Part shown: in pieces, positions 1 to 64,000 of the stretch
Position numbering within the stretch: position 1 is the stretch's first letter
Layout of the letters: every line of letters begins with the position of its first letter
Source of the DNA: Blautia hansenii DSM 20583
GTDB taxonomy: Bacteria; Bacillota; Clostridia; Lachnospirales; Lachnospiraceae
NCBI RefSeq assembly: GCF_002222595.2
Contig: NZ_CP022413.2
Location: forward strand, 132,501-196,500
Direction of reading: 5' to 3'
Length of the DNA stretch: 64,000 nt
Made by a program: the position numbers and the translations under genes
The notes under the pieces: generated by a model
What the model was told of the DNA's origin: nothing
Seen by the model: only the letters and a program-made list of their open reading frames with translations
The model's database searches: none

Positions 1-2866
<2,866 letters not shown>

Positions 2867-2930
2867 AGAGATACACGAACGGCAGTTGGAAGGTTTCGTT
2901 TTATATATGTAGTTTTGAAGGTACAAGACA

Positions 2931-2962
2931 AAAACGGTTGGAGTAATCCAGCCGTTTTTATA
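2931..2962 (+). terminator. Intrinsic terminator ending the rRNA transcript
   Basis: The arms AAAACGGTTGGA and TCCAGCCGTTTTT form a GC-containing hairpin running into a T-rich tail about 70 bases after the 23S gene. No 5S-like sequence is visible between the 23S end and this hairpin, so the operon appears to end with 23S. Confidence 0.75.
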
Positions 2963-3029
2963 TTTCCAGAAAACACATAAAAAATGGAGATGTCTTTTAT
3001 GCACAACTCCAAATATCAATTCTATTTTG

Positions 3030-3428
3030 TTATTTCTCGATTTCGCCTTTCCAATCAATAATTCCGCCAAATTCTACAATATTAGAATATCCCAGCTTAC
3101 TGAGTTTTCCGGCAGCCTGTTTACTTCTGTTTCCACTGCGGCAGTAAACCAGAATGAGCTGCTCTTTATAGGGAAGCTCAGAAATCTCTTTTGTACTGAT
3201 AGTTTCGTTTGGAATATTGATTGCATGAGGAATATGCCCTTCCTCATATTCTTCCGGAGTTCTTACATCTAAAATAATGTAGTCTTTTTCTTCTTTCATT
3301 ATTTTTTCAGCTTCTTCCATATCAATTTGACGATAATCGCTGTTTTCTGTGCTTGAATTTTTAGAGCCACATCCTGCAAGAAGCAGTAATGTAGAAGCTA
3401 AAACAGGAACAATTTTTTTTATTTTCAT
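3030..3428 (-). CDS. Rhodanese-like lipoprotein
   Basis: A 132-residue exported rhodanese-domain protein. The chosen start is MKIKKIVP, preceded by TAGGAGA; an upstream extension in the same frame has no such site. Residues 1-20 form a lipoprotein signal with lipobox LLAGC (Cys20). The rhodanese domain covers about 33-130 and keeps the DVRTPEEYEEGHIPHA substrate-loop motif and the active-site loop CRSGNRS with catalytic Cys96. It is therefore probably a surface-anchored sulfurtransferase. It is the last gene of a three-gene minus-strand operon, 23 bp after the membrane Fe-S gene, suggesting an extracytoplasmic redox or sulfur role. The substrate cannot be read from the sequence. Confidence 0.88.
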   Translation of the reverse strand: MKIKKIVPVLASTLLLLAGCGSKNSSTENSDYRQIDMEEAEKIMKEEKDYIILDVRTPEEYEEGHIPHAINIPNETISTKEISELPYKEQLILVYCRSGNRSKQAAGKLSKLGYSNIVEFGGIIDWKGEIEK

Positions 3429-3451
3429 TGTATTTTCTCCTAAATTAGATT

Positions 3452-4030
3452 TTATAAGGTTTTTTTGTTTTTCACTTTGCATATAAGCTGAGTCATGGTT
3501 CCCATGGGGCAATAGACGCACCAGCTTCGAGGTTTGAACAAGAGCATTGTAATAAAACCAAGAATAGTAGAAGTCAGCATAACACTATAAAAGCCGAAGG
3601 CAAACTGTGCGACTCCGGGATGAATAAGCGTACCATGGTATGCCCAGTGCCAAGGAACTTTGAAGGTCCATAAAAGTGTTACAACTTGTTTTAAATTCTG
3701 TGCGTTGGAAAATACCAGATAAGTATTCCAAAGCATTTGAAAAAACATGATGAAAAAGAAAATTAAAAATCCATATCGGAATGCTTTGCTTTTCATCCAT
3801 TGGGGAATATCTTTTTTACGGGAGAGTCCGAAGCGTCCGCCTAAGAGTCCAAAGAGCTGTCCTCTTCCACAGTAGCGATTGCAATAGCCTTTTGTTCCGT
3901 TTGCAATAGAAATAATTAAAGGAATGAAGAAACAGAGCAGTCCGAGCCATGCAAAAAGAATATTGAAAAATCCCAATATTAAGTAGGTAAGAGATACAAT
4001 CCAAAGATAGTCATACCAATGCTTCTTCAT
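3452..4030 (-). CDS. Membrane 4Fe-4S protein, NapH/CcoG-like (Fer4_5 type)
   Basis: A 192-residue integral membrane protein with about four hydrophobic segments (near 8-45, 88-108, 140-170). Two cysteine motifs typical of the polyferredoxin-like Fer4_5 family are present: CNRYCGRGQLFG near residue 49 and CVYCPMG near residue 171. NapH and related proteins use such motifs to bind an Fe-S cluster or to pass electrons across the membrane. The start overlaps the stop of the upstream ferredoxin by 4 bp, so the two are translationally coupled. Together they suggest a small electron-transfer unit feeding an extracytoplasmic acceptor, perhaps the rhodanese lipoprotein downstream. The electron donor is not evident. 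Confidence 0.8.
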   Translation of the reverse strand: MKKHWYDYLWIVSLTYLILGFFNILFAWLGLLCFFIPLIISIANGTKGYCNRYCGRGQLFGLLGGRFGLSRKKDIPQWMKSKAFRYGFLIFFFIMFFQMLWNTYLVFSNAQNLKQVVTLLWTFKVPWHWAYHGTLIHPGVAQFAFGFYSVMLTSTILGFITMLLFKPRSWCVYCPMGTMTQLICKVKNKKTL

Positions 4031-4230
4031 GATTTCACCTCCTGAATTTTAATTACGGAAGCGGGACATTCTTTTTCACATTTTCCACATCCTACGCATT
4101 TGGCAATATCTACTTTTGCCATTATTCCTTTCCAAATTTCAATAGCGTTTCTGGGACATACTTTTATACAGCAGCCGCAGGCAACACAATCATCGGTGTT
4201 GACAAAAGCCTTTCGCTTTTTTCTTTCCAT
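4027..4230 (-). CDS. 2x[4Fe-4S] ferredoxin
   Basis: A 67-residue cytoplasmic dicluster ferredoxin. Two CxxCxxCxxxCP motifs are present, CVACGCCIKVCP and CVGCGKCEKECP, each able to bind one [4Fe-4S] cluster. The length is normal for a bacterial-type ferredoxin, and a GGAGG site lies just before the ATG. It is first in the operon and overlaps the next gene by 4 bp, so it probably supplies electrons to the NapH-like membrane protein. Confidence 0.9.
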   Translation of the reverse strand: MERKKRKAFVNTDDCVACGCCIKVCPRNAIEIWKGIMAKVDIAKCVGCGKCEKECPASVIKIQEVKS

Positions 4231-4337
4231 AGCAACCTCCTGATAGAATAAATTTTATTTATTATACCAAGAAGAATAGAAGTGAGTCAGTGATTTTATC
4301 ACAATTGTGAAAAATCTGTGAAATTGGTAGCCTAAGC

Positions 4338-4366
4338 TTGACAGTGCTGAATATAAGTGTTATATT
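4338..4366 (+). promoter_or_regulatory. Sigma-A promoter of hsp20
   Basis: A consensus -35 TTGACA (4338-4343) and a TATATT -10 (4361-4366) are separated by exactly 17 bp. Transcription would start near 4373, leaving a leader of about 110 bases before hsp20. Confidence 0.75.
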
Positions 4367-4419
4367 ACAAATAGAACAAAGGAGAAGGAAAAAGACCTAA
4401 TCCATTGGTTCATGTAATC

Positions 4420-4446
4420 GACACTCTGGATTTTCCAAAGTGCTAA
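4420..4446 (+). promoter_or_regulatory. CIRCE-like inverted repeat in the hsp20 leader
   Basis: The right half AAGTGCTAA matches the CIRCE half-site GAGTGCTAA at 8 of 9 positions, and CACTC stands in the left half. The spacer is 11 bp rather than the canonical 9, and the inner bases TGGA/TCCA also pair. It could be a degenerate HrcA operator or an RNA hairpin in the leader that senses heat. Confidence 0.4.
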
Positions 4447-4485
4447 AATAAAATCTATTGTCTTATATGAAGGGAGATATGACTT

Positions 4486-4935
4486 ATGATGATGCCTAGT
4501 ATTTTTGGAGAAAACTTATTTGATGACTTTATGGATTTTCCGTTTGAGAGAGAGTTTTTCGGAAGAAAAAATCCTCTGTATGGAAAGAATGAAAAAAATA
4601 TTATGAAAACAGATGTAAGAGAGACAGAAAATACCTATGAATTAGATATTGATTTGCCGGGATTTAAGAAAGATGAAGTAACAGCAAAACTGGAAAATGG
4701 ATATTTGACAATCAATGCTGCAAAGGGTTTGGATAAAGACGAAACAGATAAACAGGGTAATTACATCCGTAGAGAGCGTTATGCAGGTGCAATGAGCAGA
4801 AGCTTTTATGTCGGTGAAAATATTCATCAGGAAGACATTCATGCAAAATTTGAGGATGGAATTTTGAAATTAACAGTACCAAAAGAAACACCAAAACAGG
4901 TAGAAGAAAATAAATATATAGCAATTGAAGGATAA
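4486..4935 (+). CDS. Hsp20/alpha-crystallin small heat-shock protein
   Basis: A 149-residue ATP-independent holdase chaperone. After a variable N-terminal region rich in Phe and Asp, the alpha-crystallin domain begins near residue 43 with DVRETENTYELDIDLPGFKKDE and continues through GYLTINA and RRERYAGAMSRSF. It ends with the conserved ILKLTVPK strand near residue 127 and a short tail. The length is typical for clostridial Hsp20. A GGGAG site precedes the ATG. It is monocistronic, with its own strong promoter and a terminator shared with the convergent MATE gene. The long leader carries a CIRCE-like repeat, consistent with heat regulation. Confidence 0.95.
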   Translation: MMMPSIFGENLFDDFMDFPFEREFFGRKNPLYGKNEKNIMKTDVRETENTYELDIDLPGFKKDEVTAKLENGYLTINAAKGLDKDETDKQGNYIRRERYAGAMSRSFYVGENIHQEDIHAKFEDGILKLTVPKETPKQVEENKYIAIEG

Positions 4936-4963
4936 GACAAAAGTCTTGTGAGAGTATAGAGAG

Positions 4964-5010
4964 GATTTCCGGCAGTGCGTAAATCAGGCATTGCCGGAAA
5001 TCTTCTTTTT
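4964..5010. terminator. Bidirectional terminator between hsp20 and MATE
   Basis: Arms GATTTCCGGCAGTGC and GCATTGCCGGAAATC pair with one mismatch and are followed by TTCTTTTTT. It lies between convergent genes and can serve both strands. Confidence 0.8.
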
Positions 5011-6335
5011 TAATTTAATCTTTTCATAGTCCTGTAATAGGAGCAGGTGAGGGGAATACAGGCGCCTATCCATGCCAGAGGATTAGAAGCACAAGCGCCA
5101 GCAAAGCCAAAAGCGCCGGTCAAAACAAGTGCTCCGATGGCACGCATAATCAGCTCCATAACACCGGCAACAGTCGGTATAAAACTTTTTCCTAACCCCT
5201 GAAGCGTAAAACGATAGATAAATAATAATGCCAGAGCAAAGTAAAAACATCCGCTGATTACCAGATAAGTATGAGACAATGAGAGAACTTCTGTTTCCTG
5301 AGAACCCACAAAAATGCTGGTAAGCTGGCTTCCGGCAACTACATTAATTGCGCCGGAAAGAATACTGAAGCTTCCGGACATTAAAATACACTGAAATACA
5401 CCCTTTCGAATACGGGAAATTTTTCCCGCACCATAATTTTGAGCAGCGTAAGTTGCCATGGCTGTTCCGAACGAACCAAGGGGCATGGTAGCAATACTTT
5501 CGATTTTTTGAGAAGCGGTGTATGCAGCCACAGAAGCGGCGCCCAATCCGTTTAGGGCAAATTGCAGCATCAAAGAACCAATGGCAATAATGGACATTTG
5601 GAAAGCCATTGGAAGAGCAATGCTTAAATGGGAAGCAATTACCTCATAATGTATTTGAAAATCTGCTTTTTTTAACCGGAGGATAGGAACCTTCTTTATA
5701 ATAAAGAAGATACATAAAATACCGGATAAAAGCTGCGAAAGTATAGTCGCAATACCGGCGCCTGCAACGCCCAGATGCAAATACAGGATAAATACCAAAT
5801 CAAGTACGATATTTACACAGCAGGCAAAAATCAGAAAATACAAAGGAGTTTTGCTGTCCCCCAGCGCCCGAACTGCATTGGATAAAAGGTTAAATAAAAT
5901 GGTTGCCGGAATACCTAAAAAAATAATTACTAAGTATGCGGTTGCGTCGTCAATAATTTCGGCAGGTGTCTGCAAAAGCTCTAATAAGGGGCGAGTCAGC
6001 AATACAGAGAAAACCGTTGTGATAATTGCCACAGCGCTGCTGATAAGAATACTGGCTGCAAAGCTTTTTCTTACGGCATCTTCATTATTTGCCCCAAATT
6101 TCTGGGAAGTAATAATAGAAAGTCCGGAGGTAAGGCCCTGAACGAACCCCAGAATTAAGAAGGTAATGCTTCCGGTACAACCTACGGCTGCCAGCGCATT
6201 TACGCCGATTGTTCGGCCTACAATTAAAGTATCTGCCATACTGTAAAATTGCTGGAAGATATTTCCGATAATAAGCGGAAGGGAAAAGAACAAAATCAAC
6301 TTTGCCGGATTTCCTTCTGTAAGTGTTTTTGTCAT
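5010..6335 (-). CDS. MATE family multidrug/cation efflux pump
   Basis: A 441-residue polytopic membrane protein of the MATE superfamily, which exports drugs or metabolites using a Na+ or H+ gradient. The N-terminal half carries the family hallmark PLIIGNIFQQFYSMADTLIVGR, and about 12 hydrophobic segments are spread over the length, as usual for the family. A GAAAGGAAG site lies upstream of the ATG. It is divergent from an AraC regulator 143 bp away, which is the obvious candidate regulator. The substrate is unknown. Confidence 0.92.
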   Translation of the reverse strand: MTKTLTEGNPAKLILFFSLPLIIGNIFQQFYSMADTLIVGRTIGVNALAAVGCTGSITFLILGFVQGLTSGLSIITSQKFGANNEDAVRKSFAASILISSAVAIITTVFSVLLTRPLLELLQTPAEIIDDATAYLVIIFLGIPATILFNLLSNAVRALGDSKTPLYFLIFACCVNIVLDLVFILYLHLGVAGAGIATILSQLLSGILCIFFIIKKVPILRLKKADFQIHYEVIASHLSIALPMAFQMSIIAIGSLMLQFALNGLGAASVAAYTASQKIESIATMPLGSFGTAMATYAAQNYGAGKISRIRKGVFQCILMSGSFSILSGAINVVAGSQLTSIFVGSQETEVLSLSHTYLVISGCFYFALALLFIYRFTLQGLGKSFIPTVAGVMELIMRAIGALVLTGAFGFAGACASNPLAWIGACIPLTCSYYRTMKRLN

Positions 6336-6478
6336 GAGTAAATACTTCCTTTCTGTTAAAATTCATTATAGACATAAGTCCTATTATAAAAATTTTTTTG
6401 AAAAGTAGAATGTAATTTCTTGTGCAATGGATGTAATATATTGTATAGTTACAAAAAGACAAGAAGGGAAGGCAGGGT

Positions 6479-7342
6479 ATGTGTAAAGAAATGTATGATA
6501 TCACAGAGGGTGATTTAAATCCGGAATTTCTGTTTACCTGTGTTTCAACGAGGACAGAGGAAGAACAGAATTATCATGCCCATGATTTTATAGAATTTGC
6601 GGTTATTATGGGCGGAAAAGGGAAGTTTTATATTGACGGTAAAGATTATGAGGTAGAGGAGGGCGATTTTATTTTGCTCAATCCCGGAACATATCATAGG
6701 AGTAAGGCAGGATACTCAAAAGAAGGATTGAAGGAATGCTATATTGCATTTTCGGGAGTTTCTTTTAAAGGGTGTAAAAGCGGGTATTTCCCTTCATTTA
6801 AAGGGAACGGAAAAATTATAAAAATGGCAGATAGGATGAAAAAGAATATTTTTCAGATTTGTACAGTTATGAACAAAGAAGCCAGAGAATGCAGCGCTGG
6901 GCGTTACTTTATGTTGAAGGCATATTTAATTCAGATTTTGTGTCTGGTTGTCAGAGAACAAAAAGAGGAAAAGCAGGAAGGGGAAGGAAAAGGATATATT
7001 TTTCAATCCACAGGAAAGAAATATGTTGTGCAGCAGATTATGAAATATATGGAAGAAAATTACCGGGAAAAAATATCCTTGGAGCAAATTGCGGCAAATA
7101 TGTATTTAAGCTCCTTTTATATCGCAAAAATTTTTAAAAGTGAAACGGGAGATACCCCTATCAATTATTTAATTCGGCTTCGCATGGAAAAAGCAAAAGA
7201 AATTTTAGAAATATCTCCCGAAGAACCGATAAAAGAGGTTGCGGCAGCTGTGGGATATTCGGATGCGTACCATTTTAGTAAGTTGTTTAAGAAGCATTAC
7301 GGAATTTCTCCGTTATATTATAAGAAAGACAGTTTTTCTTGA
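6479..7342 (+). CDS. AraC family transcriptional regulator with cupin sensor
   Basis: A 287-residue regulator. Residues about 20-90 form an AraC-type cupin, with HAHDFIEFAVIMGGKGKFYIDG and GDFILLNPGTYH, the usual effector pocket. Residues about 185-285 hold two helix-turn-helix motifs: SLEQIAANMYLSSFYIAKIFK and IKEVAAAVGYSDAYHFSKLFKK. The ORF ends with the classic GISPLYYKK tail. It is transcribed away from the MATE pump, sharing its upstream region, so it may control that pump. The effector is not predictable. A second ATG 12 bases downstream is a possible alternative start. Confidence 0.9.
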   Translation: MCKEMYDITEGDLNPEFLFTCVSTRTEEEQNYHAHDFIEFAVIMGGKGKFYIDGKDYEVEEGDFILLNPGTYHRSKAGYSKEGLKECYIAFSGVSFKGCKSGYFPSFKGNGKIIKMADRMKKNIFQICTVMNKEARECSAGRYFMLKAYLIQILCLVVREQKEEKQEGEGKGYIFQSTGKKYVVQQIMKYMEENYREKISLEQIAANMYLSSFYIAKIFKSETGDTPINYLIRLRMEKAKEILEISPEEPIKEVAAAVGYSDAYHFSKLFKKHYGISPLYYKKDSFS

Positions 7343-7367
7343 CAGGATTACGCAAGTATCCTATAAT
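7339..7367 (+). promoter_or_regulatory. Consensus sigma-A promoter of cysK with overlapping palindrome
   Basis: A perfect TTGACA (7339-7344), a 17-bp spacer and a perfect TATAAT (7362-7367). Directly after the -10, at 7370-7381, lies the 12-bp palindrome CTATTAAAATAG, positioned over the expected start of transcription. It could bind a repressor of the Rrf2 type that controls cysteine synthesis in Firmicutes; that link is inference. Confidence 0.75.
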
Positions 7368-7406
7368 TCCTATTAAAATAGTCGGATATAAAAGGAGGAT
7401 AAAATT

Positions 7407-8342
7407 ATGGGTGAAAAAATATATAGAAACGTACAGGAACTTATCGGAAAAACACCATTGATGGAAGCTACAAATATAGAAAAAATGCTGGATTTAAAAG
7501 CCAGACTCCTTGTAAAATTGGAATACTTAAACCCGGCAGGAAGTGTAAAAGACCGAATTGCAAAAAATATGATTTTAACAGCAGAGCAGGAAGGAAAATT
7601 GAAACCGGGCGCAACGATTATTGAGCCGACTTCAGGAAATACAGGAATTGGCTTAGCTTCTATTGCAGCGTCGAAAGGATACAAGTTAATTTTGACTATG
7701 CCTGAGACTATGAGTGTGGAGCGAAGAAATATTCTGAAGGCCTACGGGGCAGAGATTGTTCTTACAGAAGGAGCGAAGGGTATGACCGGAGCGATTGAGA
7801 AAGCGAAGGAGCTTGCAGAGCGGATTTCAGGCAGCTTTCTTGCAGGACAGTTTGATAATCCGGCAAATCCGGCAGCACATATTGTATCTACCGGTCCGGA
7901 AATCTGGGAGGATACCGATGGAAATGTGGATGTTTTTGTTGCAGGGGTAGGAACAGGAGGAACAATTACAGGTGTCGGCGGATATTTGAAAGAAAAGAAG
8001 AAGTCTGTGAAGATTGTTGCAGTAGAGCCGTCAGACTCTCCTGTACTGTCAAAGGGTACAGCGGGACCTCATAAAATTCAGGGAATTGGCGCTGGATTTG
8101 TACCTACTGTTTTAAATACACAGATTTATGATGAAATTATGCCGATTACAGCAGAAAAGTCTTTTGAAACAGCAAAACTTTTTGCCCACAAAGAGGGAAT
8201 TCTAGTGGGTATATCCTCCGGCGCAGCTTTGTATGCAGCTATTGAACAGGCAAAACGTGAGGAAAATAAAGGGAAAACGATTGTGGCATTGCTTCCGGAC
8301 AGCGGAGACCGCTATTATTCTACACCATTATTTGAAAGCTGA
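7407..8342 (+). CDS. cysK: Cysteine synthase A (O-acetylserine sulfhydrylase)
   Basis: A 311-residue PLP enzyme that makes L-cysteine from O-acetylserine and sulfide. The PLP lysine is Lys48 in the NPAGSVKDR motif. The substrate-binding loop TSGNTGIGLA, the phosphate-binding loop GVGTGGTITGVG and the late motif GISSGAALYAA are all present. Length is typical. An AAGGAGG site sits 8 bases before the ATG. It is expressed from a consensus promoter with a palindrome over the start site and appears monocistronic. No serine acetyltransferase gene is adjacent. Confidence 0.96.
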   Translation: MGEKIYRNVQELIGKTPLMEATNIEKMLDLKARLLVKLEYLNPAGSVKDRIAKNMILTAEQEGKLKPGATIIEPTSGNTGIGLASIAASKGYKLILTMPETMSVERRNILKAYGAEIVLTEGAKGMTGAIEKAKELAERISGSFLAGQFDNPANPAAHIVSTGPEIWEDTDGNVDVFVAGVGTGGTITGVGGYLKEKKKSVKIVAVEPSDSPVLSKGTAGPHKIQGIGAGFVPTVLNTQIYDEIMPITAEKSFETAKLFAHKEGILVGISSGAALYAAIEQAKREENKGKTIVALLPDSGDRYYSTPLFES

Positions 8343-8414
8343 TGGAAAAGCTATGGTGTAAGTGTCTGCTTTGTGTTAAACTTCAAATATAAGAGAAAGA
8401 CAGGAGAATGTAAA

Positions 8415-9158
8415 ATGGATATTATTGAATTTCAAAATAAATTAAAGGAAGTACAGACACTTGCTTTAAACAATGGAAAAAAGGTAAAGGCAGCTTTAGT
8501 AGAAAAATTTTTCGAAGGAGATGACATTACTCAGGATAAATTACAGAAGGTCTATGATTTCTTGGAAATACAAGGTATTCATGTAGAAGGAGCAGAGAAA
8601 TCACCGGAAGCTTCAATACAGGAAGAAGTAATGCAGGAGGCAGCAGCAGAAATTCCTCTTACTTCAGAAGAAAAAGAATTTTTAGAAGAGTATCTTTTGG
8701 GCTTTGAAACAGAGGAAGAATTATTAAAAGAGGAACTGCTTCGTGCATTTTTAGCAGGAAATCAGGAATGTACAGAAAAATTAATCCGTGCATATCAAGA
8801 TGAGATTGTAAAAGCTGCAAAAAAATTAAACCGTGAAGATATATTTTTCGGAGATTTACTTCAGGAAGGAAATATGGGGCTTTTGACAGCTTTGGAACGT
8901 CTTTCTGAGCAGGAAAATCCGGATGAATGGATTGTCAGGGAAATTGAAAGTACCATGAAATTATTTATTGAGGAACAGGCTCAGCAGAAAAAAGAAGACA
9001 ATATTCTGGTAGAAAAGGTCAGAGATTTGGAAAAGAAGGTAAAAGAGCTTACCGAAGATGAGGATGTGAAGTACAGCGTAGAGGAGTTGGCTGCATTTCT
9101 GGATATGGACCTTGAGGAAATGGAGTCTGTGCTTCGATTAACAGGAGATGACAAGTAG
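8415..9158 (+). CDS. Sigma-70-like protein lacking region 4
   Basis: A 247-residue acidic protein. The start at 8415 is preferred because AGGAG precedes it; an upstream GTG has no such site. Residues 1-55 resemble sigma region 1.1, followed by an acidic linker. Residues about 105-190 resemble region 2, with FFGDLLQEGNMGLLTALERL matching the core-binding DLIQEGNIGL helix of primary sigma factors. However, the -10 recognition helix is replaced by WIVREIESTMKLFIEEQ. A coiled segment and a region-3-like helix (SVEELAAFLDMDLEEMESVLRL) end the protein. No -35-binding region 4 exists, so it may bind core polymerase without directing normal promoters. Function unknown; ftsH lies next downstream. Confidence 0.75.
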   Translation: MDIIEFQNKLKEVQTLALNNGKKVKAALVEKFFEGDDITQDKLQKVYDFLEIQGIHVEGAEKSPEASIQEEVMQEAAAEIPLTSEEKEFLEEYLLGFETEEELLKEELLRAFLAGNQECTEKLIRAYQDEIVKAAKKLNREDIFFGDLLQEGNMGLLTALERLSEQENPDEWIVREIESTMKLFIEEQAQQKKEDNILVEKVRDLEKKVKELTEDEDVKYSVEELAAFLDMDLEEMESVLRLTGDDK

Positions 9159-9286
9159 AGTTTTATTGTTTTTTAATAGAATTACTATCTTTTCTTCATT
9201 GCATAATAACAGGTGAAGCAGTATAGTCTATATAACAGGGTAAAGCCTGAAGCATTGGGAACAATGTAAAAATGGAGGATAGAGAA

Positions 9287-11167
9287 ATGGATATTGAAGA
9301 AAAGAAGAAACCCCAGCCTCCTAAGAAACCGGTGTTATTTTATTATGGAATAATACTTTTGGTCTTAGTATTGCTGAATTTTTTTGTAGTCCCTTATGTG
9401 GCAGAAAGAAGCATTAAGGAAGCGGACTACAATGAGTTTTTAGATGATTTGGAAGCAGGCAAGATTTCAGAGGTTACTTTGGAGTCTGATGTTATCTATT
9501 ATGTGGAAAAGGGAAAAGATAACAAGGAGCAGGTGTATAAAACAGGTCGAATTTCCGACTTGCAGGAAGTGGACAGATTGCATAAGGCAGATGTTGTCTT
9601 TTCAGAGGAAATTCCTACGAAAATGAACCCTCTTGTAAGTATTTTGCTTACATGGGTACTCCCGTTTGTACTTATGTGGTTTGTGGGAAGCTGGCTCATG
9701 CGTAAGATGATGAAGAACATGGGCGGCGGAGCTGGCGCAGGGGCAATGACTTTTGGAAAAAGTAATGCCAAGATTTATGTAAACTCATCTACGGGAATTA
9801 AATTTTCAGATGTAGCAGGTGAAGATGAAGCCAAAGAATTGCTGTCGGAAATCGTAGATTATCTGCATAATCCTGATAAATACAAGGAAATTGGCGCTTC
9901 TATGCCGAAAGGTGCGCTTTTGGTAGGACCTCCGGGTACAGGTAAGACGCTTTTGGCAAAGGCAGTTGCAGGAGAGGCAAGCGTGCCGTTTTTCTCTATT
10001 TCAGGTTCTGAATTTGTGGAAATGTTTGTAGGTATGGGTGCTGCAAAGGTCAGAGACTTATTTAAACAGGCGAACGAAAAAGCGCCTTGTATTGTGTTTA
10101 TTGATGAAATTGATACGATTGGAAAGAAACGTGACGGAAGTGCAATGGGCGGCAATGATGAACGTGAGCAGACCTTAAATCAGCTTCTTACAGAGATGGA
10201 CGGATTTGACGGTTCTAAGGGAGTTGTTATTCTGGCTGCTACAAACAGACCGGACTCTCTTGATGCAGCGCTTCTTCGTCCGGGACGTTTTGACAGACGT
10301 ATTCCTGTGGAATTGCCGGACTTAAAAGGCCGTGAGGAAATCTTAAAGGTTCATGCCAGAAAGATTAAAATTGCAGATAATGTGAATTTTCATGAGATTG
10401 CAAAAGCAGCATCCGGTGCATCCGGCGCAGAGCTGGCAAATATTGTAAATGAAGCAGCGCTTAGAGCGGTTCGTGACAGAAGAAAATTTGCAACACAGGC
10501 AGATATGGAAGAAAGTATAGAAGTTGTGATTGCAGGTTATCAGAAGAAAAGCAGGGTTCTTTCTGAAAAGGAGAAACTTATTGTATCTTATCACGAAGTA
10601 GGACATGCCCTTGTAGCAGCGCTTCAGACAAATTCTGCACCTGTGCATAAAATTACAATTATTCCGAGAACCTCCGGTGCATTGGGCTATACCATGCAGG
10701 TAGATGAGGGAGAACATTTCCTTATGTCAAAAGAGGAATTGGAGAATAAAATTGCTACCTTTACAGGAGGAAGAGCAGCAGAGGAACTGATTTTCCACTC
10801 TGTAACAACAGGTGCATCTAACGATATTGAACAGGCAACAAAAATTGCAAGAGGCATGATTAGCCGTTTTGGTATGAGTGAAGAATTTGATATGGTTGCA
10901 ATGGAGAGCATGTCTAATCAATATTTAGGCGGTGACAGTTCGCTTGCATGCTCTTTTGAGACACAGACCTTGATTGACAAAAAGGTTGTGGAGCTGGTAA
11001 AGAAACAGCATGATAAGGCGTATAAAATTTTGGAAGATAATATTGCTAAGCTTCATGAGCTGGCAAAATACCTGTATGAAAACGAAACCATTACAGGTGA
11101 GGAATTTATGCGAATTTTAAATACAAAGCCAAGGATTGGCATGAATGAAGAGGTAATAGCGGAATAA
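9287..11167 (+). CDS. ftsH: ATP-dependent zinc metalloprotease FtsH
   Basis: A 626-residue membrane-anchored AAA+ protease. The ATG at 9287 fits the GGAGG at 9274-9278; an in-frame ATG at 9272 overlaps that site and is less likely. Two transmembrane segments (about 15-35 and 110-130) flank a short external domain. The AAA module has Walker A GPPGTGKT (about 217-224), Walker B IVFIDEID (about 269), and a second region of homology ending RPGRFDRR. The zinc site is HEVGH (about 436-440), where HEAGH is more common, with the third ligand expected in the [10 protein letters not shown] segment. It degrades unstable and membrane proteins. Length is normal. Confidence 0.96.
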
Positions 11168-11174
11168 AAGAGAT

Positions 11175-11207
11175 AAGGCAAGTGAGAGAGAGGTTCTTAC
11201 TTGCCTT
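11175..11207. terminator. Hairpin between ftsH and the Nudix gene
   Basis: Perfect 9-bp arms AAGGCAAGT and ACTTGCCTT sit between two convergent genes. The following T-run is weak, so termination efficiency is uncertain. Confidence 0.6.
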
Positions 11208-11221
11208 AATAATATAAAATT

Positions 11222-11881
11222 TTATCTGCAATGGAATTTATATAGACTATATGCTGAGAGTGTAAAGCTGTCTGTGATTTTTTTATTAGAGATCCATGTT
11301 TCAAGTTCCTTGGGAGTAAGGAATACAATGTCCTCAATTCCTTCGTAACCATACTCTTTTTGAATATCTTCTACTTCGCATACAAATACAGCTGTTTGAG
11401 TACTTAAAATACCGCTGTCAGCAATTATATTGCCTAAATATTGAGTTTTTGTAATATGTGCATGTAATTCTTCTTTTAATTCTTTTTCTGCGTTTTGTTG
11501 TGCTGATAATCCAACTTCTCCAAAACCTCTGGGAAAGCAATATTGGCTTTGTCTGATAGCATGTCGATATTGTTTTAACAAAACCAACTTCTTGTTTTGA
11601 ATAGGAAGGGTAACCACAGCTCCTGAATTGACAGATGGCAGTAATCTTTCATAGGTATATAGTTTCTTATTTTTATCAGAGACAAGATCAACTATCAAAA
11701 TGTGAAAATCACTCTTATATAGTACACCTATTTTTTTATTCGTTTTTTCAACAAAAGTGTTTATTGTGTTCTCATCAAAGATAATAGAAATTTGGTCAGA
11801 CTGTAAAAATAATTCAGGTCTTTCTTTATAGAGTTTTAGATAATCTTGCCATTCTTTATTCTCGCTATATTTAGATTTCAT
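11222..11881 (-). CDS. Nudix hydrolase-like protein
   Basis: A 219-residue protein with a Nudix fold signature. The start MKSKYSENKEW is placed just after the upstream gene's TAA (one base apart) with AAAGGTG before it. Residues about 75-115 resemble ADP-ribose pyrophosphatases (VVTLPIQNKKLVLLKQYRHAIRQ). The Nudix box is GFGEVGLSAQQNAEKELKEEL: the metal-binding KELKEEL core is kept, but the usual leading Glu of the box is Leu and the Arg of REUxEE is Lys. Catalysis of standard nucleotide sugars is therefore uncertain. The N-terminal 70 residues are unfamiliar. It is tightly coupled to the membrane protein upstream, implying a joint function. Confidence 0.7.
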   Translation of the reverse strand: MKSKYSENKEWQDYLKLYKERPELFLQSDQISIIFDENTINTFVEKTNKKIGVLYKSDFHILIVDLVSDKNKKLYTYERLLPSVNSGAVVTLPIQNKKLVLLKQYRHAIRQSQYCFPRGFGEVGLSAQQNAEKELKEELHAHITKTQYLGNIIADSGILSTQTAVFVCEVEDIQKEYGYEGIEDIVFLTPKELETWISNKKITDSFTLSAYSLYKFHCR

Positions 11882-11882
11882 A

Positions 11883-13295
11883 TTACACCTTTCTTGCATG
11901 CTTTAAAGAATTCTTTTTGGGGAATGATACAATTCTGTATAAATCTTTTATGCCAATGCCAATGCTTTGGACACTTTCCAGTATATCAGGTAAGTGGAAC
12001 CATTTTGAAATTAAGGAACCAATAATACCGAAGATAATTGTTGCAAATACAGTTGAACCGCATATTTGCATAATTTCATTAAGGATAAGACTGTTAAATA
12101 ATCCGAGAAAATTTTCCTGAATTAATCCCATAAGATAATTTACACCGCAAAAAACAAATATATAGATAAAAGCAGTCTGTAATCGTGATAACATTTGATG
12201 TGCGAGACGCTTGTTCCATAATTTTTTTTCTTTGGCGCAGTCTGTTGCTCGTGGAGTTTGACTCAAGGAGAAGGATTTGGTTTTCTCATATTTTTCCAGC
12301 TTTTGGTCCTCGCTAATAATTCGTACGGCAGTATCCCAAGGGGGTAAAGGGATTTCGTGTATCTGTGTAGTATTGCTGTCACCTGTATGAAAAATATGGT
12401 TATTTTCTTGATATAATATCCAATAATTTTTCAAACGTTTCAAAAAATCGTTTTGAAATAATGTTATATTGCCAGCGTCATAGCGTTTTGAGACGTTGGA
12501 AATACTATCTTCAACGGTATAGTTATAACATAAATCTATAATAGCTTCAGCAAGACAGGCAGCCTCGGTGTTTTTCAATTTATTTATGTGAGAAATCCAG
12601 ATGGTTCTATTTTGGATAAGAGCATTGCCATTTGGAGTGTTTCGTATAGCTGCTTCAATATTTTTAAGGATTTTTATAGCAGCAGGCATGGAAGAATATT
12701 GTTTTGTTATTCTGCTTTGAGCTATGACAGAATGAATAAGTTCTAAAAATTCAGTAAAACTTTTTTTCGATGAAGTTTTAGCAGGGTTTCCGGAAGAGCT
12801 GTCTAAACTCATAGTCAAAATCATTTCAACAAAACGTTTAATATATTCCAAACGCTTCTTTTCATCATCACCGAGAGTATTATCGCAGAGAGTCTGTAAA
12901 CTTTCTACATCACTATATTGCAGAGCTTTTTGTATTTTAAAAAGAAGTTCTTTTTCTGTACAACGTACAGGAAGACCGGAAAATAAAAAAGCATTTTTGT
13001 CTGGGACATTACATTTTTCAATAGCGTTTTGAATGTATTTGGATGGAGTATTGATTTCTCCGTATCGGGAAACCTTCAATACACCTAAAGAGAACAGCTT
13101 TAATATTTCTGCATACGTATCCGGATTTTTAACAGCATATAAAAAAGCTTCAGAGTCAGTTAGTTGATTGTAAGAAAGAACTACGGTATTTCCTTTTTTT
13201 ACAATTTCTTCAAATAAAGCTTGTTGGCCCAGTACAATTTCTTTTTTTGAGTTTCGCACAGAGTCTAATTCATATAGATATACAAGACGTTTCAT
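11883..13295 (-). CDS. Uncharacterised protein with C-terminal membrane segments
   Basis: A 470-residue protein I cannot assign to a named family. The N-terminus MKRLVYLYELDSVRNSKKE starts a predicted soluble domain of about 370 residues, helical and rich in Lys, Asn and Ser, with no recognisable catalytic motif. Residues about 385-450 contain two strong hydrophobic stretches (IYIFVFCGVNYLMGLI and FATIIFGIIGSLI), followed by a basic tail, so it is probably membrane-bound with a large cytoplasmic head. There is no signal peptide. It is the first gene of a two-gene unit with the Nudix protein, from a promoter that overlaps a 21-bp palindrome. The pairing of a membrane domain with a nucleotide hydrolase is suggestive of signalling or defence, but that is speculation. 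Confidence 0.65.
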   Translation of the reverse strand: MKRLVYLYELDSVRNSKKEIVLGQQALFEEIVKKGNTVVLSYNQLTDSEAFLYAVKNPDTYAEILKLFSLGVLKVSRYGEINTPSKYIQNAIEKCNVPDKNAFLFSGLPVRCTEKELLFKIQKALQYSDVESLQTLCDNTLGDDEKKRLEYIKRFVEMILTMSLDSSSGNPAKTSSKKSFTEFLELIHSVIAQSRITKQYSSMPAAIKILKNIEAAIRNTPNGNALIQNRTIWISHINKLKNTEAACLAEAIIDLCYNYTVEDSISNVSKRYDAGNITLFQNDFLKRLKNYWILYQENNHIFHTGDSNTTQIHEIPLPPWDTAVRIISEDQKLEKYEKTKSFSLSQTPRATDCAKEKKLWNKRLAHQMLSRLQTAFIYIFVFCGVNYLMGLIQENFLGLFNSLILNEIMQICGSTVFATIIFGIIGSLISKWFHLPDILESVQSIGIGIKDLYRIVSFPKKNSLKHARKV

Positions 13296-13330
13296 GAACG
13301 ATTATTCTCCATTTTCTTTTGTGATTTTAA

Positions 13331-13369
13331 AGGTATAGTAATTATATACCTCCTCTAAATATAAAACAA
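13331..13369 (-). promoter_or_regulatory. Promoter and palindromic operator of the membrane-protein/Nudix pair
   Basis: Read on the minus strand, TTGTTT (13364-13369) and TATAAT (13341-13346) are 17 bp apart. A perfect inverted repeat, AGGTATA-N7-TATACCT (13331-13351), covers the -10, as expected for a repressor operator. No regulator gene is adjacent. Confidence 0.6.
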
Positions 13370-13450
13370 TTGCGAAATGAAATGAATTGATTTAAAATAA
13401 AAGAACCTTAAAACGATTGTAATAAAAATAGATAGAAGGAGAAATGGCAA

Positions 13451-14329
13451 ATGATTTACACAATTAAAAATGATAAAATAGAAGTCTCCGTAGAGGATTT
13501 AGGAGCTCAGATGCGCTCTATAAAGGATGCAGAAGGCAAAGAATATCTGTGGCAGGGAGATGAAAAATATTGGAATGGTTCTGCTCCGAATTTGTTTCCT
13601 TATATTGCACGTCTGACAGAGGGAAAATATACTTTGAGGGGTAAAACTTATGAGATGCCCAAGCATGGTTTTTTAAGAAATTCTGTATTGAAATTAAAAG
13701 AAAAGACACAGACTAAGATGGTATTTTCCTTAACAGACAGTGAGGAAACTTATAAGATGTATCCGTATCATTTTGAGATAAAAGTAAAGTATGAGCTGTT
13801 TGAAAACGAATTTAAAGTTTCTTATTGTGTATCTAATAAGGATAAAAAAGTGATGTGTTTTGGTGTTGGAGGGCATCCCGGTTTTCAAGTTCCAATAGAG
13901 CAGGACTTGTCTTTTGAAGATTACTTTATTGAATTTGCCCAAGGAACAGATATAAAACGTGTGGGAATGTCAGAGGATTGCTTTGTTACAGGAGATGAGG
14001 AAGCTTTTCCTTTAGAGGAAAACCAAAGATTATCTCTGCGTCATAATTTATTTGATAATGATGCGATTATCTTGAAAGATGCTCCGTCCAGAGTAGCGCT
14101 TACATCAGAAAAGGGCGGCGCCAGAATTGAGATGGAAACCAGCCATTTGGGATATTTGGGAATTTGGCATAAACCGGCCAGCGATGCTCCTTATGTCTGT
14201 ATTGAGCCGTGGAGTTCCCTTCCGGCCAGAAAAGATGTTATAGAAGATTTAGAGAAACAGGATAATCTGGTGAGCTTGAAGCCGGATGGTTATTACACAG
14301 GATTTTTCAAAGTGAAAATTGTAAAATAA
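13451..14329 (+). CDS. Aldose 1-epimerase family protein (LacX-like)
   Basis: A 292-residue protein of the galactose mutarotase superfamily, which interconverts anomers of free or phosphorylated sugars. Seen features are the early Arg-containing PYIARLTEGKYTLRGKTYEMPKHGF block (sugar-binding His near residue 74), the GGHPGF motif near 142 (catalytic His), and the C-terminal CIEPWSSLP motif near 257 with the catalytic Glu. The layout matches the LacX/YeaD-like branch. An AGAAGGAG site precedes the ATG. It stands alone between a divergent gene and a strong terminator. Sugar specificity is not predictable. Confidence 0.88.
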   Translation: MIYTIKNDKIEVSVEDLGAQMRSIKDAEGKEYLWQGDEKYWNGSAPNLFPYIARLTEGKYTLRGKTYEMPKHGFLRNSVLKLKEKTQTKMVFSLTDSEETYKMYPYHFEIKVKYELFENEFKVSYCVSNKDKKVMCFGVGGHPGFQVPIEQDLSFEDYFIEFAQGTDIKRVGMSEDCFVTGDEEAFPLEENQRLSLRHNLFDNDAIILKDAPSRVALTSEKGGARIEMETSHLGYLGIWHKPASDAPYVCIEPWSSLPARKDVIEDLEKQDNLVSLKPDGYYTGFFKVKIVK

Positions 14330-14338
14330 AAGAGTAGG

Positions 14339-14405
14339 GAGTTGCTGCGTTAGGTGCATACCAGAATATTTTTGTATGCTGTTTAACGTAGCAACTCTTA
14401 TTTTT
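14339..14405 (+). terminator. Terminator after the aldose-epimerase gene
   Basis: Long arms GAGTTGCTGCGTTA and TAACGTAGCAACTC pair nearly perfectly and are followed by TTATTTTTTT. An inner GCATAC/GTATGC stem extends the hairpin. Confidence 0.85.
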
Positions 14406-14548
14406 TTGTTTTTTACGAAGTGGCTATCCCCCCGGGAGGCTTGTGTAAGTTATAGAATATGATAAAATAATATCAAAATGCCGGAATAAAGTGCGCAATA
14501 ATTCATCAGGCATAGTTTGATTTAACATAAAGAGGAGGATATGTAAAC

Positions 14549-15688
14549 ATGAAGAAACGAACAAGGCTTTTGGCGCTGCTTCTCGCAGCATGTATGACGG
14601 CAGGCATGGCAGCATGCGGAAGTGACGGAGCAAAAACAGAAAATAAAGATACGGATACAAAGAAAGAAGCGCAGAATACAGAGGAAAAAGACGGAAAGAG
14701 AACTATTGTGGACAGTATGGACAGAGAAGTGGAAATTCCGGCAGAAGTAGACAGTATTGTGTGCTTAAATGTCACAAGTCTTCGTTATACCTGTTATATG
14801 CAGGCGCAGGATTTAGTTGTGGGTGTGGAAGATTACGAGCAGAAACAGAGTATTTCCAGACCGTATAACTATGTAAATTTTGATAAATTTAAGGATTTAC
14901 CTGTGGTAGGAAATAACGGAGAACATTATATTGAGGAAATTATTACGGCAGATCCTGATGTGATTATGATGTCTGCATTGGGAAACTGTGATGCAGATGA
15001 TGTGCAGGAAAAAACAGGAATTCCTGTTGTCGTTATTCCCGGAAGTGACCAGATGATGGATGAAAATGTGTATGAAACCTTCCGAATTATGGGAGAAGTT
15101 TACCAGAAAGAGGATAGAGCAGAGGAGCTTATTGCTTATTTAGAAGAAACAAAAAAGGATTTGGATAGCAGAACAAAGGATATTCCTGAGGAAGAAAAAC
15201 AGAGTGTTTATGTCGGCGGAGTAAGCTTTAAAGGGGCACACGGATTTGAAGGAACAGAGGCAAATTATGCGCCGTTTTCTGCAATTTATGCAAAAAATCT
15301 GGCAAACGAAACAGACCAGACAGGAGCTTTTAATATTGATTTAGAGCAGGTTTTGGCATGGAACCCGGATGTGATTTTTGTTGATTTTAACGGTATGGAA
15401 TTGATTAAACAGCACTATGCGGAAAATCCTGATTACTATAATCAGTTAAAGGCAGTACAGGAAGGAAAAGTATATTCTCAGATTTCTTTCCGTTCCAGTG
15501 CCTCTAATTTGGATATGGCATTGGCTGATACATATTATGCAGGTTCTGTATTGTATCCTGAGAAATTTGCGGATATTAATCCGGAAGAAAAAGCAGATGA
15601 AATCTTTGAAAAGCTACTTGGACAGAAGTTTTATGATACGTTAAAGGAGAATGGATATGAGTTCAGACAGGTCCAGATTGGAGAATAG
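14549..15688 (+). CDS. ABC transporter substrate-binding lipoprotein (iron-siderophore/corrinoid type)
   Basis: A 379-residue exported binding protein of the FepB/BtuF class. A lipoprotein signal ends at Cys23 (GMAAC), followed by an acidic, Lys-rich linker. The mature part begins with the family pattern RTIVDSMDREVEIPAEVDSIVCLN and includes ITADPDVIMM, typical of two-lobed proteins joined by a long helix. It would capture a metal chelate or corrinoid and hand it to the permease. It is first in a run of five same-strand genes. Ligand identity cannot be read; haem, siderophore, cobalamin or another metal complex are all possible. Confidence 0.88.
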   Translation: MKKRTRLLALLLAACMTAGMAACGSDGAKTENKDTDTKKEAQNTEEKDGKRTIVDSMDREVEIPAEVDSIVCLNVTSLRYTCYMQAQDLVVGVEDYEQKQSISRPYNYVNFDKFKDLPVVGNNGEHYIEEIITADPDVIMMSALGNCDADDVQEKTGIPVVVIPGSDQMMDENVYETFRIMGEVYQKEDRAEELIAYLEETKKDLDSRTKDIPEEEKQSVYVGGVSFKGAHGFEGTEANYAPFSAIYAKNLANETDQTGAFNIDLEQVLAWNPDVIFVDFNGMELIKQHYAENPDYYNQLKAVQEGKVYSQISFRSSASNLDMALADTYYAGSVLYPEKFADINPEEKADEIFEKLLGQKFYDTLKENGYEFRQVQIGE

Positions 15689-16721
15689 CGGAAGGGATGG
15701 TGCATACCGGAAAAACCAGAAAAAAAGTGTTTTCTTTTTAATTATTTTAGCAATCATATTGGTTCTTACTGTGTTATTTTCCATGTGGGCAGGCTCTTAC
15801 GATACGCCTTTAAAGGAACTGATTTTAGGGATATTCGGACAGGCATCAGATAATAAAATTAATGTGGTTGTGCGAAATGTAAGACTGCCTCGCATCTGTA
15901 CAGCAGCGATTGCAGGAGCAGGACTTGGTGTAACAGGCTGTATTTTGCAGGCAATTTTAAACAATCCTCTTGCTTCCTCCAGTACCCTTGGGGTATCTCA
16001 GGGGGCAGGCTTTGGCGCAGCTTTTGCAATTATTATTTTAGGTGCGGGAAGCGCTGCAAACGGAAATTTTATTATTCCTGTTTGTGCCTTTGTAGGAAGC
16101 ATGGCAGTTGCTATTGTAATCTTTGGATTGTCTCGTTTTTGCCAGATTTCAGCGGAGTCTATGGTACTTGCCGGTGTGGCAATCAGCTCCATGTTTACCG
16201 GAGCTACTACCCTTCTTCAGTATTTTGCAGATGAGGTAGAATTAAACGCACTGGTGTTTTGGACTTTTGGAGATTTGGGTAGCACGGATTGGAAAGAGAT
16301 TAGTTTTATGGCAGTCGTTGTTTTCCTTGCCGGAATTTATTTTATTCTGCATCGATGGGATTTTAACGCATTGTTAAGTGGAAATGAAACTGCAACCAGC
16401 CTTGGAATTCACGTAAGAAGATTGATTATTATTAACATGATTTTATGCTGTTTTACGGCATCTACCATTGTTTCTTATATTGGTTTAATCAGCTTTATCG
16501 GCCTTGTTGCGCCTCATATTGTACGAATGGTAGTGGGAAATAATCATGTGTATCTGATACCCGGTTCTATGTTGGCAGGGGCTGTTTTGCTCCTTCTTGG
16601 CGACTTGGCAGCAAGGACACTTATAAGTCCGATTATCCTTCCTATCGGAGCGATTACCTCCTTCCTTGGAGCGCCGTTGTTCTTATACTTATTGTTTAAA
16701 GGAGGCAGCCGTTCATGCTAA
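15657..16721 (+). CDS. FecCD-family ABC transporter permease
   Basis: A 354-residue polytopic permease of the BtuC/FecCD/FhuB family. The ATG at 15657 has AAGGAG at the right distance; an in-frame ATG at 15651 is too close to it. Family signatures are VRLPRICTAAIAGAGLGVTGCILQAILNNPLA and, near the C-terminus, IGLISFIGLVAPHIVRM. About nine to ten hydrophobic segments are visible. The start overlaps the binding-protein gene by 32 bp and the ATPase start overlaps its end by 7 bp, indicating a coupled importer. Confidence 0.93.
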   Translation: MSSDRSRLENSGRDGAYRKNQKKSVFFLIILAIILVLTVLFSMWAGSYDTPLKELILGIFGQASDNKINVVVRNVRLPRICTAAIAGAGLGVTGCILQAILNNPLASSSTLGVSQGAGFGAAFAIIILGAGSAANGNFIIPVCAFVGSMAVAIVIFGLSRFCQISAESMVLAGVAISSMFTGATTLLQYFADEVELNALVFWTFGDLGSTDWKEISFMAVVVFLAGIYFILHRWDFNALLSGNETATSLGIHVRRLIIINMILCCFTASTIVSYIGLISFIGLVAPHIVRMVVGNNHVYLIPGSMLAGAVLLLLGDLAARTLISPIILPIGAITSFLGAPLFLYLLFKGGSRSC

Positions 16722-17485
16722 AGGTTGAAAATCTTCAATATGGTTATCCGGGAGGACCGGAGGTTTTAAAAGATATTAGTTTTACTCTGGATGAAGGTCA
16801 GTTTATGGCGATTTTAGGTAATAACGGAGCAGGAAAAAGCACGATGCTGAAATGCTTTAATCAGATTTTAACACCGAAAAAGGGAAGTATTTTTTTGAAT
16901 AATGAGGAGATTTTAAAGCTTTCTGCAAGGGAAATGGCGAAGAGAATTGCCTTCGTGGCTCAGAGTGTACCCAATGTGAAAATGACAGTTCATGATATGG
17001 TAATGCTGGGAAGAAAGCCTTATATGAAGTGGGGCGTTACGGAAAAAGACCATGAAATGGTTCATGAAGCGATGGATAAATTAAAAGTATCGAATATGAG
17101 AGGACGCTTTTTAAACCAGTTAAGCGGGGGAGAACGTCAAAAAGTTATGCTGGCAAGAGCTTTGGCACAAGAACCCAAACTGCTTCTTTTAGATGAGCCT
17201 ACCAGCAGTCTTGACCTTCAAAATCAGTATCAGGTATTGCAGATTGTACGAGATATTTGTCGTGAAACAAAAATCTCTGCGATTGTTGTCATCCATGATT
17301 TAAATTTAGCTCTTCGCTTTTGTGACAGATTTTTGCTGATGCAGGACGGGCAGGTGTATGCCAGCGGAGATGCGGAGGTTCTTAATCGAAAAGCTATCTG
17401 GGACGTTTATCATATTCATGGTGAGGTGGTATCTGTGGGCGGACAGAAGATGGTATTGGTAGACTCGCAGGTGACAGATATATAA
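16715..17485 (+). CDS. ABC transporter ATP-binding protein (FecE/BtuD type)
   Basis: A 256-residue ATPase energising the adjacent importer. Walker A is GNNGAGKS (35-42), the Q-loop lies in AFVAQSVPN, the signature is LSGGERQ (near 137), Walker B is LLLLDEPTSSLD and the switch His is in VIHDLN. The C-terminal part resembles siderophore/cobalamin ATPases. It overlaps the permease gene by 7 bp and is followed 16 bp later by the methyltransferase gene. Confidence 0.95.
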   Translation: MLKVENLQYGYPGGPEVLKDISFTLDEGQFMAILGNNGAGKSTMLKCFNQILTPKKGSIFLNNEEILKLSAREMAKRIAFVAQSVPNVKMTVHDMVMLGRKPYMKWGVTEKDHEMVHEAMDKLKVSNMRGRFLNQLSGGERQKVMLARALAQEPKLLLLDEPTSSLDLQNQYQVLQIVRDICRETKISAIVVIHDLNLALRFCDRFLLMQDGQVYASGDAEVLNRKAIWDVYHIHGEVVSVGGQKMVLVDSQVTDI

Positions 17486-17501
17486 AGAAAAGAGTGATAA
17501 A

Positions 17502-18323
17502 ATGAACTTAGAACAGCTGGAAAAAGAGTGGAGTAAAAAGGATAACGGACAGGGCGAATTACAGGCAAAGCTTTGGGATAAAAAGGCAGGACAGTATAAG
17601 GAAAAACCTATTCCAACACCGGAAGAAAATCCTTTTTTGAAACAAGTTTATGAAGAAATGCAGATAGATGAACACACCCGTATTCTGGATATCGGATGCG
17701 GTGCAGGGCGCTTTAGTTTGGCGTTGGCAAAGTCAGGAGCACAGGTGACAGGCACAGATGTATCATCAGAAATGATTATGGCGGCAAAGGAGCTGGCAGA
17801 GAAAGAACATCAGAAAAATGTATCATTTTTTCATGCTGATTGGAGCAGTATGGAAATTGAAAAAATGGGATTTTTGAAAAATTTTGACCTAGTGTTTGCT
17901 CACATGACACCTGCTGTTGCAGATTATCATACATTGGAAAAAATGTGTAATTGTTCCAAAAACAAGTGCTTTTTGGTAAAGCCTTCGAGGAGAAGCGATA
18001 TGGTTCTTGATGGGGCATTTCAGGCAGCAGGAATAGAAAAAAATAAAAAAGAAACAGATACCTCCGTTGCCATGATATTCTCTTATTTATGGTTGAAAGG
18101 ATATTCTCCCTATATTTCTTATCGTGATGAGGTATGGGAAATCGGTCAAAGTGTGGAAGATATGCTGGCATGGTGTATTGACAGGGCAAATTTGCAGGGA
18201 GAAGTCACGTGGGAACAAAGAGGCAAAATGCAGGCATATTTGTCAGATATAAGTGAGAACGGAAGAATTACAGAAAGGACAAACACCACCATTGTAACCA
18301 TGAGTTGGTGTGTAGAAAGGTGA
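17502..18323 (+). CDS. Class I SAM-dependent methyltransferase
   Basis: A 273-residue methyltransferase with a Rossmann-like core. Motif I, RILDIGCGAGRFSLALAKSGAQVTGTDVS (near residues 64-92), binds S-adenosylmethionine, and HADWSSM and FDLVFAHMTPAV fit motifs II-IV. The substrate is unknown. It lies 16 bp after the importer ATPase and 5 bp before the FmdE-like gene, so it belongs to the same transcript. This suggests it modifies the imported ligand or a cofactor derived from it. Confidence 0.85.
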   Translation: MNLEQLEKEWSKKDNGQGELQAKLWDKKAGQYKEKPIPTPEENPFLKQVYEEMQIDEHTRILDIGCGAGRFSLALAKSGAQVTGTDVSSEMIMAAKELAEKEHQKNVSFFHADWSSMEIEKMGFLKNFDLVFAHMTPAVADYHTLEKMCNCSKNKCFLVKPSRRSDMVLDGAFQAAGIEKNKKETDTSVAMIFSYLWLKGYSPYISYRDEVWEIGQSVEDMLAWCIDRANLQGEVTWEQRGKMQAYLSDISENGRITERTNTTIVTMSWCVER

Positions 18324-18328
18324 AGAAA

Positions 18329-18874
18329 ATGAGAAATGAATTATGGAAGAAATGTGTTGCTTTTCATGGACATGAGTGCGGAGGACTCACCATTGGATTT
18401 CAGGCAGCGCTGTATGCTATTGAATTATTGGGATTAGAGGCAGATGAAAAAGGCTGCATTTCCGGAGATGAAGAGCTGGTTTGTATTGCGGAAAATGATG
18501 CCTGTGGGATTGATGCCATTCAGGTAATTTTGGGATGTAGCGTGGGAAAAGGAAACCTTTTATTCCACATAAGAGGGAAACAGGCATTTTCTTTCTATAA
18601 TAGAAAAAATGGGAAATCTGTGCGTCTGGTATTAAAACCAACACCGGAAGGTATGAGCAGAGCAGACTCCTTTGCTTATTTCCAAAGCCATGAACCGGCA
18701 GAGTTATTTGATGTAAAAGAGACTGTAATTGAACTGCCGGAAGCAGCCAGAATTTTTAAATCAGAGCCATGCAGCTGTTGTGGAGAAATTACAGCAGAGC
18801 CTATGCTTCGTTTACAGGGTGGGAAACTGTTTTGTCTGGATTGCTATGACAAATATAATCGTTTTGAGGTGTAA
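18329..18874 (+). CDS. FmdE family protein with C-terminal zinc ribbon
   Basis: A 181-residue protein of the FmdE (formylmethanofuran dehydrogenase subunit E-like) family. The ATG at 18329 has AAAGGTGA before it; an upstream TTG is rejected. The N-terminal domain shows CVAFHGHECGGLTIGFQAA and AENDACGIDAIQVILGCSVGKGNL, with the Cys/His residues that bind metal in this family. The C-terminus carries a zinc-ribbon-like pair, CSCC and CLDC. Bacteria without methanogenesis often carry such genes beside metal or cofactor transport genes. Here it closes the ABC importer-methyltransferase run. Role inferred as metal or cofactor handling; moderate confidence. Confidence 0.83.
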   Translation: MRNELWKKCVAFHGHECGGLTIGFQAALYAIELLGLEADEKGCISGDEELVCIAENDACGIDAIQVILGCSVGKGNLLFHIRGKQAFSFYNRKNGKSVRLVLKPTPEGMSRADSFAYFQSHEPAELFDVKETVIELPEAARIFKSEPCSCCGEITAEPMLRLQGGKLFCLDCYDKYNRFEV

Positions 18875-18939
18875 ATATAAGAGAAAAGTGATAAAATAGA
18901 GTAGACAACTATTTTGTATTATGAAGGAGGTTAAAACTT

Positions 18940-19482
18940 ATGGGAAATAACAAATATGCAGGAACAGAAACAGAGAAAAATTTAAGAAATGCTTTTTCAG
19001 GCGAGTCAGAGGCAAGAAATAAGTATTCTTATTTTGCTTCTGTGGCAAAAAAAGAGGGATACGAACAGATTGCTGCATTATTCCAGAAAACAGCGGATAA
19101 TGAAAAAGAACATGCAAAAATGTGGTTTAAAGAGTTACAGGGAATTGGAAATACAGAAGAGAACCTTAAAGCAGCAGCAGAAGGGGAAAATTATGAATGG
19201 ACAGATATGTATGCCGGATTTGCTGAAACAGCAGAGAAAGAAGGTTTTCCGGAATTGGCTGCAAAATTCCGCCTTGTAGCGGAAATTGAGAAACACCATG
19301 AAGAAAGATATAGAGCATTATTGAAGAACATAGAAACAGCACAGGTATTTGAAAAGAGTGAGGTGAAGGTGTGGGAATGCAGAAATTGCGGACACATTGT
19401 AGTGGGAACTGCGGCGCCGGAGATTTGTCCTACATGTGCACATCCACAGAGTTATTTTGAAGTAAGAGCAGAAAATTATTAG
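18940..19482 (+). CDS. Rubrerythrin
   Basis: A 180-residue non-haem iron protein that reduces hydrogen peroxide in anaerobes. The diiron four-helix bundle is shown by the Glu/His ligands in [32 protein letters not shown] and IEKHHEERY. The C-terminal rubredoxin domain has CRNCGH and [12 protein letters not shown] for the Fe(Cys)4 site. Length is typical. AAGGAGG precedes the ATG. It has its own terminator and appears monocistronic. Confidence 0.95.
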
Positions 19483-19491
19483 GAAATGTAT

Positions 19492-19534
19492 ATCCGTCTT
19501 GCAGCATTGAGAAATGCAGCAAGGCGGATTTTTC
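19492..19534 (+). terminator. Rubrerythrin terminator
   Basis: Arms ATCCGTCTTGCAGCATT and AATGCAGCAAGGCGGAT pair with one G-T wobble and one mismatch, followed by TTTTTCC. Confidence 0.8.
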
Positions 19535-19573
19535 CGTTCACAGGAGATTGCGCTGTTGCTTAATCTTTTTTCG

Positions 19574-20577
19574 TTGATAAAATTCTTTGTTATCTGTTAT
19601 AATGAATGTTATAGAATTCCTCTGCAAAATGGAGGAAAAGTATGAATACATTACTAAAAAATCTTACAATCAAAAATAACTTTATGTTTGCAGCAGTGAT
19701 GTCGGACAAGGAGAACTGCAAAGGTTTTTTGGAACGTGCACTTTCGATGAAAATTGACCATGTGGAAATCAGTACAGAGAAAAATATCGTCTACCATCCG
19801 GAGTACAAAGGTGTGCGATTAGACGTTTATGCAAAGGATGAAAAGAATACCCGCTATAATATAGAGATGCAGGTACTAAAGCAGCCTGCATTGGGACGCA
19901 GAAGCCGTTATTACCAAAGCCAGATGGATATGGAGCTTTTGGCAAAGGGATGTGAATATGAAGAACTTCCTGACAGCTATGTGATTTTCTTATGTGACTT
20001 TGATCCTTTTGGTGAAGGGAAATACCGATATACTTTTCGCACAGCTTGTGAGGAAACTAAAAAAGTATCTTTAAAAGACGGACGCTGTATCATGTTCCTA
20101 AATACCTGCGGAGAAGATGAACAAGATGTGCCAAAAGAGCTGGTTTCTTTTCTGAGATTTGTACATGCAGACTTAAAAGAAAGTCAGAAGGATTTTCAAG
20201 ATGATTATGTAAGACAAGTGCAGAAATCAGTCACCCATATCAAGGGGAGCAGGGAAATGGAGGAGAGATTTATGCTTTTGGAATTATTGATGAAAGATGA
20301 ACGCAGAGAGGGAAGAAAAGAGGGGAGGAAAGAAGGATTAAAAGCTGCAATAGAGATGCTTCAGATGGTTTTATCCAAATTCGGACAATTACCGGACAGC
20401 CTTTTGGAAACATTATATGAACAGGAAGACATAGAAGTAATTAAAAACTGGATGGAGATAGCTTTGAGAGCACAGTCCTTAGACGATTTCATTTCTAAAA
20501 TGTAGTATCTAAATCATATCTCATGTAAAAATTAAGTCAAAAATACCCGTAAATCTTTTAAATTGAGGTTTACGGGA
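19574..20577 (+). repeat. Direct repeat, copy 1 (Rpn nuclease unit)
   Basis: The unit contains promoter, gene and terminator of an Rpn-type gene and is repeated at 28360-29377 at high identity, in the same orientation. The promoter is TTGATA (19574-19579) and TATAAT (19598-19603), 18 bp apart; the terminator hairpin CCCGTAAA/TTTACGGG lies at about 20546-20576. No terminal inverted repeats or target-site duplications are evident. Confidence 0.8.
19642..20505 (+). CDS. Rpn family recombination-promoting nuclease / PD-(D/E)XK transposase-like protein (copy 1)
   Basis: A 287-residue protein of the Rpn/transposase_31 family, whose members are DNA endonucleases that stimulate RecA-independent recombination. 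The PD-(D/E)XK core is visible as VRLDVYAKDE followed by YNIEMQV, giving the D and ExQ metal-binding residues. A basic repeat, RREGRKEGRKEG, near residue 220 precedes a divergent C-terminal helical tail. It is nearly identical to the copy at 28428 through its first 220 residues. An Rpn pair flanking a transport locus suggests local duplication or recombination. Confidence 0.85.
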   Translation: MNTLLKNLTIKNNFMFAAVMSDKENCKGFLERALSMKIDHVEISTEKNIVYHPEYKGVRLDVYAKDEKNTRYNIEMQVLKQPALGRRSRYYQSQMDMELLAKGCEYEELPDSYVIFLCDFDPFGEGKYRYTFRTACEETKKVSLKDGRCIMFLNTCGEDEQDVPKELVSFLRFVHADLKESQKDFQDDYVRQVQKSVTHIKGSREMEERFMLLELLMKDERREGRKEGRKEGLKAAIEMLQMVLSKFGQLPDSLLETLYEQEDIEVIKNWMEIALRAQSLDDFISKM

Positions 20578-20737
20578 AGATAAAACATTTCAACGCCATT
20601 TCAGGCAAAATTTCAAGAAAAGCAGAGGAATTCTATTATTACATTATTGTAAGAATATTGAAATGCAGTTGTAAGCTATAAGCGGTATAATTGAAAGAAA
20701 TATAAAAGCTTCAATATTCAATAGAGGGGGTGTTTTT

Positions 20738-23368
20738 TTGAAAAATGACTATTTATTTTCCATGGCTATTGATGAAATAAGGGGGAGAAAAAGAAGCAGT
20801 TTTTTGATTTTCTTTGTATTATTTCTGAGCTTTACCTGTGCCATGATTTCTCTTTCTCTTACAGAAAGTGTGGATAAAACAAATGAAGAATGTAGATATG
20901 ATACTTATGGTATATGGGAAGGTGCAGTTTTAAATGTAAACGAGAGGGAGCTGAATTTTTTAGGGCAGATACCTTTTATTCAAGAAAGAGGAATGGCGCA
21001 ATGCTATGGAAAAATTGCGGGAAACAGTGGGATAGGTACAGTGGATGAACACCTTTGGAAGATGGGAAGACTAGGGTTAAATAGCGGAAGACTTCCGAAA
21101 TCCGGTGATGAAGTTGCAGTAGAAGCAGATGTTCTTAGTGCGCTGGGCTATGATTATGATCTGGGACAAAAGATAGATTTGACAGTTTCTGTACCTGCTC
21201 AATATTTAGATGAACAGAAGCAGGAAGAAGATGCTTTTCCTTCTATTCAAGTGACCAAAACTTACACTCTTTGTGGCGTTTTAAAAGAATACACAAACCT
21301 TTGGGAAGCAGGGAGAAAAGCGACATTAAACAGTGCAATTCTCACAGAAAAGGGTGCACAGGAGCTTCTTTTGGAGGCAAAAACCAAGCAGGAGGAAATG
21401 GTGCCATTACCGCCTGAAAAGAACTGCTTTTTCACTATGAAAAACCATGATACTTCTAAAATTTGTGAGATTAATGAGGGATTGAAACAGGAAGACGCAG
21501 AAATTCAACAGGAAGTTCTTATAAACACATACGCATACCCTGATGTACAGCAGATGGAGAAAAAGCAACTGTTTCATTGGGCAATTTTTATAGTGTCACT
21601 TGTTGCGATTGTGTGTCTTTATATGTTGCAGGTGCGCAGGCAAGTATATCAGATTGCTCTCTTTCGAAGCATTGGAATTACAAAGAAGCAATTACGAATT
21701 TTGATTTTTTTCGAGACAGCTCTGCTTGGCTTTCCGGCAGCAATATTGGGGAGCATTACAGGGGCATTGGGGACATGGTGTTTGGTAAGAGTTTTACTGA
21801 GACAGAAAGACGCAGTCTTTGTTTTAGATATACCGGTTGTTTCTCTTGTGTTATTTTTTACTTTGTGGATTATCGCTCTTGCAGGTATGAGGATTTTGGT
21901 ATTACAAATGGCATTAAAACAGCCTCTTACAGGAAGATTTGAAATTCAGCAGGTAAAAAAGCAGAAGGTAAACAGGATGAAAGGTGTGTTATTGGCAGGA
22001 TTATCGGTGGCTATGGCAGGTATTGTGATTTTTGTTTGTATGGAAACTTTTCCAATATTTTATAAAAGGGAAATAAACGAAAAGTCACGTTCTTATAGTA
22101 TCAATGCACTGGAAAATCCATTTGCCTGTATTCCAAAGGAAGAACTTTCTAATATAAAAACAATACCGGGAGTCAGTAAGATAGATGCACGGTTGGCTGA
22201 GAATTGCGAATTGCGTTTTGAGGCTATGGAAGAAAATGATTTTTTTCAGGCAGTCAGAGAAAATTCTGAAGATACACAGCCGGTATTACTAAATATGATA
22301 GATGGCGCAGGAAATAAAAAAATTATTGATTATCCAAACGGATTAGGGGTATCTATCTATGGGATACCAGAGGAACGAATGGAAACTTTACCGCACGCAG
22401 AACAAGTAAACAAAGAAGCTTTTCGTCAAGGGAAACAAGTTATTATTATATTTTCCACAGATGTAGATGGTAATCTTGTGTATGGAGGGAAGTCTTATAC
22501 AGAAGCAGGAATAAAAGCAGGTGATGAGATTGAGCTGAATTTTTATGGTTTTCCAGTAGGGGAAAGAATAGAAAGAAAGGCGAGTGATGTATCAATAGTC
22601 GGAAATATGACAGCAAAAGTAGGAGCTGTTATAAAAGTAAATAGGGAGAAGTCAGCTTATGATCCGTTGTTATTTACAGGAAAACCGTATATGGTGTTAT
22701 GTTCTTATGAGAGCCTAAAGGAAACCTTGGAAAATGCAAAAGAGGGTTACGAGCTGGGATTTAATAAAACCGGTACGGAATTAGGTTATAATTCTTTAGA
22801 TATTTATACATCAGAAAGTGCAGGATATTTATCTACGGATTTTATTGTGGCAGATTTATGTGAGCAGTATGAAATGAATTTACGCAATGAGCGTGAAATG
22901 ATAACGGCGTCTGTACAGGAAGCAGAACGTGAATTTTTCTTGCTGTTTTTTGGAGGAGTGTGCATTATATTGATTTTACTTCTTACAGTTTGTAATATTC
23001 TGGCTTTTGATTATGAAAATCAGAAACGTAAAATAGGAGTTTTAAAAGCACTGGGAATGTCAAAAAGACAGCTTCAAAATAGACTAAGAAGAAATTCTTT
23101 GAAAACAGCAGTTTTTTCTGTTCTTTGCGGTTGGGGTGTATATGGAGTCTGGATTTTGGGGAATGTGTGGAAACAGCAGAGGTATTTGCAGCAAGAATTT
23201 CAGGAAATGCGCAGCTTTTCTCAAGTTTTACAGCAGCAAATAGAAGGAATGAAAATTTTCGGAATAGGAGGATTTGAGGCGTTTTGGATTAGCGCAGCAG
23301 CATTTTTAGCAGTATTTTTAATGTTATATTTACCGAAGCGCAGGTTGAAAAACGCAAAGCTTTTTTGA
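20738..23368 (+). CDS. FtsX-type ABC transporter permease (first paralogue)
   Basis: An 876-residue permease of the MacB/FtsX/BceB class. It starts at a TTG with GAGGGGG upstream. One membrane segment at about 20-42 is followed by a large external region, then a cluster of three near 280-395 with the FtsX motif YQIALFRSIGITKKQLRILI. The arrangement is repeated in the second half, ending with segments near 735-870 that carry KIGVLKALGMSKRQL. It is clearly related to the permease at 25113: both open with a similar MKN...FLxxFLL segment and share the DTYG box. The only ATPase of the locus lies at 27682. Such systems often sense or remove membrane-active peptides; that is inference. Confidence 0.85.
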   Translation: MKNDYLFSMAIDEIRGRKRSSFLIFFVLFLSFTCAMISLSLTESVDKTNEECRYDTYGIWEGAVLNVNERELNFLGQIPFIQERGMAQCYGKIAGNSGIGTVDEHLWKMGRLGLNSGRLPKSGDEVAVEADVLSALGYDYDLGQKIDLTVSVPAQYLDEQKQEEDAFPSIQVTKTYTLCGVLKEYTNLWEAGRKATLNSAILTEKGAQELLLEAKTKQEEMVPLPPEKNCFFTMKNHDTSKICEINEGLKQEDAEIQQEVLINTYAYPDVQQMEKKQLFHWAIFIVSLVAIVCLYMLQVRRQVYQIALFRSIGITKKQLRILIFFETALLGFPAAILGSITGALGTWCLVRVLLRQKDAVFVLDIPVVSLVLFFTLWIIALAGMRILVLQMALKQPLTGRFEIQQVKKQKVNRMKGVLLAGLSVAMAGIVIFVCMETFPIFYKREINEKSRSYSINALENPFACIPKEELSNIKTIPGVSKIDARLAENCELRFEAMEENDFFQAVRENSEDTQPVLLNMIDGAGNKKIIDYPNGLGVSIYGIPEERMETLPHAEQVNKEAFRQGKQVIIIFSTDVDGNLVYGGKSYTEAGIKAGDEIELNFYGFPVGERIERKASDVSIVGNMTAKVGAVIKVNREKSAYDPLLFTGKPYMVLCSYESLKETLENAKEGYELGFNKTGTELGYNSLDIYTSESAGYLSTDFIVADLCEQYEMNLRNEREMITASVQEAEREFFLLFFGGVCIILILLLTVCNILAFDYENQKRKIGVLKALGMSKRQLQNRLRRNSLKTAVFSVLCGWGVYGVWILGNVWKQQRYLQQEFQEMRSFSQVLQQQIEGMKIFGIGGFEAFWISAAAFLAVFLMLYLPKRRLKNAKLF

Positions 23369-23407
23369 TATAATGCTTACAAGAATTTTGATTTACAGAG
23401 GTCTAAA

Positions 23408-24109
23408 ATGAAGTTTCATATTTTGATTACAGAAGACGATGAAAATGTTGCAAACGGTTTGTCAGATATTTTGAAAAGCTATGGTTATCAAGTGTCTGTA
23501 TCAGATAACAGTGCAGATACCATAGAGATTTTAAACAGAGAAAATATTGCTCTTGTAATTTTGGACGTTTGTCTCGGTGAGGATAGTGGATATGATTTAT
23601 GTAAAAAAATCAGAGAGTTTTCGGATGTTCCTATTCTTTTTCTCACAGGCTGCAGCAGCGAATTAGAGCTTATACGGGGATTTCAGGTTGGGGGAGATGA
23701 CTATGTTACAAAGCCTTTCCGTATGCAGGAATTGCTGGTGCGTATTCAGGCAATTCTTCGCCGTTCTTCCTTAAATAAGGGGGAATATTATCAAAGCGGA
23801 GAGTTGTATTATAATCATTTTACACACCAGATGATAAAAGGAAAAGAAGCGCTTCCCCTTACTTCCGTGGAATTGAAGATTGCCGTGTTGTTATTGAAAA
23901 GCTGGCCGAATACCATTACCAGAAAGGACTTGCTTTACCATGTGTGGGATAATGATTTTCAGTTTGTGGAGGAAAATACATTGAATGTAAATGTCAGTCG
24001 TTTACGGGATAAACTGGGGACTTTTGAGGAAGCACCCTACATTACAACCATACGTGGGGTGGGTTATCGCTGGGCAGTGTCGGTAAAGAGGTATCAGAAA
24101 CCATGCTGA
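23408..24109 (+). CDS. OmpR/PhoB-family response regulator
   Basis: A 233-residue two-component regulator. The receiver domain (1-118) has the acidic pair Asp10-Asp11, phospho-acceptor Asp53 in LVILDVCLGEDSG, and the conserved Lys in VTKPF. A winged-helix DNA-binding domain (about 130-228) ends with VNVSRLRDKLG and TTIRGVGYRW. It lies 39 bp after the permease and overlaps the kinase gene by 7 bp, so the pair is translated together and very probably regulates this transport locus. Confidence 0.95.
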   Translation: MKFHILITEDDENVANGLSDILKSYGYQVSVSDNSADTIEILNRENIALVILDVCLGEDSGYDLCKKIREFSDVPILFLTGCSSELELIRGFQVGGDDYVTKPFRMQELLVRIQAILRRSSLNKGEYYQSGELYYNHFTHQMIKGKEALPLTSVELKIAVLLLKSWPNTITRKDLLYHVWDNDFQFVEENTLNVNVSRLRDKLGTFEEAPYITTIRGVGYRWAVSVKRYQKPC

Positions 24110-25059
24110 CAATAGTTTGTTTTATTATAGCGTGTATCAGTACCATTACTGCCATTTTTTTCTTTAGAAAAAGCAGAAAAATGGAAGATAATATTAGACA
24201 GGCAGAAGCAGATATCAGCCACTTCCTTTTATATCCTGAAAAGGTAAATAAAAAGTCTTTGGAGGAAGGTGTTTGCTTCAATCTACTCAATCAGGTTCGT
24301 GAGCTGGAGGAACAGCTTCTTCATGAAAGATATCAGAAAAAGCAAAAGGAAAGCTATACAAACAGTTTTATCGAAAATATGGCGCATCAGATGAAAACAT
24401 CGGTCACAGCTTTACAGATACGTCTTGATTTGGCTGATTTTCATACCAAAACAGAGGAGGAAAAAGCAGCTTTAAAAGAGGGGCAGAAATGTGTTACCCG
24501 CCTTACAGAGGAAATTGAAAGGGTTTTAAAATCCAGCCAACTGGCTGCCGGTAAGGTACTTATGGATTATGAGGAGCTGGATTTAGAAAAGCTGATAAGC
24601 GCTTGTATTGAGCGACTGGAAGTGATTGCACATAAGAGAAAAGTAAGCTTTGAGATGAAAGGGGAGCTTCCTAAAAAGTATTTTGGAGATGGTTTCTGGC
24701 TTATGCAGGCTTTTGAAAATCTTTTAAAAAATGCTGCCGAGCATACCAAAAAGGGCACAATAGTTTGGGTGAATTTGGAAGAAAAAGAAGGGGATATTAA
24801 GGTTTCTATATGTGATGAAGGAGAGGGAATTTCACCGGAAGAAATGCCAATCTTATTCCAGCGTTTTTGCCGTGGAACTTCCAGAAAAGCAGGATATGGT
24901 ATAGGGCTTAATATGGCACAGGATATTATAAAATCCCATCACGGAAGTATTTCCGTGAAGAATATTCAGGGGAAGGGCGCTTGTTTTCTTGTAAGTCTTC
25001 CAATGCTTTATGGCACAGAACCTTACAAAATCGTAAGGGAAAATGAGAGAAAACTGTAA
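24103..25059 (+). CDS. Sensor histidine kinase with minimal input domain
   Basis: A 318-residue kinase. Only one N-terminal membrane segment is visible (about 3-21); there is no extracellular sensor, HAMP or PAS domain. The H-box is NMAHQMKTSVTALQIRLDLA with His95, the N-box is FENLLKNAAEHTKKG, and the G-boxes are CDEGEGIS and GYGIGLNMA. Kinases with so little sensor usually receive their signal from a partner transporter, as in BceS-type systems. Two large FtsX permeases flank it here, which supports that reading by inference. Confidence 0.9.
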   Translation: MLTIVCFIIACISTITAIFFFRKSRKMEDNIRQAEADISHFLLYPEKVNKKSLEEGVCFNLLNQVRELEEQLLHERYQKKQKESYTNSFIENMAHQMKTSVTALQIRLDLADFHTKTEEEKAALKEGQKCVTRLTEEIERVLKSSQLAAGKVLMDYEELDLEKLISACIERLEVIAHKRKVSFEMKGELPKKYFGDGFWLMQAFENLLKNAAEHTKKGTIVWVNLEEKEGDIKVSICDEGEGISPEEMPILFQRFCRGTSRKAGYGIGLNMAQDIIKSHHGSISVKNIQGKGACFLVSLPMLYGTEPYKIVRENERKL

Positions 25060-25112
25060 GCTTTTCTTGTTATAATCTTTATATAGAAAGTAGCAGAGAG
25101 GGGCGTGGGAAT

Positions 25113-27662
25113 ATGAAAAATGAGTTGTTTTTTCTGGCGGTACAACGGATAAAAGGAACAAAGAGGAATAGTTTTCTGCTTGGGACTATTCTTCTTTGTT
25201 CCTTTGCGTTTACGGTAATTACGCTGGGAATTACAGACAGTTTGAATGAAACAAATGCACAATATAGGCTGGATACCTATGGTTCGTGGAAAACAGCAGT
25301 TTATAATGGTACTGAGAAGGAAAAAGAAGTTTTAAAAGAAAATTCTCTTTCCAAACAAGTTGGAACACTGCTATCTTATGGTAATATCGGAGGTCCAGAT
25401 ACCATCGGAACACCGGATGATGCTCTCATCGAGATGGGAAATCTGGAGCTTTTGGAAGGACGTTTTCCTGAAAAATCAGGAGAAATCGCTATGGAAGCCA
25501 GTCTGTTAAGTGCGCTAGGTTACGATTACGAGCTTAATCAAAAAATCGTAGTTAATTTCCAGAAGGATGTGGAAACATGGGTGGAGGCAGAGTTTACTCT
25601 TTGCGGTGTATTGAAACAATATTCTCATTTATGGAACTGTGAGGAAAACATCAGTCTTCCTGCCGCCTTTATTGTAAAAGAGGATGGGGAGAAACTACAG
25701 CCATTTCCTGCTTATCATTACTTTGTCACTTCTGAAGAAGAACAGGAGACTTTAACAGGTAGTATTCGGAGCACATTGGGGAAGAAAGAGAATGAAAATT
25801 TAAAGATTGTGGGTAACACATTTGCATATAATTCTTTATCAGAGAAAGCAGATTATTACCTTTATCTGGTATTGATTTTGCTTACTACGGTATTGGCAGT
25901 TGCTTGCGTTTATTTTGTGCAGATGCAGGAGCAGCTTCGTTCCATTGCCTTGTTTCGCAGTATCGGAGGCACAAAAAAGCAACTGATTGGACTTTTATTT
26001 TATGAAACAATGTGTATGGTTGTACCCTGCATTTGCTTAGGAACGATAATTGGAAGCGCAGGCTTGTGGGGGATTTTTAAGGTATTTATCAATGTAAGTT
26101 TTACGGATTTCCGAATTTCTATTCCGATTTTCGGATTTTTGGTTGTAACACTTTTATGGCTTGGATCTATCTTTTTCTGTTGTTTGCTGGTGCTTTATCT
26201 AGCTATGAAGCAGCCGTTAACGGGAAAAATTACCATGTCCGGAAAGATGGGAAAGCGTTACAGAAGTATAAAAAAAGCTTCTCTTACTTTGCTGGCAGGA
26301 ATGTTTTCCACAGTAATGTTATTTGTAATGATGGAGAGTATACCGGAGTTTTTTGAAAAGAGATGGGCAGAAAAGGAAAGCTCTTACAGGATAGATGCGG
26401 CAGAAAAAACAATCAGTGAAGAAGAAGTAAAAGTGTTGGAAGAACTGCCGGGAATAACCAAAGTTTTGCCCCATGGGGAAATGGTAGGAGAGTTGAGCTT
26501 TGACAATATGAAAAAAGTGCCTTTAGCATCAGCTTGTAAAGAAAATAAGAACAAAAATCAGCCTATTTTTATGGAACAGCAGAATGCAGACGGCACAATG
26601 GAATATATATGTTTTCCGCAGGGAATTGGCGTTCGTGTAATTGGTATTCAAAAGGAGTACTGGAAGGATTATTTTGATACAGACATTTCCGGATTTGACG
26701 AGAAAGCTTTTGAAGAAGGAAAAACAGCATTAGTTACTTTTGTTACAGAAGATGATGGAAAAATTACTTTTGACGGTACGGTGTATGAAGATACCGGTTT
26801 AGAAAAAGGAGATATCATAAACTTACGATTTTATGATAGAAACTCAGAGGATTTTCAAAATCCAAGTCTTGCATCGGAACATTCTTTGAAGCTTGCCGCA
26901 CAGCCTGTGAAACGGAAACTTCGAGAAGGGGCAGGGAAAGGATATATCGGAAGCTACAGAGCTCATTATAATATTTTAGTATCAGTTAATTTCATGCAGA
27001 AAGTGCTTGATGAAAGTAAAGATGCAGAAGTCAGCAGTCATTATACAGGAGGCGATATATACGGCGACAGTAGTGCAGAGATTTATACATCTGTAAATGC
27101 AAAATATCTTTCAACAGATTATCTGGTTGCTCAGACTGCAAAAGCTTATGGTACAACCTTGGATAATAATCGAGAAGAAGTGTCTGCACAGGTTCTTTCA
27201 CATTTGCAGAATTTGCTTCTTATCTGTGTCTGCGGAGGATGTATTGGACTTACACTGTTCTTACTTTTATGGAATTTGATTACACTTGCAGCCAGATATG
27301 AATGTAGAAAGTATGGAATTTTGCAGGCAATCGGTATGTCAAACAAGCAAATGTACATTGAAATTTTGAAAAAGGGAGCACTTACAGGTGTTTGTTCTCT
27401 ATTCTTAGCATTTTTCTTTTACGGCGTCTATTTTGTAATCAGAGAATGGCTGAGTGTAAGATATGTTATAGAAAATTTTGGAGATAATTATACGTTGAAA
27501 GAGGGAATACAGAGCACCTATTATTATTTAGAAATGTGCGGAGTCAGTCTTGAAGTATTTATTTTATTCATAGTTGCGATTTTGATTTTTTTCTTAATCC
27601 TGCTCTATTGGTGCAATCGAATTTTGACAAAAACAACATTGATGGAAAAGTTAAAACAATAA
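25113..27662 (+). CDS. FtsX-type ABC transporter permease (second paralogue)
   Basis: An 849-residue permease with the same plan as the first: one N-terminal segment (about 20-42), a large external domain, three membrane segments near 250-365 with RSIALFRSIGGTKKQL, a second external domain, and terminal segments with KYGILQAIGMSNKQM. It keeps the DTYG box and the SALGYDYEL motif seen in the first paralogue, so the two arose by duplication. GAGAGG precedes the ATG. The ATPase gene follows 19 bp later. Together they could form a heterodimeric permease. Confidence 0.87.
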   Translation: MKNELFFLAVQRIKGTKRNSFLLGTILLCSFAFTVITLGITDSLNETNAQYRLDTYGSWKTAVYNGTEKEKEVLKENSLSKQVGTLLSYGNIGGPDTIGTPDDALIEMGNLELLEGRFPEKSGEIAMEASLLSALGYDYELNQKIVVNFQKDVETWVEAEFTLCGVLKQYSHLWNCEENISLPAAFIVKEDGEKLQPFPAYHYFVTSEEEQETLTGSIRSTLGKKENENLKIVGNTFAYNSLSEKADYYLYLVLILLTTVLAVACVYFVQMQEQLRSIALFRSIGGTKKQLIGLLFYETMCMVVPCICLGTIIGSAGLWGIFKVFINVSFTDFRISIPIFGFLVVTLLWLGSIFFCCLLVLYLAMKQPLTGKITMSGKMGKRYRSIKKASLTLLAGMFSTVMLFVMMESIPEFFEKRWAEKESSYRIDAAEKTISEEEVKVLEELPGITKVLPHGEMVGELSFDNMKKVPLASACKENKNKNQPIFMEQQNADGTMEYICFPQGIGVRVIGIQKEYWKDYFDTDISGFDEKAFEEGKTALVTFVTEDDGKITFDGTVYEDTGLEKGDIINLRFYDRNSEDFQNPSLASEHSLKLAAQPVKRKLREGAGKGYIGSYRAHYNILVSVNFMQKVLDESKDAEVSSHYTGGDIYGDSSAEIYTSVNAKYLSTDYLVAQTAKAYGTTLDNNREEVSAQVLSHLQNLLLICVCGGCIGLTLFLLLWNLITLAARYECRKYGILQAIGMSNKQMYIEILKKGALTGVCSLFLAFFFYGVYFVIREWLSVRYVIENFGDNYTLKEGIQSTYYYLEMCGVSLEVFILFIVAILIFFLILLYWCNRILTKTTLMEKLKQ

Positions 27663-27681
27663 GGAAAAGGGGGAATTTTTT

Positions 27682-28350
27682 ATGGGAACTATTTTATCTG
27701 CAAAAAATATTTATAAAACATATAAGACATCTTCCGGTGATGTACCTGCACTTCGAGGTGTAAGTCTGGAGGTGGAGAAGGGAATGTTCTATGCCATTAT
27801 AGGAAAAAGCGGTTCAGGAAAATCTACACTTTTGCACACATTAAGCGGACTTGACCGTCCCACAAAGGGTGAAGTATTTATAAACGGAGAAAATCTTTAT
27901 CAGTATTCAGATGAGAAAATGGCGGTATTTCGCAGAAGGTATATGGGCTTTGTGTTTCAGCAGTTTAACTTATTGGACGAATTTAATGTATTAAATAATA
28001 TCTGTATGCCTTTGAAGTTAGACCAGAGAAAAGTAGATAAGCAATTTTTGGAGGAAGTGACAGGACTTTTAAGACTTGAGGATAAATTGAAGAAATATCC
28101 ATGTGAGCTTTCCGGTGGAGAACAACAAAGAGCAGCCATTGCCCGCTGTCTGTTGGCGAGACCGCAGATTATTTTTGCAGATGAACCTACGGGAAATTTG
28201 GATAAAAAGACAGGGGAAGATACGCTGGATTTATTGCAGCAGTGTTCGGAGCAGTTTGGACAGACTTTAATTGTAGTGACACATGATTTGGAAATTGCAA
28301 GACAGGCAGATGTAATCGTGCATATTGAGGATGGAAAAATAATTTTATAA
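27682..28350 (+). CDS. ABC transporter ATP-binding protein (MacB/LolD/BceA type)
   Basis: A 222-residue ATPase. Walker A is GKSGSGKS (41-48), the Q-loop is FVFQQFNLL, the signature is LSGGEQQRAAIARCLL and Walker B is IIFADEPTGNLD; the switch His is in VVTHDLEIARQ. The FQQFNLL and GNLD forms are typical of ATPases that pair with FtsX-type permeases. It is the only ATPase in this operon, so it probably drives both paralogous permeases. The Rpn copy 2 promoter starts 10 bp after its stop. Confidence 0.95.
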   Translation: MGTILSAKNIYKTYKTSSGDVPALRGVSLEVEKGMFYAIIGKSGSGKSTLLHTLSGLDRPTKGEVFINGENLYQYSDEKMAVFRRRYMGFVFQQFNLLDEFNVLNNICMPLKLDQRKVDKQFLEEVTGLLRLEDKLKKYPCELSGGEQQRAAIARCLLARPQIIFADEPTGNLDKKTGEDTLDLLQQCSEQFGQTLIVVTHDLEIARQADVIVHIEDGKIIL

Positions 28351-28359
28351 TTTGAGTTA

Positions 28360-29377
28360 TTGATAAAATTCTTCGCCGTCTGTTATAATGGATGTTATAG
28401 AATTCCTCTGTAAAGTGGAGGAAGAACATGAATACATTATTAAAAAATCTTACAATCAAAAATAACTTTATGTTTGCAGCAGTGATGTCGGACGAAGAAA
28501 ACTGCAAAGGTTTTTTGGAACGTGCGCTTTCTATGAAAATTGACCGTGTAGAAATCAATACAGAGAAAAATATTGTCTATCATCCGGAGTATAAAGGTGT
28601 GCGGTTAGACGTCTATGCGAAAGATGAAAATAATACCCGCTATAATATAGAAATGCAGGTGCTAAAGCAGTCTGCTTTGGGGCGCAGAAGTCGTTATTAT
28701 CAAAGCCAGATGGATATGGAGCTTTTGGCAAAAGGGTGTGAATATGCAGAGCTTCCCGACAGCTATGTGATTTTCTTATGTGACTTTGATCCTTTTGGTG
28801 AAAGGAAATACCGATATACTTTTCGCACAGCTTGTGAGGAAACTAAAAAGGTATCGTTAAAAGACGGACGCTGTATCATGTTCCTAAATACCTGTGGAGA
28901 AGATGAACAAGATGTGCCAAAGGAGCTGGTTTCTTTTCTGAGATTTGTGCATGCAGACTTAAAAGAAAGTCAGACGGACTTTCAGGATGATTATGTAAGA
29001 CAAGTGCAGAAATCAGTCACCCATATCAAGGGGAGCAGAGAAATGGAGGAGAGATTTATGCTTTTGGAATTATTGATGCAAGATGAACGCAGAGAAGGGA
29101 GAAAAGAAGGTCGTAAGGAAGGCAGAAAAGCCGGAGAATTAGAAGGAGCACAAGAAATGCTCCAGATGGCATTAAACAGATTTGGAGAATTGTCGGAAAA
29201 TCTTCTGAAAACCCTGCATCAACAGCAGGATATAGAAGTAATCAGAAAGTGGATGGAAACAGCGTTACAGGCAGAGTCACTGGATGATTTCATTTCTAAA
29301 ATGTAATATCTAAATCATATCTAATTCAAAAATTAAATCAAAATACCCGTAAATCTCATAAATTGAGGTTTACGGGC
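28360..29377 (+). repeat. Direct repeat, copy 2 (Rpn nuclease unit)
   Basis: Second copy of the unit at 19574-20577, in the same orientation and 8.8 kb away. The promoter elements TTGATA (28360-28365) and TATAAT (28384-28389) again have an 18-bp spacer, and the CCCGTAAA/TTTACGGG terminator recurs near 29346-29376. Similarity starts and ends abruptly at these positions. Confidence 0.8.
28428..29306 (+). CDS. Rpn family recombination-promoting nuclease / PD-(D/E)XK transposase-like protein (copy 2)
   Basis: A 292-residue paralogue of the protein at 19642, differing at only about ten positions over the first 220 residues, including the intact VRLDVYAKDE and YNIEMQV catalytic segments. The basic repeat is longer (RREGRKEGRKEGRKAG), and the following helical tail is about 40% different before the two converge again at SLDDFISKM. 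The repeat therefore marks where the copies diverge. Both copies look translatable. Confidence 0.85.
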   Translation: MNTLLKNLTIKNNFMFAAVMSDEENCKGFLERALSMKIDRVEINTEKNIVYHPEYKGVRLDVYAKDENNTRYNIEMQVLKQSALGRRSRYYQSQMDMELLAKGCEYAELPDSYVIFLCDFDPFGERKYRYTFRTACEETKKVSLKDGRCIMFLNTCGEDEQDVPKELVSFLRFVHADLKESQTDFQDDYVRQVQKSVTHIKGSREMEERFMLLELLMQDERREGRKEGRKEGRKAGELEGAQEMLQMALNRFGELSENLLKTLHQQQDIEVIRKWMETALQAESLDDFISKM

Positions 29378-29421
29378 AAATAAAAACAATACAATATAAT
29401 ATAAGTATTTCATTAAAACAC

Positions 29422-29450
29422 TTGACGAATGTAAAAGAAATGCTTATTAT
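29422..29450 (+). promoter_or_regulatory. Sigma-A promoter of the T-box/brnQ transcript
   Basis: TTGACG (29422-29427) and TATTAT (29445-29450) with a 17-bp spacer, directly before the T-box leader. Confidence 0.7.
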
Positions 29451-29456
29451 AGATTT

Positions 29457-29720
29457 TAAGAAAAAGAGTAAAATTCGTTGATGGGAATAAGTAGCCCTTG
29501 GTGGAATTTACAGAGAGGCAGCGGTTGGTGGAAGCTGTCAAGGAAACCAAAAGGTGAAATCATCCCGGAGAAGTAAGCTGAAATAAGTAGGTACGCCGGA
29601 GTAGAGCCACGTTATAGGTGATACACATTAAATTGATGTGTGAATGAGCCCACGTATTTGTGGGGAATTAAGGTGGTACCACGACGAGAGTTGTCCTTTT
29701 GATAGGGCAACTCTTTTTTA
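29457..29720 (+). promoter_or_regulatory. T-box riboswitch, isoleucine-type, controlling brnQ
   Basis: A leader RNA that binds uncharged tRNA and lets transcription continue when the amino acid is scarce. The T-box sequence AGGTGGTACCACG is at 29671-29683. It is followed by a terminator with arms AGAGTTGTCC and GGGCAACTCT (29687-29714) and a T-run. Stem I includes the AGTA-type bulge region near the 5' end. The likely specifier is ATC, present twice in a row at 29559-29564, immediately before CCCGGAG; either reading specifies isoleucine. This fits the downstream branched-chain amino acid transporter. Confidence 0.9.
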
Positions 29721-29803
29721 TTCTATAGGAAGCTGTGGCCTATGGAATAAAAAAAGCTCACATAAGAGATGTATTTACTCTTAAATACTAAGGAGGATTT
29801 GTA

Positions 29804-31108
29804 ATGAAACTAGGAAAGAAAAAGATGTTACTGGTAAGTTTTATGTTGTTTTCTCTGTTCTTTGGTGCAGGAAATCTGATTTTTCCACCTTTTTTAGGAC
29901 AGAATGCAGGAGAGAAGATGCCACTTGCTATTTTAGGATTTTTGATTACAGCAGTAGCATTGCCAGTATTAGGGGTTATTGTTGTTGCACGTTTTGATGG
30001 ACTGGATAAACTTTCTCAGAAAGTAGGAACTCGTTTTTCTATGATTTTTACTATTTTAATTTATTTGTCCATAGGACCGGGGTTGGGAATTCCTCGTGCA
30101 GCTTCTGTACCTTTTGAGATGGCAGTAGCTCCTTATCTTCCAAAAGAAGCATCGGTTACTATTTGCATGGTGATTTTTTCATTGGTATTTTTTGTTTTGG
30201 CAGCATGGCTGGCTATGACACCGAATAAATTAGTGGAACGTATTGGAAAGTTTTTGACACCTACATTATTGTTACTTTTAGTATTTGTATTTATAAATTA
30301 TGTATTTCGAGGAGAAGTGAATATAGCAACAGCACAGGAAGCTTATGCCGGAAATCCTCTGGCAAAGGGCTTTTTAGAAGGTTATCAGACCATGGATACG
30401 ATTGCCGCATTAAACTTTGGATTGGTGATTGCGACAACGATTACAAGTCTTGGAATTGAGAGTAAAAAGAGTGTTATGAGTTATACCGTTCGTGCCGGTA
30501 TTTTTGCCGGAACGATTTTGTCACTGGTATATTTAATGCTTTCTTATATGGGAATGGGAAGCTCTAACGTATTTCCTATTCAGGAAAATGGTGCTTGGAC
30601 TCTTCGTTGCATTGTAAAACAGTTGTTTGGAGGTCCGGGAGCAGTGCTTCTGGCAGCGATTTTTACGCTGGCATGTCTGACAACCTGTGTGGGACTGATT
30701 ACTTCTATTTCCCAGTATTTTTCCACACTTACAAAGAAGATTTCTTATACACAGTGGGTATTTTTAATTTCCGGTTTTTCATTCCTTGTATGTAATCAGG
30801 GACTGAATACAATTTTAGGATTATCTATTCCGGTATTGAATGCAATTTATCCAATTTCTATTATGTTAATTGTTTTGGGAATTTGTGAGAGATGGATTAA
30901 AAATAATCCGTATATTTATCCATGTACAATTACAGCAGTAGGATGTATTAGTGTAATTTATGTATTAGATGACTTAAAGGTTCCGCTGGGATTTTTAAGT
31001 GACTGGTGTCATGCACTGCCGCTGTATTCTATGGGTCTTGGCTGGGTTGTGATTGCAATCGCAGCAGTGGCACTTACCAGTGTGTTGTATGCTTTTAAGA
31101 AACGTTAA
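29804..31108 (+). CDS. brnQ: BrnQ branched-chain amino acid:cation symporter
   Basis: A 434-residue membrane transporter for leucine, isoleucine and valine. The family signature is at the N-terminus (FSLFFGAGNLIFPPFLGQNAG) and GPGLGIPRAASVPFE follows near 95. About 12 hydrophobic segments span the length, as usual for LIVCS transporters. AAGGAGG precedes the ATG. The T-box leader upstream shows that expression responds to isoleucine-tRNA charging. The gene's end overlaps the convergent TetR gene by 4 bp. Confidence 0.95.
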   Translation: MKLGKKKMLLVSFMLFSLFFGAGNLIFPPFLGQNAGEKMPLAILGFLITAVALPVLGVIVVARFDGLDKLSQKVGTRFSMIFTILIYLSIGPGLGIPRAASVPFEMAVAPYLPKEASVTICMVIFSLVFFVLAAWLAMTPNKLVERIGKFLTPTLLLLLVFVFINYVFRGEVNIATAQEAYAGNPLAKGFLEGYQTMDTIAALNFGLVIATTITSLGIESKKSVMSYTVRAGIFAGTILSLVYLMLSYMGMGSSNVFPIQENGAWTLRCIVKQLFGGPGAVLLAAIFTLACLTTCVGLITSISQYFSTLTKKISYTQWVFLISGFSFLVCNQGLNTILGLSIPVLNAIYPISIMLIVLGICERWIKNNPYIYPCTITAVGCISVIYVLDDLKVPLGFLSDWCHALPLYSMGLGWVVIAIAAVALTSVLYAFKKR

Positions 31109-31707
31109 ACTCTGAATTGTTTGAAAATCCCTTTTATGGACTCATAAAGGGGATTTTTTATTTCTTCCAAAGATATCGGTTGATTAAAAAGAATCGTATT
31201 GTAACTGGTACCGCTTACCAATTCTAAAATCATGTACATCATAACCTCTGGTGTGCGGTAGGTATAGGTGGACTTTGCCAGTAAATCCTCATAAATAGTA
31301 TAAATAGGCGGTATATCTTTGCCGGGAGCAAAGAATAGAGAATTTTTGAAAAATCCCCAGCTTAAATGTTTTGATAATAATTTTACAAGGTTATGGTTTG
31401 CTGCTAACTGGTTCAAAATATTGTCAATGATAAAAAGCACTTGTTCTTCAAAGTCTGTAATACTTTCATGTTTCAGAAGGTCATTATAGGCAATTTGAAA
31501 TACCTGACTGGCCTTATGGCTAATTAAATGATTGCGGATATCGTATTTATCCTTAAAATAAAGGTAAAAAGTACCTTTTGCCACACCTGCCTGATTTACG
31601 ATATCCGAGATAGAAGTTTTGTTAAAACCATTGTTAATAAATAAAGAGAAAGCGGACTCTAAAAGGGAGTCCCTTTTTTGTTGCTTGTTGTTATCAATTT
31701 TACTCAT
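31105..31707 (-). CDS. TetR family transcriptional regulator
   Basis: A 200-residue repressor. The N-terminal DNA-binding domain (about 12-60) shows LLESAFSLFINNGFNKTSISDIVNQAGVAKGTFYLYFKDKYDI, the classic TetR helix-turn-helix. The rest is a helical ligand-binding domain. It is divergent from the MMPL transporter gene 221 bp away, and three palindromes in that gap are its probable operators. A GGAG site lies before the ATG. The inducer is unknown. Confidence 0.93.
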   Translation of the reverse strand: MSKIDNNKQQKRDSLLESAFSLFINNGFNKTSISDIVNQAGVAKGTFYLYFKDKYDIRNHLISHKASQVFQIAYNDLLKHESITDFEEQVLFIIDNILNQLAANHNLVKLLSKHLSWGFFKNSLFFAPGKDIPPIYTIYEDLLAKSTYTYRTPEVMMYMILELVSGTSYNTILFNQPISLEEIKNPLYESIKGIFKQFRV

Positions 31708-31830
31708 TTCTCCAACCCTCTTTTTCCAAAAAACTTAAAGTTCTTGCTCAATTATAGAAATGAAACGGCCAAAAAGTCAAATGAAAAAACAGCTGTAATA
31801 AATTTTCCGCATTTTGCATAAAAATAAAAA

Positions 31831-31911
31831 TGACTTTTAGTCATAAATTATATAAAACATATATTGACTATTAGTCAGTTTTGGAGTATAACAATAAATG
31901 ACCAATAGTCA
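31831..31911. promoter_or_regulatory. Three phased operators over the MMPL promoter
   Basis: Three 13-bp inverted repeats of the form TGAC(T/C)N3TAGTCA stand at 31831-31843, 31865-31877 and 31899-31911. Their starts are exactly 34 bp apart. The middle one overlaps the -35 of a sigma-A promoter, TTGACT (31864-31869) to TATAAC (31887-31892) with a 17-bp spacer. They are the likely binding sites of the adjacent TetR regulator. Confidence 0.8.
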
Positions 31912-31928
31912 TAAAGGGAGGAAAGATC

Positions 31929-34004
31929 ATGCTAAAGTTGGGAAGAAAAATTGTTAAGTTTCGTATTCCAATTTTTATTTTAAGTCTTTTGCTGTTAATT
32001 CCATCAGCAATTGGGTATTTGAATACGAGAGTAAACTATGATGTACTGTATTATTTACCGGATGATATTGAAACTATGAAAGGGCAGGATATTCTGGTAG
32101 ATGAATTTGGTACAGGAGCGTATTCCATGTTTGTCTGTGAAGGCATGGAAAACAAAGATGTGGCTGCTTTAAAGAAAAAAATTGAAAAAGTAGACCATGT
32201 TGCCAAAGTAGTCTGGTATGACAGCTTGTCAGACATCAGTATTCCGGCAGAGATGTTACCGGAAAAAATTAAAAAAGTTTTGTTTGCAGATGACTCAACG
32301 ATGATGTTTATTATTTTTGATACAACAACATCTGCAGATGAAACAATGGATGCAATCGGAGATATTCGTAAGTTGGCAGGAAAACAATGCTTTGTCAGTG
32401 GTATGTCAGCAATTGTTACAGATACAAAAAATCTGGCAGAGTCAGAGGTTGCGGTTTACGTATTGATCGCTGTTGTATTGTCCTGTATTGTTCTGGCACT
32501 TACCATGGAATCTTATTTAATCCCGTTTTTATTTCTGGCGAGTATCGGAATTGCCATAGCCTATAATATGGGAACGAATGTATTCCAAGGAGAGATTTCT
32601 TATATTACAAAAGCTTTGAGTGCAGTACTTCAGCTGGGTGTTACTATGGATTATTCCATTTTCCTGTGGCATAGCTATCAGGAACAGAGAGCACGATTTG
32701 GTGATAATCATAAAGAAGCCATGGCGCAGGCCATTGCAGCTACCATTAAATCTGTTGTAGGAAGTTCTATTACTACAATTGCCGGATTTATTGCTCTTTG
32801 TTTCATGAGCTTTACATTGGGTATGGATTTAGGAGTTGTTATGGCAAAAGGTGTTATCTTCGGAGTAATCTGTTGTGTAACAGTATTGCCTTCCATGATT
32901 ATGATTTTTGATAGAGCATTGGAAAAGACAAAACATCGCCAGCTAATACCGGATTTTCCAAAAGTGCCGGAATTTCTGGTGAAACATCATAAAGCTCTTG
33001 CATTTTTATGTGTAGCGTTGTTTATTCCATTTGCATATTTTCAGGCAAATACAAAAGTTTATTATAATCTGGATTCCAGTTTGCCAAAGGAATTAGAGTC
33101 TATCCAGGCAAATGAAAAGCTTCAGAAAGATTATAATATGGGCGCAGCCCACATGATTTTGCTGGATAATAAAATTTCAGAAAAAGACACCTATAAAATG
33201 ATTGATGAAATGAAAAAGGTTAAAGGTGTAAAAGAAGTATTAGGACTGGAAACAATTATTGGTCCGTCTTTCCCGGAAAGTATGATTCCTGATGATATAA
33301 AAGAAATTTTGAAAAGTGATAATTACGAATTGATGTTAATTACAAATCAGTATCAGACAGCATCAGATGAAGTAAATAAGCAGATTGATGAATTAAATAA
33401 AATTCTGAAAAAGTATGATCCGGCAGGAATGCTGGTAGGTGAAGCACCATGTACTAAGGATTTAATTGAGATTACAGACCATGACTTTAAGGTTGTAAGT
33501 GCAGTTTCAATTTTGGCAGTATTTTTGATTATTTTGTTTGTATTTAAATCTATTTCACTGCCGATTATTTTGGTTTTGGTAATTGAAGGTGCAATTTTTA
33601 TTAACATGGGTATTCCGTATCTGACAGGAACAGAGTTACCTTTTATAGCATCGATTGTAATTGGGACAATTCAGTTAGGAGCAACGGTTGATTATGCTAT
33701 TTTGATGACCAGCAGATATGAGCAGGAACGATGTTTCGGGCATGATAAAAAAACATCCATTAGTATTGCACTGGGAAGCAGTATCAGACCGGTTATGGTA
33801 TCTGCATTCAGTTTCTTCGCAGCTACTTTTGGAGTTGGACTTTATTCTAAGATTGATATGATTAGTTCCTTGTGCCTGCTTATGGCAAGGGGTGCGTTAA
33901 TCAGTATGGCGTCTGTTCTCTTGTTCTTACCGGCAATGTACTGGATTTTTGATGGAGTTATATGTAAAACAAGTAAAAATTTTAGATTAAGAAAACAGAA
34001 ATAG
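31929..34004 (+). CDS. MMPL-family RND transporter
   Basis: A 691-residue efflux protein of the MMPL/hydrophobe-exporter type. Each half has one membrane segment, an external domain and a five-helix bundle. The first bundle has LGVTMDYSIFLWHSYQEQRA near residue 237, and the second has LGATVDYAILMTSRYEQER near 584. These correspond to the conserved GxxxDY proton-relay motif. AGGGAGG precedes the ATG. It is 13 bp before the heptad-repeat protein gene and controlled by TetR-type operators. Substrates are probably lipids or other hydrophobic compounds. Confidence 0.92.
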   Translation: MLKLGRKIVKFRIPIFILSLLLLIPSAIGYLNTRVNYDVLYYLPDDIETMKGQDILVDEFGTGAYSMFVCEGMENKDVAALKKKIEKVDHVAKVVWYDSLSDISIPAEMLPEKIKKVLFADDSTMMFIIFDTTTSADETMDAIGDIRKLAGKQCFVSGMSAIVTDTKNLAESEVAVYVLIAVVLSCIVLALTMESYLIPFLFLASIGIAIAYNMGTNVFQGEISYITKALSAVLQLGVTMDYSIFLWHSYQEQRARFGDNHKEAMAQAIAATIKSVVGSSITTIAGFIALCFMSFTLGMDLGVVMAKGVIFGVICCVTVLPSMIMIFDRALEKTKHRQLIPDFPKVPEFLVKHHKALAFLCVALFIPFAYFQANTKVYYNLDSSLPKELESIQANEKLQKDYNMGAAHMILLDNKISEKDTYKMIDEMKKVKGVKEVLGLETIIGPSFPESMIPDDIKEILKSDNYELMLITNQYQTASDEVNKQIDELNKILKKYDPAGMLVGEAPCTKDLIEITDHDFKVVSAVSILAVFLIILFVFKSISLPIILVLVIEGAIFINMGIPYLTGTELPFIASIVIGTIQLGATVDYAILMTSRYEQERCFGHDKKTSISIALGSSIRPVMVSAFSFFAATFGVGLYSKIDMISSLCLLMARGALISMASVLLFLPAMYWIFDGVICKTSKNFRLRKQK

Positions 34005-34017
34005 GAGGTTTTTTAAT

Positions 34018-36666
34018 ATGAAGAAAAAAAATGTTCAGGCTATGTTGACAGGTATGGCAGTCATGATGTCCGTAATGCTCCCTACAACTTCTGTATTGGC
34101 AGCAGTTCCGGAGAAAGAGCAGACCGTATATGTAAATGCAGATGAAAATGGAAAATCTGAAAATGTGATTGTAAGTAACTGGTTAAAAAATATAGATGGC
34201 GATACACAGCTTACAGATAAAAGTGAATTAAATAATATTCAAAATGTAAAAGGTGATGAAGGATTTAAACAGGGAAGCGACAGCAGTCTTACATGGGATG
34301 CTAATGGAAAAGATATTTATTATCAAGGAGAAACAACAAAGGAACTTCCTGTAGGTGTAAATCTTACTTATTATTTAGATGGAAAGGAAATTCAACCTTC
34401 TGATCTGGCTGGGAAAAGTGGAAAAGTGAAAATTCGTATTGATTATGAAAATAAACAACAGGAAACAGCAGAAGTAAACGGCAATAAAGAAGAAATTTAT
34501 ACACCTTTTATGATGATGACAGCTATGATTTTACCAACAGATGTGTTTACCAACATAGAAATTGAAAATGGTAAGGTGTTATCAGACGGTAACAATAATA
34601 TTGCTGTGGGGTTTGGTTTTCCGGGACTTTCTGACAGTTTGCAGCTTTCTGAAACAGAGGAATTAAAAGATTTGGAAATTCCGGATTTTGTGGAAATCAC
34701 AGCAGATGTAAAAGATTTTGAGTTGTCTATGACAGCAACAGTGGCAACTACAGGACTTTTAGATGAATTAAATCTGGGTGAAATAGACAGTGCAGATGAA
34801 TTAAAGGAAAATATGAATAAGCTTACAGAGTCTTCTACAGCATTAGTGAAAGGAAGCAAAGAATTACAAGACGGTATTTCAAAATTGAATTCTTCTGCAG
34901 ATACTTTTGTAAATGGATTAAATAGCGCTGATAACGGTGCCGGACAGTTAAAAAACGGTATTGATAAGATGAACAGCAGTAAAGGTGAGTTATTAAGCGG
35001 AATTTCTCGTCTGACACAGGGTATGGAAGCTCTGGAAAATGGCGCATCTCAGTTACAGACAGGTGTAGGTTCTTATACAGCAGGTTCTGCGAAATTAGGA
35101 GAAGGTATTGCTAAAACAGCAGAAGGAGCATCTACTTTAAAAGGTGGCATTGATACTCTGAATGAGAAGAAAGAAGCACTGGTTCAGGGAATTGGAAATT
35201 TAAGTACAGGAAGTAAAGATTTGAAAGATGGTGCACAGACATTAAAAGATGGTGTTGCTGCGTATACAGCAGGCGTAGATAAATTAGATAAAGGACTGGG
35301 GTTGTTAAACGGTCAGTTACAGGGAGCACTTGGACAGACAGAGCAGCTTCCGGAAGCAGTTAAGGGAATTGAAGAAGGTTCAAAAGCTCTGATAAGTGGT
35401 GCAGGGCAGTTACAGGAAGGTGCGAAACAGGCTGAGGCCGCTGCAGGAAATATGGAAGCCAGCGTAGGAGCACTTGCACAGGTAGCCGGCGGTGTATCTC
35501 AGGGAGCTGGCAGTGCAGCCGGAATTATCGAAAATTATATTGGCAGTTTAAATGATACCGGTTCTGCCGCAGCCACAGAACAGGCAAAAGCAGCCATTGC
35601 TAAAGAAAATGCAGCAGTCAATGCACAGGCAAATACACAGCAGCGTGCCAATGTAGCAGCAGCACTCTCGGCAGCAGGCTTAACAGAAGAACAGCAACAA
35701 GCAGTTTTAGCAAATCTGGGTAATATTTCCGTAGGCGTTCAGACTTCTGCAAATATTGAAGTTCCTGCAAATACAGGAAATACAGAAGCAGTGGGGCAGT
35801 TGAAGAATATTCAGGCACAGATGGCAGCAGTACAGCAACAGATTGCAGGTACAGATTTAGGAGCAGTACAGGAGCAGATTGGACAGTTAAAGACAGGAGC
35901 GCAGACAGCGGCAGCGGGAGCAGACGAATTGACAAAAGGTGTCACAACCTTTGGGGAAGCTGTAAAACCTCTGGGTGGATTTTCCACAATGGCATCTACT
36001 TTGAAAGAAGCAGTTGCTGCATTAAAAGCAGGCAGTGGAGAATTATGTAAACAAAACAGCGCTTTGAATTCAGGCGCAGCACAGGTTGCAACAGGTTCAC
36101 AGAAAATGCAGGGAGGACTGGATGCGTTATCAGAAGGTGCAACACAGTTAAGTGCAGGTATTGAACAGCTTACACAAGGTGCAGCAGGATTGGAAGAAGG
36201 AACAGCGCAGCTTCAAAGCGGTTCACAGGAATTAAATCAGAATAATGAGCAGCTAAATACAGGAGCGGCGCAGCTTGCAGCCGGAAGTCAGGAGTTGTCA
36301 AAAGGCGGTAATACTTTAAGCCAGGGAGCAGGTGTATTAAGTAATGGCATTGCACAGCTTGCATCAGGAGCTTCTTCCTTAAAAGACGGAACTTCTAAGC
36401 TTGCATCAGGAGGAAAAGAACTAAAATCCGGTGTAACTCAGCTTCAGGACGGCTCAGTAAAATTGGCAGATGGAATGGCAGAATTTGATAAAGAAGGTAT
36501 TCAGAAATTAAGTGATGTTTTAAACGGAGAGTTGCAAACTGTTTTAGACCGTTTGAAAGCCGTGGAGGATGCTGATAAAGCTTATACAGCATTTGACGGA
36601 GCAAGTCAGGACATGAACGGAAAAGTAAAATTTATTATTGAAACAGCAGGAATTGAAAAAGAATAA
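34018..36666 (+). CDS. Secreted heptad-repeat protein (YhgE/Pip-like repeats)
   Basis: An 882-residue exported protein. A signal peptide ends near residue 29 (TTSVLAAV). Residues about 30-245 form a globular domain without a familiar motif. From about 265 to 840 the protein is dominated by heptads of the form xxLxxGxxx (for example ASQLQTGVGSYTAGSAKL), the XXXLXXG repeat of YhgE/Pip proteins, with an Ala/Gln-rich insert near 490-640. Unlike YhgE, no C-terminal membrane domain is present. It would be a long coiled rod on the outer face, possibly assisting the MMPL transporter encoded 13 bp upstream. Confidence 0.82.
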   Translation: MKKKNVQAMLTGMAVMMSVMLPTTSVLAAVPEKEQTVYVNADENGKSENVIVSNWLKNIDGDTQLTDKSELNNIQNVKGDEGFKQGSDSSLTWDANGKDIYYQGETTKELPVGVNLTYYLDGKEIQPSDLAGKSGKVKIRIDYENKQQETAEVNGNKEEIYTPFMMMTAMILPTDVFTNIEIENGKVLSDGNNNIAVGFGFPGLSDSLQLSETEELKDLEIPDFVEITADVKDFELSMTATVATTGLLDELNLGEIDSADELKENMNKLTESSTALVKGSKELQDGISKLNSSADTFVNGLNSADNGAGQLKNGIDKMNSSKGELLSGISRLTQGMEALENGASQLQTGVGSYTAGSAKLGEGIAKTAEGASTLKGGIDTLNEKKEALVQGIGNLSTGSKDLKDGAQTLKDGVAAYTAGVDKLDKGLGLLNGQLQGALGQTEQLPEAVKGIEEGSKALISGAGQLQEGAKQAEAAAGNMEASVGALAQVAGGVSQGAGSAAGIIENYIGSLNDTGSAAATEQAKAAIAKENAAVNAQANTQQRANVAAALSAAGLTEEQQQAVLANLGNISVGVQTSANIEVPANTGNTEAVGQLKNIQAQMAAVQQQIAGTDLGAVQEQIGQLKTGAQTAAAGADELTKGVTTFGEAVKPLGGFSTMASTLKEAVAALKAGSGELCKQNSALNSGAAQVATGSQKMQGGLDALSEGATQLSAGIEQLTQGAAGLEEGTAQLQSGSQELNQNNEQLNTGAAQLAAGSQELSKGGNTLSQGAGVLSNGIAQLASGASSLKDGTSKLASGGKELKSGVTQLQDGSVKLADGMAEFDKEGIQKLSDVLNGELQTVLDRLKAVEDADKAYTAFDGASQDMNGKVKFIIETAGIEKE

Positions 36667-36757
36667 AAACTTTAGAATTAATTTATGCTTTGTTTCTTGT
36701 ATAAGAATAGGTGTGGGGAATATACTGTTAGTACTGATTTTATAGGAGATGAAAAAA

Positions 36758-37462
36758 ATGTATATTGATTATACGTATATTGCGTATGTTCTACCCGCAG
36801 TGCTTTTTGCCATGTGGGCAAGTTCTAAAGTGAACAGTACCTTCCGGAAATATTCCTCACAGTATTCCCTGCGGAATATGACAGGACGGGATGCAGCCAG
36901 AGCAGTATTGGATGCACATGGCTTGTATAATGTGAGGATTGAAAGAGTGGCAGGAAATCTCACAGACCATTATGATCCGAGAAGTAATGTTATCCGGCTT
37001 TCTGACAGTGTATATTCCCAAACCTCTACGGCTGCAATCGGAGTAGCGGCGCATGAGGCAGGACATGCAATTCAGCATGCGCAGGGATATGTACCTATTA
37101 AGCTTAGAAATGCCATTATACCCATTACCAATCTGGGCTCAAAGCTTGCCATGCCTTTGATTTTAGTAGGGCTTTTATTTGCAGGAACAGGTTCTGCAAT
37201 GGGTGAGCTTGCCTATTTGGGAGTGGCGTGCTTTGGCTTGTCTACACTGTTTCAGCTTTTGACATTGCCTACGGAATTTGATGCCAGCAGACGAGCCCTT
37301 CGTGCTATTGAGGGATGTAATATTCTGACGGATACGGAAATCGCAGGCTCCAGAAAGGTGCTGACAGCGGCAGCGCTTACTTATGTGGCGGCGCTTGCTG
37401 TGTCACTGACGCAGCTTTTAAGACTGTTGACTATTGTAAACAGAAGAAACGATAGAGATTGA
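36758..37462 (+). CDS. Zinc metallopeptidase, YugP family
   Basis: A 234-residue membrane metallopeptidase. The ATG at 36758 is preferred: TAGGAG directly abuts the earlier ATG at 36749. An N-terminal membrane segment (about 5-20) is followed by a conserved SQYSLRNMTGRDAARAVLDAHG block. The zinc site HEAGH is at about residues 99-103 in AAHEAGHAIQHAQ. The C-terminal half has two or three further hydrophobic segments, and EFDASRRAL may supply the third ligand. The physiological substrate is unknown. It is followed by its own terminator. Confidence 0.92.
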   Translation: MYIDYTYIAYVLPAVLFAMWASSKVNSTFRKYSSQYSLRNMTGRDAARAVLDAHGLYNVRIERVAGNLTDHYDPRSNVIRLSDSVYSQTSTAAIGVAAHEAGHAIQHAQGYVPIKLRNAIIPITNLGSKLAMPLILVGLLFAGTGSAMGELAYLGVACFGLSTLFQLLTLPTEFDASRRALRAIEGCNILTDTEIAGSRKVLTAAALTYVAALAVSLTQLLRLLTIVNRRNDRD

Positions 37463-37511
37463 TAGGGATTTTATAGCAGGATTTTTTAAATAACTTGCAT
37501 AGAATGATTAA

Positions 37512-37540
37512 GAAAGGTCGCAGAAATGCGGCTTTTTCTT
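37512..37540 (+). terminator. Terminator after yugP-like gene
   Basis: A short stem around the GAAA tetraloop (AAAGGTCGCA/TGCGGCTTT, one bulge) followed by TTCTTTTT. Confidence 0.65.
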
Positions 37541-37609
37541 TTTGCTCATTTCCTTGTGCTATAGGTGGAAATCAGTTAAAATAGAGTGCAGAAAGCAGGT
37601 GAACTAGTC

Positions 37610-38323
37610 ATGGCTAAAACGTATTTATGGATAGAAGACAGAAAAGGAAAAGCAAGTTATACATTTGGGATAAGTTTCATGGAACAACTTTGTCCGGATG
37701 TAATCGTTGAAAGCAAAAAGAACAATAGTGAATTAGTGAAGGCAGTTAAAGCATTACAGGATGCAGAGAATAAGTACATCATTGTTTTTGATAATTCTTT
37801 TGATAATTTGCAGATTGTGATGGAACAGAAATATTAAAAAAAATATGCAGATGAGAAGAAAAATGTTTTTCTGTTGGATATAATTTGTTTTGAGTATATT
37901 CTTTTAGAATTTAAAGAACTAATTGAGTGGATTTATGCTTCGGAAGATGAATTTTTGGAAAAAAGAGCTGGAATGATTGAGGCAAGACATAAACTTGTGC
38001 AAGCTTTACAGAATGATAATCTTGATTATAAGGAAATTCAAGAAATTGTGAAATATGATAAAAATATTGAAGAACATAATATTGAGCAATTAACAGCAAG
38101 GCTTCTGTTTGATTTGACGAGAAATACCGGGTTTGAAGTGTCAAAAGGGGTTCTTGGAGAATGTTGGATAAGGTCTTGTTGCGAATGGGAGAAGCGACAG
38201 GAAGATGACATCTGTGGATTAGATAATAGCAAACTATCTGTGGTTGAGAAAATGAAACGGATTTATGCAGGAAGTTCATTGAAAACACAGTTTCCTAAGG
38301 TTGGATTGGAGGTAGTGGCATGA
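37610..38323 (+). pseudogene. TOPRIM/RloB-like protein split by one in-frame stop codon
   Basis: Two open stretches in the same frame, 37610-37837 and 37838-38323, are separated by a single TAA at 37835-37837. Reading through gives one 237-codon protein with no other interruption, and the sequence after the stop (KKYADEKKNVFLLD) continues naturally. The start MAKTYLWIED is preceded by GCAGGTG. The fold pattern resembles TOPRIM nucleases of the RloB/DUF4435 type: an early Glu in YLWIED, then IIVFDNSFDN with paired Asp, then FLLDIICFEY. A change of TTA (Leu) to TAA would explain the break; a restart at the TTG at 37874 is possible. It could be a decayed gene, stop readthrough or a sequencing error. 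It is first in a tight unit with two further genes. Confidence 0.65.
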
Positions 38324-38760
38324 TAACGATTTTTAAGAACAAGAAGGATATACCTCAGGATAAAGAATATATAGAACTGAATGACATATTTTTTAATCAA
38401 AACACGGCAGCTAAATTAGATGAGAGGGCAGCAAAATATATTAAAATGATAGATTGCTCGGAGTTTCTTAGTAAATATAAAATTCGCTCACGATTTGAAG
38501 ATATTACATTGAATACAGATCAACTTTCCACGGGGTGTAAAACAGTATTGAATGTGTTGTATTTTCCGGACAAGGTGTTTTGCTTAAAAGAATGTGGAAA
38601 TAATGCCTTAGAAATATTGTATAGCTTTGAGCAAGGATATGTGTATAGTGATTATGCAATAATTCCTTTTAATATGGAACATGTAAAGGTTCAGACAAGC
38701 GAATGTAAAGTAATTGAAGATTATGAGGAGTTAAAGGAGTGGTGGGAAAATGAAAAGTAA
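38320..38760 (+). CDS. Uncharacterised protein, DUF4869-like
   Basis: A 146-residue protein overlapping the previous gene by 4 bp (ATGA) and the next by 11 bp. It has no signal or membrane segment. The central LSTGCKTVLNVLYFPDKVFCLKECGNNALEILY segment resembles what I recall of DUF4869 proteins, which have a similar pattern of a Gly-Lys turn followed by a Cys-Gly-Asn element. That match is from memory and weak. No catalytic motif is evident. The tight coupling implies joint function with the TOPRIM-like protein and the small ATPase. Confidence 0.6.
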   Translation: MITIFKNKKDIPQDKEYIELNDIFFNQNTAAKLDERAAKYIKMIDCSEFLSKYKIRSRFEDITLNTDQLSTGCKTVLNVLYFPDKVFCLKECGNNALEILYSFEQGYVYSDYAIIPFNMEHVKVQTSECKVIEDYEELKEWWENEK

Positions 38761-39178
38761 ACCGATTGTGATGAAGCATTTTTCAACAGTGCACACCTCG
38801 TTTGTAGTAGACTTTACATTTACAAACAACATAACGATTTTAATGGGGGACTCCGGAACAGGAAAGACAGCAACCTTCTCATTTATTAGAGAGTGTATGG
38901 CGCTCAATTCTAAAATTTTGTGTATGGATAATTATGATTATCAGAAAAATATAAAAGAGATAATTGTCCGTACCAAAGGGAAACTGATTGTTATTGATAA
39001 TGCAGACATTTTATTAGATGACGATATAAGAAAGTATATTTCTTTAGATGATAAAAATCAGTATTTAATTATAGGAAGAAATCCTAAAAATTTATTTGCG
39101 ACGAAAGAGAATTTATTTGAGCTGGAGAGTAAAAAAATCGGAGAGCAGACAGTGTTTAGGATAAAGCCATATATGTAA
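38750..39178 (+). CDS. Minimal P-loop ATPase-like protein
   Basis: A 142-residue protein with a clear nucleotide-binding core. Walker A is GDSGTGKT (residues 33-40), preceded by a beta strand (NNITILM), and a Walker B-like strand is KLIVIDNADILL (about 79-90). A further strand, QYLIIGRNP, resembles a sensor-1 position. At 142 residues it is far shorter than SMC-, OLD- or AAA-type ATPases: it has no room for a coiled coil, lid domain or effector domain. It overlaps the DUF4869-like gene by 11 bp. It probably works in trans with its neighbours. Confidence 0.75.
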   Translation: MKSKPIVMKHFSTVHTSFVVDFTFTNNITILMGDSGTGKTATFSFIRECMALNSKILCMDNYDYQKNIKEIIVRTKGKLIVIDNADILLDDDIRKYISLDDKNQYLIIGRNPKNLFATKENLFELESKKIGEQTVFRIKPYM

Positions 39179-39248
39179 GAAAAGGGTCATTTTGTAAACA
39201 GCGATTTTATGTATAATACGTATATGGAATTGAGAGAGGGGAGTTAAA

Positions 39249-39485
39249 GTGAAAGAATTTATTTCTGTAAATAAAAGAAAGATATATACAGTGCTCTTTC
39301 TTATTAGTTTGCTTGTGTATTATAAAGTTTATTGGTTCTTGTATTCCATCATCGTATCTCAGTTTTCACTGCCCATAGGAACACTTTCAATAATAGATTT
39401 TATTTTTATGTTTCTTTTCCTCCTCTCGGCAGTGCCGTGTTCAGAACTGTTAAAGCGAGGAATTTTAAAATTTCTGGAAATGTAA
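39249..39485 (+). CDS. Small membrane protein, unknown
   Basis: A 78-residue protein with two hydrophobic segments (about 13-33 and 44-66) and a short basic tail. GAGAGGGG lies before the start, which is a GTG. No family is recognised. It lies 70 bp after the ATPase gene, with TATAAT at 39212-39217 between them, so it may have its own promoter. A perfect inverted repeat covers its stop codon. Confidence 0.55.
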   Translation: MKEFISVNKRKIYTVLFLISLLVYYKVYWFLYSIIVSQFSLPIGTLSIIDFIFMFLFLLSAVPCSELLKRGILKFLEM

Positions 39486-39512
39486 AAAACTATACATTTC
39501 CAGAAATAAAAA
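39471..39512. terminator. Perfect 14-bp inverted repeat terminator
   Basis: Arms TTTCTGGAAATGTA (39471-39484) and TACATTTCCAGAAA (39493-39506) are exact complements with an 8-base loop. The stop codon of the small membrane protein lies inside the structure. It separates convergent genes. Confidence 0.7.
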
Positions 39513-39531
39513 AGACCATCTTTCCGTAGAG

Positions 39532-39828
39532 TTACAGCTTAAATGGAAAGTAAGAGGCTGTTTTATATATTAGGAAAGCACCTAAAATAAGAACAGTCCA
39601 TTTGAGCATAAAAAGGATAGAATTTTTCAAAGGGGACATATTGGCGTAGTCTATTTTAAAATCTACAAAACACGTGGAAAGAACACAGGTTAAACTTAGA
39701 GCAGGGCAGTCATACCATAAGTTTGAAGTTGATAAAAGTATATAAGCGGTTACAAAAAAAGTTATCCATGCTGTTATGCGAACAAAATAGACAGAAATTT
39801 TATGGTTAAATGCTGTAAACTTTTTCAT
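39532..39828 (-). CDS. Small membrane protein, unknown
   Basis: A 98-residue protein with about three hydrophobic segments (about 12-32, 40-52, 70-90) and several cysteines in the middle. AGAGGAA precedes the ATG on the minus strand. I recognise no family. It lies downstream of the secreted protein gene at 39881, with 52 bp between them, and may be co-transcribed with it. Confidence 0.5.
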   Translation of the reverse strand: MKKFTAFNHKISVYFVRITAWITFFVTAYILLSTSNLWYDCPALSLTCVLSTCFVDFKIDYANMSPLKNSILFMLKWTVLILGAFLIYKTASYFPFKL

Positions 39829-39880
39829 ATCAGATATTCCTCTTTACGATGCAGCTTTTAAAAATATAGATTTTAATCTG

Positions 39881-40522
39881 CTAATTTTGAAAAGTCAGTG
39901 TTTGGTGGTCATAGCAATATTGGTAGTGAACCGGCATAATAGAAGAAGATGTCATAAATGAAATATGTGCATAATTGTCTTCTGTAAAATCTAAATCTGT
40001 ATTATCAGACATGGTCATTGTACCATTGTTGTAAAAATCTCCATTCACGATATATTCAAGCTCATATCCATTTCTAAACCACATATCCACATCGCCTGAA
40101 AACTGTTTTGAAGAACCATCGTGATTTTTTTCCATATTTACAAGGTATATATTGGATAATCCCCAATAATGTCCCGACTCACTTGTTTCACAGTATAATT
40201 CCAGCTGAGGCTTATAAGTAGCAGTCACATCAAGAGGTATATTTAATATTCGATGGCATTTGGAAGATGTGTCGCTGTCAGCGCTTTCTTCAGGAAATAA
40301 TTTGAGAGCTTTATCGTAGGATATCTCGGCTGCTTCAGCGTAATGCGTTACCATTTCTGAGAAACTCATTGGCTCACTGAAGGTTACATTTGAGTTTTCA
40401 GTGCTACGAATGTCTATAACGTCTGTGGTATTAAGTTTTGTGTTTTTTTCTGTATAGATAATAGAAGAAAGGGCAGCTAGGGAAAGAGTTGCAGCTATTA
40501 AAATTTTTGTTGCTTTTTTCAT
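39881..40522 (-). CDS. Secreted protein of unknown function
   Basis: A 213-residue protein with an N-terminal signal or anchor segment (KKATKILIAATLSLAALSSII). The start MKKATK is chosen because AAGGAGG lies 7 bases before it. The mature region is Ser/Thr/Asp-rich, with aromatic-rich strands such as GHYWGLSNIYLVNM and VDMWFRNGYELEYIVNG, which suggests a beta-sheet extracellular domain. Three Cys residues (near 103, 123 and the C-terminus) are present. No family recognised. Confidence 0.6.
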   Translation of the reverse strand: MKKATKILIAATLSLAALSSIIYTEKNTKLNTTDVIDIRSTENSNVTFSEPMSFSEMVTHYAEAAEISYDKALKLFPEESADSDTSSKCHRILNIPLDVTATYKPQLELYCETSESGHYWGLSNIYLVNMEKNHDGSSKQFSGDVDMWFRNGYELEYIVNGDFYNNGTMTMSDNTDLDFTEDNYAHISFMTSSSIMPVHYQYCYDHQTLTFQN

Positions 40523-40672
40523 TGCGATACCTCCTTGCTCTATAAGACTTTTCAACATTATTTAAAAATTTTCTTTTTTTTTATTATATCACAGTTTATC
40601 ATATTATCATAATAAAATTTGTTTCTTCTTGCATTTTAGGGAAAAATATGCTATTGTATTTTTACAAAGTAT

Positions 40673-40704
40673 TGGAAACGTTACCGATATCGTTACCGGA
40701 AACG
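40673..40704 (+). promoter_or_regulatory. Tandem LacI-type operators upstream of malQ
   Basis: GGAAACG occurs at 40674-40680 and again at 40698-40704 (24 bp apart); CGTTACCG occurs at 40679-40686 and 40691-40698 (12 bp apart). TGGAAACGTTACCG fits the cre/LacI-family consensus at most fixed positions. A possible promoter, TTGCAT-N17-TATTGT, lies just upstream at 40629-40657, so the sites fall after the start of transcription. Candidate binders are the LacI-type regulator encoded at 42232 or CcpA. Confidence 0.55.
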
Positions 40705-40739
40705 CATGAGAAAGAACAGGAATATAAGGAGAAAGAAAA

Positions 40740-42218
40740 ATGAGAGCGAGCGGAGTGCTGCTTCCGATTTCATCACTGCCTTCAGCTTATGGAATTGGCA
40801 GTTTTTCAAAGGAAGCTTATGAATTTGTGGAACAGTTAAAGACAGGAGGACAAAAATATTGGCAGATTTTGCCGTTAGGTCCTACGGGGTATGGGGACTC
40901 ACCATATCAATCTTTTTCTACTTATGCAGGAAATCCTTATTATATAGATTTAGAAACATTGATAGAGGATGGTCTTTTGACAAAAGAGGAATGTGATGCG
41001 TGTGATTTTGGAGATAATCCTTCTTATATTGATTATGAAAAAATTTATTACCAGCGTTTTTCTATTTTAAGAAAAGCTTTTGCACGTTTTGAGGCAGATG
41101 AGGATTTTTATGATTTTGTAAAGGAAAATGAATTTTGGCTTGAAGATTACAGCCTTTATATGGCAATTAAAAACAGCCTTGACGGTATTAGCTGGAGTCA
41201 GTGGGAAGAGCGTTTAAAATGCAGAGATGCAAAGGCGTTAGAACAGAAAAAGCAGGAATTGGCAGATGAAGTGCAGTTTATTCGTTTTCAGCAGTATGAG
41301 TTTACAAAGCAGTGGCAGAAGCTGAAAGCATTTGCTAATGAGAGAGGGATTTCTATTATTGGAGATATTCCCATTTATGTTGCTTTTGACAGTGCAGATG
41401 CGTGGGCAAATCCTGAGCTTTTCCAATTTGATGAAAATTCAGAACCCACAGCAGTTGCCGGCTGTCCGCCGGATGCTTTTTCAGCAACGGGACAACTGTG
41501 GGGAAATCCTTTGTATAATTGGGAATATCATGCTTCTACGGGGTTTGCGTGGTGGATACAGCGTTTAAAATATTGCTTTAAACTTTATGACGTGGTACGT
41601 GTAGACCATTTCAGAGGTTTTGATGAATATTATGCAATTCCTTACGGAAATGAGACTGCCGAGTTCGGTGCATGGCAGAAGGGACCGGGGATTGACTTAT
41701 TCCGTGCAGTAAAGCAGGCACTTGGTGATGTAAACATTATTGCAGAAGATTTAGGGTACTTAACTGACAGTGTACTAAAGCTATTGCAGGATACCGGCTA
41801 TCCGGGAATGAAAGTACTTCAGTTTGCTTTTGACTCAAGGGAAGAAAGTGATTATCTTCCACATAATTATAATAAAAATTGTGTTGTTTATACAGGAACA
41901 CATGATAACGATACCATTTTGGGATGGCTGGAAGAAATGGCGCCAGAGGACAGAGCTTTTGCTCAAAGATATATGAATAATGAAAAGTCTGTTGCCGAAG
42001 AACTTCCTTGGGATTTTATTCGTCTTGCAATGGCATCGGTAGCGGATTTAGCGGTTATTCCTGTTCAGGATTATTTGGGGCTTGGAACAGAGGCCAGAAT
42101 TAATAAGCCTTCTACTTTGGGATATAATTGGAAATGGAGATTAAAACGGGGACAGTTACAGGAAGATATATTAGAAAAAATGTATGATATGACAAAACTT
42201 TATGGAAGGATTTCCTGA
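40740..42218 (+). CDS. malQ: 4-alpha-glucanotransferase (amylomaltase)
   Basis: A 492-residue glycoside hydrolase family 77 enzyme that transfers alpha-1,4-glucan segments between maltodextrins and releases glucose. Family motifs include RASGVLLPISSLPSAYGIGSF at the N-terminus, YWQILPLGPTGYGDSPYQSFS, DIPIYVAFDSADAWANPELF, and the nucleophile region VVRVDHFRGFDEYY. IIAEDLGY and TGTHDNDTILGW follow, with catalytic acid and transition-state residues. Length is normal. It is first in an operon with a LacI regulator and glycogen phosphorylase, downstream of tandem operators. Confidence 0.96.
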   Translation: MRASGVLLPISSLPSAYGIGSFSKEAYEFVEQLKTGGQKYWQILPLGPTGYGDSPYQSFSTYAGNPYYIDLETLIEDGLLTKEECDACDFGDNPSYIDYEKIYYQRFSILRKAFARFEADEDFYDFVKENEFWLEDYSLYMAIKNSLDGISWSQWEERLKCRDAKALEQKKQELADEVQFIRFQQYEFTKQWQKLKAFANERGISIIGDIPIYVAFDSADAWANPELFQFDENSEPTAVAGCPPDAFSATGQLWGNPLYNWEYHASTGFAWWIQRLKYCFKLYDVVRVDHFRGFDEYYAIPYGNETAEFGAWQKGPGIDLFRAVKQALGDVNIIAEDLGYLTDSVLKLLQDTGYPGMKVLQFAFDSREESDYLPHNYNKNCVVYTGTHDNDTILGWLEEMAPEDRAFAQRYMNNEKSVAEELPWDFIRLAMASVADLAVIPVQDYLGLGTEARINKPSTLGYNWKWRLKRGQLQEDILEKMYDMTKLYGRIS

Positions 42219-42231
42219 GAAGGGCATAAAG

Positions 42232-43275
42232 ATGGGAAACATGACGATTAAGGATATTGCAAAAAAATGCGGTGTTGGCGTAAGTACAGTATCAAGAGCA
42301 ATGAACAATCATCCGGATATCAATCCTAAGACAAAAGAGCTGATTATGAAAACTATTGAAGAATTTAATTACGTACCGAACAACAGCGCCAGAAATTTAA
42401 AAAGAATACAGTCAAAAGCCATTGCTGTACTGGTAAAGGGAATTGGGAATACTTTTTTCAGTGATATTGTAAGCGGTTTGGAAAGAGAGTGCCAAAAGAA
42501 GAATTATAGCTGTATTTTACAGCATGTAGAGGAGCAGGAGGATGAGCTGGACATTGCGCTGCATATTATTAAGGAAAAAAAGCTTCAGGGATTAATTTTT
42601 CTGGGGGGAAGTTTTTCGCACCCAAAAGAAAAGATGGAGCAGCTTGAAGTACCTTATGTGCTCAGTACCATTCGAACAGCAGGAGAAAATTGTGAGCAGT
42701 ATGCTGCCGTATCCGTAGATGATTTTAAAGAGAGCTATAAAATGACAGAATATCTCCTTCAATTAGGGCATGAAAGGATTGCGATTTTGACAGCACCTAA
42801 AGAGGACGAGAGTATTGGAAAGCTTCGTCTTATGGGATATGCACAGGCATTAAAGGATAAAAAAATACCTGTTCAGGAAGAATTGATTGGTTATATGGAT
42901 GCGAAAAAAGACCGATATTCTTTTCAGACAGGATATAAGCTGACAAAGGAACTTTTAAAAAAGACCGATTTTACAGCTTTATATGCTACCTCGGATACTT
43001 TGGCGATTGGCGCATGCAGAGCTTTAAAAGAAGCCGGAATTTCTGTTCCTGATGAATGTTCCGTGGCAGGGTTTGACGGTATGGAGGCAGGAGAATTTTA
43101 TATTCCGAGTATTACAACCATACGTCAGCCTGTGGAGAAAATTGCGAAAGCAACGGCAGAGCTGCTGTTTGATATGATAAAAGGAAAGGAAGTTCCCAGA
43201 CAGTTGGTTTTTGAGGGAGAACTTTTAGAAAGAGAGTCAACAGCTTTCAGCTCTTGCCATGAGAGTGTAAAATAA
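42232..43275 (+). CDS. LacI family transcriptional regulator
   Basis: A 347-residue regulator. The start MGNMTIKDIA at 42232 is preferred because GAAGGGC precedes it; an in-frame ATG at 42202 lies inside malQ. The helix-turn-helix MTIKDIAKKCGVGVSTVSRAMNNHPDI is canonical, followed by the hinge YVPNNSARNLKR. The periplasmic-binding-like core ends with VAGFDGMEAGEFYIPSITTIRQP, typical of sugar-responsive members. It lies between malQ and the phosphorylase gene, so it likely controls this operon through the tandem sites before malQ. The inducer is probably a maltodextrin or glucose, by inference. Confidence 0.93.
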   Translation: MGNMTIKDIAKKCGVGVSTVSRAMNNHPDINPKTKELIMKTIEEFNYVPNNSARNLKRIQSKAIAVLVKGIGNTFFSDIVSGLERECQKKNYSCILQHVEEQEDELDIALHIIKEKKLQGLIFLGGSFSHPKEKMEQLEVPYVLSTIRTAGENCEQYAAVSVDDFKESYKMTEYLLQLGHERIAILTAPKEDESIGKLRLMGYAQALKDKKIPVQEELIGYMDAKKDRYSFQTGYKLTKELLKKTDFTALYATSDTLAIGACRALKEAGISVPDECSVAGFDGMEAGEFYIPSITTIRQPVEKIAKATAELLFDMIKGKEVPRQLVFEGELLERESTAFSSCHESVK

Positions 43276-43297
43276 GCAGAAATAGAGGAGAAATGAC

Positions 43298-45562
43298 GTG
43301 GAAGAAAAATTGCAAATATTATTAAAAGAGAAATTTAACAAAAATCTGGATAATTGCAGCAAGGAAGAAATTTTTGAAGCATTACTTCTGCTAACGAAGG
43401 AAGCAAATGGAAAACTTCCGAGAAACGAAGGAGAAAAAAAGCTGTATTATATTTCCGCAGAATTTTTAATAGGAAAGCTCTTATCTAATAATTTAATAAA
43501 CTTGGGATTATATGAAGAAGCAGAGCAGATTTTAAGAAAACATGGACATGAGCTTTGCGAAATAGAAGAGTTGGAATGTGAACCTTCTTTAGGAAACGGA
43601 GGCTTGGGAAGATTAGCTGCTTGTTTCTTGGACTCTATTGCCACATTGGGACTTCCGGGAGATGGAATTGGATTAAACTATCATTTTGGATTATTTCAAC
43701 AGAAATTTGAAAAATTAAAACAAAAAGAACTTAAAAATCCATGGATTACCAAAGAAAGCTGGCTTACAAAGCAGCCGGAATGTTTTAAAGTTGATTTTAA
43801 AGATTTTTCTTTGAACGCAGTGTTGTACGATATTGATGTACCGGGATACCAGTCAGGATGCAGTCGTTTACACTTATTTGACGCAGAGACCGTAGATGAA
43901 ACCATAGTAGGAGAAGACAGTATTGATTTTGATAAAGAAGAAATCAAAAAGAATATTACGCTTTTCCTTTATCCGGATGACTCTGACGAAGCAGGACGTA
44001 AACTGCGTATTTATCAGCAGTATTTCATGGTAAGCGGTGGCGCACAGTTTATTTTAAAAGAATGTGAAGACAAAGGCTATGATTTGCACAAGTTGTGGGA
44101 GCATGTCGTAATTCAGATTAATGATACACATCCGTCTATGGTTATTCCTGAGATTATTCGCTTGCTTCTAAAAAAAGGATTTTCTATGGATGAAGCAGTG
44201 GAAACAGTTACGAAGACCTGTGCATATACGAACCATACGATTTTAGCAGAAGCTCTTGAAAAATGGCCGATAGAATATTTAGAGGAAGTAGTTCCTCAGC
44301 TTATTCCGATTATAAAAGAACTGGATAAGAGAGTTCGCAGAAAGTATAAAGACAAATCTGTATATATTATTGATGATGAAGACAGGGTGCACATGGCTCA
44401 CATGGATATTCACTATGGTTTTTCTGTAAACGGTGTTGCTGCGCTGCATACGGATATTTTGAAAAATCAGGAACTGAAAAATTTTTATGATATTTATCCC
44501 GAAAAATTCAATAATAAAACAAACGGAATTACATTTCGTCGTTGGCTTTTACACTGCAATAGGCAGTTAAGTGCATATATTGAAGAATTAATCGGAAGTG
44601 GGTTTAAACAGGATGCAAGTCAACTGGAAAAGCTTATGGATTTTGCAGATAATCAGGCAGTTTTCCATAAACTGGCAGAGATTAAACGAGAAAAGAAGTT
44701 GGAATTTAAGAAATTCCTTCAGGAAACACAGGACGTTGAAATCAATGAAAATTCTATTATGGACGTTCAGGTCAAGAGACTTCATGAGTATAAACGTCAG
44801 CAGATGAATGCTTTATATGCCATTTATAAGTATTTGGATATTAAAGCAGGAAATAAACCAAAGACACCGATTACCATGATTTTTGGTGCAAAAGCAGCAC
44901 CGGCTTATGTTATTGCAAAAGATATTATTCATTTAATTTTGTGTTTGCAGGAGTTGATTGAAAACGATGAGGAAGTACGTCCGTACTTTAGAGTTTTGAT
45001 GATTGAAAATTATAATGTTTCTAAAGCTGCAAAGATTATTCCGGCAGCAGATATTTCAGAACAGATTTCTCTGGCATCAAAGGAGGCTTCCGGTACAGGG
45101 AATATGAAGTTTATGCTTAATGGTGCATTAACCTTAGGTACAGAGGATGGCGCAAATGTAGAAATCCGAGACTTGGTAGGTGATGAAAATATTTACATTT
45201 TCGGAAAGAAACCACAGCAGGTTATTGATTTATATGAAGAAAAGGGATATTGCTCAAAAGATATTTATGAAGAGGATGAACTTATTCATAAGTTGGTAGA
45301 TTTTATTGTGGGCAAAGAAATGCTTGCTATCGGTGATGAAAAAAATCTGAAACGACTTCATAAAGAACTAGTAGGTAAAGACTGGTTTATGACACTTCTC
45401 GATACTAAAGAATATATTGAAACCAAAGAAAAGGTATATCAGGATTATGAAAATCAGGAGGAATGGAATAAAAAGGTACTTGTAAATACTGCAAAAGCAG
45501 GATTTTTCTCATCTGACAGAACTATTGAACAGTATAATAAAGATATTTGGAAATTGAAATAA
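43298..45562 (+). CDS. glgP: Glycogen/alpha-glucan phosphorylase
   Basis: A 754-residue PLP enzyme that releases glucose 1-phosphate from glycogen or maltodextrins. It starts with GTG after GAGGAG. Motifs include [57 protein letters not shown] and the PLP-lysine segment [20 protein letters not shown] near residue 604. It is slightly shorter than the 800-residue norm, as in many Firmicutes. It completes a maltodextrin-breakdown operon with malQ: MalQ disproportionates short chains and the phosphorylase trims them. Confidence 0.95.
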
Positions 45563-45672
45563 AAGATTGAAAAGCTTTGCCGGAATATTCATTTTTATTC
45601 TTAGGCTATACAAGGCAAAAAAATTGTGTTAATTTTATATGTGTTAAATTTTGAAGCTAGGAGGAAAGAAAT

Positions 45673-46224
45673 TTGAAGGAACTGGCAGAGCTTTTTTGGA
45701 TTTTTGCAAAAATGGGAGCCGTGACTTTTGGGGGCGGTTATGCCATGCTTCCGATTATCCAAAGAGAAATCGTGGAGAAAAGGCAGTGGGCAACTGAGGC
45801 AGAGGTTATGGATTACTATGCAATAGGTCAATGCACACCCGGTATTATTGCAGTAAATACTTCCACTTTTATCGGATATAAGAGAAAAGGAATTGCCGGA
45901 GGTTTTACAGCAACTTTTGGTTTTGTATTTCCGTCTCTTGTGATTATTACAATTATTGCGGCATTTCTTCAGAATTTTGCACATATTTCTTATGTAGCGC
46001 ATGCTTTTAACGGAATTCGTGCCTGTGTATGTGCTCTGATTTTAGATGCAGTTATCAAATTAGGTAAAAAGTCTGTAATTGATAAGTGGTGTGCCGTAAT
46101 CTGTGTTGTGATTACATTATTAAGTGTGTTCACTTCTTTATCCCCGGTTATTTTGGTAGTGCTGGCAGCAGTTGCCGGAATTTCCATTAAGAATATTCAG
46201 AAGATGCAGGGGGAAAAGAAATGA
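45673..46224 (+). CDS. Chromate transporter family, first half
   Basis: A 183-residue membrane protein corresponding to one half of a ChrA-type transporter. The domain motif is FAKMGAVTFGGGYAMLPIIQREIVEK near the N-terminus, with a proline-containing GQCTPGIIAVNTSTFIGYK motif near 57. It starts at TTG after TAGGAGG. Four to six hydrophobic segments follow. It overlaps the second half by 4 bp, so the pair probably assembles as a heterodimer. The physiological anion may not be chromate. Confidence 0.9.
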   Translation: MKELAELFWIFAKMGAVTFGGGYAMLPIIQREIVEKRQWATEAEVMDYYAIGQCTPGIIAVNTSTFIGYKRKGIAGGFTATFGFVFPSLVIITIIAAFLQNFAHISYVAHAFNGIRACVCALILDAVIKLGKKSVIDKWCAVICVVITLLSVFTSLSPVILVVLAAVAGISIKNIQKMQGEKK

Positions 46225-46757
46225 TTTACTTAAGACTTTTTTATGAATTTGCCAAAACCGGACTCTTTGCAGTGGGTGGTGGTATGGCGACTATTCCATT
46301 TTTATATGCAATTTCTGAAAAAACTGGTTGGTTTACAGCAGCAGATATTGGAAACATGATTGCAATTTCTGAGTCTACACCGGGAGCTATGGGTGTGAAT
46401 ATGTCCACTTATGTAGGATTTTCTGTAAAAGGCGTTTTGGGTGCAGTGATTGCAACGTTGGGGCTGGTGTTGCCATCTATTATTGTGATTTTAATTATCA
46501 GCAGGATGTTAGAGAAATTTAAAGACTCTAAGCTGGTACAGAAGATATTTTACGGTTTGAGACCGGCATCCACAGGCCTGATTATTGCAGCAGGCGTAGG
46601 AGTGGCAACAGAAACTTTCTTTGGCGGCAGTGTAATACAGTGCGTGGAGAGAGGAATTTTAGCAGTGGTATTGTATTTTGCCATTTGTAAGTGGAAAAAG
46701 CATCCTGTGGTCTATATTGCAGCGGCAGCAGTTGCGGGGATTATTTTTCAGTTGTAG
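46221..46757 (+). CDS. Chromate transporter family, second half
   Basis: A 178-residue protein homologous to the preceding gene, with FAKTGLFAVGGGMATIPFLYAISEKTGW and SESTPGAMGVNMSTYVGF at matching positions. The two carry the short-chain form of the CHR superfamily, in which each half is a separate gene. The 4-bp overlap indicates translational coupling. No regulator gene is adjacent. Confidence 0.9.
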   Translation: MIYLRLFYEFAKTGLFAVGGGMATIPFLYAISEKTGWFTAADIGNMIAISESTPGAMGVNMSTYVGFSVKGVLGAVIATLGLVLPSIIVILIISRMLEKFKDSKLVQKIFYGLRPASTGLIIAAGVGVATETFFGGSVIQCVERGILAVVLYFAICKWKKHPVVYIAAAAVAGIIFQL

Positions 46758-46824
46758 AAATAAAAGAAAGGGACAGCCATATTCAATATTTTAAATATAT
46801 ATTTTATGGTTGTTCCTTCTTAAA

Positions 46825-47087
46825 TCATTTCATTTTACGCCAATCACTTTCTAAAATTGCCATGAGAATATCATCGGCATAATTATTTTCATCCATAATG
46901 GCATCTCGCCGAATACCTTCCCTTTTAAATCCGGCTTTTAAATATACTTTTTCTGCACGTGGATTAAAGGAGTAAACATTCAACTCTAAACGATGTAGTT
47001 TTTATTCTTCAAACGCAAAATCACGGGTGATTTCTGTAACCCAAGTGCCAATTCCATGCCCTTGCTGGGAAGATGAAAGCAGAAAGC
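46825..47087 (-). pseudogene. GNAT acetyltransferase remnant
   Basis: On the minus strand, the reading QQGHGIGTWVTEITRDFAFEE, then a TAA at 47002-47004, then KLHRLELNVYSFNPRAEKVY and on to ILMAILESDWRKMK before a normal stop, matches the C-terminal half of a RimJ/RimL-type GNAT N-acetyltransferase. The acetyl-CoA loop QxxGxG/A survives, but the N-terminal ~90 residues have no recognisable match and one codon is now a stop (TTA to TAA would explain it). The gene is therefore dead. The rest of 46758-47228 shows no complete gene; a short plus-strand frame to 47182 has no recognisable identity. Confidence 0.75.
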
Positions 47088-47186
47088 ACTTAGGCAGAAG
47101 ATAAAGAAAGCTATCTGATAGCAAAAGGAAAACGGGAGAAAGAAATTTCAAAATTGATTAAAAAATTGCCGGTGAAAAGATAAAGA

Positions 47187-47212
47187 GGAGTTGCTGCATT
47201 AGCAACAACTCC
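47187..47212 (-). terminator. Terminator after threonine aldolase
   Basis: GGAGTTGCTGC and GCAACAACTCC form an 11-bp stem with one mismatch, followed on the minus strand by a T-containing tail. Confidence 0.65.
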
Positions 47213-47228
47213 AATTATAAAAATGTGA

Positions 47229-48269
47229 TTATAAAAGTCTATTGCACATTTCTTCAAAATCTTCTACAAAATCTTTTACTGCATTTTCGTTTGTCGCCCA
47301 TGAAGTACAAAAACGCAGACAAGTATGGTCTTTATCCGGTTTACACTGGAAGGTAGTCAGATATTTTTTATTGATTTCATCCGCAAGAGCATTTGGGAAA
47401 ATAGGGAAAATCTGGTTTGTAGGTGCTTCGCATAAAAGCGGAATACCGGCTTTCTCAAAAGCTTCTTTTATTGGCTTCATCATGGCAATGCTATGAGCGC
47501 CTGCTTCAATATAAAGATTATTTTTAAATAATTCTTCAAATTGAACACCTAAGAACCAGCCCTTTGCCAGAATAGCTCCTTTTTGCTTCATGTTGAAACG
47601 GAAACGTTCCTTGAAGTTTTCATTTACAAGAACTAAAGCTTCTCCAAACATAGCTCCGACTTTTGTTCCTCCGATGTAAAAAGCATCACACAGCTTTGGC
47701 AAATCGGGGAAAGTAAGGTGTGTTTCCTCTTTTGCTGCCAGTGCGGCGGCAAGACGGGCGCCATCTATATAAAAGTACAGGTCGTGACGTTTACAGAAAG
47801 CATATAAATCTTCTAATTCTTCTTTGGTATAAACAGTTCCCACTTCCGTAGGATTGGAAACATACACAAGACGAGGGTCTACCCAATGTTCGTTTTCGTG
47901 CATATCAAGAACAGGACGGATTAAGTCAGGAGTCAGTTTCCCGTTTTTGGTAAGGACTGGGCATACCTTGTGTCCTGTGGCTTCAATAGCGCCCGTTTCA
48001 TGGGTGTTGATATGACCTGTTTCTGCACTGATTACTGCCTCAAACGGTTTTAAAATGTGAGAAATAAAAGTCAGGTTTGTCAGAGTTCCCCCTGCGATAA
48101 AATGAATATCGACACTAAAGTCCTCTAATGCTTCCTGAATATAATCTCTGGCAGCATCAGAGTGGATATCCTGCCCGTAGGAATGATTTTGATGATAGTT
48201 TATAGTTTCTAAAGCACGAAGAATAGCAGGCTGCATACCTTCGCTGTAATCATTCTGAAAACTGTACAT
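47229..48269 (-). CDS. Low-specificity L-threonine aldolase family protein
   Basis: A 346-residue PLP enzyme that cleaves threonine (or allo-threonine) to glycine and acetaldehyde. Family features are FIAGGTLTNLTFISHILKPFEAVISAETGHINTHETGAIEATGHK, the PLP-anchoring Asp in YIDGARLAAAL, and the PLP lysine in YIGGTKVGAMFGEALV. The length is typical. AGAGAGG lies before the ATG. A neighbouring AraC regulator on the same strand (48307) lies upstream of it by 37 bp and may share its transcript. Confidence 0.9.
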   Translation of the reverse strand: MYSFQNDYSEGMQPAILRALETINYHQNHSYGQDIHSDAARDYIQEALEDFSVDIHFIAGGTLTNLTFISHILKPFEAVISAETGHINTHETGAIEATGHKVCPVLTKNGKLTPDLIRPVLDMHENEHWVDPRLVYVSNPTEVGTVYTKEELEDLYAFCKRHDLYFYIDGARLAAALAAKEETHLTFPDLPKLCDAFYIGGTKVGAMFGEALVLVNENFKERFRFNMKQKGAILAKGWFLGVQFEELFKNNLYIEAGAHSIAMMKPIKEAFEKAGIPLLCEAPTNQIFPIFPNALADEINKKYLTTFQCKPDKDHTCLRFCTSWATNENAVKDFVEDFEEMCNRLL

Positions 48270-48306
48270 GTGAAATCCTCTCTTTCTGTGTAAACATTAT
48301 GTGTTT

Positions 48307-49173
48307 CTATTCTACCATAGAATTGCCATTATGCCCATTTGAAAATTCACGATTTTTCGCACTGGTATGGAAATGTTTTTTGTAGGCTCTGGAAAAAGTA
48401 GAATAATTTTGAAAACCGCTTAAATAACAGGCTTCTGTTACAGGTGTTCCGGACTGTATCAGAGCTTTGGCAAAAAAGAGCCGTTTAATGGTAATATAAT
48501 TCCCAACGGTATAGCCGGTGGAAGCCTTAAACAGGTGCATCAGGTGGTAACGGCTGATGAAAAAGCGTTCAGACAAATTGTCGATAGTTAAATTATCAGA
48601 AAGGTGTTTGTTAATATAGTCTAAAATGAAAAGAATTTTTTCGTTTTGACAGGTGTTGTCAGGATAAATGCTCTGCTGATTTAAAGCAGCCCGATTAAGT
48701 AAAATGAGGAGCTGAGAAACCAGCGTTTCCTGATAAAGTTTTCCGGCATAAAGAGAATTTTCTTTTATTTCATCTTCCAGACACAGCAAAATATCCCAAA
48801 TATGTTTTTGATACAAAGATGGAACACGCATAACGTAAGATTGCCGCTTTCTGGCATTGGTAAAGCACAGAGATAGGTCATTATCCTGAAAGCTTTTTAA
48901 AAACGTGGAGGAAAGATATAAAATTTGTCTTTCATAGCAGGTGTCACTTTGTAATTGCGGACAGTGAATTTCTTCCGCAGGAATTAAAACAATATCTCCC
49001 GGCAGCAGATGAAAAGCACGTCCTTCGATGTGATAGATAACATCCCCTTTTAAAAAGAAAAGGATTTTATAAAATTCGTGGTAATGGTAATGAAAATCCT
49101 GTCGGGAGGTTGTCTGTAAATGAAAATAGCGGAAATTTTCGGTTAAATAGCCTGTTTTTTGATAAGTATTCAT
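48307..49173 (-). CDS. AraC family transcriptional regulator
   Basis: A 288-residue regulator. The start MNTYQKTGYL is chosen because AAGGAG lies before it; a longer frame extends upstream. An N-terminal cupin (HYHEFYKILFFLKGDVIYHIEG, GDIVLIPAEEIH) forms the sensor. The C-terminus carries two helix-turn-helix motifs: TIDNLSERFFISRYHLMHLFK and VTEACYLSGFQNYSTFSRAYKK. It lies directly before the threonine aldolase gene and is divergent from the DapF-like gene, with a palindrome in the shared region. Either neighbour could be its target. Confidence 0.9.
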   Translation of the reverse strand: MNTYQKTGYLTENFRYFHLQTTSRQDFHYHYHEFYKILFFLKGDVIYHIEGRAFHLLPGDIVLIPAEEIHCPQLQSDTCYERQILYLSSTFLKSFQDNDLSLCFTNARKRQSYVMRVPSLYQKHIWDILLCLEDEIKENSLYAGKLYQETLVSQLLILLNRAALNQQSIYPDNTCQNEKILFILDYINKHLSDNLTIDNLSERFFISRYHLMHLFKASTGYTVGNYITIKRLFFAKALIQSGTPVTEACYLSGFQNYSTFSRAYKKHFHTSAKNREFSNGHNGNSMVE

Positions 49174-49242
49174 GGCGCTCCTTTTAAACAGCATTATTTG
49201 CAATGTTTTTAACACTATAAGGATATTATAACACAAAAGTGT

Positions 49243-49272
49243 TTGATACACTAATAGTATCAAGCATACTAT
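49243..49272 (+). promoter_or_regulatory. Palindromic operator and promoter of the DapF-like gene
   Basis: A perfect inverted repeat, TTGATAC-N7-GTATCAA (49243-49263), overlaps a possible promoter TTGATA (49243-49248) to TACTAT (49267-49272), spacer 18 bp. A second palindrome, ACACAAAAGTGT, lies immediately upstream (49231-49242). The divergent AraC regulator is a candidate binder. Confidence 0.5.
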
Positions 49273-49310
49273 ATTTAGAGAAGAACTTTTTTCGGAAGAA
49301 GGAACAGAAT

Positions 49311-50153
49311 ATGGAATTTTATAAATATCACAGTTTGGGAAATGATTATCTTATTTATGACTGCAATAAAAATCAAGAGGCGCTGGATAAGGAGAAGATT
49401 GTCAAGCTTTGCAATCGCAATTATGGTATTGGAGCAGATGGAATTGTAGAAGGCCCTTATAAAAAAGAGGGGAAAATGTATGTGAAGGTTTACAATGCGG
49501 ACGGCTCGGAGGCAGAGCAGGGAGGAAATGCTATCCGTATTTTTGCTCATTATTTAAAGACAATAAAAGAAGTACAAAGCGAAAGCTTTTCTCTCTACAC
49601 AAAAGGGGGAGAAGTGAAGCTGCGTTTCCTGAACAGAGAGGGTACTCGAATTCAGATGACAATGGGACAGCTCTCCTTTGACAGTGAAAAAATAGGACTT
49701 ACAGGACCAAAAAGAGAGGCGCTTCATGAGTATTTTAATTTTGGAGGGGAAGAATATGCGTGTACCTGTGTGTCTGTGGGAAATCCTCACTGTGTGATTA
49801 TTACAGATGAGATTTCAAGGGCAAAGGTTTGTGCAATCGGAAAATATTCAGAGGTGGCAGATTATTTTCCGGAGCGTATCAATACTCAGATTGTAAAAGT
49901 GCTGGATAAAAACAATATTCAGATTGAAATTTATGAGCGAGGTGTAGGTTATACGCTGTCCTCGGGAACTTGCAGTTGTGCAGCAGCAGGGGCAGCATAC
50001 AGACTGGGACTTATTGACTCTGATGTTATGGTACACACGCCGGGAGGAAAGCTGTGGACGCAGATTGATGAAAATTTCAATGTGAAAATGATTGGAAGCG
50101 TAAAGGGAATTTGCAGAATTGAGTTATTTGAAGACTTTTTCAGACAGATATAG
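49311..50153 (+). CDS. DapF-superfamily protein lacking both catalytic cysteines
   Basis: A 280-residue protein of the diaminopimelate epimerase family by overall fold: MEFYKYHSLGNDYLIYD, YNADGSEAE and SVGNPHC are all recognisable. The ATG at 49311 has GAAGGA before it. However, the first catalytic motif, normally CGNG(x)RC, reads GGNAIRI, and the second, normally ACGTGAC, reads SSGTCSC. Both proton-exchanging Cys are therefore replaced (Gly and Ser), and the Glu before TL is Tyr. A shifted Cys pair remains in the second motif. Standard epimerase activity is unlikely, so this may be a paralogue with another substrate or mechanism. A gene annotated dapF by similarity would be misleading. Confidence 0.75.
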   Translation: MEFYKYHSLGNDYLIYDCNKNQEALDKEKIVKLCNRNYGIGADGIVEGPYKKEGKMYVKVYNADGSEAEQGGNAIRIFAHYLKTIKEVQSESFSLYTKGGEVKLRFLNREGTRIQMTMGQLSFDSEKIGLTGPKREALHEYFNFGGEEYACTCVSVGNPHCVIITDEISRAKVCAIGKYSEVADYFPERINTQIVKVLDKNNIQIEIYERGVGYTLSSGTCSCAAAGAAYRLGLIDSDVMVHTPGGKLWTQIDENFNVKMIGSVKGICRIELFEDFFRQI

Positions 50154-50285
50154 GAATATGGTTTAAAACATTTGCTCTTTTGATGAGAAATGTGTTATAC
50201 TTACCAGCAGGGACAGGGGCGGAAGAAGGACTTTCGTCCCCTTTTGAAATGTAAATATGAGTTTATGGAAGAGGAGATGTGTGTA

Positions 50286-51374
50286 ATGACAAAAATTGAC
50301 ATTTTTTCAGGATTTCTCGGTGCAGGAAAAACAACTTTAATAAAAAAACTTCTTACAGAGGCATATAAAGGAGAACAGGTGGTTCTTATTGAAAATGAAT
50401 TCGGTGAAATCGGTATTGACGGAGGCTTTTTAAAAGAAGCAGGTATTGAAATTCGAGAAATGAACTCCGGTTGTATTTGTTGTTCTTTAGTAGGAGATTT
50501 TGGCGAGGCTTTAAAAGAAGTCATTGAAAAATATCATCCTGACAGAATTATTATCGAGCCGTCAGGAGTAGGAAAACTTTCAGATGTAATCAAAGCCGTT
50601 CAGAAGGTAGAAGACGCAGTTGACATAAAATTAAACAGCTTTACAACTATTGTGGATGTTACAAAATGCAAAATGTATATGAAAAACTTCGGTGAATTTT
50701 TCAGCAATCAGATTGAGTATGCGGGAACAATTATTTTAAGCCGTACAGATACAGAAAAAGCAACAGAAGAGAAGATTGTGACAGCAGTGGAAATCATTCG
50801 TTCTTTAAATAAAAAAGCAGCGGTAATTACGACTCCGGTAGAGAAATTAGCGGGAGAGAAAATTTTGGATATTATGGAAAATAACCGCTCTTTAGAAAAA
50901 GAACTGATGGAAGAAGAAGCTTGTCCTGTATGTGGCGGACATCATCATGAGCATGAGCATCATCATCACGATCACGAAGAATGTGGTTGCGGATATGACC
51001 ATCACCATGAGCACGAGCATCATCATCACGACCACGAAGAATGCGGCTGCGGACATGACCATCACCATGAGCATGAACACCATCATCACCACCATGCAGA
51101 CGAGGTGTTTACAAGCTGGGGTAAGGAAACTGTAAAGATATATTCACAGGATGAAATCAAGAGTATTTTGGATACACTTTCTAATGATGAAAGCTACGGT
51201 ATGATTTTAAGAGCAAAAGGTATGGTAGAAGGAAAAGATGGACAGTGGATTTACTTTGATATGGTTCCGGGAGAAGCGGATATCAGAGAAGGTTCTGCTG
51301 ATTACACAGGACGTATCTGCGTTATCGGCTCTAAAATTCAGGAAGACAAGCTGTCAGAATTATTTGGTATTTGA
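50286..51374 (+). CDS. CobW/COG0523 GTPase with His-rich insert
   Basis: A 362-residue metallochaperone-type GTPase. The ATG at 50286 is 9 bases after GAGGAG. Walker A is GFLGAGKT (9-16), the metal-binding motif GCICC is near residue 62, and the Walker B region is IIIEPSG. Between about residues 215 and 275 is a striking His/Glu/Cys-rich insert, repeated three times, likely to bind several zinc ions. The C-terminal CobW domain (about 275-360) follows. Such proteins deliver or buffer zinc or related metals. The adjacent gene encodes a second CobW-type protein. No Zur box is visible. Confidence 0.92.
   Translation: MTKIDIFSGFLGAGKTTLIKKLLTEAYKGEQVVLIENEFGEIGIDGGFLKEAGIEIREMNSGCICCSLVGDFGEALKEVIEKYHPDRIIIEPSGVGKLSDVIKAVQKVEDAVDIKLNSFTTIVDVTKCKMYMKNFGEFFSNQIEYAGTIILSRTDTEKATEEKIVTAVEIIRSLNKKAAVITTPVEKLAGEKILDIMENNRSLEKELMEEEACPVCGGHHHEHEHHHHDHEECGCGYDHHHEHEHHHHDHEECGCGHDHHHEHEHHHHHHADEVFTSWGKETVKIYSQDEIKSILDTLSNDESYGMILRAKGMVEGKDGQWIYFDMVPGEADIREGSADYTGRICVIGSKIQEDKLSELFGI
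50938..51099 (+). repeat. 60-bp tandem repeat encoding His-rich units
   Basis: About two and a half units of 60 bp encode repeats of the form DHEECGCGxDHHHEHEHHHH. The reading frame is kept through all units. The near-identity of the units suggests recent expansion by slippage or unequal exchange. Confidence 0.85.
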
Positions 51375-51401
51375 GATTTTAAATAAAGGGAGAAAACAGA
51401 A

Positions 51402-52352
51402 ATGGACGAAATCAGAGTGCCGATTTATTTTATGGCAGGATTTTTAGAAAGCGGAAAATCTACATTTTTAGATTTTACCATTGCTCAGGATTATTTTCAG
51501 ATAGAGGGCAACACCCTGTTAATTCTCTGCGAAGAAGGCGAAGTAGAATTTGATGAAAAGATGCTGAAGAAAAGCAGAACTTCCGTGGAGGTATTAAACA
51601 GCTTAGATGAATTAACACCGGAAAGACTGGTAGCTTATGATGCTTTTTATAGTCCGGAACGAGTGATTATAGAATACAACGGAATGTGGCAGGTAAGTAA
51701 ATTCGAGGAAATGCAGCTTCCAAAGGACTGGGGCATTGTGCAGCACATTGTTACCGTAGATGCCAGCACCTTTCAGGTGTATATGAACAATATGAAATCC
51801 CTGTTTGTGGAAATGGTGAGAAATGCAGATATGGTATTGTTTAATCGTTGTTCTATGGATATGCCTCTGGCATCCTTCAGAAGAAGCGTAAAAGTAGTAA
51901 ATCAGGGAGCAGAGATTATCTTTGAGGATGAAGAAGGCGAAATCGAAGATATTTTTGCGGAGGAAATGCCATTTGATGTCAATGCAGATGTAATTGAAAT
52001 CATGGACGAGGATTACGGCATCTGGTTTATTGATGCTATGGATCATCCGGAGACTTATAAAGGCAAGAAGGTTGCTTTTACGGGTATGATATTAAAATCC
52101 AGAGAATTTCCCAAAAATGTTTTTGTTCCGGGAAGAATGGCAATGACCTGCTGTGCAGATGACACCAGCTTTATCGGATATATCTGTAAAAGTCCGGAGG
52201 CGAAAAATTTGCGTACAGGTAAGTGGGTAAAAGTTGTGGCAGAGGTGGATTATGAGTACGTTTCTTCTTATCACAAAGAAGGACCGGTGCTTACAGCTAT
52301 TTCTTTAGAACCCACAGAGCCTTTAAAGCAGGAACTGGTATATTTTAACTAA
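51402..52352 (+). CDS. CobW-like P-loop protein fused to a YcgQ/DUF1980-like domain
   Basis: A 316-residue two-domain protein. The N-terminal domain has a P-loop GFLESGKS (13-20) in the setting typical of CobW proteins, and VIIEYNGMW in place of the usual EPSG Walker B region. The metal motif CxCC is absent. From about residue 215 a second domain shows GKKVAFTGMILKSREFPKNVF, then AMTCCADDTSFIGYIC, and finally GKWVKVVAEVDYEY. This matches the C-terminal part of TIGR03943/YcgQ-type proteins, which are normally fused to membrane helices. The fusion suggests a joint role in metal homeostasis with the upstream His-rich protein. Confidence 0.75.
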   Translation: MDEIRVPIYFMAGFLESGKSTFLDFTIAQDYFQIEGNTLLILCEEGEVEFDEKMLKKSRTSVEVLNSLDELTPERLVAYDAFYSPERVIIEYNGMWQVSKFEEMQLPKDWGIVQHIVTVDASTFQVYMNNMKSLFVEMVRNADMVLFNRCSMDMPLASFRRSVKVVNQGAEIIFEDEEGEIEDIFAEEMPFDVNADVIEIMDEDYGIWFIDAMDHPETYKGKKVAFTGMILKSREFPKNVFVPGRMAMTCCADDTSFIGYICKSPEAKNLRTGKWVKVVAEVDYEYVSSYHKEGPVLTAISLEPTEPLKQELVYFN

Positions 52353-52362
52353 GGAGAGGGAT

Positions 52363-52950
52363 ATGTTATTAATAGCGGGACTTGGAAATCCGGGTAAACA
52401 ATATGAAAAAACAAGACACAACATGGGTTTTGATGTTGTGGATGAACTGATAGACCGTCATGAAATTCCACAGGCAGGAATTGCTCATAAAGCTTTATAC
52501 GGAAAAGGAATAATTGGCGGAGAAAAAGTAATTGTGGAAAAGCCTTTGACTTATATGAATTTAAGCGGAGAGTCTGTAAGAGAATTTATCGATTACTATA
52601 AAATGGATCCGGAAACAGAGATGATTGTCATTTATGATGACATTGATTTAGAGCCGGGACAAATTCGTATTCGAAAAAAGGGAAGTGCAGGAGGGCATAA
52701 TGGAATTAAAAATATTATTGCTCAGCTCGGCACACAGAATTTTTACCGCATTAAGGTAGGTGTAGGAGCAAAACCAAAGGGATGGGATTTGGCTGACTAC
52801 GTTTTGGGACGTTTTTCTTCCAAGGAGAGAGAAGTGGTAGATGCAGCTATTCAGGATGCGGCAGATGCGGTGGAAATGATTATTGAAAAAGGAATTGATG
52901 CAGCAATGAACCATTATAACGGTTCAGGAAAGAAGAAAAAAGAGGAGTAA
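52363..52950 (+). CDS. pth: Peptidyl-tRNA hydrolase
   Basis: A 195-residue enzyme that recycles peptidyl-tRNAs dropped from the ribosome. The family motif LIAGLGNPGKQYEKTRHNMGF contains Asn and the catalytic His (about residue 22). PLTYMNLSGESV, IYDDIDLEPGQIRIRKKGSAGGHNGIKNI and the late RIKVGVG complete the signature. AAGGAGAGGG precedes the ATG. It is immediately followed by mfd, 4 bp after its stop; pth-mfd is a common pairing in Firmicutes. Confidence 0.97.
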   Translation: MLLIAGLGNPGKQYEKTRHNMGFDVVDELIDRHEIPQAGIAHKALYGKGIIGGEKVIVEKPLTYMNLSGESVREFIDYYKMDPETEMIVIYDDIDLEPGQIRIRKKGSAGGHNGIKNIIAQLGTQNFYRIKVGVGAKPKGWDLADYVLGRFSSKEREVVDAAIQDAADAVEMIIEKGIDAAMNHYNGSGKKKKEE

Positions 52951-52954
52951 AATC

Positions 52955-55900
52955 ATGCAGGTATTCATGCAGCCTTTAGAAAATCTGAAAGAATTTGAAG
53001 AAATTACACAAAAGCTTCCAAAAAACGAAGGTATTTTGCAGCTCTCAGGCTGTGTGGAAACTCAGAAAGCCCATATTATGTATGGGCTTTTTGAAGCGAT
53101 GAAAAAAAAGACAGGACAGGAAAAGGCTAACTGTCTGATTATTGCGGAAAATGATTTAAAGGCAAAAGAGCTTTATGAGGATTATCGTCTTTATAATCGT
53201 GAGGTTATGTTTTATCCTGCCAAGGATTTGATTTTCTTTGAGGCAGATGTACACGGAAATCTTTTGACAAAAGAAAGAATGAAGGTTTTGGCTGCGCTTT
53301 TGGAGAAGAAGGGCGTTACGGTTATTACCAGCATGGGAGGCTGTATGGATTACCTCCTTCCCCTTGAAACCATAGAGAAGCATGTACTGCATTTTCAAAG
53401 TGACAGCCCCCTTGATATGGATAAACTGAAAAAACAGCTTTTAGGAATGGGATATGAGAAAAATGCACAGGCGGAAGCACCGGGACAGTTTTCTTTTCGA
53501 GGGGGAATTATTGATATTTTCCCACTGACAGAGGACAATCCTGTGCGTATTGAGCTTTGGGGTGATGAGATTGACTCTATCCGAAGTTTTGATGCAGAAA
53601 GTCAGCGTTCCATTGAAAATTTGGATGAAATTACCATTTATCCGGCAGCAGAGATGTTGTTAAGTGATGAGGTTTTAAAAAAGGGAATAAAAAAAATCCA
53701 GAAAGACAGAGATGCAGCAGTACAGAAGTTTCGAGATGCTTTTTTAACAGAGGAAGCAGGCAGATTAAAGCAGGTGGTAACAGAAACATTGGAAAATCTG
53801 ACAGAATTTCATGATTTTTCGGCAGCAGAGCATTTTCTGCGGTATTTTTATAAAGATGTAGTTACTTTTACCGACTATTTTGATACGGAAAATACGTTGA
53901 TACTGTTGGACGAAACCAATCGTTTGCTGGAGCAGGCACAGGCTGTGGAAACAGAATTTCGGGAAAGTATGGAGCACAGGCTGGAAAAGGGGTATTTGTT
54001 GGCAGGGCAGACGGATTTATTAATCAGTACCAGACAGATACAGCAGAAAATAAACAGGAAGAATTGCGTTTCTCTTTGTACCATTGAGCAGCACAAAGGA
54101 GACTGGGATATTACGGAGCAGTATTATATTACGGCTAAATCTGTCAGCCCTTATAACAACAGCTTTGAACTTTTGGTAAAGGATTTAAAACGCTTTAAAA
54201 AGGAAGGGTATGGTGTGTTGCTGCTGTCGGGCTCCCGTACCCGTTCAGCACGTCTTGCCGAGGATTTGCGAAATGAGGAATTGAACAGCTTTTATACAGA
54301 GGATATGGACAGAGTCATTGAACCGGGAGAGATTATGACAGCTTTCGGTCATGCCAAGAAGGGATTTGAATATCCTCTGATTAAATTCGTGGTGATTACG
54401 GAGTCGGATATTTTCGGACAAGAAAAGAAGAAAAAACGAAAGAAATCCGAATACAGCGGCAAGCGAATACAGAGCTTTAATGAGCTTAGTATCGGAGATT
54501 ATGTGGTTCATGAAAATCATGGACTGGGAGTTTATAAGGGAATTGAGAAAATTACCGTAGATAAAGTTGCCAAAGATTATATTAAAATTGAGTATGCAGG
54601 TGGAAGCACTCTTTATATTTTGCCTAATCAGTTGGATATGCTTCAGAAATATGCAGGAGCGGATGCCAGAGCACCAAAACTGAATAAACTTGGGGGACAG
54701 GAATGGAATAAGACTAAGACAAAGGTTCGTGGGGCAGTAAAAAACATTGCCAAGGATTTAGTTCGCCTGTATGCCGCAAGACAGGCAACACAGGGCTTCC
54801 AGTATGAACCGGACACGGTATGGCAAAGAGAATTTGAAGAAATGTTTCCTTTTGAGGAGACCGATGACCAGCTTATGGCAATTCAGGCTGCCAAACAAGA
54901 CATGGAAAGCAAGAAAATCATGGACCGTCTGATTTGCGGTGACGTAGGTTACGGAAAGACAGAGATTGCTATTCGTATTGCATTTAAGGCGGCACAGGAA
55001 GGAAAACAGGTGGTTTATCTTGTACCAACTACAATTTTGGCACAGCAGCATTATAATACTTTTGTACAGCGAATGAAGGATTTTCCTGTAAGAGTGGATT
55101 TGTTATGCCGTTTCCGTACACCGGCACAGCAGAAAAAAACCATTGCAGATACCCAGAAAGGGCTGGTAGATATTCTGATTGGAACACACCGGGTTCTCTC
55201 CGATGATGTGAAGTTCAAGGATTTGGGGCTTTTGATTATTGATGAAGAACAGCGCTTTGGTGTTACTCATAAGGAAAAAATTAAGAAGCTGAAGGAAAAT
55301 ATTGATGTTCTTACTCTAACTGCCACACCTATTCCAAGAACACTGCACATGAGTCTTATTGGTATTCGTGATATGAGTGTGCTGGAAGAAGCACCTATGG
55401 ACAGAATGCCCATACAGACTTACGTTATGGAATATAACGAGGAGATGGTGCGTGAGGCAATCAGCAGGGAGCTGGCAAGGGGCGGACAGGTTTATTACGT
55501 TTATAATCGTGTCAATGATATTGATGAAGTTACAAATCGTGTGGCAAAATTAGTGCCGGAAGCCAACGTAGCCTTCGCTCACGGGCAGATGCAGGAGCAT
55601 CAGCTGGAAAAAATCATGTATAGTTTTATTAACGGAGAGATTGATGTGCTGGTTTCTACTACCATTATAGAAACAGGTCTTGATATTTCCAATGCGAATA
55701 CCATGATTATCCATGATGCAGACCAGATGGGACTTTCCCAGCTCTATCAGCTAAGAGGAAGGGTTGGACGTTCCAACAGGACCGCTTATGCCTTTTTGAT
55801 GTATAAGAAAAATAAAATGTTAAAGGAAGTAGCTGAAAAACGACTTCATGCTATCCGTGAATTTACGGATTTGGGAAGCGGATTTAAAATTGCCATGCGA

Positions 55901-56503
55901 GATTTGGAAATCCGTGGTGCAGGAAACCTGTTAGGAGCAGAACAGCACGGACACATGCAGGCAGTGGGTTATGATTTGTACTGTAAGATGCTGGATGAGG
56001 CTGTGCGGGAGGAAAAAGGACTGAAGCAGCAGGAAGACTTTGAAACAGCCATTGATTTGGAAGTAAATGCCTTTATTCCGCCGAAATATATTCCAAATGA
56101 ATATCAGAAATTGGATATTTATAAGAGAATTGCAGGTATCGAGTCAGAGGAAGAATATGAAGATATGCTGGAAGAGCTTATGGACCGATTTGGCGAACCT
56201 CCAAAAGCTGTTCAGAACCTTCTGGCTATTGCTAACTTAAAAGCGCTGGCTCATAAGGCATATATCAAGGAAATCAAACAAAATGGCACTGATGTGAAGA
56301 TTACCATGTTTGAAAGAGCAAAAATTGACGGGGCAGGATTTCCGCAGATTTTGGATAAATATAAGAATAATTTAAAGATGAAGTTAGATGAAGTGCCGTA
56401 TTTTATGGTTTCTTTAAAGGGAAGAAGACCAAAAGAGATTTTAGATGTGCTGAATATTCTTCATGATATTTTAATGGATTTTCAAGAACTGATACTGAAA
56501 TAA
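52955..56503 (+). CDS. mfd: Transcription-repair coupling factor Mfd
   Basis: A 1182-residue ATP-dependent translocase that removes stalled RNA polymerase and recruits UvrA. UvrB-like N-terminal modules come first (1-350). The RNA-polymerase-interacting domain lies near 500-560 (GDYVVHENHGLGVYKGIEK), followed by the superfamily 2 helicase core. Walker A GDVGYGKT is near residue 662, the DEEQRFG box near 765, and motif VI region QLRGRVGRSNRTAYAF near 930. The C-terminal domain closes the ORF. Length is typical of Firmicutes Mfd. Confidence 0.98.
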   Translation: MQVFMQPLENLKEFEEITQKLPKNEGILQLSGCVETQKAHIMYGLFEAMKKKTGQEKANCLIIAENDLKAKELYEDYRLYNREVMFYPAKDLIFFEADVHGNLLTKERMKVLAALLEKKGVTVITSMGGCMDYLLPLETIEKHVLHFQSDSPLDMDKLKKQLLGMGYEKNAQAEAPGQFSFRGGIIDIFPLTEDNPVRIELWGDEIDSIRSFDAESQRSIENLDEITIYPAAEMLLSDEVLKKGIKKIQKDRDAAVQKFRDAFLTEEAGRLKQVVTETLENLTEFHDFSAAEHFLRYFYKDVVTFTDYFDTENTLILLDETNRLLEQAQAVETEFRESMEHRLEKGYLLAGQTDLLISTRQIQQKINRKNCVSLCTIEQHKGDWDITEQYYITAKSVSPYNNSFELLVKDLKRFKKEGYGVLLLSGSRTRSARLAEDLRNEELNSFYTEDMDRVIEPGEIMTAFGHAKKGFEYPLIKFVVITESDIFGQEKKKKRKKSEYSGKRIQSFNELSIGDYVVHENHGLGVYKGIEKITVDKVAKDYIKIEYAGGSTLYILPNQLDMLQKYAGADARAPKLNKLGGQEWNKTKTKVRGAVKNIAKDLVRLYAARQATQGFQYEPDTVWQREFEEMFPFEETDDQLMAIQAAKQDMESKKIMDRLICGDVGYGKTEIAIRIAFKAAQEGKQVVYLVPTTILAQQHYNTFVQRMKDFPVRVDLLCRFRTPAQQKKTIADTQKGLVDILIGTHRVLSDDVKFKDLGLLIIDEEQRFGVTHKEKIKKLKENIDVLTLTATPIPRTLHMSLIGIRDMSVLEEAPMDRMPIQTYVMEYNEEMVREAISRELARGGQVYYVYNRVNDIDEVTNRVAKLVPEANVAFAHGQMQEHQLEKIMYSFINGEIDVLVSTTIIETGLDISNANTMIIHDADQMGLSQLYQLRGRVGRSNRTAYAFLMYKKNKMLKEVAEKRLHAIREFTDLGSGFKIAMRDLEIRGAGNLLGAEQHGHMQAVGYDLYCKMLDEAVREEKGLKQQEDFETAIDLEVNAFIPPKYIPNEYQKLDIYKRIAGIESEEEYEDMLEELMDRFGEPPKAVQNLLAIANLKALAHKAYIKEIKQNGTDVKITMFERAKIDGAGFPQILDKYKNNLKMKLDEVPYFMVSLKGRRPKEILDVLNILHDILMDFQELILK

Positions 56504-56581
56504 TTCTTGCTCGGATAAGGAAAAGCGTCTATAATAAAACAAGATATTTATACCTACAAAAGGGATTTACAGGAGGAACTT

Positions 56582-57691
56582 ATGAACAGAACAATGAAAA
56601 AGCTGTTATGCCTTACAACAGCAGGTGTGTTGGGATTATCTGCGCTGGCAGGCTGCGGAAGCAAAAAAATAGATGGAACAAAACCACTTTTAACAGGAAA
56701 AGAAGATACAGTAACAGTAGGAACAGGAAATTTGGTGCTTCGTATGAACCAGGTACAGATGATGTCTTATATGTCCATGATGGGCGGCGGCACAACCGGC
56801 ATGTGGGAGCAGAAGACAGAGGATGGAAAAACTTACGGCGAGCAGACAAAGGACAGTGTACTGGAACAGTTAAAAGCAATGATGCTGTTAAAAGAACATG
56901 CGGCAGATTACAAGGTTTCTGTTTCTGATGAAGAAAAGAAAAGTATTGAAGAAGCTGTAAAAAAATTCATGGAAGCGAATACAAAAGAAACGATTGAAAA
57001 GCTTTCTGTACAGCAGTCCGATATTGAACAGCTTTTGACATTGTTTACTTATCAGAATAAGATGTATGACCCGATGACAGCTGATGTAGATACAAATGTG
57101 GAAGATACAGAAGCTGCTCAGAGCGCCATTACTTATTGCAAGGTAAGCACAGCAGACAAGACAAATGAAGACGGAACAACAACACCTCTTACTGATGAGG
57201 AGAAAAACGAGAAAAAAGCACAGGCACAGAGTGTCTTAGATAAGCTTTTAGCTTCTGATGACCCTGCTATGGCAGATGTAGATACTCTTGCAAAAGAAGT
57301 GGATGAGAATTTAAGCGCTTTAGACACGACTTTTGGTGCAGAAGATACTTTATTAGATGAAAAACTTCTGGAAGCGGCAAAAACATTGCAGGACGGACAG
57401 GTTTATGAAAGTGTTGTAGAAGGCGAAAATGCTTATTATGTAGTCAGAATGGATCAGGTTTTGGACAGAGAAGCAACAGACGCTGAAAAAGAACAAATTG
57501 TAAACGAAAGAAAACAGGAAGCATATCAGAAGCTTTTAGATGAATGGAAAGAAAAAGCTGAAATTACTGTAAACGAAAAAGAATGGAAAAAGGTGACTTT
57601 GTCTGATAATGATGTTTATACATTAAAACAGCCTGAGACAGAAGAAACACCGGAAGAAGGAACTGAAAACACGGAAGGTACACAGGAATAA
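56582..57691 (+). CDS. PrsA/SurA-like lipoprotein foldase
   Basis: A 369-residue exported lipoprotein with lipobox ALAGC (Cys26) and a Ser/Lys start to the mature protein. The N-terminal region (about 65-165) is helical and resembles the SurA_N/PrsA chaperone domain. A parvulin-like stretch (about 200-310) includes KLLASDDPAMADVDTLAKEVDEN and DGQVYESVVEGENAYYVVRMDQV; catalytic parvulin residues are not clear. A Met-rich segment (MMSYMSMMGGGTTGM) near 59 is unusual. It closes with a Glu/Thr-rich tail. AGGAGG lies before the ATG. It probably helps fold secreted proteins. Confidence 0.78.
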   Translation: MNRTMKKLLCLTTAGVLGLSALAGCGSKKIDGTKPLLTGKEDTVTVGTGNLVLRMNQVQMMSYMSMMGGGTTGMWEQKTEDGKTYGEQTKDSVLEQLKAMMLLKEHAADYKVSVSDEEKKSIEEAVKKFMEANTKETIEKLSVQQSDIEQLLTLFTYQNKMYDPMTADVDTNVEDTEAAQSAITYCKVSTADKTNEDGTTTPLTDEEKNEKKAQAQSVLDKLLASDDPAMADVDTLAKEVDENLSALDTTFGAEDTLLDEKLLEAAKTLQDGQVYESVVEGENAYYVVRMDQVLDREATDAEKEQIVNERKQEAYQKLLDEWKEKAEITVNEKEWKKVTLSDNDVYTLKQPETEETPEEGTENTEGTQE

Positions 57692-57695
57692 AAAG

Positions 57696-57846
57696 AAGGA
57701 GTTGTCACTCTAAGTAATTATCCGGAATGTCGGTAAATTTTTAGCGAATTTGTCGAGCACGTTTTGAGATTATAAGCTCAAAGTGAGCGCAGACTGAGCG
57801 TAAAATATATCGACATTCTGAATATATACTTGAAGTGCAACTCCTT
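57696..57846. repeat. Nested inverted repeat between convergent genes
   Basis: Outer arms AAGGAGTTG (57696-57704) and CAACTCCTT (57838-57846) enclose GGAATGTCG (57724-57732) against CGACATTCT (57811-57819), and innermost TTTGAG (57763-57768) against CTCAAA (57777-57782). The whole 151-bp segment can fold into a long cruciform or RNA hairpin and ends in a T-run. It may act as a bidirectional terminator or be a small palindromic element. Confidence 0.65.
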
Positions 57847-57847
57847 T

Positions 57848-59209
57848 TTAATTTATCCTCTGTTTCTCCAATCCATGTATCCAATCGGACTTTAAGAAGT
57901 AGATAAGGAAAGTAATAGAACTTAACGTCCATGTCAGTGGATAAGCCCAGAAGATAACGTGAATATCAGGGATAAAGTGTACCGCTGCAGTGATATAGCT
58001 TACGCGGATAATACACCAGCATATCAGCATGACGAACATAGGAACTGTGGATTTTCCCGCACCACGCAAAATTCCTGCCATACAGTGTGAGAAGGCAAGA
58101 AGAAAATAAAACAGGGCGTCAATACGTGCCTGGTCTGTTCCATAGGCAATAACCTGAGGGGTGTCGTTAAAAGCTGCCAGAAATTGGGGTGCAAAGAAGT
58201 AAATAACAACTCCAATCAATTCAGCTATGGAAAGAGAACAGATAACACCGAATACAGCCCCTTTTTTTGCTCTTTGATATTCCTTTGCACCTAGATTTTG
58301 GCTGATAAAGGTAGTTAGCGCCATGGCAAAGCAGGTGATAGGGAGAAACGCAAAGCCCTCTACTTTGGAATAGGAACCGCAGCCTGCCATTGCCATTTGT
58401 CCGAACTTGTTAATATTGGACTGAACAACTACATTTGCCAGTGAAATAATGGAGTTTTGCAGTCCTGCCGGCAGACCATTGGAAATAATCTGGCGGAGCA
58501 TCAGCCAGTCCATACGAATACGGGACGGATGTATTTTGTATTCTTCCGGGCTTTTTAAAAGTTGAAGCAAGCATAAGAGCGCACTGATAAACTGAGAAAC
58601 TACAGTAGCAAAAGCAGCAGCGCCTACACCCATGCCTAATCCTGCTACGAGAATTAAATCCAGCACAATGTTAATAATAGAAGATATAATTAAATAAATT
58701 AAAGGGTGCTTGCTGTCACCTACAGACTGAAGAATTCCCACAAGGAAGTTATACATAACAAAAGCCAGAGAACCGCAGAAATAAATGCGGAAATAGGTGA
58801 CTGAGTTTGGCAGAACTTCAGCAGGAGTTCCCATCATCACCAAAATCTGAGGCGCTGCGGCCACACCCACAACAGTCAGTAAAATTCCTGACACAATACC
58901 GAGAGCTACGATGGTATGAATAGCTCTTTGCACTAAATCAAATTTCTTTGCACCGAAATATTTTGCAACGACAACACCTGCACCAATGGCAATACCATTG
59001 AAAAATCCAACCATAAGGAAAATCAGATTTCCGGACGAGCTTACGGCTGCCAGAGCGCTGCTTCCCAGATAATTTCCTACGATTAAGGAGTCAGCAGTAT
59101 TGTAAAGCTGTTGAAATAAATTACCGAAAAACAGTGGGACAGCAAATGCGATGATTTTCTTCCAGATAGGACCGCTGGTCATAAGAGTTGCTGAAGAACG
59201 ATTGTCCAT
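57848..59209 (-). CDS. MATE family efflux pump (second)
   Basis: A 453-residue polytopic pump of the MATE family. The N-terminal motif AVPLFFGNLFQQLYNTADSLIVGNYLGSSALAAVS is canonical, and about 12 hydrophobic segments are seen. GGAGGC precedes the ATG. It differs clearly from the MATE protein at 5010 and is not a duplicate. No regulator is adjacent; a promoter should lie in 59210-59304, shared with the divergent endonuclease gene. Confidence 0.92.
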   Translation of the reverse strand: MDNRSSATLMTSGPIWKKIIAFAVPLFFGNLFQQLYNTADSLIVGNYLGSSALAAVSSSGNLIFLMVGFFNGIAIGAGVVVAKYFGAKKFDLVQRAIHTIVALGIVSGILLTVVGVAAAPQILVMMGTPAEVLPNSVTYFRIYFCGSLAFVMYNFLVGILQSVGDSKHPLIYLIISSIINIVLDLILVAGLGMGVGAAAFATVVSQFISALLCLLQLLKSPEEYKIHPSRIRMDWLMLRQIISNGLPAGLQNSIISLANVVVQSNINKFGQMAMAGCGSYSKVEGFAFLPITCFAMALTTFISQNLGAKEYQRAKKGAVFGVICSLSIAELIGVVIYFFAPQFLAAFNDTPQVIAYGTDQARIDALFYFLLAFSHCMAGILRGAGKSTVPMFVMLICWCIIRVSYITAAVHFIPDIHVIFWAYPLTWTLSSITFLIYFLKSDWIHGLEKQRIN

Positions 59210-59304
59210 AGTTGTAATGCCTCCGTTTTGATACTATAATTAGATAATCATACTATTAAGTATAAGGTCACTGTAAGGGAAAAGCAAGTATTGAGGAGAA
59301 AATT

Positions 59305-60534
59305 ATGTTTATATCAGATTTGCATATACATTCTAAATTTTCCAGAGCAACCAGTAAAGACTGCGATTTGGAGCATCTGGAAATGTGGGCACGAAAAAAG
59401 GGAATACAGATTTTAGGCACAGGAGATTTCACCCATCCTGTATGGCAGGAGGAAATAAGAGAAAAGCTGGAGTCTGCCGAGGACGGTCTTTATCGGCTGA
59501 AAAAAGAATATCGGATTTCAGACGGATTTGTGCCGGATACCATAACACCTAGATTTGCAGTTACAGGGGAAATCAGCTCTATTTATAAAAAAGGCGGAAA
59601 GACAAGGCGAGTTCACAGCCTGCTGATACTTCCCAGTTTAGAGAAAGCACAGAAATTATCGGAAAAATTAGAAAAAATCGGAAATCTTCATTCTGACGGA
59701 CGTCCGATTTTAGGGTTGCCCTGTAAGGACTTGCTGGAAATGCTCCTTGAGACCACGGAAAAAGGAATTTATGTACCGGCACATATCTGGACACCGCATT
59801 TTTCTATGATGGGAGCATTTTCTGCATTTTCATCTCCTGAAGAATGTTTTGAGGAATTAACACATTATATTCATGCCGTGGAGACAGGCTTGTCCTCTGA
59901 CCCTGCCATGAATTGGAGAGTTCCTGCCATTGAAAAGATGCAGCTTATTTCCAATTCTGATGCACATTCTCCGTCAAAACTGGGAAGAGAAGCTAATTTA
60001 ATGGAAATAGAAATGTCTTATAATGGTTTGGAAAAAGCCATTCAGACGGGAGAAGGGCTTTCGGGAACCATAGAATTTTATCCTGAGGAGGGAAAATACC
60101 ACCTTGACGGACACAGAAAGTGTCAGGTTTGTCTTACGCCAAAACAGACAAAGGAGCAGGGAGGAATATGCCCTGTATGCGGGAAAAAGCTGACCGTAGG
60201 CGTACTGCACAGAATAGAAGAGCTGGCTGACAAGGAAGAAGGATATATAAAAGAAGGAGCAAAGCCTTTTGAAAAGCTGGTTCCGTTAATGGAAATTATT
60301 GCAGAAGACATGGGATATTCCACTGCTTCTAAAAAAGTTTTTGAGAAATATCAGCAGGCTCTGTTAAAGCTGGGTACAGAATTTGAGATTTTAAGAGAAA
60401 TTCCTTTGGAGGATATTAAGAGGCAGATGGGAGAAACGATTGCAGAGGGGATTTCTCATATTCGAAAAGGTGAGGTACAGTGTATTTCCGGTTTTGACGG
60501 AGAATACGGAAAGATAAAGGTTATGGAACCTTGA
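59305..60534 (+). CDS. Endonuclease Q-like PHP-domain protein
   Basis: A 409-residue protein with the PHP fold. The metal-binding motif HIHSKFSRATS at the N-terminus, GTGDFTHP near 37, and SNSDAHSPSKLGREANLM near 212 are typical of the TIGR00375/EndoQ family. A zinc-finger-like element, CxxC near 272 and CPVC near 287, is also present. EndoQ cleaves DNA 5' of deaminated bases such as uracil and hypoxanthine; it is known from archaea and some Bacillus-type bacteria. Here it would act in base-damage repair. It is first of a two-gene unit with a membrane protein. Confidence 0.83.
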   Translation: MFISDLHIHSKFSRATSKDCDLEHLEMWARKKGIQILGTGDFTHPVWQEEIREKLESAEDGLYRLKKEYRISDGFVPDTITPRFAVTGEISSIYKKGGKTRRVHSLLILPSLEKAQKLSEKLEKIGNLHSDGRPILGLPCKDLLEMLLETTEKGIYVPAHIWTPHFSMMGAFSAFSSPEECFEELTHYIHAVETGLSSDPAMNWRVPAIEKMQLISNSDAHSPSKLGREANLMEIEMSYNGLEKAIQTGEGLSGTIEFYPEEGKYHLDGHRKCQVCLTPKQTKEQGGICPVCGKKLTVGVLHRIEELADKEEGYIKEGAKPFEKLVPLMEIIAEDMGYSTASKKVFEKYQQALLKLGTEFEILREIPLEDIKRQMGETIAEGISHIRKGEVQCISGFDGEYGKIKVMEP

Positions 60535-60544
60535 GGTGAAGAGA

Positions 60545-61267
60545 TTGAAAAAACGAAAATGGTCTAAAATTTTTCTTATCTTGTATGTAATATGTGTATT
60601 ATCTTACACAGCAGCCAGAATTATTTTAAAGGAATACGGATATTTTTATTATGACTTTTTTGAAAAGGGTAAAATGCTGTTATTATTGATAGGCGCTGTT
60701 TATATTTGGTGCATTGGCGTAGGAAATCTGAAACGATATAAAATGCGATATCCTGGCAGGAGCATTACAGGAGGCTGTATTTTACTGGGAATATTTACCG
60801 TAGTATCCGTAGGATTTTTCGGAAATTATTTTGTCAGGACTATGTCAATGTGGGAAACTTCGGCATATCAGCCTGTCGAGGAACGGGAAGAAAAAGCGGA
60901 GGAAACGGAGGAAAGCAAGACGCAGGAGCAAAGGGGAGTTTATGAAACCGTCGAGGATGCGTATCAATATCTCTATGATGAGGTTCTTTCTCTCTCCTAT
61001 TCCTCCAGCAGCTCTCAATATAATGCAAAAGGAAATTTCTATGCTGTTTTGGAAACCGGTATGGGTACTTATGAAGGACAGGAAAATGTTCCGTATACCA
61101 TAGAGGTGGTTTACGATAGAATTTCGGACGACGGGGAGTCTTATATGTTTAATTTTTATAAGATATATGAAACAGCGGAGGGTGACATCACAGATTTCGG
61201 ATTGCGTTATCTTGTGAATAAATATACGGGAAAGATTACGGCAGAAGAAGTATCGTGGGGAAATTAA
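60545..61267 (+). CDS. Membrane protein of unknown function
   Basis: A 240-residue protein. The TTG at 60545 follows AGGTGAAG; a GTG at 60536 directly behind the preceding stop is also possible and would add three residues. Three membrane segments (about 8-30, 45-62, 78-98) are followed by an acidic Glu-rich linker (EEREEKAEETEESKTQEQ) and a predicted extracellular domain of about 110 residues with no recognised fold. It lies just after the EndoQ-like gene and shares its transcript, without an obvious functional link. It is followed by a perfect terminator. Confidence 0.6.
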   Translation: MKKRKWSKIFLILYVICVLSYTAARIILKEYGYFYYDFFEKGKMLLLLIGAVYIWCIGVGNLKRYKMRYPGRSITGGCILLGIFTVVSVGFFGNYFVRTMSMWETSAYQPVEEREEKAEETEESKTQEQRGVYETVEDAYQYLYDEVLSLSYSSSSSQYNAKGNFYAVLETGMGTYEGQENVPYTIEVVYDRISDDGESYMFNFYKIYETAEGDITDFGLRYLVNKYTGKITAEEVSWGN

Positions 61268-61307
61268 AAAAAATGGAGCATTGCTTAAAGTGACCGCTCC
61301 ATTTTTT
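61268..61307. terminator. Perfect 12-bp terminator
   Basis: AAAAAATGGAGC and GCTCCATTTTTT are exact complements with a 16-base loop, between the convergent membrane-protein and TSCPD genes. It works in both directions. Confidence 0.85.
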
Positions 61308-61333
61308 ATGTTTAATTTTATTAAGGAAAATGA

Positions 61334-61576
61334 TTAAGCTCTGGCTTCTTCTAAAGCTTTTGCCAACTGGTCAGGGCAGGAGGTTCCTCTGCCGTTGCAG
61401 TCTGTTCCTTTTAATCTCTGGATAACATCATCCACTTTCATTCCCTGAACAAGGCTTGCAATTCCCTGTGTGTTTCCGTTGCAGCCACCGTTGAATTTTA
61501 CGGATTTTACAACATCACCTTCAATTTCAAATTCAATAGAGCGTGAACATACGCCTTTTGTTTTATATACAGCCAT
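61334..61576 (-). CDS. TSCPD domain protein (TIGR03905 family)
   Basis: An 80-residue protein of the TSCPD family, named for the TSCPDQLAKAL motif near its C-terminus, present here. Earlier cysteines in VCSRSI, GGCNGNT and DCNGRG could bind a metal or Fe-S cluster. The domain also occurs at the end of some ribonucleotide reductases, but this stand-alone form is uncharacterised. AAGGAGG precedes the ATG. Length matches the family. Confidence 0.92.
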   Translation of the reverse strand: MAVYKTKGVCSRSIEFEIEGDVVKSVKFNGGCNGNTQGIASLVQGMKVDDVIQRLKGTDCNGRGTSCPDQLAKALEEARA

Positions 61577-61725
61577 CTTAAAATCCTCCTTTGTTTGTTT
61601 CTTCAGTGTGAATTATAGCATGACTGAAAAAAAACGTAAAGACAAAGAAACAACTGGCAACGAAGGAAAGATTATGTTAAAGTGAAAGGCAGAGAACAAT
61701 ATTTTACAGGAAAGGTGAATGGATT

Positions 61726-62424
61726 ATGAATATGATTGGAATTATCGGCGCTATGGAAGAAGAAGTAGAGCTGTTAAAAGAAAAAATGACAGATACAGTA
61801 ATTGTGGAAAAAGCAGGAATGAAGTTTGTAAAAGGAAACTTGAAAGGACAGACTGCTGTTGTGGTTCGTTCCGGTATTGGTAAGGTAAATGCCGGCATTT
61901 GTACACAGATTTTGGCAGATGAATTTCAGGTTGAAGCTGTAATTAACACAGGAATAGCAGGTTCTTTAAAGGCAGAAATCAATATCGGTGATATTGTGTT
62001 GTCCACAGATACCATGCAGCACGATGTAGATGCCAGAGAATTCGGATATCCTCTGGGACAGATACCTCGTATGGAAACACTGGCATTTGAGGCAGATGAG
62101 AATTTAAGAAAGCTGGCAAAGGAAGTGTGCGAAGAAGTTAATCCTGATATTCAGGTATTTGAAGGGCGTGTTGCCAGCGGTGACCAGTTTGTAGCAGACA
62201 AAGAAACAAAAGAAAGAATTATTGAAAATACACAGGCGTACTGTACGGAAATGGAAGGGGCTGCTATTGGACAGGCTGCATATTTAAACAAAATTCCGTA
62301 TCTGGTAATTCGTGCTATTTCCGACAAAGCAGATGACAGCGCACATGTAGATTACCCTACCTTTGAAAGACAGGCAATCCGCCACACGGTAAACCTTGTC
62401 AGCCGTATGATGGAATGCTTGTAA
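61726..62424 (+). CDS. mtnN: 5'-methylthioadenosine/S-adenosylhomocysteine nucleosidase
   Basis: A 232-residue enzyme that removes adenine from methylthioadenosine and S-adenosylhomocysteine, clearing by-products of SAM use and feeding methionine salvage and AI-2 formation. Motifs include GIIGAMEEEVELLKEKM at the N-terminus, NTGIAGSL, the GRVASGDQFV loop, EMEGAAIGQAA and VIRAISDKAD with the catalytic Asp. Length is typical. It is monocistronic; AAAGGTG lies before the ATG. Confidence 0.97.
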   Translation: MNMIGIIGAMEEEVELLKEKMTDTVIVEKAGMKFVKGNLKGQTAVVVRSGIGKVNAGICTQILADEFQVEAVINTGIAGSLKAEINIGDIVLSTDTMQHDVDAREFGYPLGQIPRMETLAFEADENLRKLAKEVCEEVNPDIQVFEGRVASGDQFVADKETKERIIENTQAYCTEMEGAAIGQAAYLNKIPYLVIRAISDKADDSAHVDYPTFERQAIRHTVNLVSRMMECL

Positions 62425-62572
62425 AGAAGCTATTTGCATAAACTGTCATTTCAGGCGGGGATTTGTCGAGCGAATTTTGTTTCCAAAAATGATTAGGTGC
62501 TATATAATAGAGCTCATAGAGAAAAAGAGACGCAGGACAGAAATGTTCATGCGCCGAAAATGAGGAGGAGCT

Positions 62573-63292
62573 ATGGAGTACCTGATTTTTTATTATGGGA
62601 CATGCCTTATGGGGCTTTTCAGCATTGTAAGTATGCTGGCAATTTACACAAGTAACAAAAGAGTTTTGAAAGAGTCGAAAAACCCGACACAAGCAAAAGA
62701 GAAATGGACAGCAAATTTTATTTCAGAACATCAAAAGCTGTTAAAAGATAATATACAGATACATAACCCTGCAGTTTATGTAATGAAACGCATGAGAGGA
62801 CGAAAGATAGGACCATGGAGTATGCACCAGATAAAAGGCATTTCCTGGATTACTTTGTGCCTCTCATTTTTATTTGCCGGAGCACAGTTTTTTTTATTGG
62901 GAGAGGGCAGAGATAAAGTTGTAAGACTTTTCCCGCTAAAGGCAGAGCTTCCTGCCATGAGCCTTACAGTCTTTACTACCATTGGACTGGGAATTGTACT
63001 TTTGGGGTTAAAAATATTGACGGGAACAGGATATCACGAGGAAGAAATTGAGACAAACCTGTTAGACTATGTGGAAAATCGCTGCAAAGAGCCTGTAAAG
63101 GCCGTTCCTCAAAAGAAAGCGGCAAAACCGGTTGAAAATCCGAAAAAAGATGAGGTTTTAAAAGAGCTTGAGCAGGGGATTTTAGAAACGGCTGCCACAG
63201 ACAGTCGCTATGCGCATTTACTGGATAAGGAAGAAAAGGCCATTGTCAAGAATGTGGTAAAGGAATTTTTTGCAGGAAGTCAGAAGAAATAA
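62573..63292 (+). CDS. Membrane protein of unknown function
   Basis: A 239-residue protein. An N-terminal membrane segment (about 4-24) is followed by a basic cytoplasmic part, two further segments (about 88-107 and 122-142) and a C-terminal Lys/Glu-rich tail (about 165-239) with predicted helices. It matches no family I know. GAGGAGG precedes the ATG and TATAAT lies at 62503-62508. It is followed by a terminator. Confidence 0.6.
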   Translation: MEYLIFYYGTCLMGLFSIVSMLAIYTSNKRVLKESKNPTQAKEKWTANFISEHQKLLKDNIQIHNPAVYVMKRMRGRKIGPWSMHQIKGISWITLCLSFLFAGAQFFLLGEGRDKVVRLFPLKAELPAMSLTVFTTIGLGIVLLGLKILTGTGYHEEEIETNLLDYVENRCKEPVKAVPQKKAAKPVENPKKDEVLKELEQGILETAATDSRYAHLLDKEEKAIVKNVVKEFFAGSQKK

Positions 63293-63310
63293 AAGAATAA
63301 GAGATAACAG

Positions 63311-63351
63311 AAAACCTTCTTTGGCGAAAGCTAGCCAGAGGAGGTTTTTGG
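63311..63351 (+). terminator. Terminator after the 239-residue membrane protein
   Basis: AAAACCTTCTTTGGC and GCCAGAGGAGGTTTT form a long stem with mismatches and end in TTTTTGG. Confidence 0.75.
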
Positions 63352-63443
63352 ATTTTTTAGAAAAAATATCATGAGAAGTACATGACAGAGAATGAAAAAA
63401 GTGCTAAGATGGAAAGAATAAAAATTTTGGAAGGAATGAGAAT

Positions 63444-64000
63444 ATGGAACAGGAAAAAAAGACAGCAATGCGGGTATCGGCAGTTACCATTGTGTGGAAT
63501 GTTATCCTTTCTATTTTTAAATTGATAGCAGGTATTGTAGGACATTCGGGAGCAATGATTTCTGATGCGGTTCATTCTGCTTCTGATGTATTTAGCACCA
63601 TTATTGTAATTTTAGGAATTAACATTGCCAGCAGACAATCCGATGACGACCATCAGTACGGGCATGACAGACTGGAATGTGTGGCGGCAATTTTATTGGC
63701 GGTTGTGCTGTTTGCTACAGGTATTGGCATTGGTATCGGAGGTATTAACAAGATTATTGAGGGTACGGCAGGAAAAGATGAAATCCCCGGAATGATTGCC
63801 CTGATTGCAGCGGTTGCTTCTATTGTGGTGAAGGAAGGAATGTTTTGGTATACCAGAAGCGCTGCCAAGAAAATAAATTCCGGCGCTTTGATGGCAGATG
63901 CGTGGCATCACCGCTCGGATGCCTTGTCTTCCGTTGGCGCTCTTATTGGTATCGGCGGCGCACGTCTGGGATTTCCGGTGTTAGACCCGATTGCCAGTGT
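63444..64000 (+). CDS. Cation diffusion facilitator transporter, cut by window end
   Basis: The first 185 codons of a CDF-family metal exporter, open to the end of the window. It starts at ATG after AAGGAATG. The N-terminal membrane segments include GHSGAMISDAVHSASDVF, whose Asp residues form the metal site, then DDDHQYGHDRLECVAA between helices 2 and 3. ALMADAWHHRSDALSSVGAL carries the second set of metal ligands in helix 5. The His/Asp pattern fits Zn/Fe/Mn transporters. The C-terminal cytoplasmic domain lies outside the window. Confidence 0.93.
   Translation, partial: MEQEKKTAMRVSAVTIVWNVILSIFKLIAGIVGHSGAMISDAVHSASDVFSTIIVILGINIASRQSDDDHQYGHDRLECVAAILLAVVLFATGIGIGIGGINKIIEGTAGKDEIPGMIALIAAVASIVVKEGMFWYTRSAAKKINSGALMADAWHHRSDALSSVGALIGIGGARLGFPVLDPIAS

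Follow-up and report, generated by a model that had tools for sequence, protein, structure and literature searches.

The chromosome of Blautia hansenii DSM 20583 carries three overlapping genes, coding for a TOPRIM-like protein (P1), a DUF4869-like protein (P2) and a small P-loop ATPase (P3), which raise the question of whether they belong to a single system and how their products would work together. An earlier note on this DNA had set them beside the ATPase-TOPRIM systems OLD, Gabija and PARIS, and had proposed a compact defence or DNA-processing unit with an ATPase reduced to its core and a third subunit of unknown type.

The cassette and its occurrence

The genome is a single contig of 3.07 Mb (99.98% complete), and the window, that is the whole stretch of 64,000 nucleotides analysed, corresponds to its positions 132501-196500. 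All features of the cassette lie on the forward strand. Its 5′ edge is a terminator-like hairpin (37512..37537; one hairpin found against 0.1 expected), followed by a leader (37538..37609) that travels with the cassette and is the presumed promoter region, in which no sigma-70 consensus match was found. P1 begins with the ATG at 37610; its 5′ piece (37610..37837) codes for the TOPRIM-like N-terminal part and carries WIED...IIVFDNSFDN, the glutamate-then-DNSFDN pattern pointed out previously, up to a frameshift stop at 37837, while the 3′ piece (37874..38323) contains the ICFEY motif, a helical part and a cysteine cluster. P2 (38320..38760) codes for a DUF4869-like, ABC-head-like protein with the signature LSTGCK and no P-loop, and P3 (38750..39178) for the ATPase described earlier, with Walker A GDSGTGKT, Walker B-like LIVIDNAD and no ABC signature. 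The predicted proteins of the system have 237, 146 and 142 residues, respectively. The last 4 bp of the P1 frame, which ends at 38323, also belong to P2, and P2 and P3 share 11 bp; the coordinates agree with those first reported, with the correction that the P1 frame is in two pieces. The cassette is flanked by a Zn_peptidase_2 gene on one side and on the other by three small ORFs for which no Pfam family scores above the cut-off, and no Gabija GajB UvrD-like helicase adjoins it; further right lies a gene that, by our reading, may be malQ-like.

When public species genomes were scanned with P3, 112 relatives were found and 80 of them retained as loci; the P1-P2-P3 group comprises 79 loci, with some genomes counted twice. 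The trio is not a chance arrangement, because 46 of the 79 loci have the whole trio intact, the start codons that produce the overlaps are kept (62 of 63 intact P2/P3 pairs for the 11-bp overlap, 40 of 45 P1/P2 pairs for the 4-bp one) and the median dN/dS among the nearest relatives is low: 0.10 for P1 (21 pairs), 0.075 for P2 (28 pairs) and 0.065 for P3 (26 pairs). The three genes are thus under purifying selection, and the consistency of gene partners on which the earlier proposal depended is borne out. In a second group the genes are arranged as P2-P3-P1 (for instance L073, L075, L076, L078, L079, L091, L093, L094 and L109), and one locus (L013:2494-6429) holds this form beside a truncated P1-P2-P3 form within about 4 kb. 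More divergent pairs of DUF4869 and mini P-loop genes occur at L110, L111, L097, L095 and L098; in the first three an LLFED- or LFEDN-type protein lies downstream, and may represent a third TOPRIM-like subgroup.

The cassette moves as a unit. In genome G790 some 92 kb separate it from the Zn-peptidase gene, and its 83.5% identity extends over exactly 37512-39178, the span from the hairpin to the P3 stop codon, which contains P1, P2 and P3 as its sole genes. Nearly the same edges are found in L003, L005, L006 and L007 (the last an intact locus of Faecalimonas umbilicata), with L005 extending four bases further, and the similarity edge at 37511-37512 recurs in these four loci and in L191, which are relatives at other genomic places. 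Genome G799 lacks the cassette together with most of the following genes and keeps a remnant, so that gain and loss are indistinguishable there. At L060:3355-5571 the P1 frame runs on into an ABC-transporter frame, which suggests an insertion of the cassette into that gene.

The Pfam DUF4869 model matched 78 of 397 genomes of the Lachnospiraceae and, in a draw of 398 genomes from the phylum, B. hansenii alone; with the window protein as query, 27 of 200 family genomes were found, and the profile of the P2 alignment matched 6 of 391 genomes of the class, all six in the same family. Among 20 genomes of its own genus, P3 was found in 5, with weak matches, apparently of a fusion type, in two. The database labels of the relatives are mostly Lachnospiraceae, with a few others such as Ruminococcus and MAGs labelled Bacteroidales or Gastranaerophilales, and one genome (G111) has ten DUF4869 matches. 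No P1 relatives were found on viral contigs, and no P3 match at 1e-5 in phage and plasmid collections; a single weak DUF4869 candidate on a phage-like contig was taken as chance.

The TOPRIM-like protein and its decay

The assignment of the first protein, as made in the earlier note, is supported by modelling: P1 has a predicted TOPRIM-type fold and, in a comparison with the OLD nucleases (class 1 and 2), aligns with OLD structures over 126-169 residues. When mapped by hand on the BpOLD residues given in PMC6755086, P1 E9, D61 and C93-F-E95 are opposite E400, D455 and T506-x-E508. The glutamate and the first aspartate are invariant in 33 rows, while the second aspartate of the DxD motif is replaced and not conserved, unlike in OLD. 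A Foldseek comparison of P1 with the PDB gave no decisive match, and sequence searches of solved structures with the profiles of P1 and P2 brought no useful match. The cysteine cluster C-x4-CC-x10-C, which is invariant (residues 185-202 in L003 numbering), may be a zinc site after the TOPRIM core.

P1 also approaches DUF4435, the TOPRIM family of the PARIS protein AriB. Matches at E<=1 were obtained for 6 of 29 P1 rows and for neither of the window's own P1 pieces; the best scores were 26.7 bits (L061), 17.0 (L069) and 15.9 (L049), so that the best relative falls 0.3 bit short of the cut-off of 27 bits used for PARIS.

In the window P1 is split into two ORFs and is not a single open frame. A programmed frameshift was considered and rejected, since 46 of the 79 related loci have P1 as a single open frame. 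The window sequence has glycine where a tryptophan (W20) is invariant among 61 aligned relatives, which makes decay a likelier explanation of the split than an error in sequencing; P1 is intact in a near-identical genome (L002, whose P3 is 99% identical). The cassette is therefore probably inactive in B. hansenii. Decay was counted in those 71 of the 79 loci whose sequence reaches 1250 nt or more upstream of P3. Here P1 is intact in 46 loci, broken in 15 and missing from 10; the corresponding figures for P2 are 64, 3 and 4, and for P3 there are 68 intact and 3 broken copies. An intact P2 with a P1 that is not intact occurs in 18 of these loci and the reverse in none; as the BLAST values of L085 and L086 are identical with those of L022 and L063, about 16 of the 18 are independent. 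These loci were found through P3, which biases the count towards intact P3 and the neighbouring P2, and the preferential loss of P1 therefore supports the view of P1 as the costly effector without proving it.

A proposed division of the ATPase between P2 and P3

P2 scores 28.6 bits against Pfam PF16163 (DUF4869), just under the curated cut-off of 28.9, in agreement with the earlier description of a DUF4869-like protein, and appears as a divergent relative of this family. All 29 rows of its alignment match DUF4869 at E<=1, and when 7,999 candidates were scored with the P2 profile, 7,997 matched; together with its relatives DUF4869 forms a large family of unknown function, and the literature search found no paper naming it.

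An ABC-type ATPase is expected to unite Walker A, Walker B and the signature within a single domain, which neither protein does: Walker A is confined to P3 (42 of 43 rows) and LSxGxK to P2 (51 of 55 rows, with ISGGVK in the remaining four). The ATPase is therefore better described as divided between P2 and P3 than as shrunk to its core, which revises the first interpretation. The third subunit, whose type the earlier note left open, is P2, which in structural and profile comparisons resembles the ABC signature lobe that P3 lacks and has no P-loop. The match lists of P2 are almost entirely ABC-type, with ABC or SMC proteins ranking 1 and 3 of 291 and 2, 3, 5 and 10 of 718, and they include SMC/Rad50 heads. 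The individual matches are weak, however; among viral proteins the best Foldseek hit was a weak one to an AAA-type ATPase (E 1.3e-3), and no Pfam ABC family was found for any of the 29 P2 members at E<=1. On this side of the evidence, P2 would be a sensor or adaptor of another fold, with LSxGxK a chance likeness, beside an ordinary mini P-loop ATPase; the nearly uniform ABC character of the lists, the high ranks and the retention of the motif make this improbable.

A further feature that fits a site shared by P2 and P3 is a reciprocal glutamate. Of 116 distinct P2-P3 pairs, 98 were readable by rule at both places: in 77, P2 has the glutamate of ECG and P3 has Asp-Asn, and in 19 P2 lacks the glutamate and P3 has Asp-Glu. 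The two remaining are L061, with Glu in P2 and Asp in P3, and L103, with non-Glu and Glu once a misreading by the rule is corrected. In the 18 other pairs, those legible by eye follow the same rule except L141 (non-Glu, Asp-Asp) and L111 (Glu, Asp-Arg), and no pair with two glutamates, or with non-Glu in P2 and Asn in P3, occurs among the readable pairs. Where the window's P2 keeps the glutamate, the PF16163 core has T, N, A, V or S. On a tree of 55 P2 rows, in which six rows unparsed by the rule were counted as non-Glu and all six read as such, the pattern is a single change, and being one event it is suggestive only. The fuller proposal, in which DUF4869 is a signature subunit without a P-loop, a complex with a single ATP site gates the TOPRIM nuclease and the Walker-B glutamate was passed between subunits, is advanced tentatively, at somewhat less than an even chance. 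We know of no earlier case in which Walker A and the signature of one ABC ATP site are coded as separate genes, and a search of titles and abstract openings found neither a site split in this way nor a description of the P1-P2-P3 trio.

Natural fusions tie the three proteins together. A 287-residue protein (P0359) consists of P2 followed by P3, the sole one of that length among the matches listed (120 of 7,997). At 30 loci seeded with Pfam DUF4869, taken from the best-scoring part of the matches, the adjoining gene codes for a protein of about 325 residues, whose N-terminal part aligns with P3 (hhalign probability 98.5, E 2.5e-15) and whose C-terminal part aligns with P1, across the Glu and FExxxL motifs (90.9, E 1.1e-6; 20 fusion rows in both cases). 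This fusion is present at 27 of the 30 loci, with a frame of at least 300 residues in 17, and such fusions of P-loop core and TOPRIM lack the LSxG signature. B. hansenii itself has a second, intact pair of this kind at 3.04 Mb (G000:C1 3043724-3045178; L115:8725-10179), with a strong DUF4869 member and an adjoining AAA_21-type ATPase gene.

A possible mechanism and its alternatives

We hold it slightly more probable than an even chance that the cassette is a three-subunit effector similar to PARIS and OLD, in which a composite P2-P3 ATP site controls the P1 TOPRIM nuclease and a trigger frees cutting; our confidence is higher for the TOPRIM assignment and for the three-protein unit, and lower for a role in defence. 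In the mechanism that we infer, from complex formation to defence, P3 would bind ATP via its Walker A, and P2, as an ABC-type head without a P-loop, would give the LSxG signature across the interface, so that the two would form one composite ATP site. P1 would be a metal-dependent TOPRIM nuclease held or licensed by this ATPase; a trigger, in all probability a phage infection or some other mobile element, would alter the ATP state and thereby free or position P1 for cutting nucleic acid, which would halt growth or destroy the invader. DNA is the target of Gabija. For AriB a tRNA target is given in PMC12409363, and for OLD a DNA target in PMC6755086; by analogy, P1 may cut either.

The kinship with OLD, Gabija and PARIS suggested at the outset is supported, with differences from each. 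AriA is a whole ABC ATPase. The cassette, like PARIS, pairs an ATPase gene with a TOPRIM nuclease gene, while unlike PARIS it has Walker A and signature on two genes and a third subunit. Unlike OLD, it has separate genes, with no single ATPase-TOPRIM chain in the window, and unlike Gabija GajA/GajB its ATPase is split. Fused forms exist both here and, according to PMC9122126, in PARIS, whose detection there uses an AAA_15/AAA_21 ATPase with thresholds of 32/27 bits; neither family is among the 16 Pfam matches of P3 at E<=10.

The same parts could also make a selfish cassette of the toxin-antitoxin kind, with P1 a toxic nuclease and P2 and P3 its ATP-dependent restrainer, persisting by addiction and not by defending the cell. 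Its small size, sporadic occurrence, movement with fixed ends, one-sided loss of P1 and up to ten DUF4869 matches in a genome would suit it; we regard it as unlikely, given the strong conservation of all three genes, the close relation to an ABC/TOPRIM architecture, which typically combines sensors with effectors, and the lack of toxicity, reported in PMC9122126, when either PARIS partner is deleted.

The gene neighbourhood bears on the putative defence role of the favoured effector. Directly after P3, a TOTE conflict-system gene is found in five close relatives, L004 (= L083), L005, L006, L007 and G790; in L004 (6464-9415) it comprises AEP-TOTE, helicase and PLDc_2, and the copies in L004 and G790 are whole, those in the other three being broken or cut. 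At L191:1044-4043 a TOTE gene also comes directly after the cassette; next to it lies a small Cys-rich gene, similar at its start to the one that follows the cassette in L009. A PADLOC comparison at 1e-15, covering 145 of 270 nearest neighbours and 145 of 163 control genes, matched 109 models near cassettes and 23 in the control, the higher figure being a raw count of models and not of distinct proteins. Among the 25 listed of the 109, each model has at most two members, mostly a single protein, and many of the models are versions of the same kind (type III methyltransferase, type I specificity); the control set also contains an OLD/GajA/AriA-like match. A housekeeping or DNA-repair ATPase-nuclease doing SMC/Rad50/RecN-like work outside any conflict would accord with the SMC/Rad50 fold matches, with neighbour clusters that by our reading are mostly ordinary and with an archaeal OLD relative described as acting in the cell cycle (PMC12796447), but is very improbable for a cassette present in only the minority of family genomes given above, at differing places and with frequent decay of its nuclease gene.

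For the effector that we favour, DUF4869 gains a testable role as the half that supplies the signature in trans to an ABC motor gating a TOPRIM nuclease. If true, an ABC ATPase can come apart into gene-sized halves, the small cassette offers a system for studying one ATP site alone, and a new variant joins the OLD/Gabija/PARIS group in gut bacteria; should P2 be the signature subunit, the Lachnospiraceae would have in this cassette an immune architecture of a new, three-part type.
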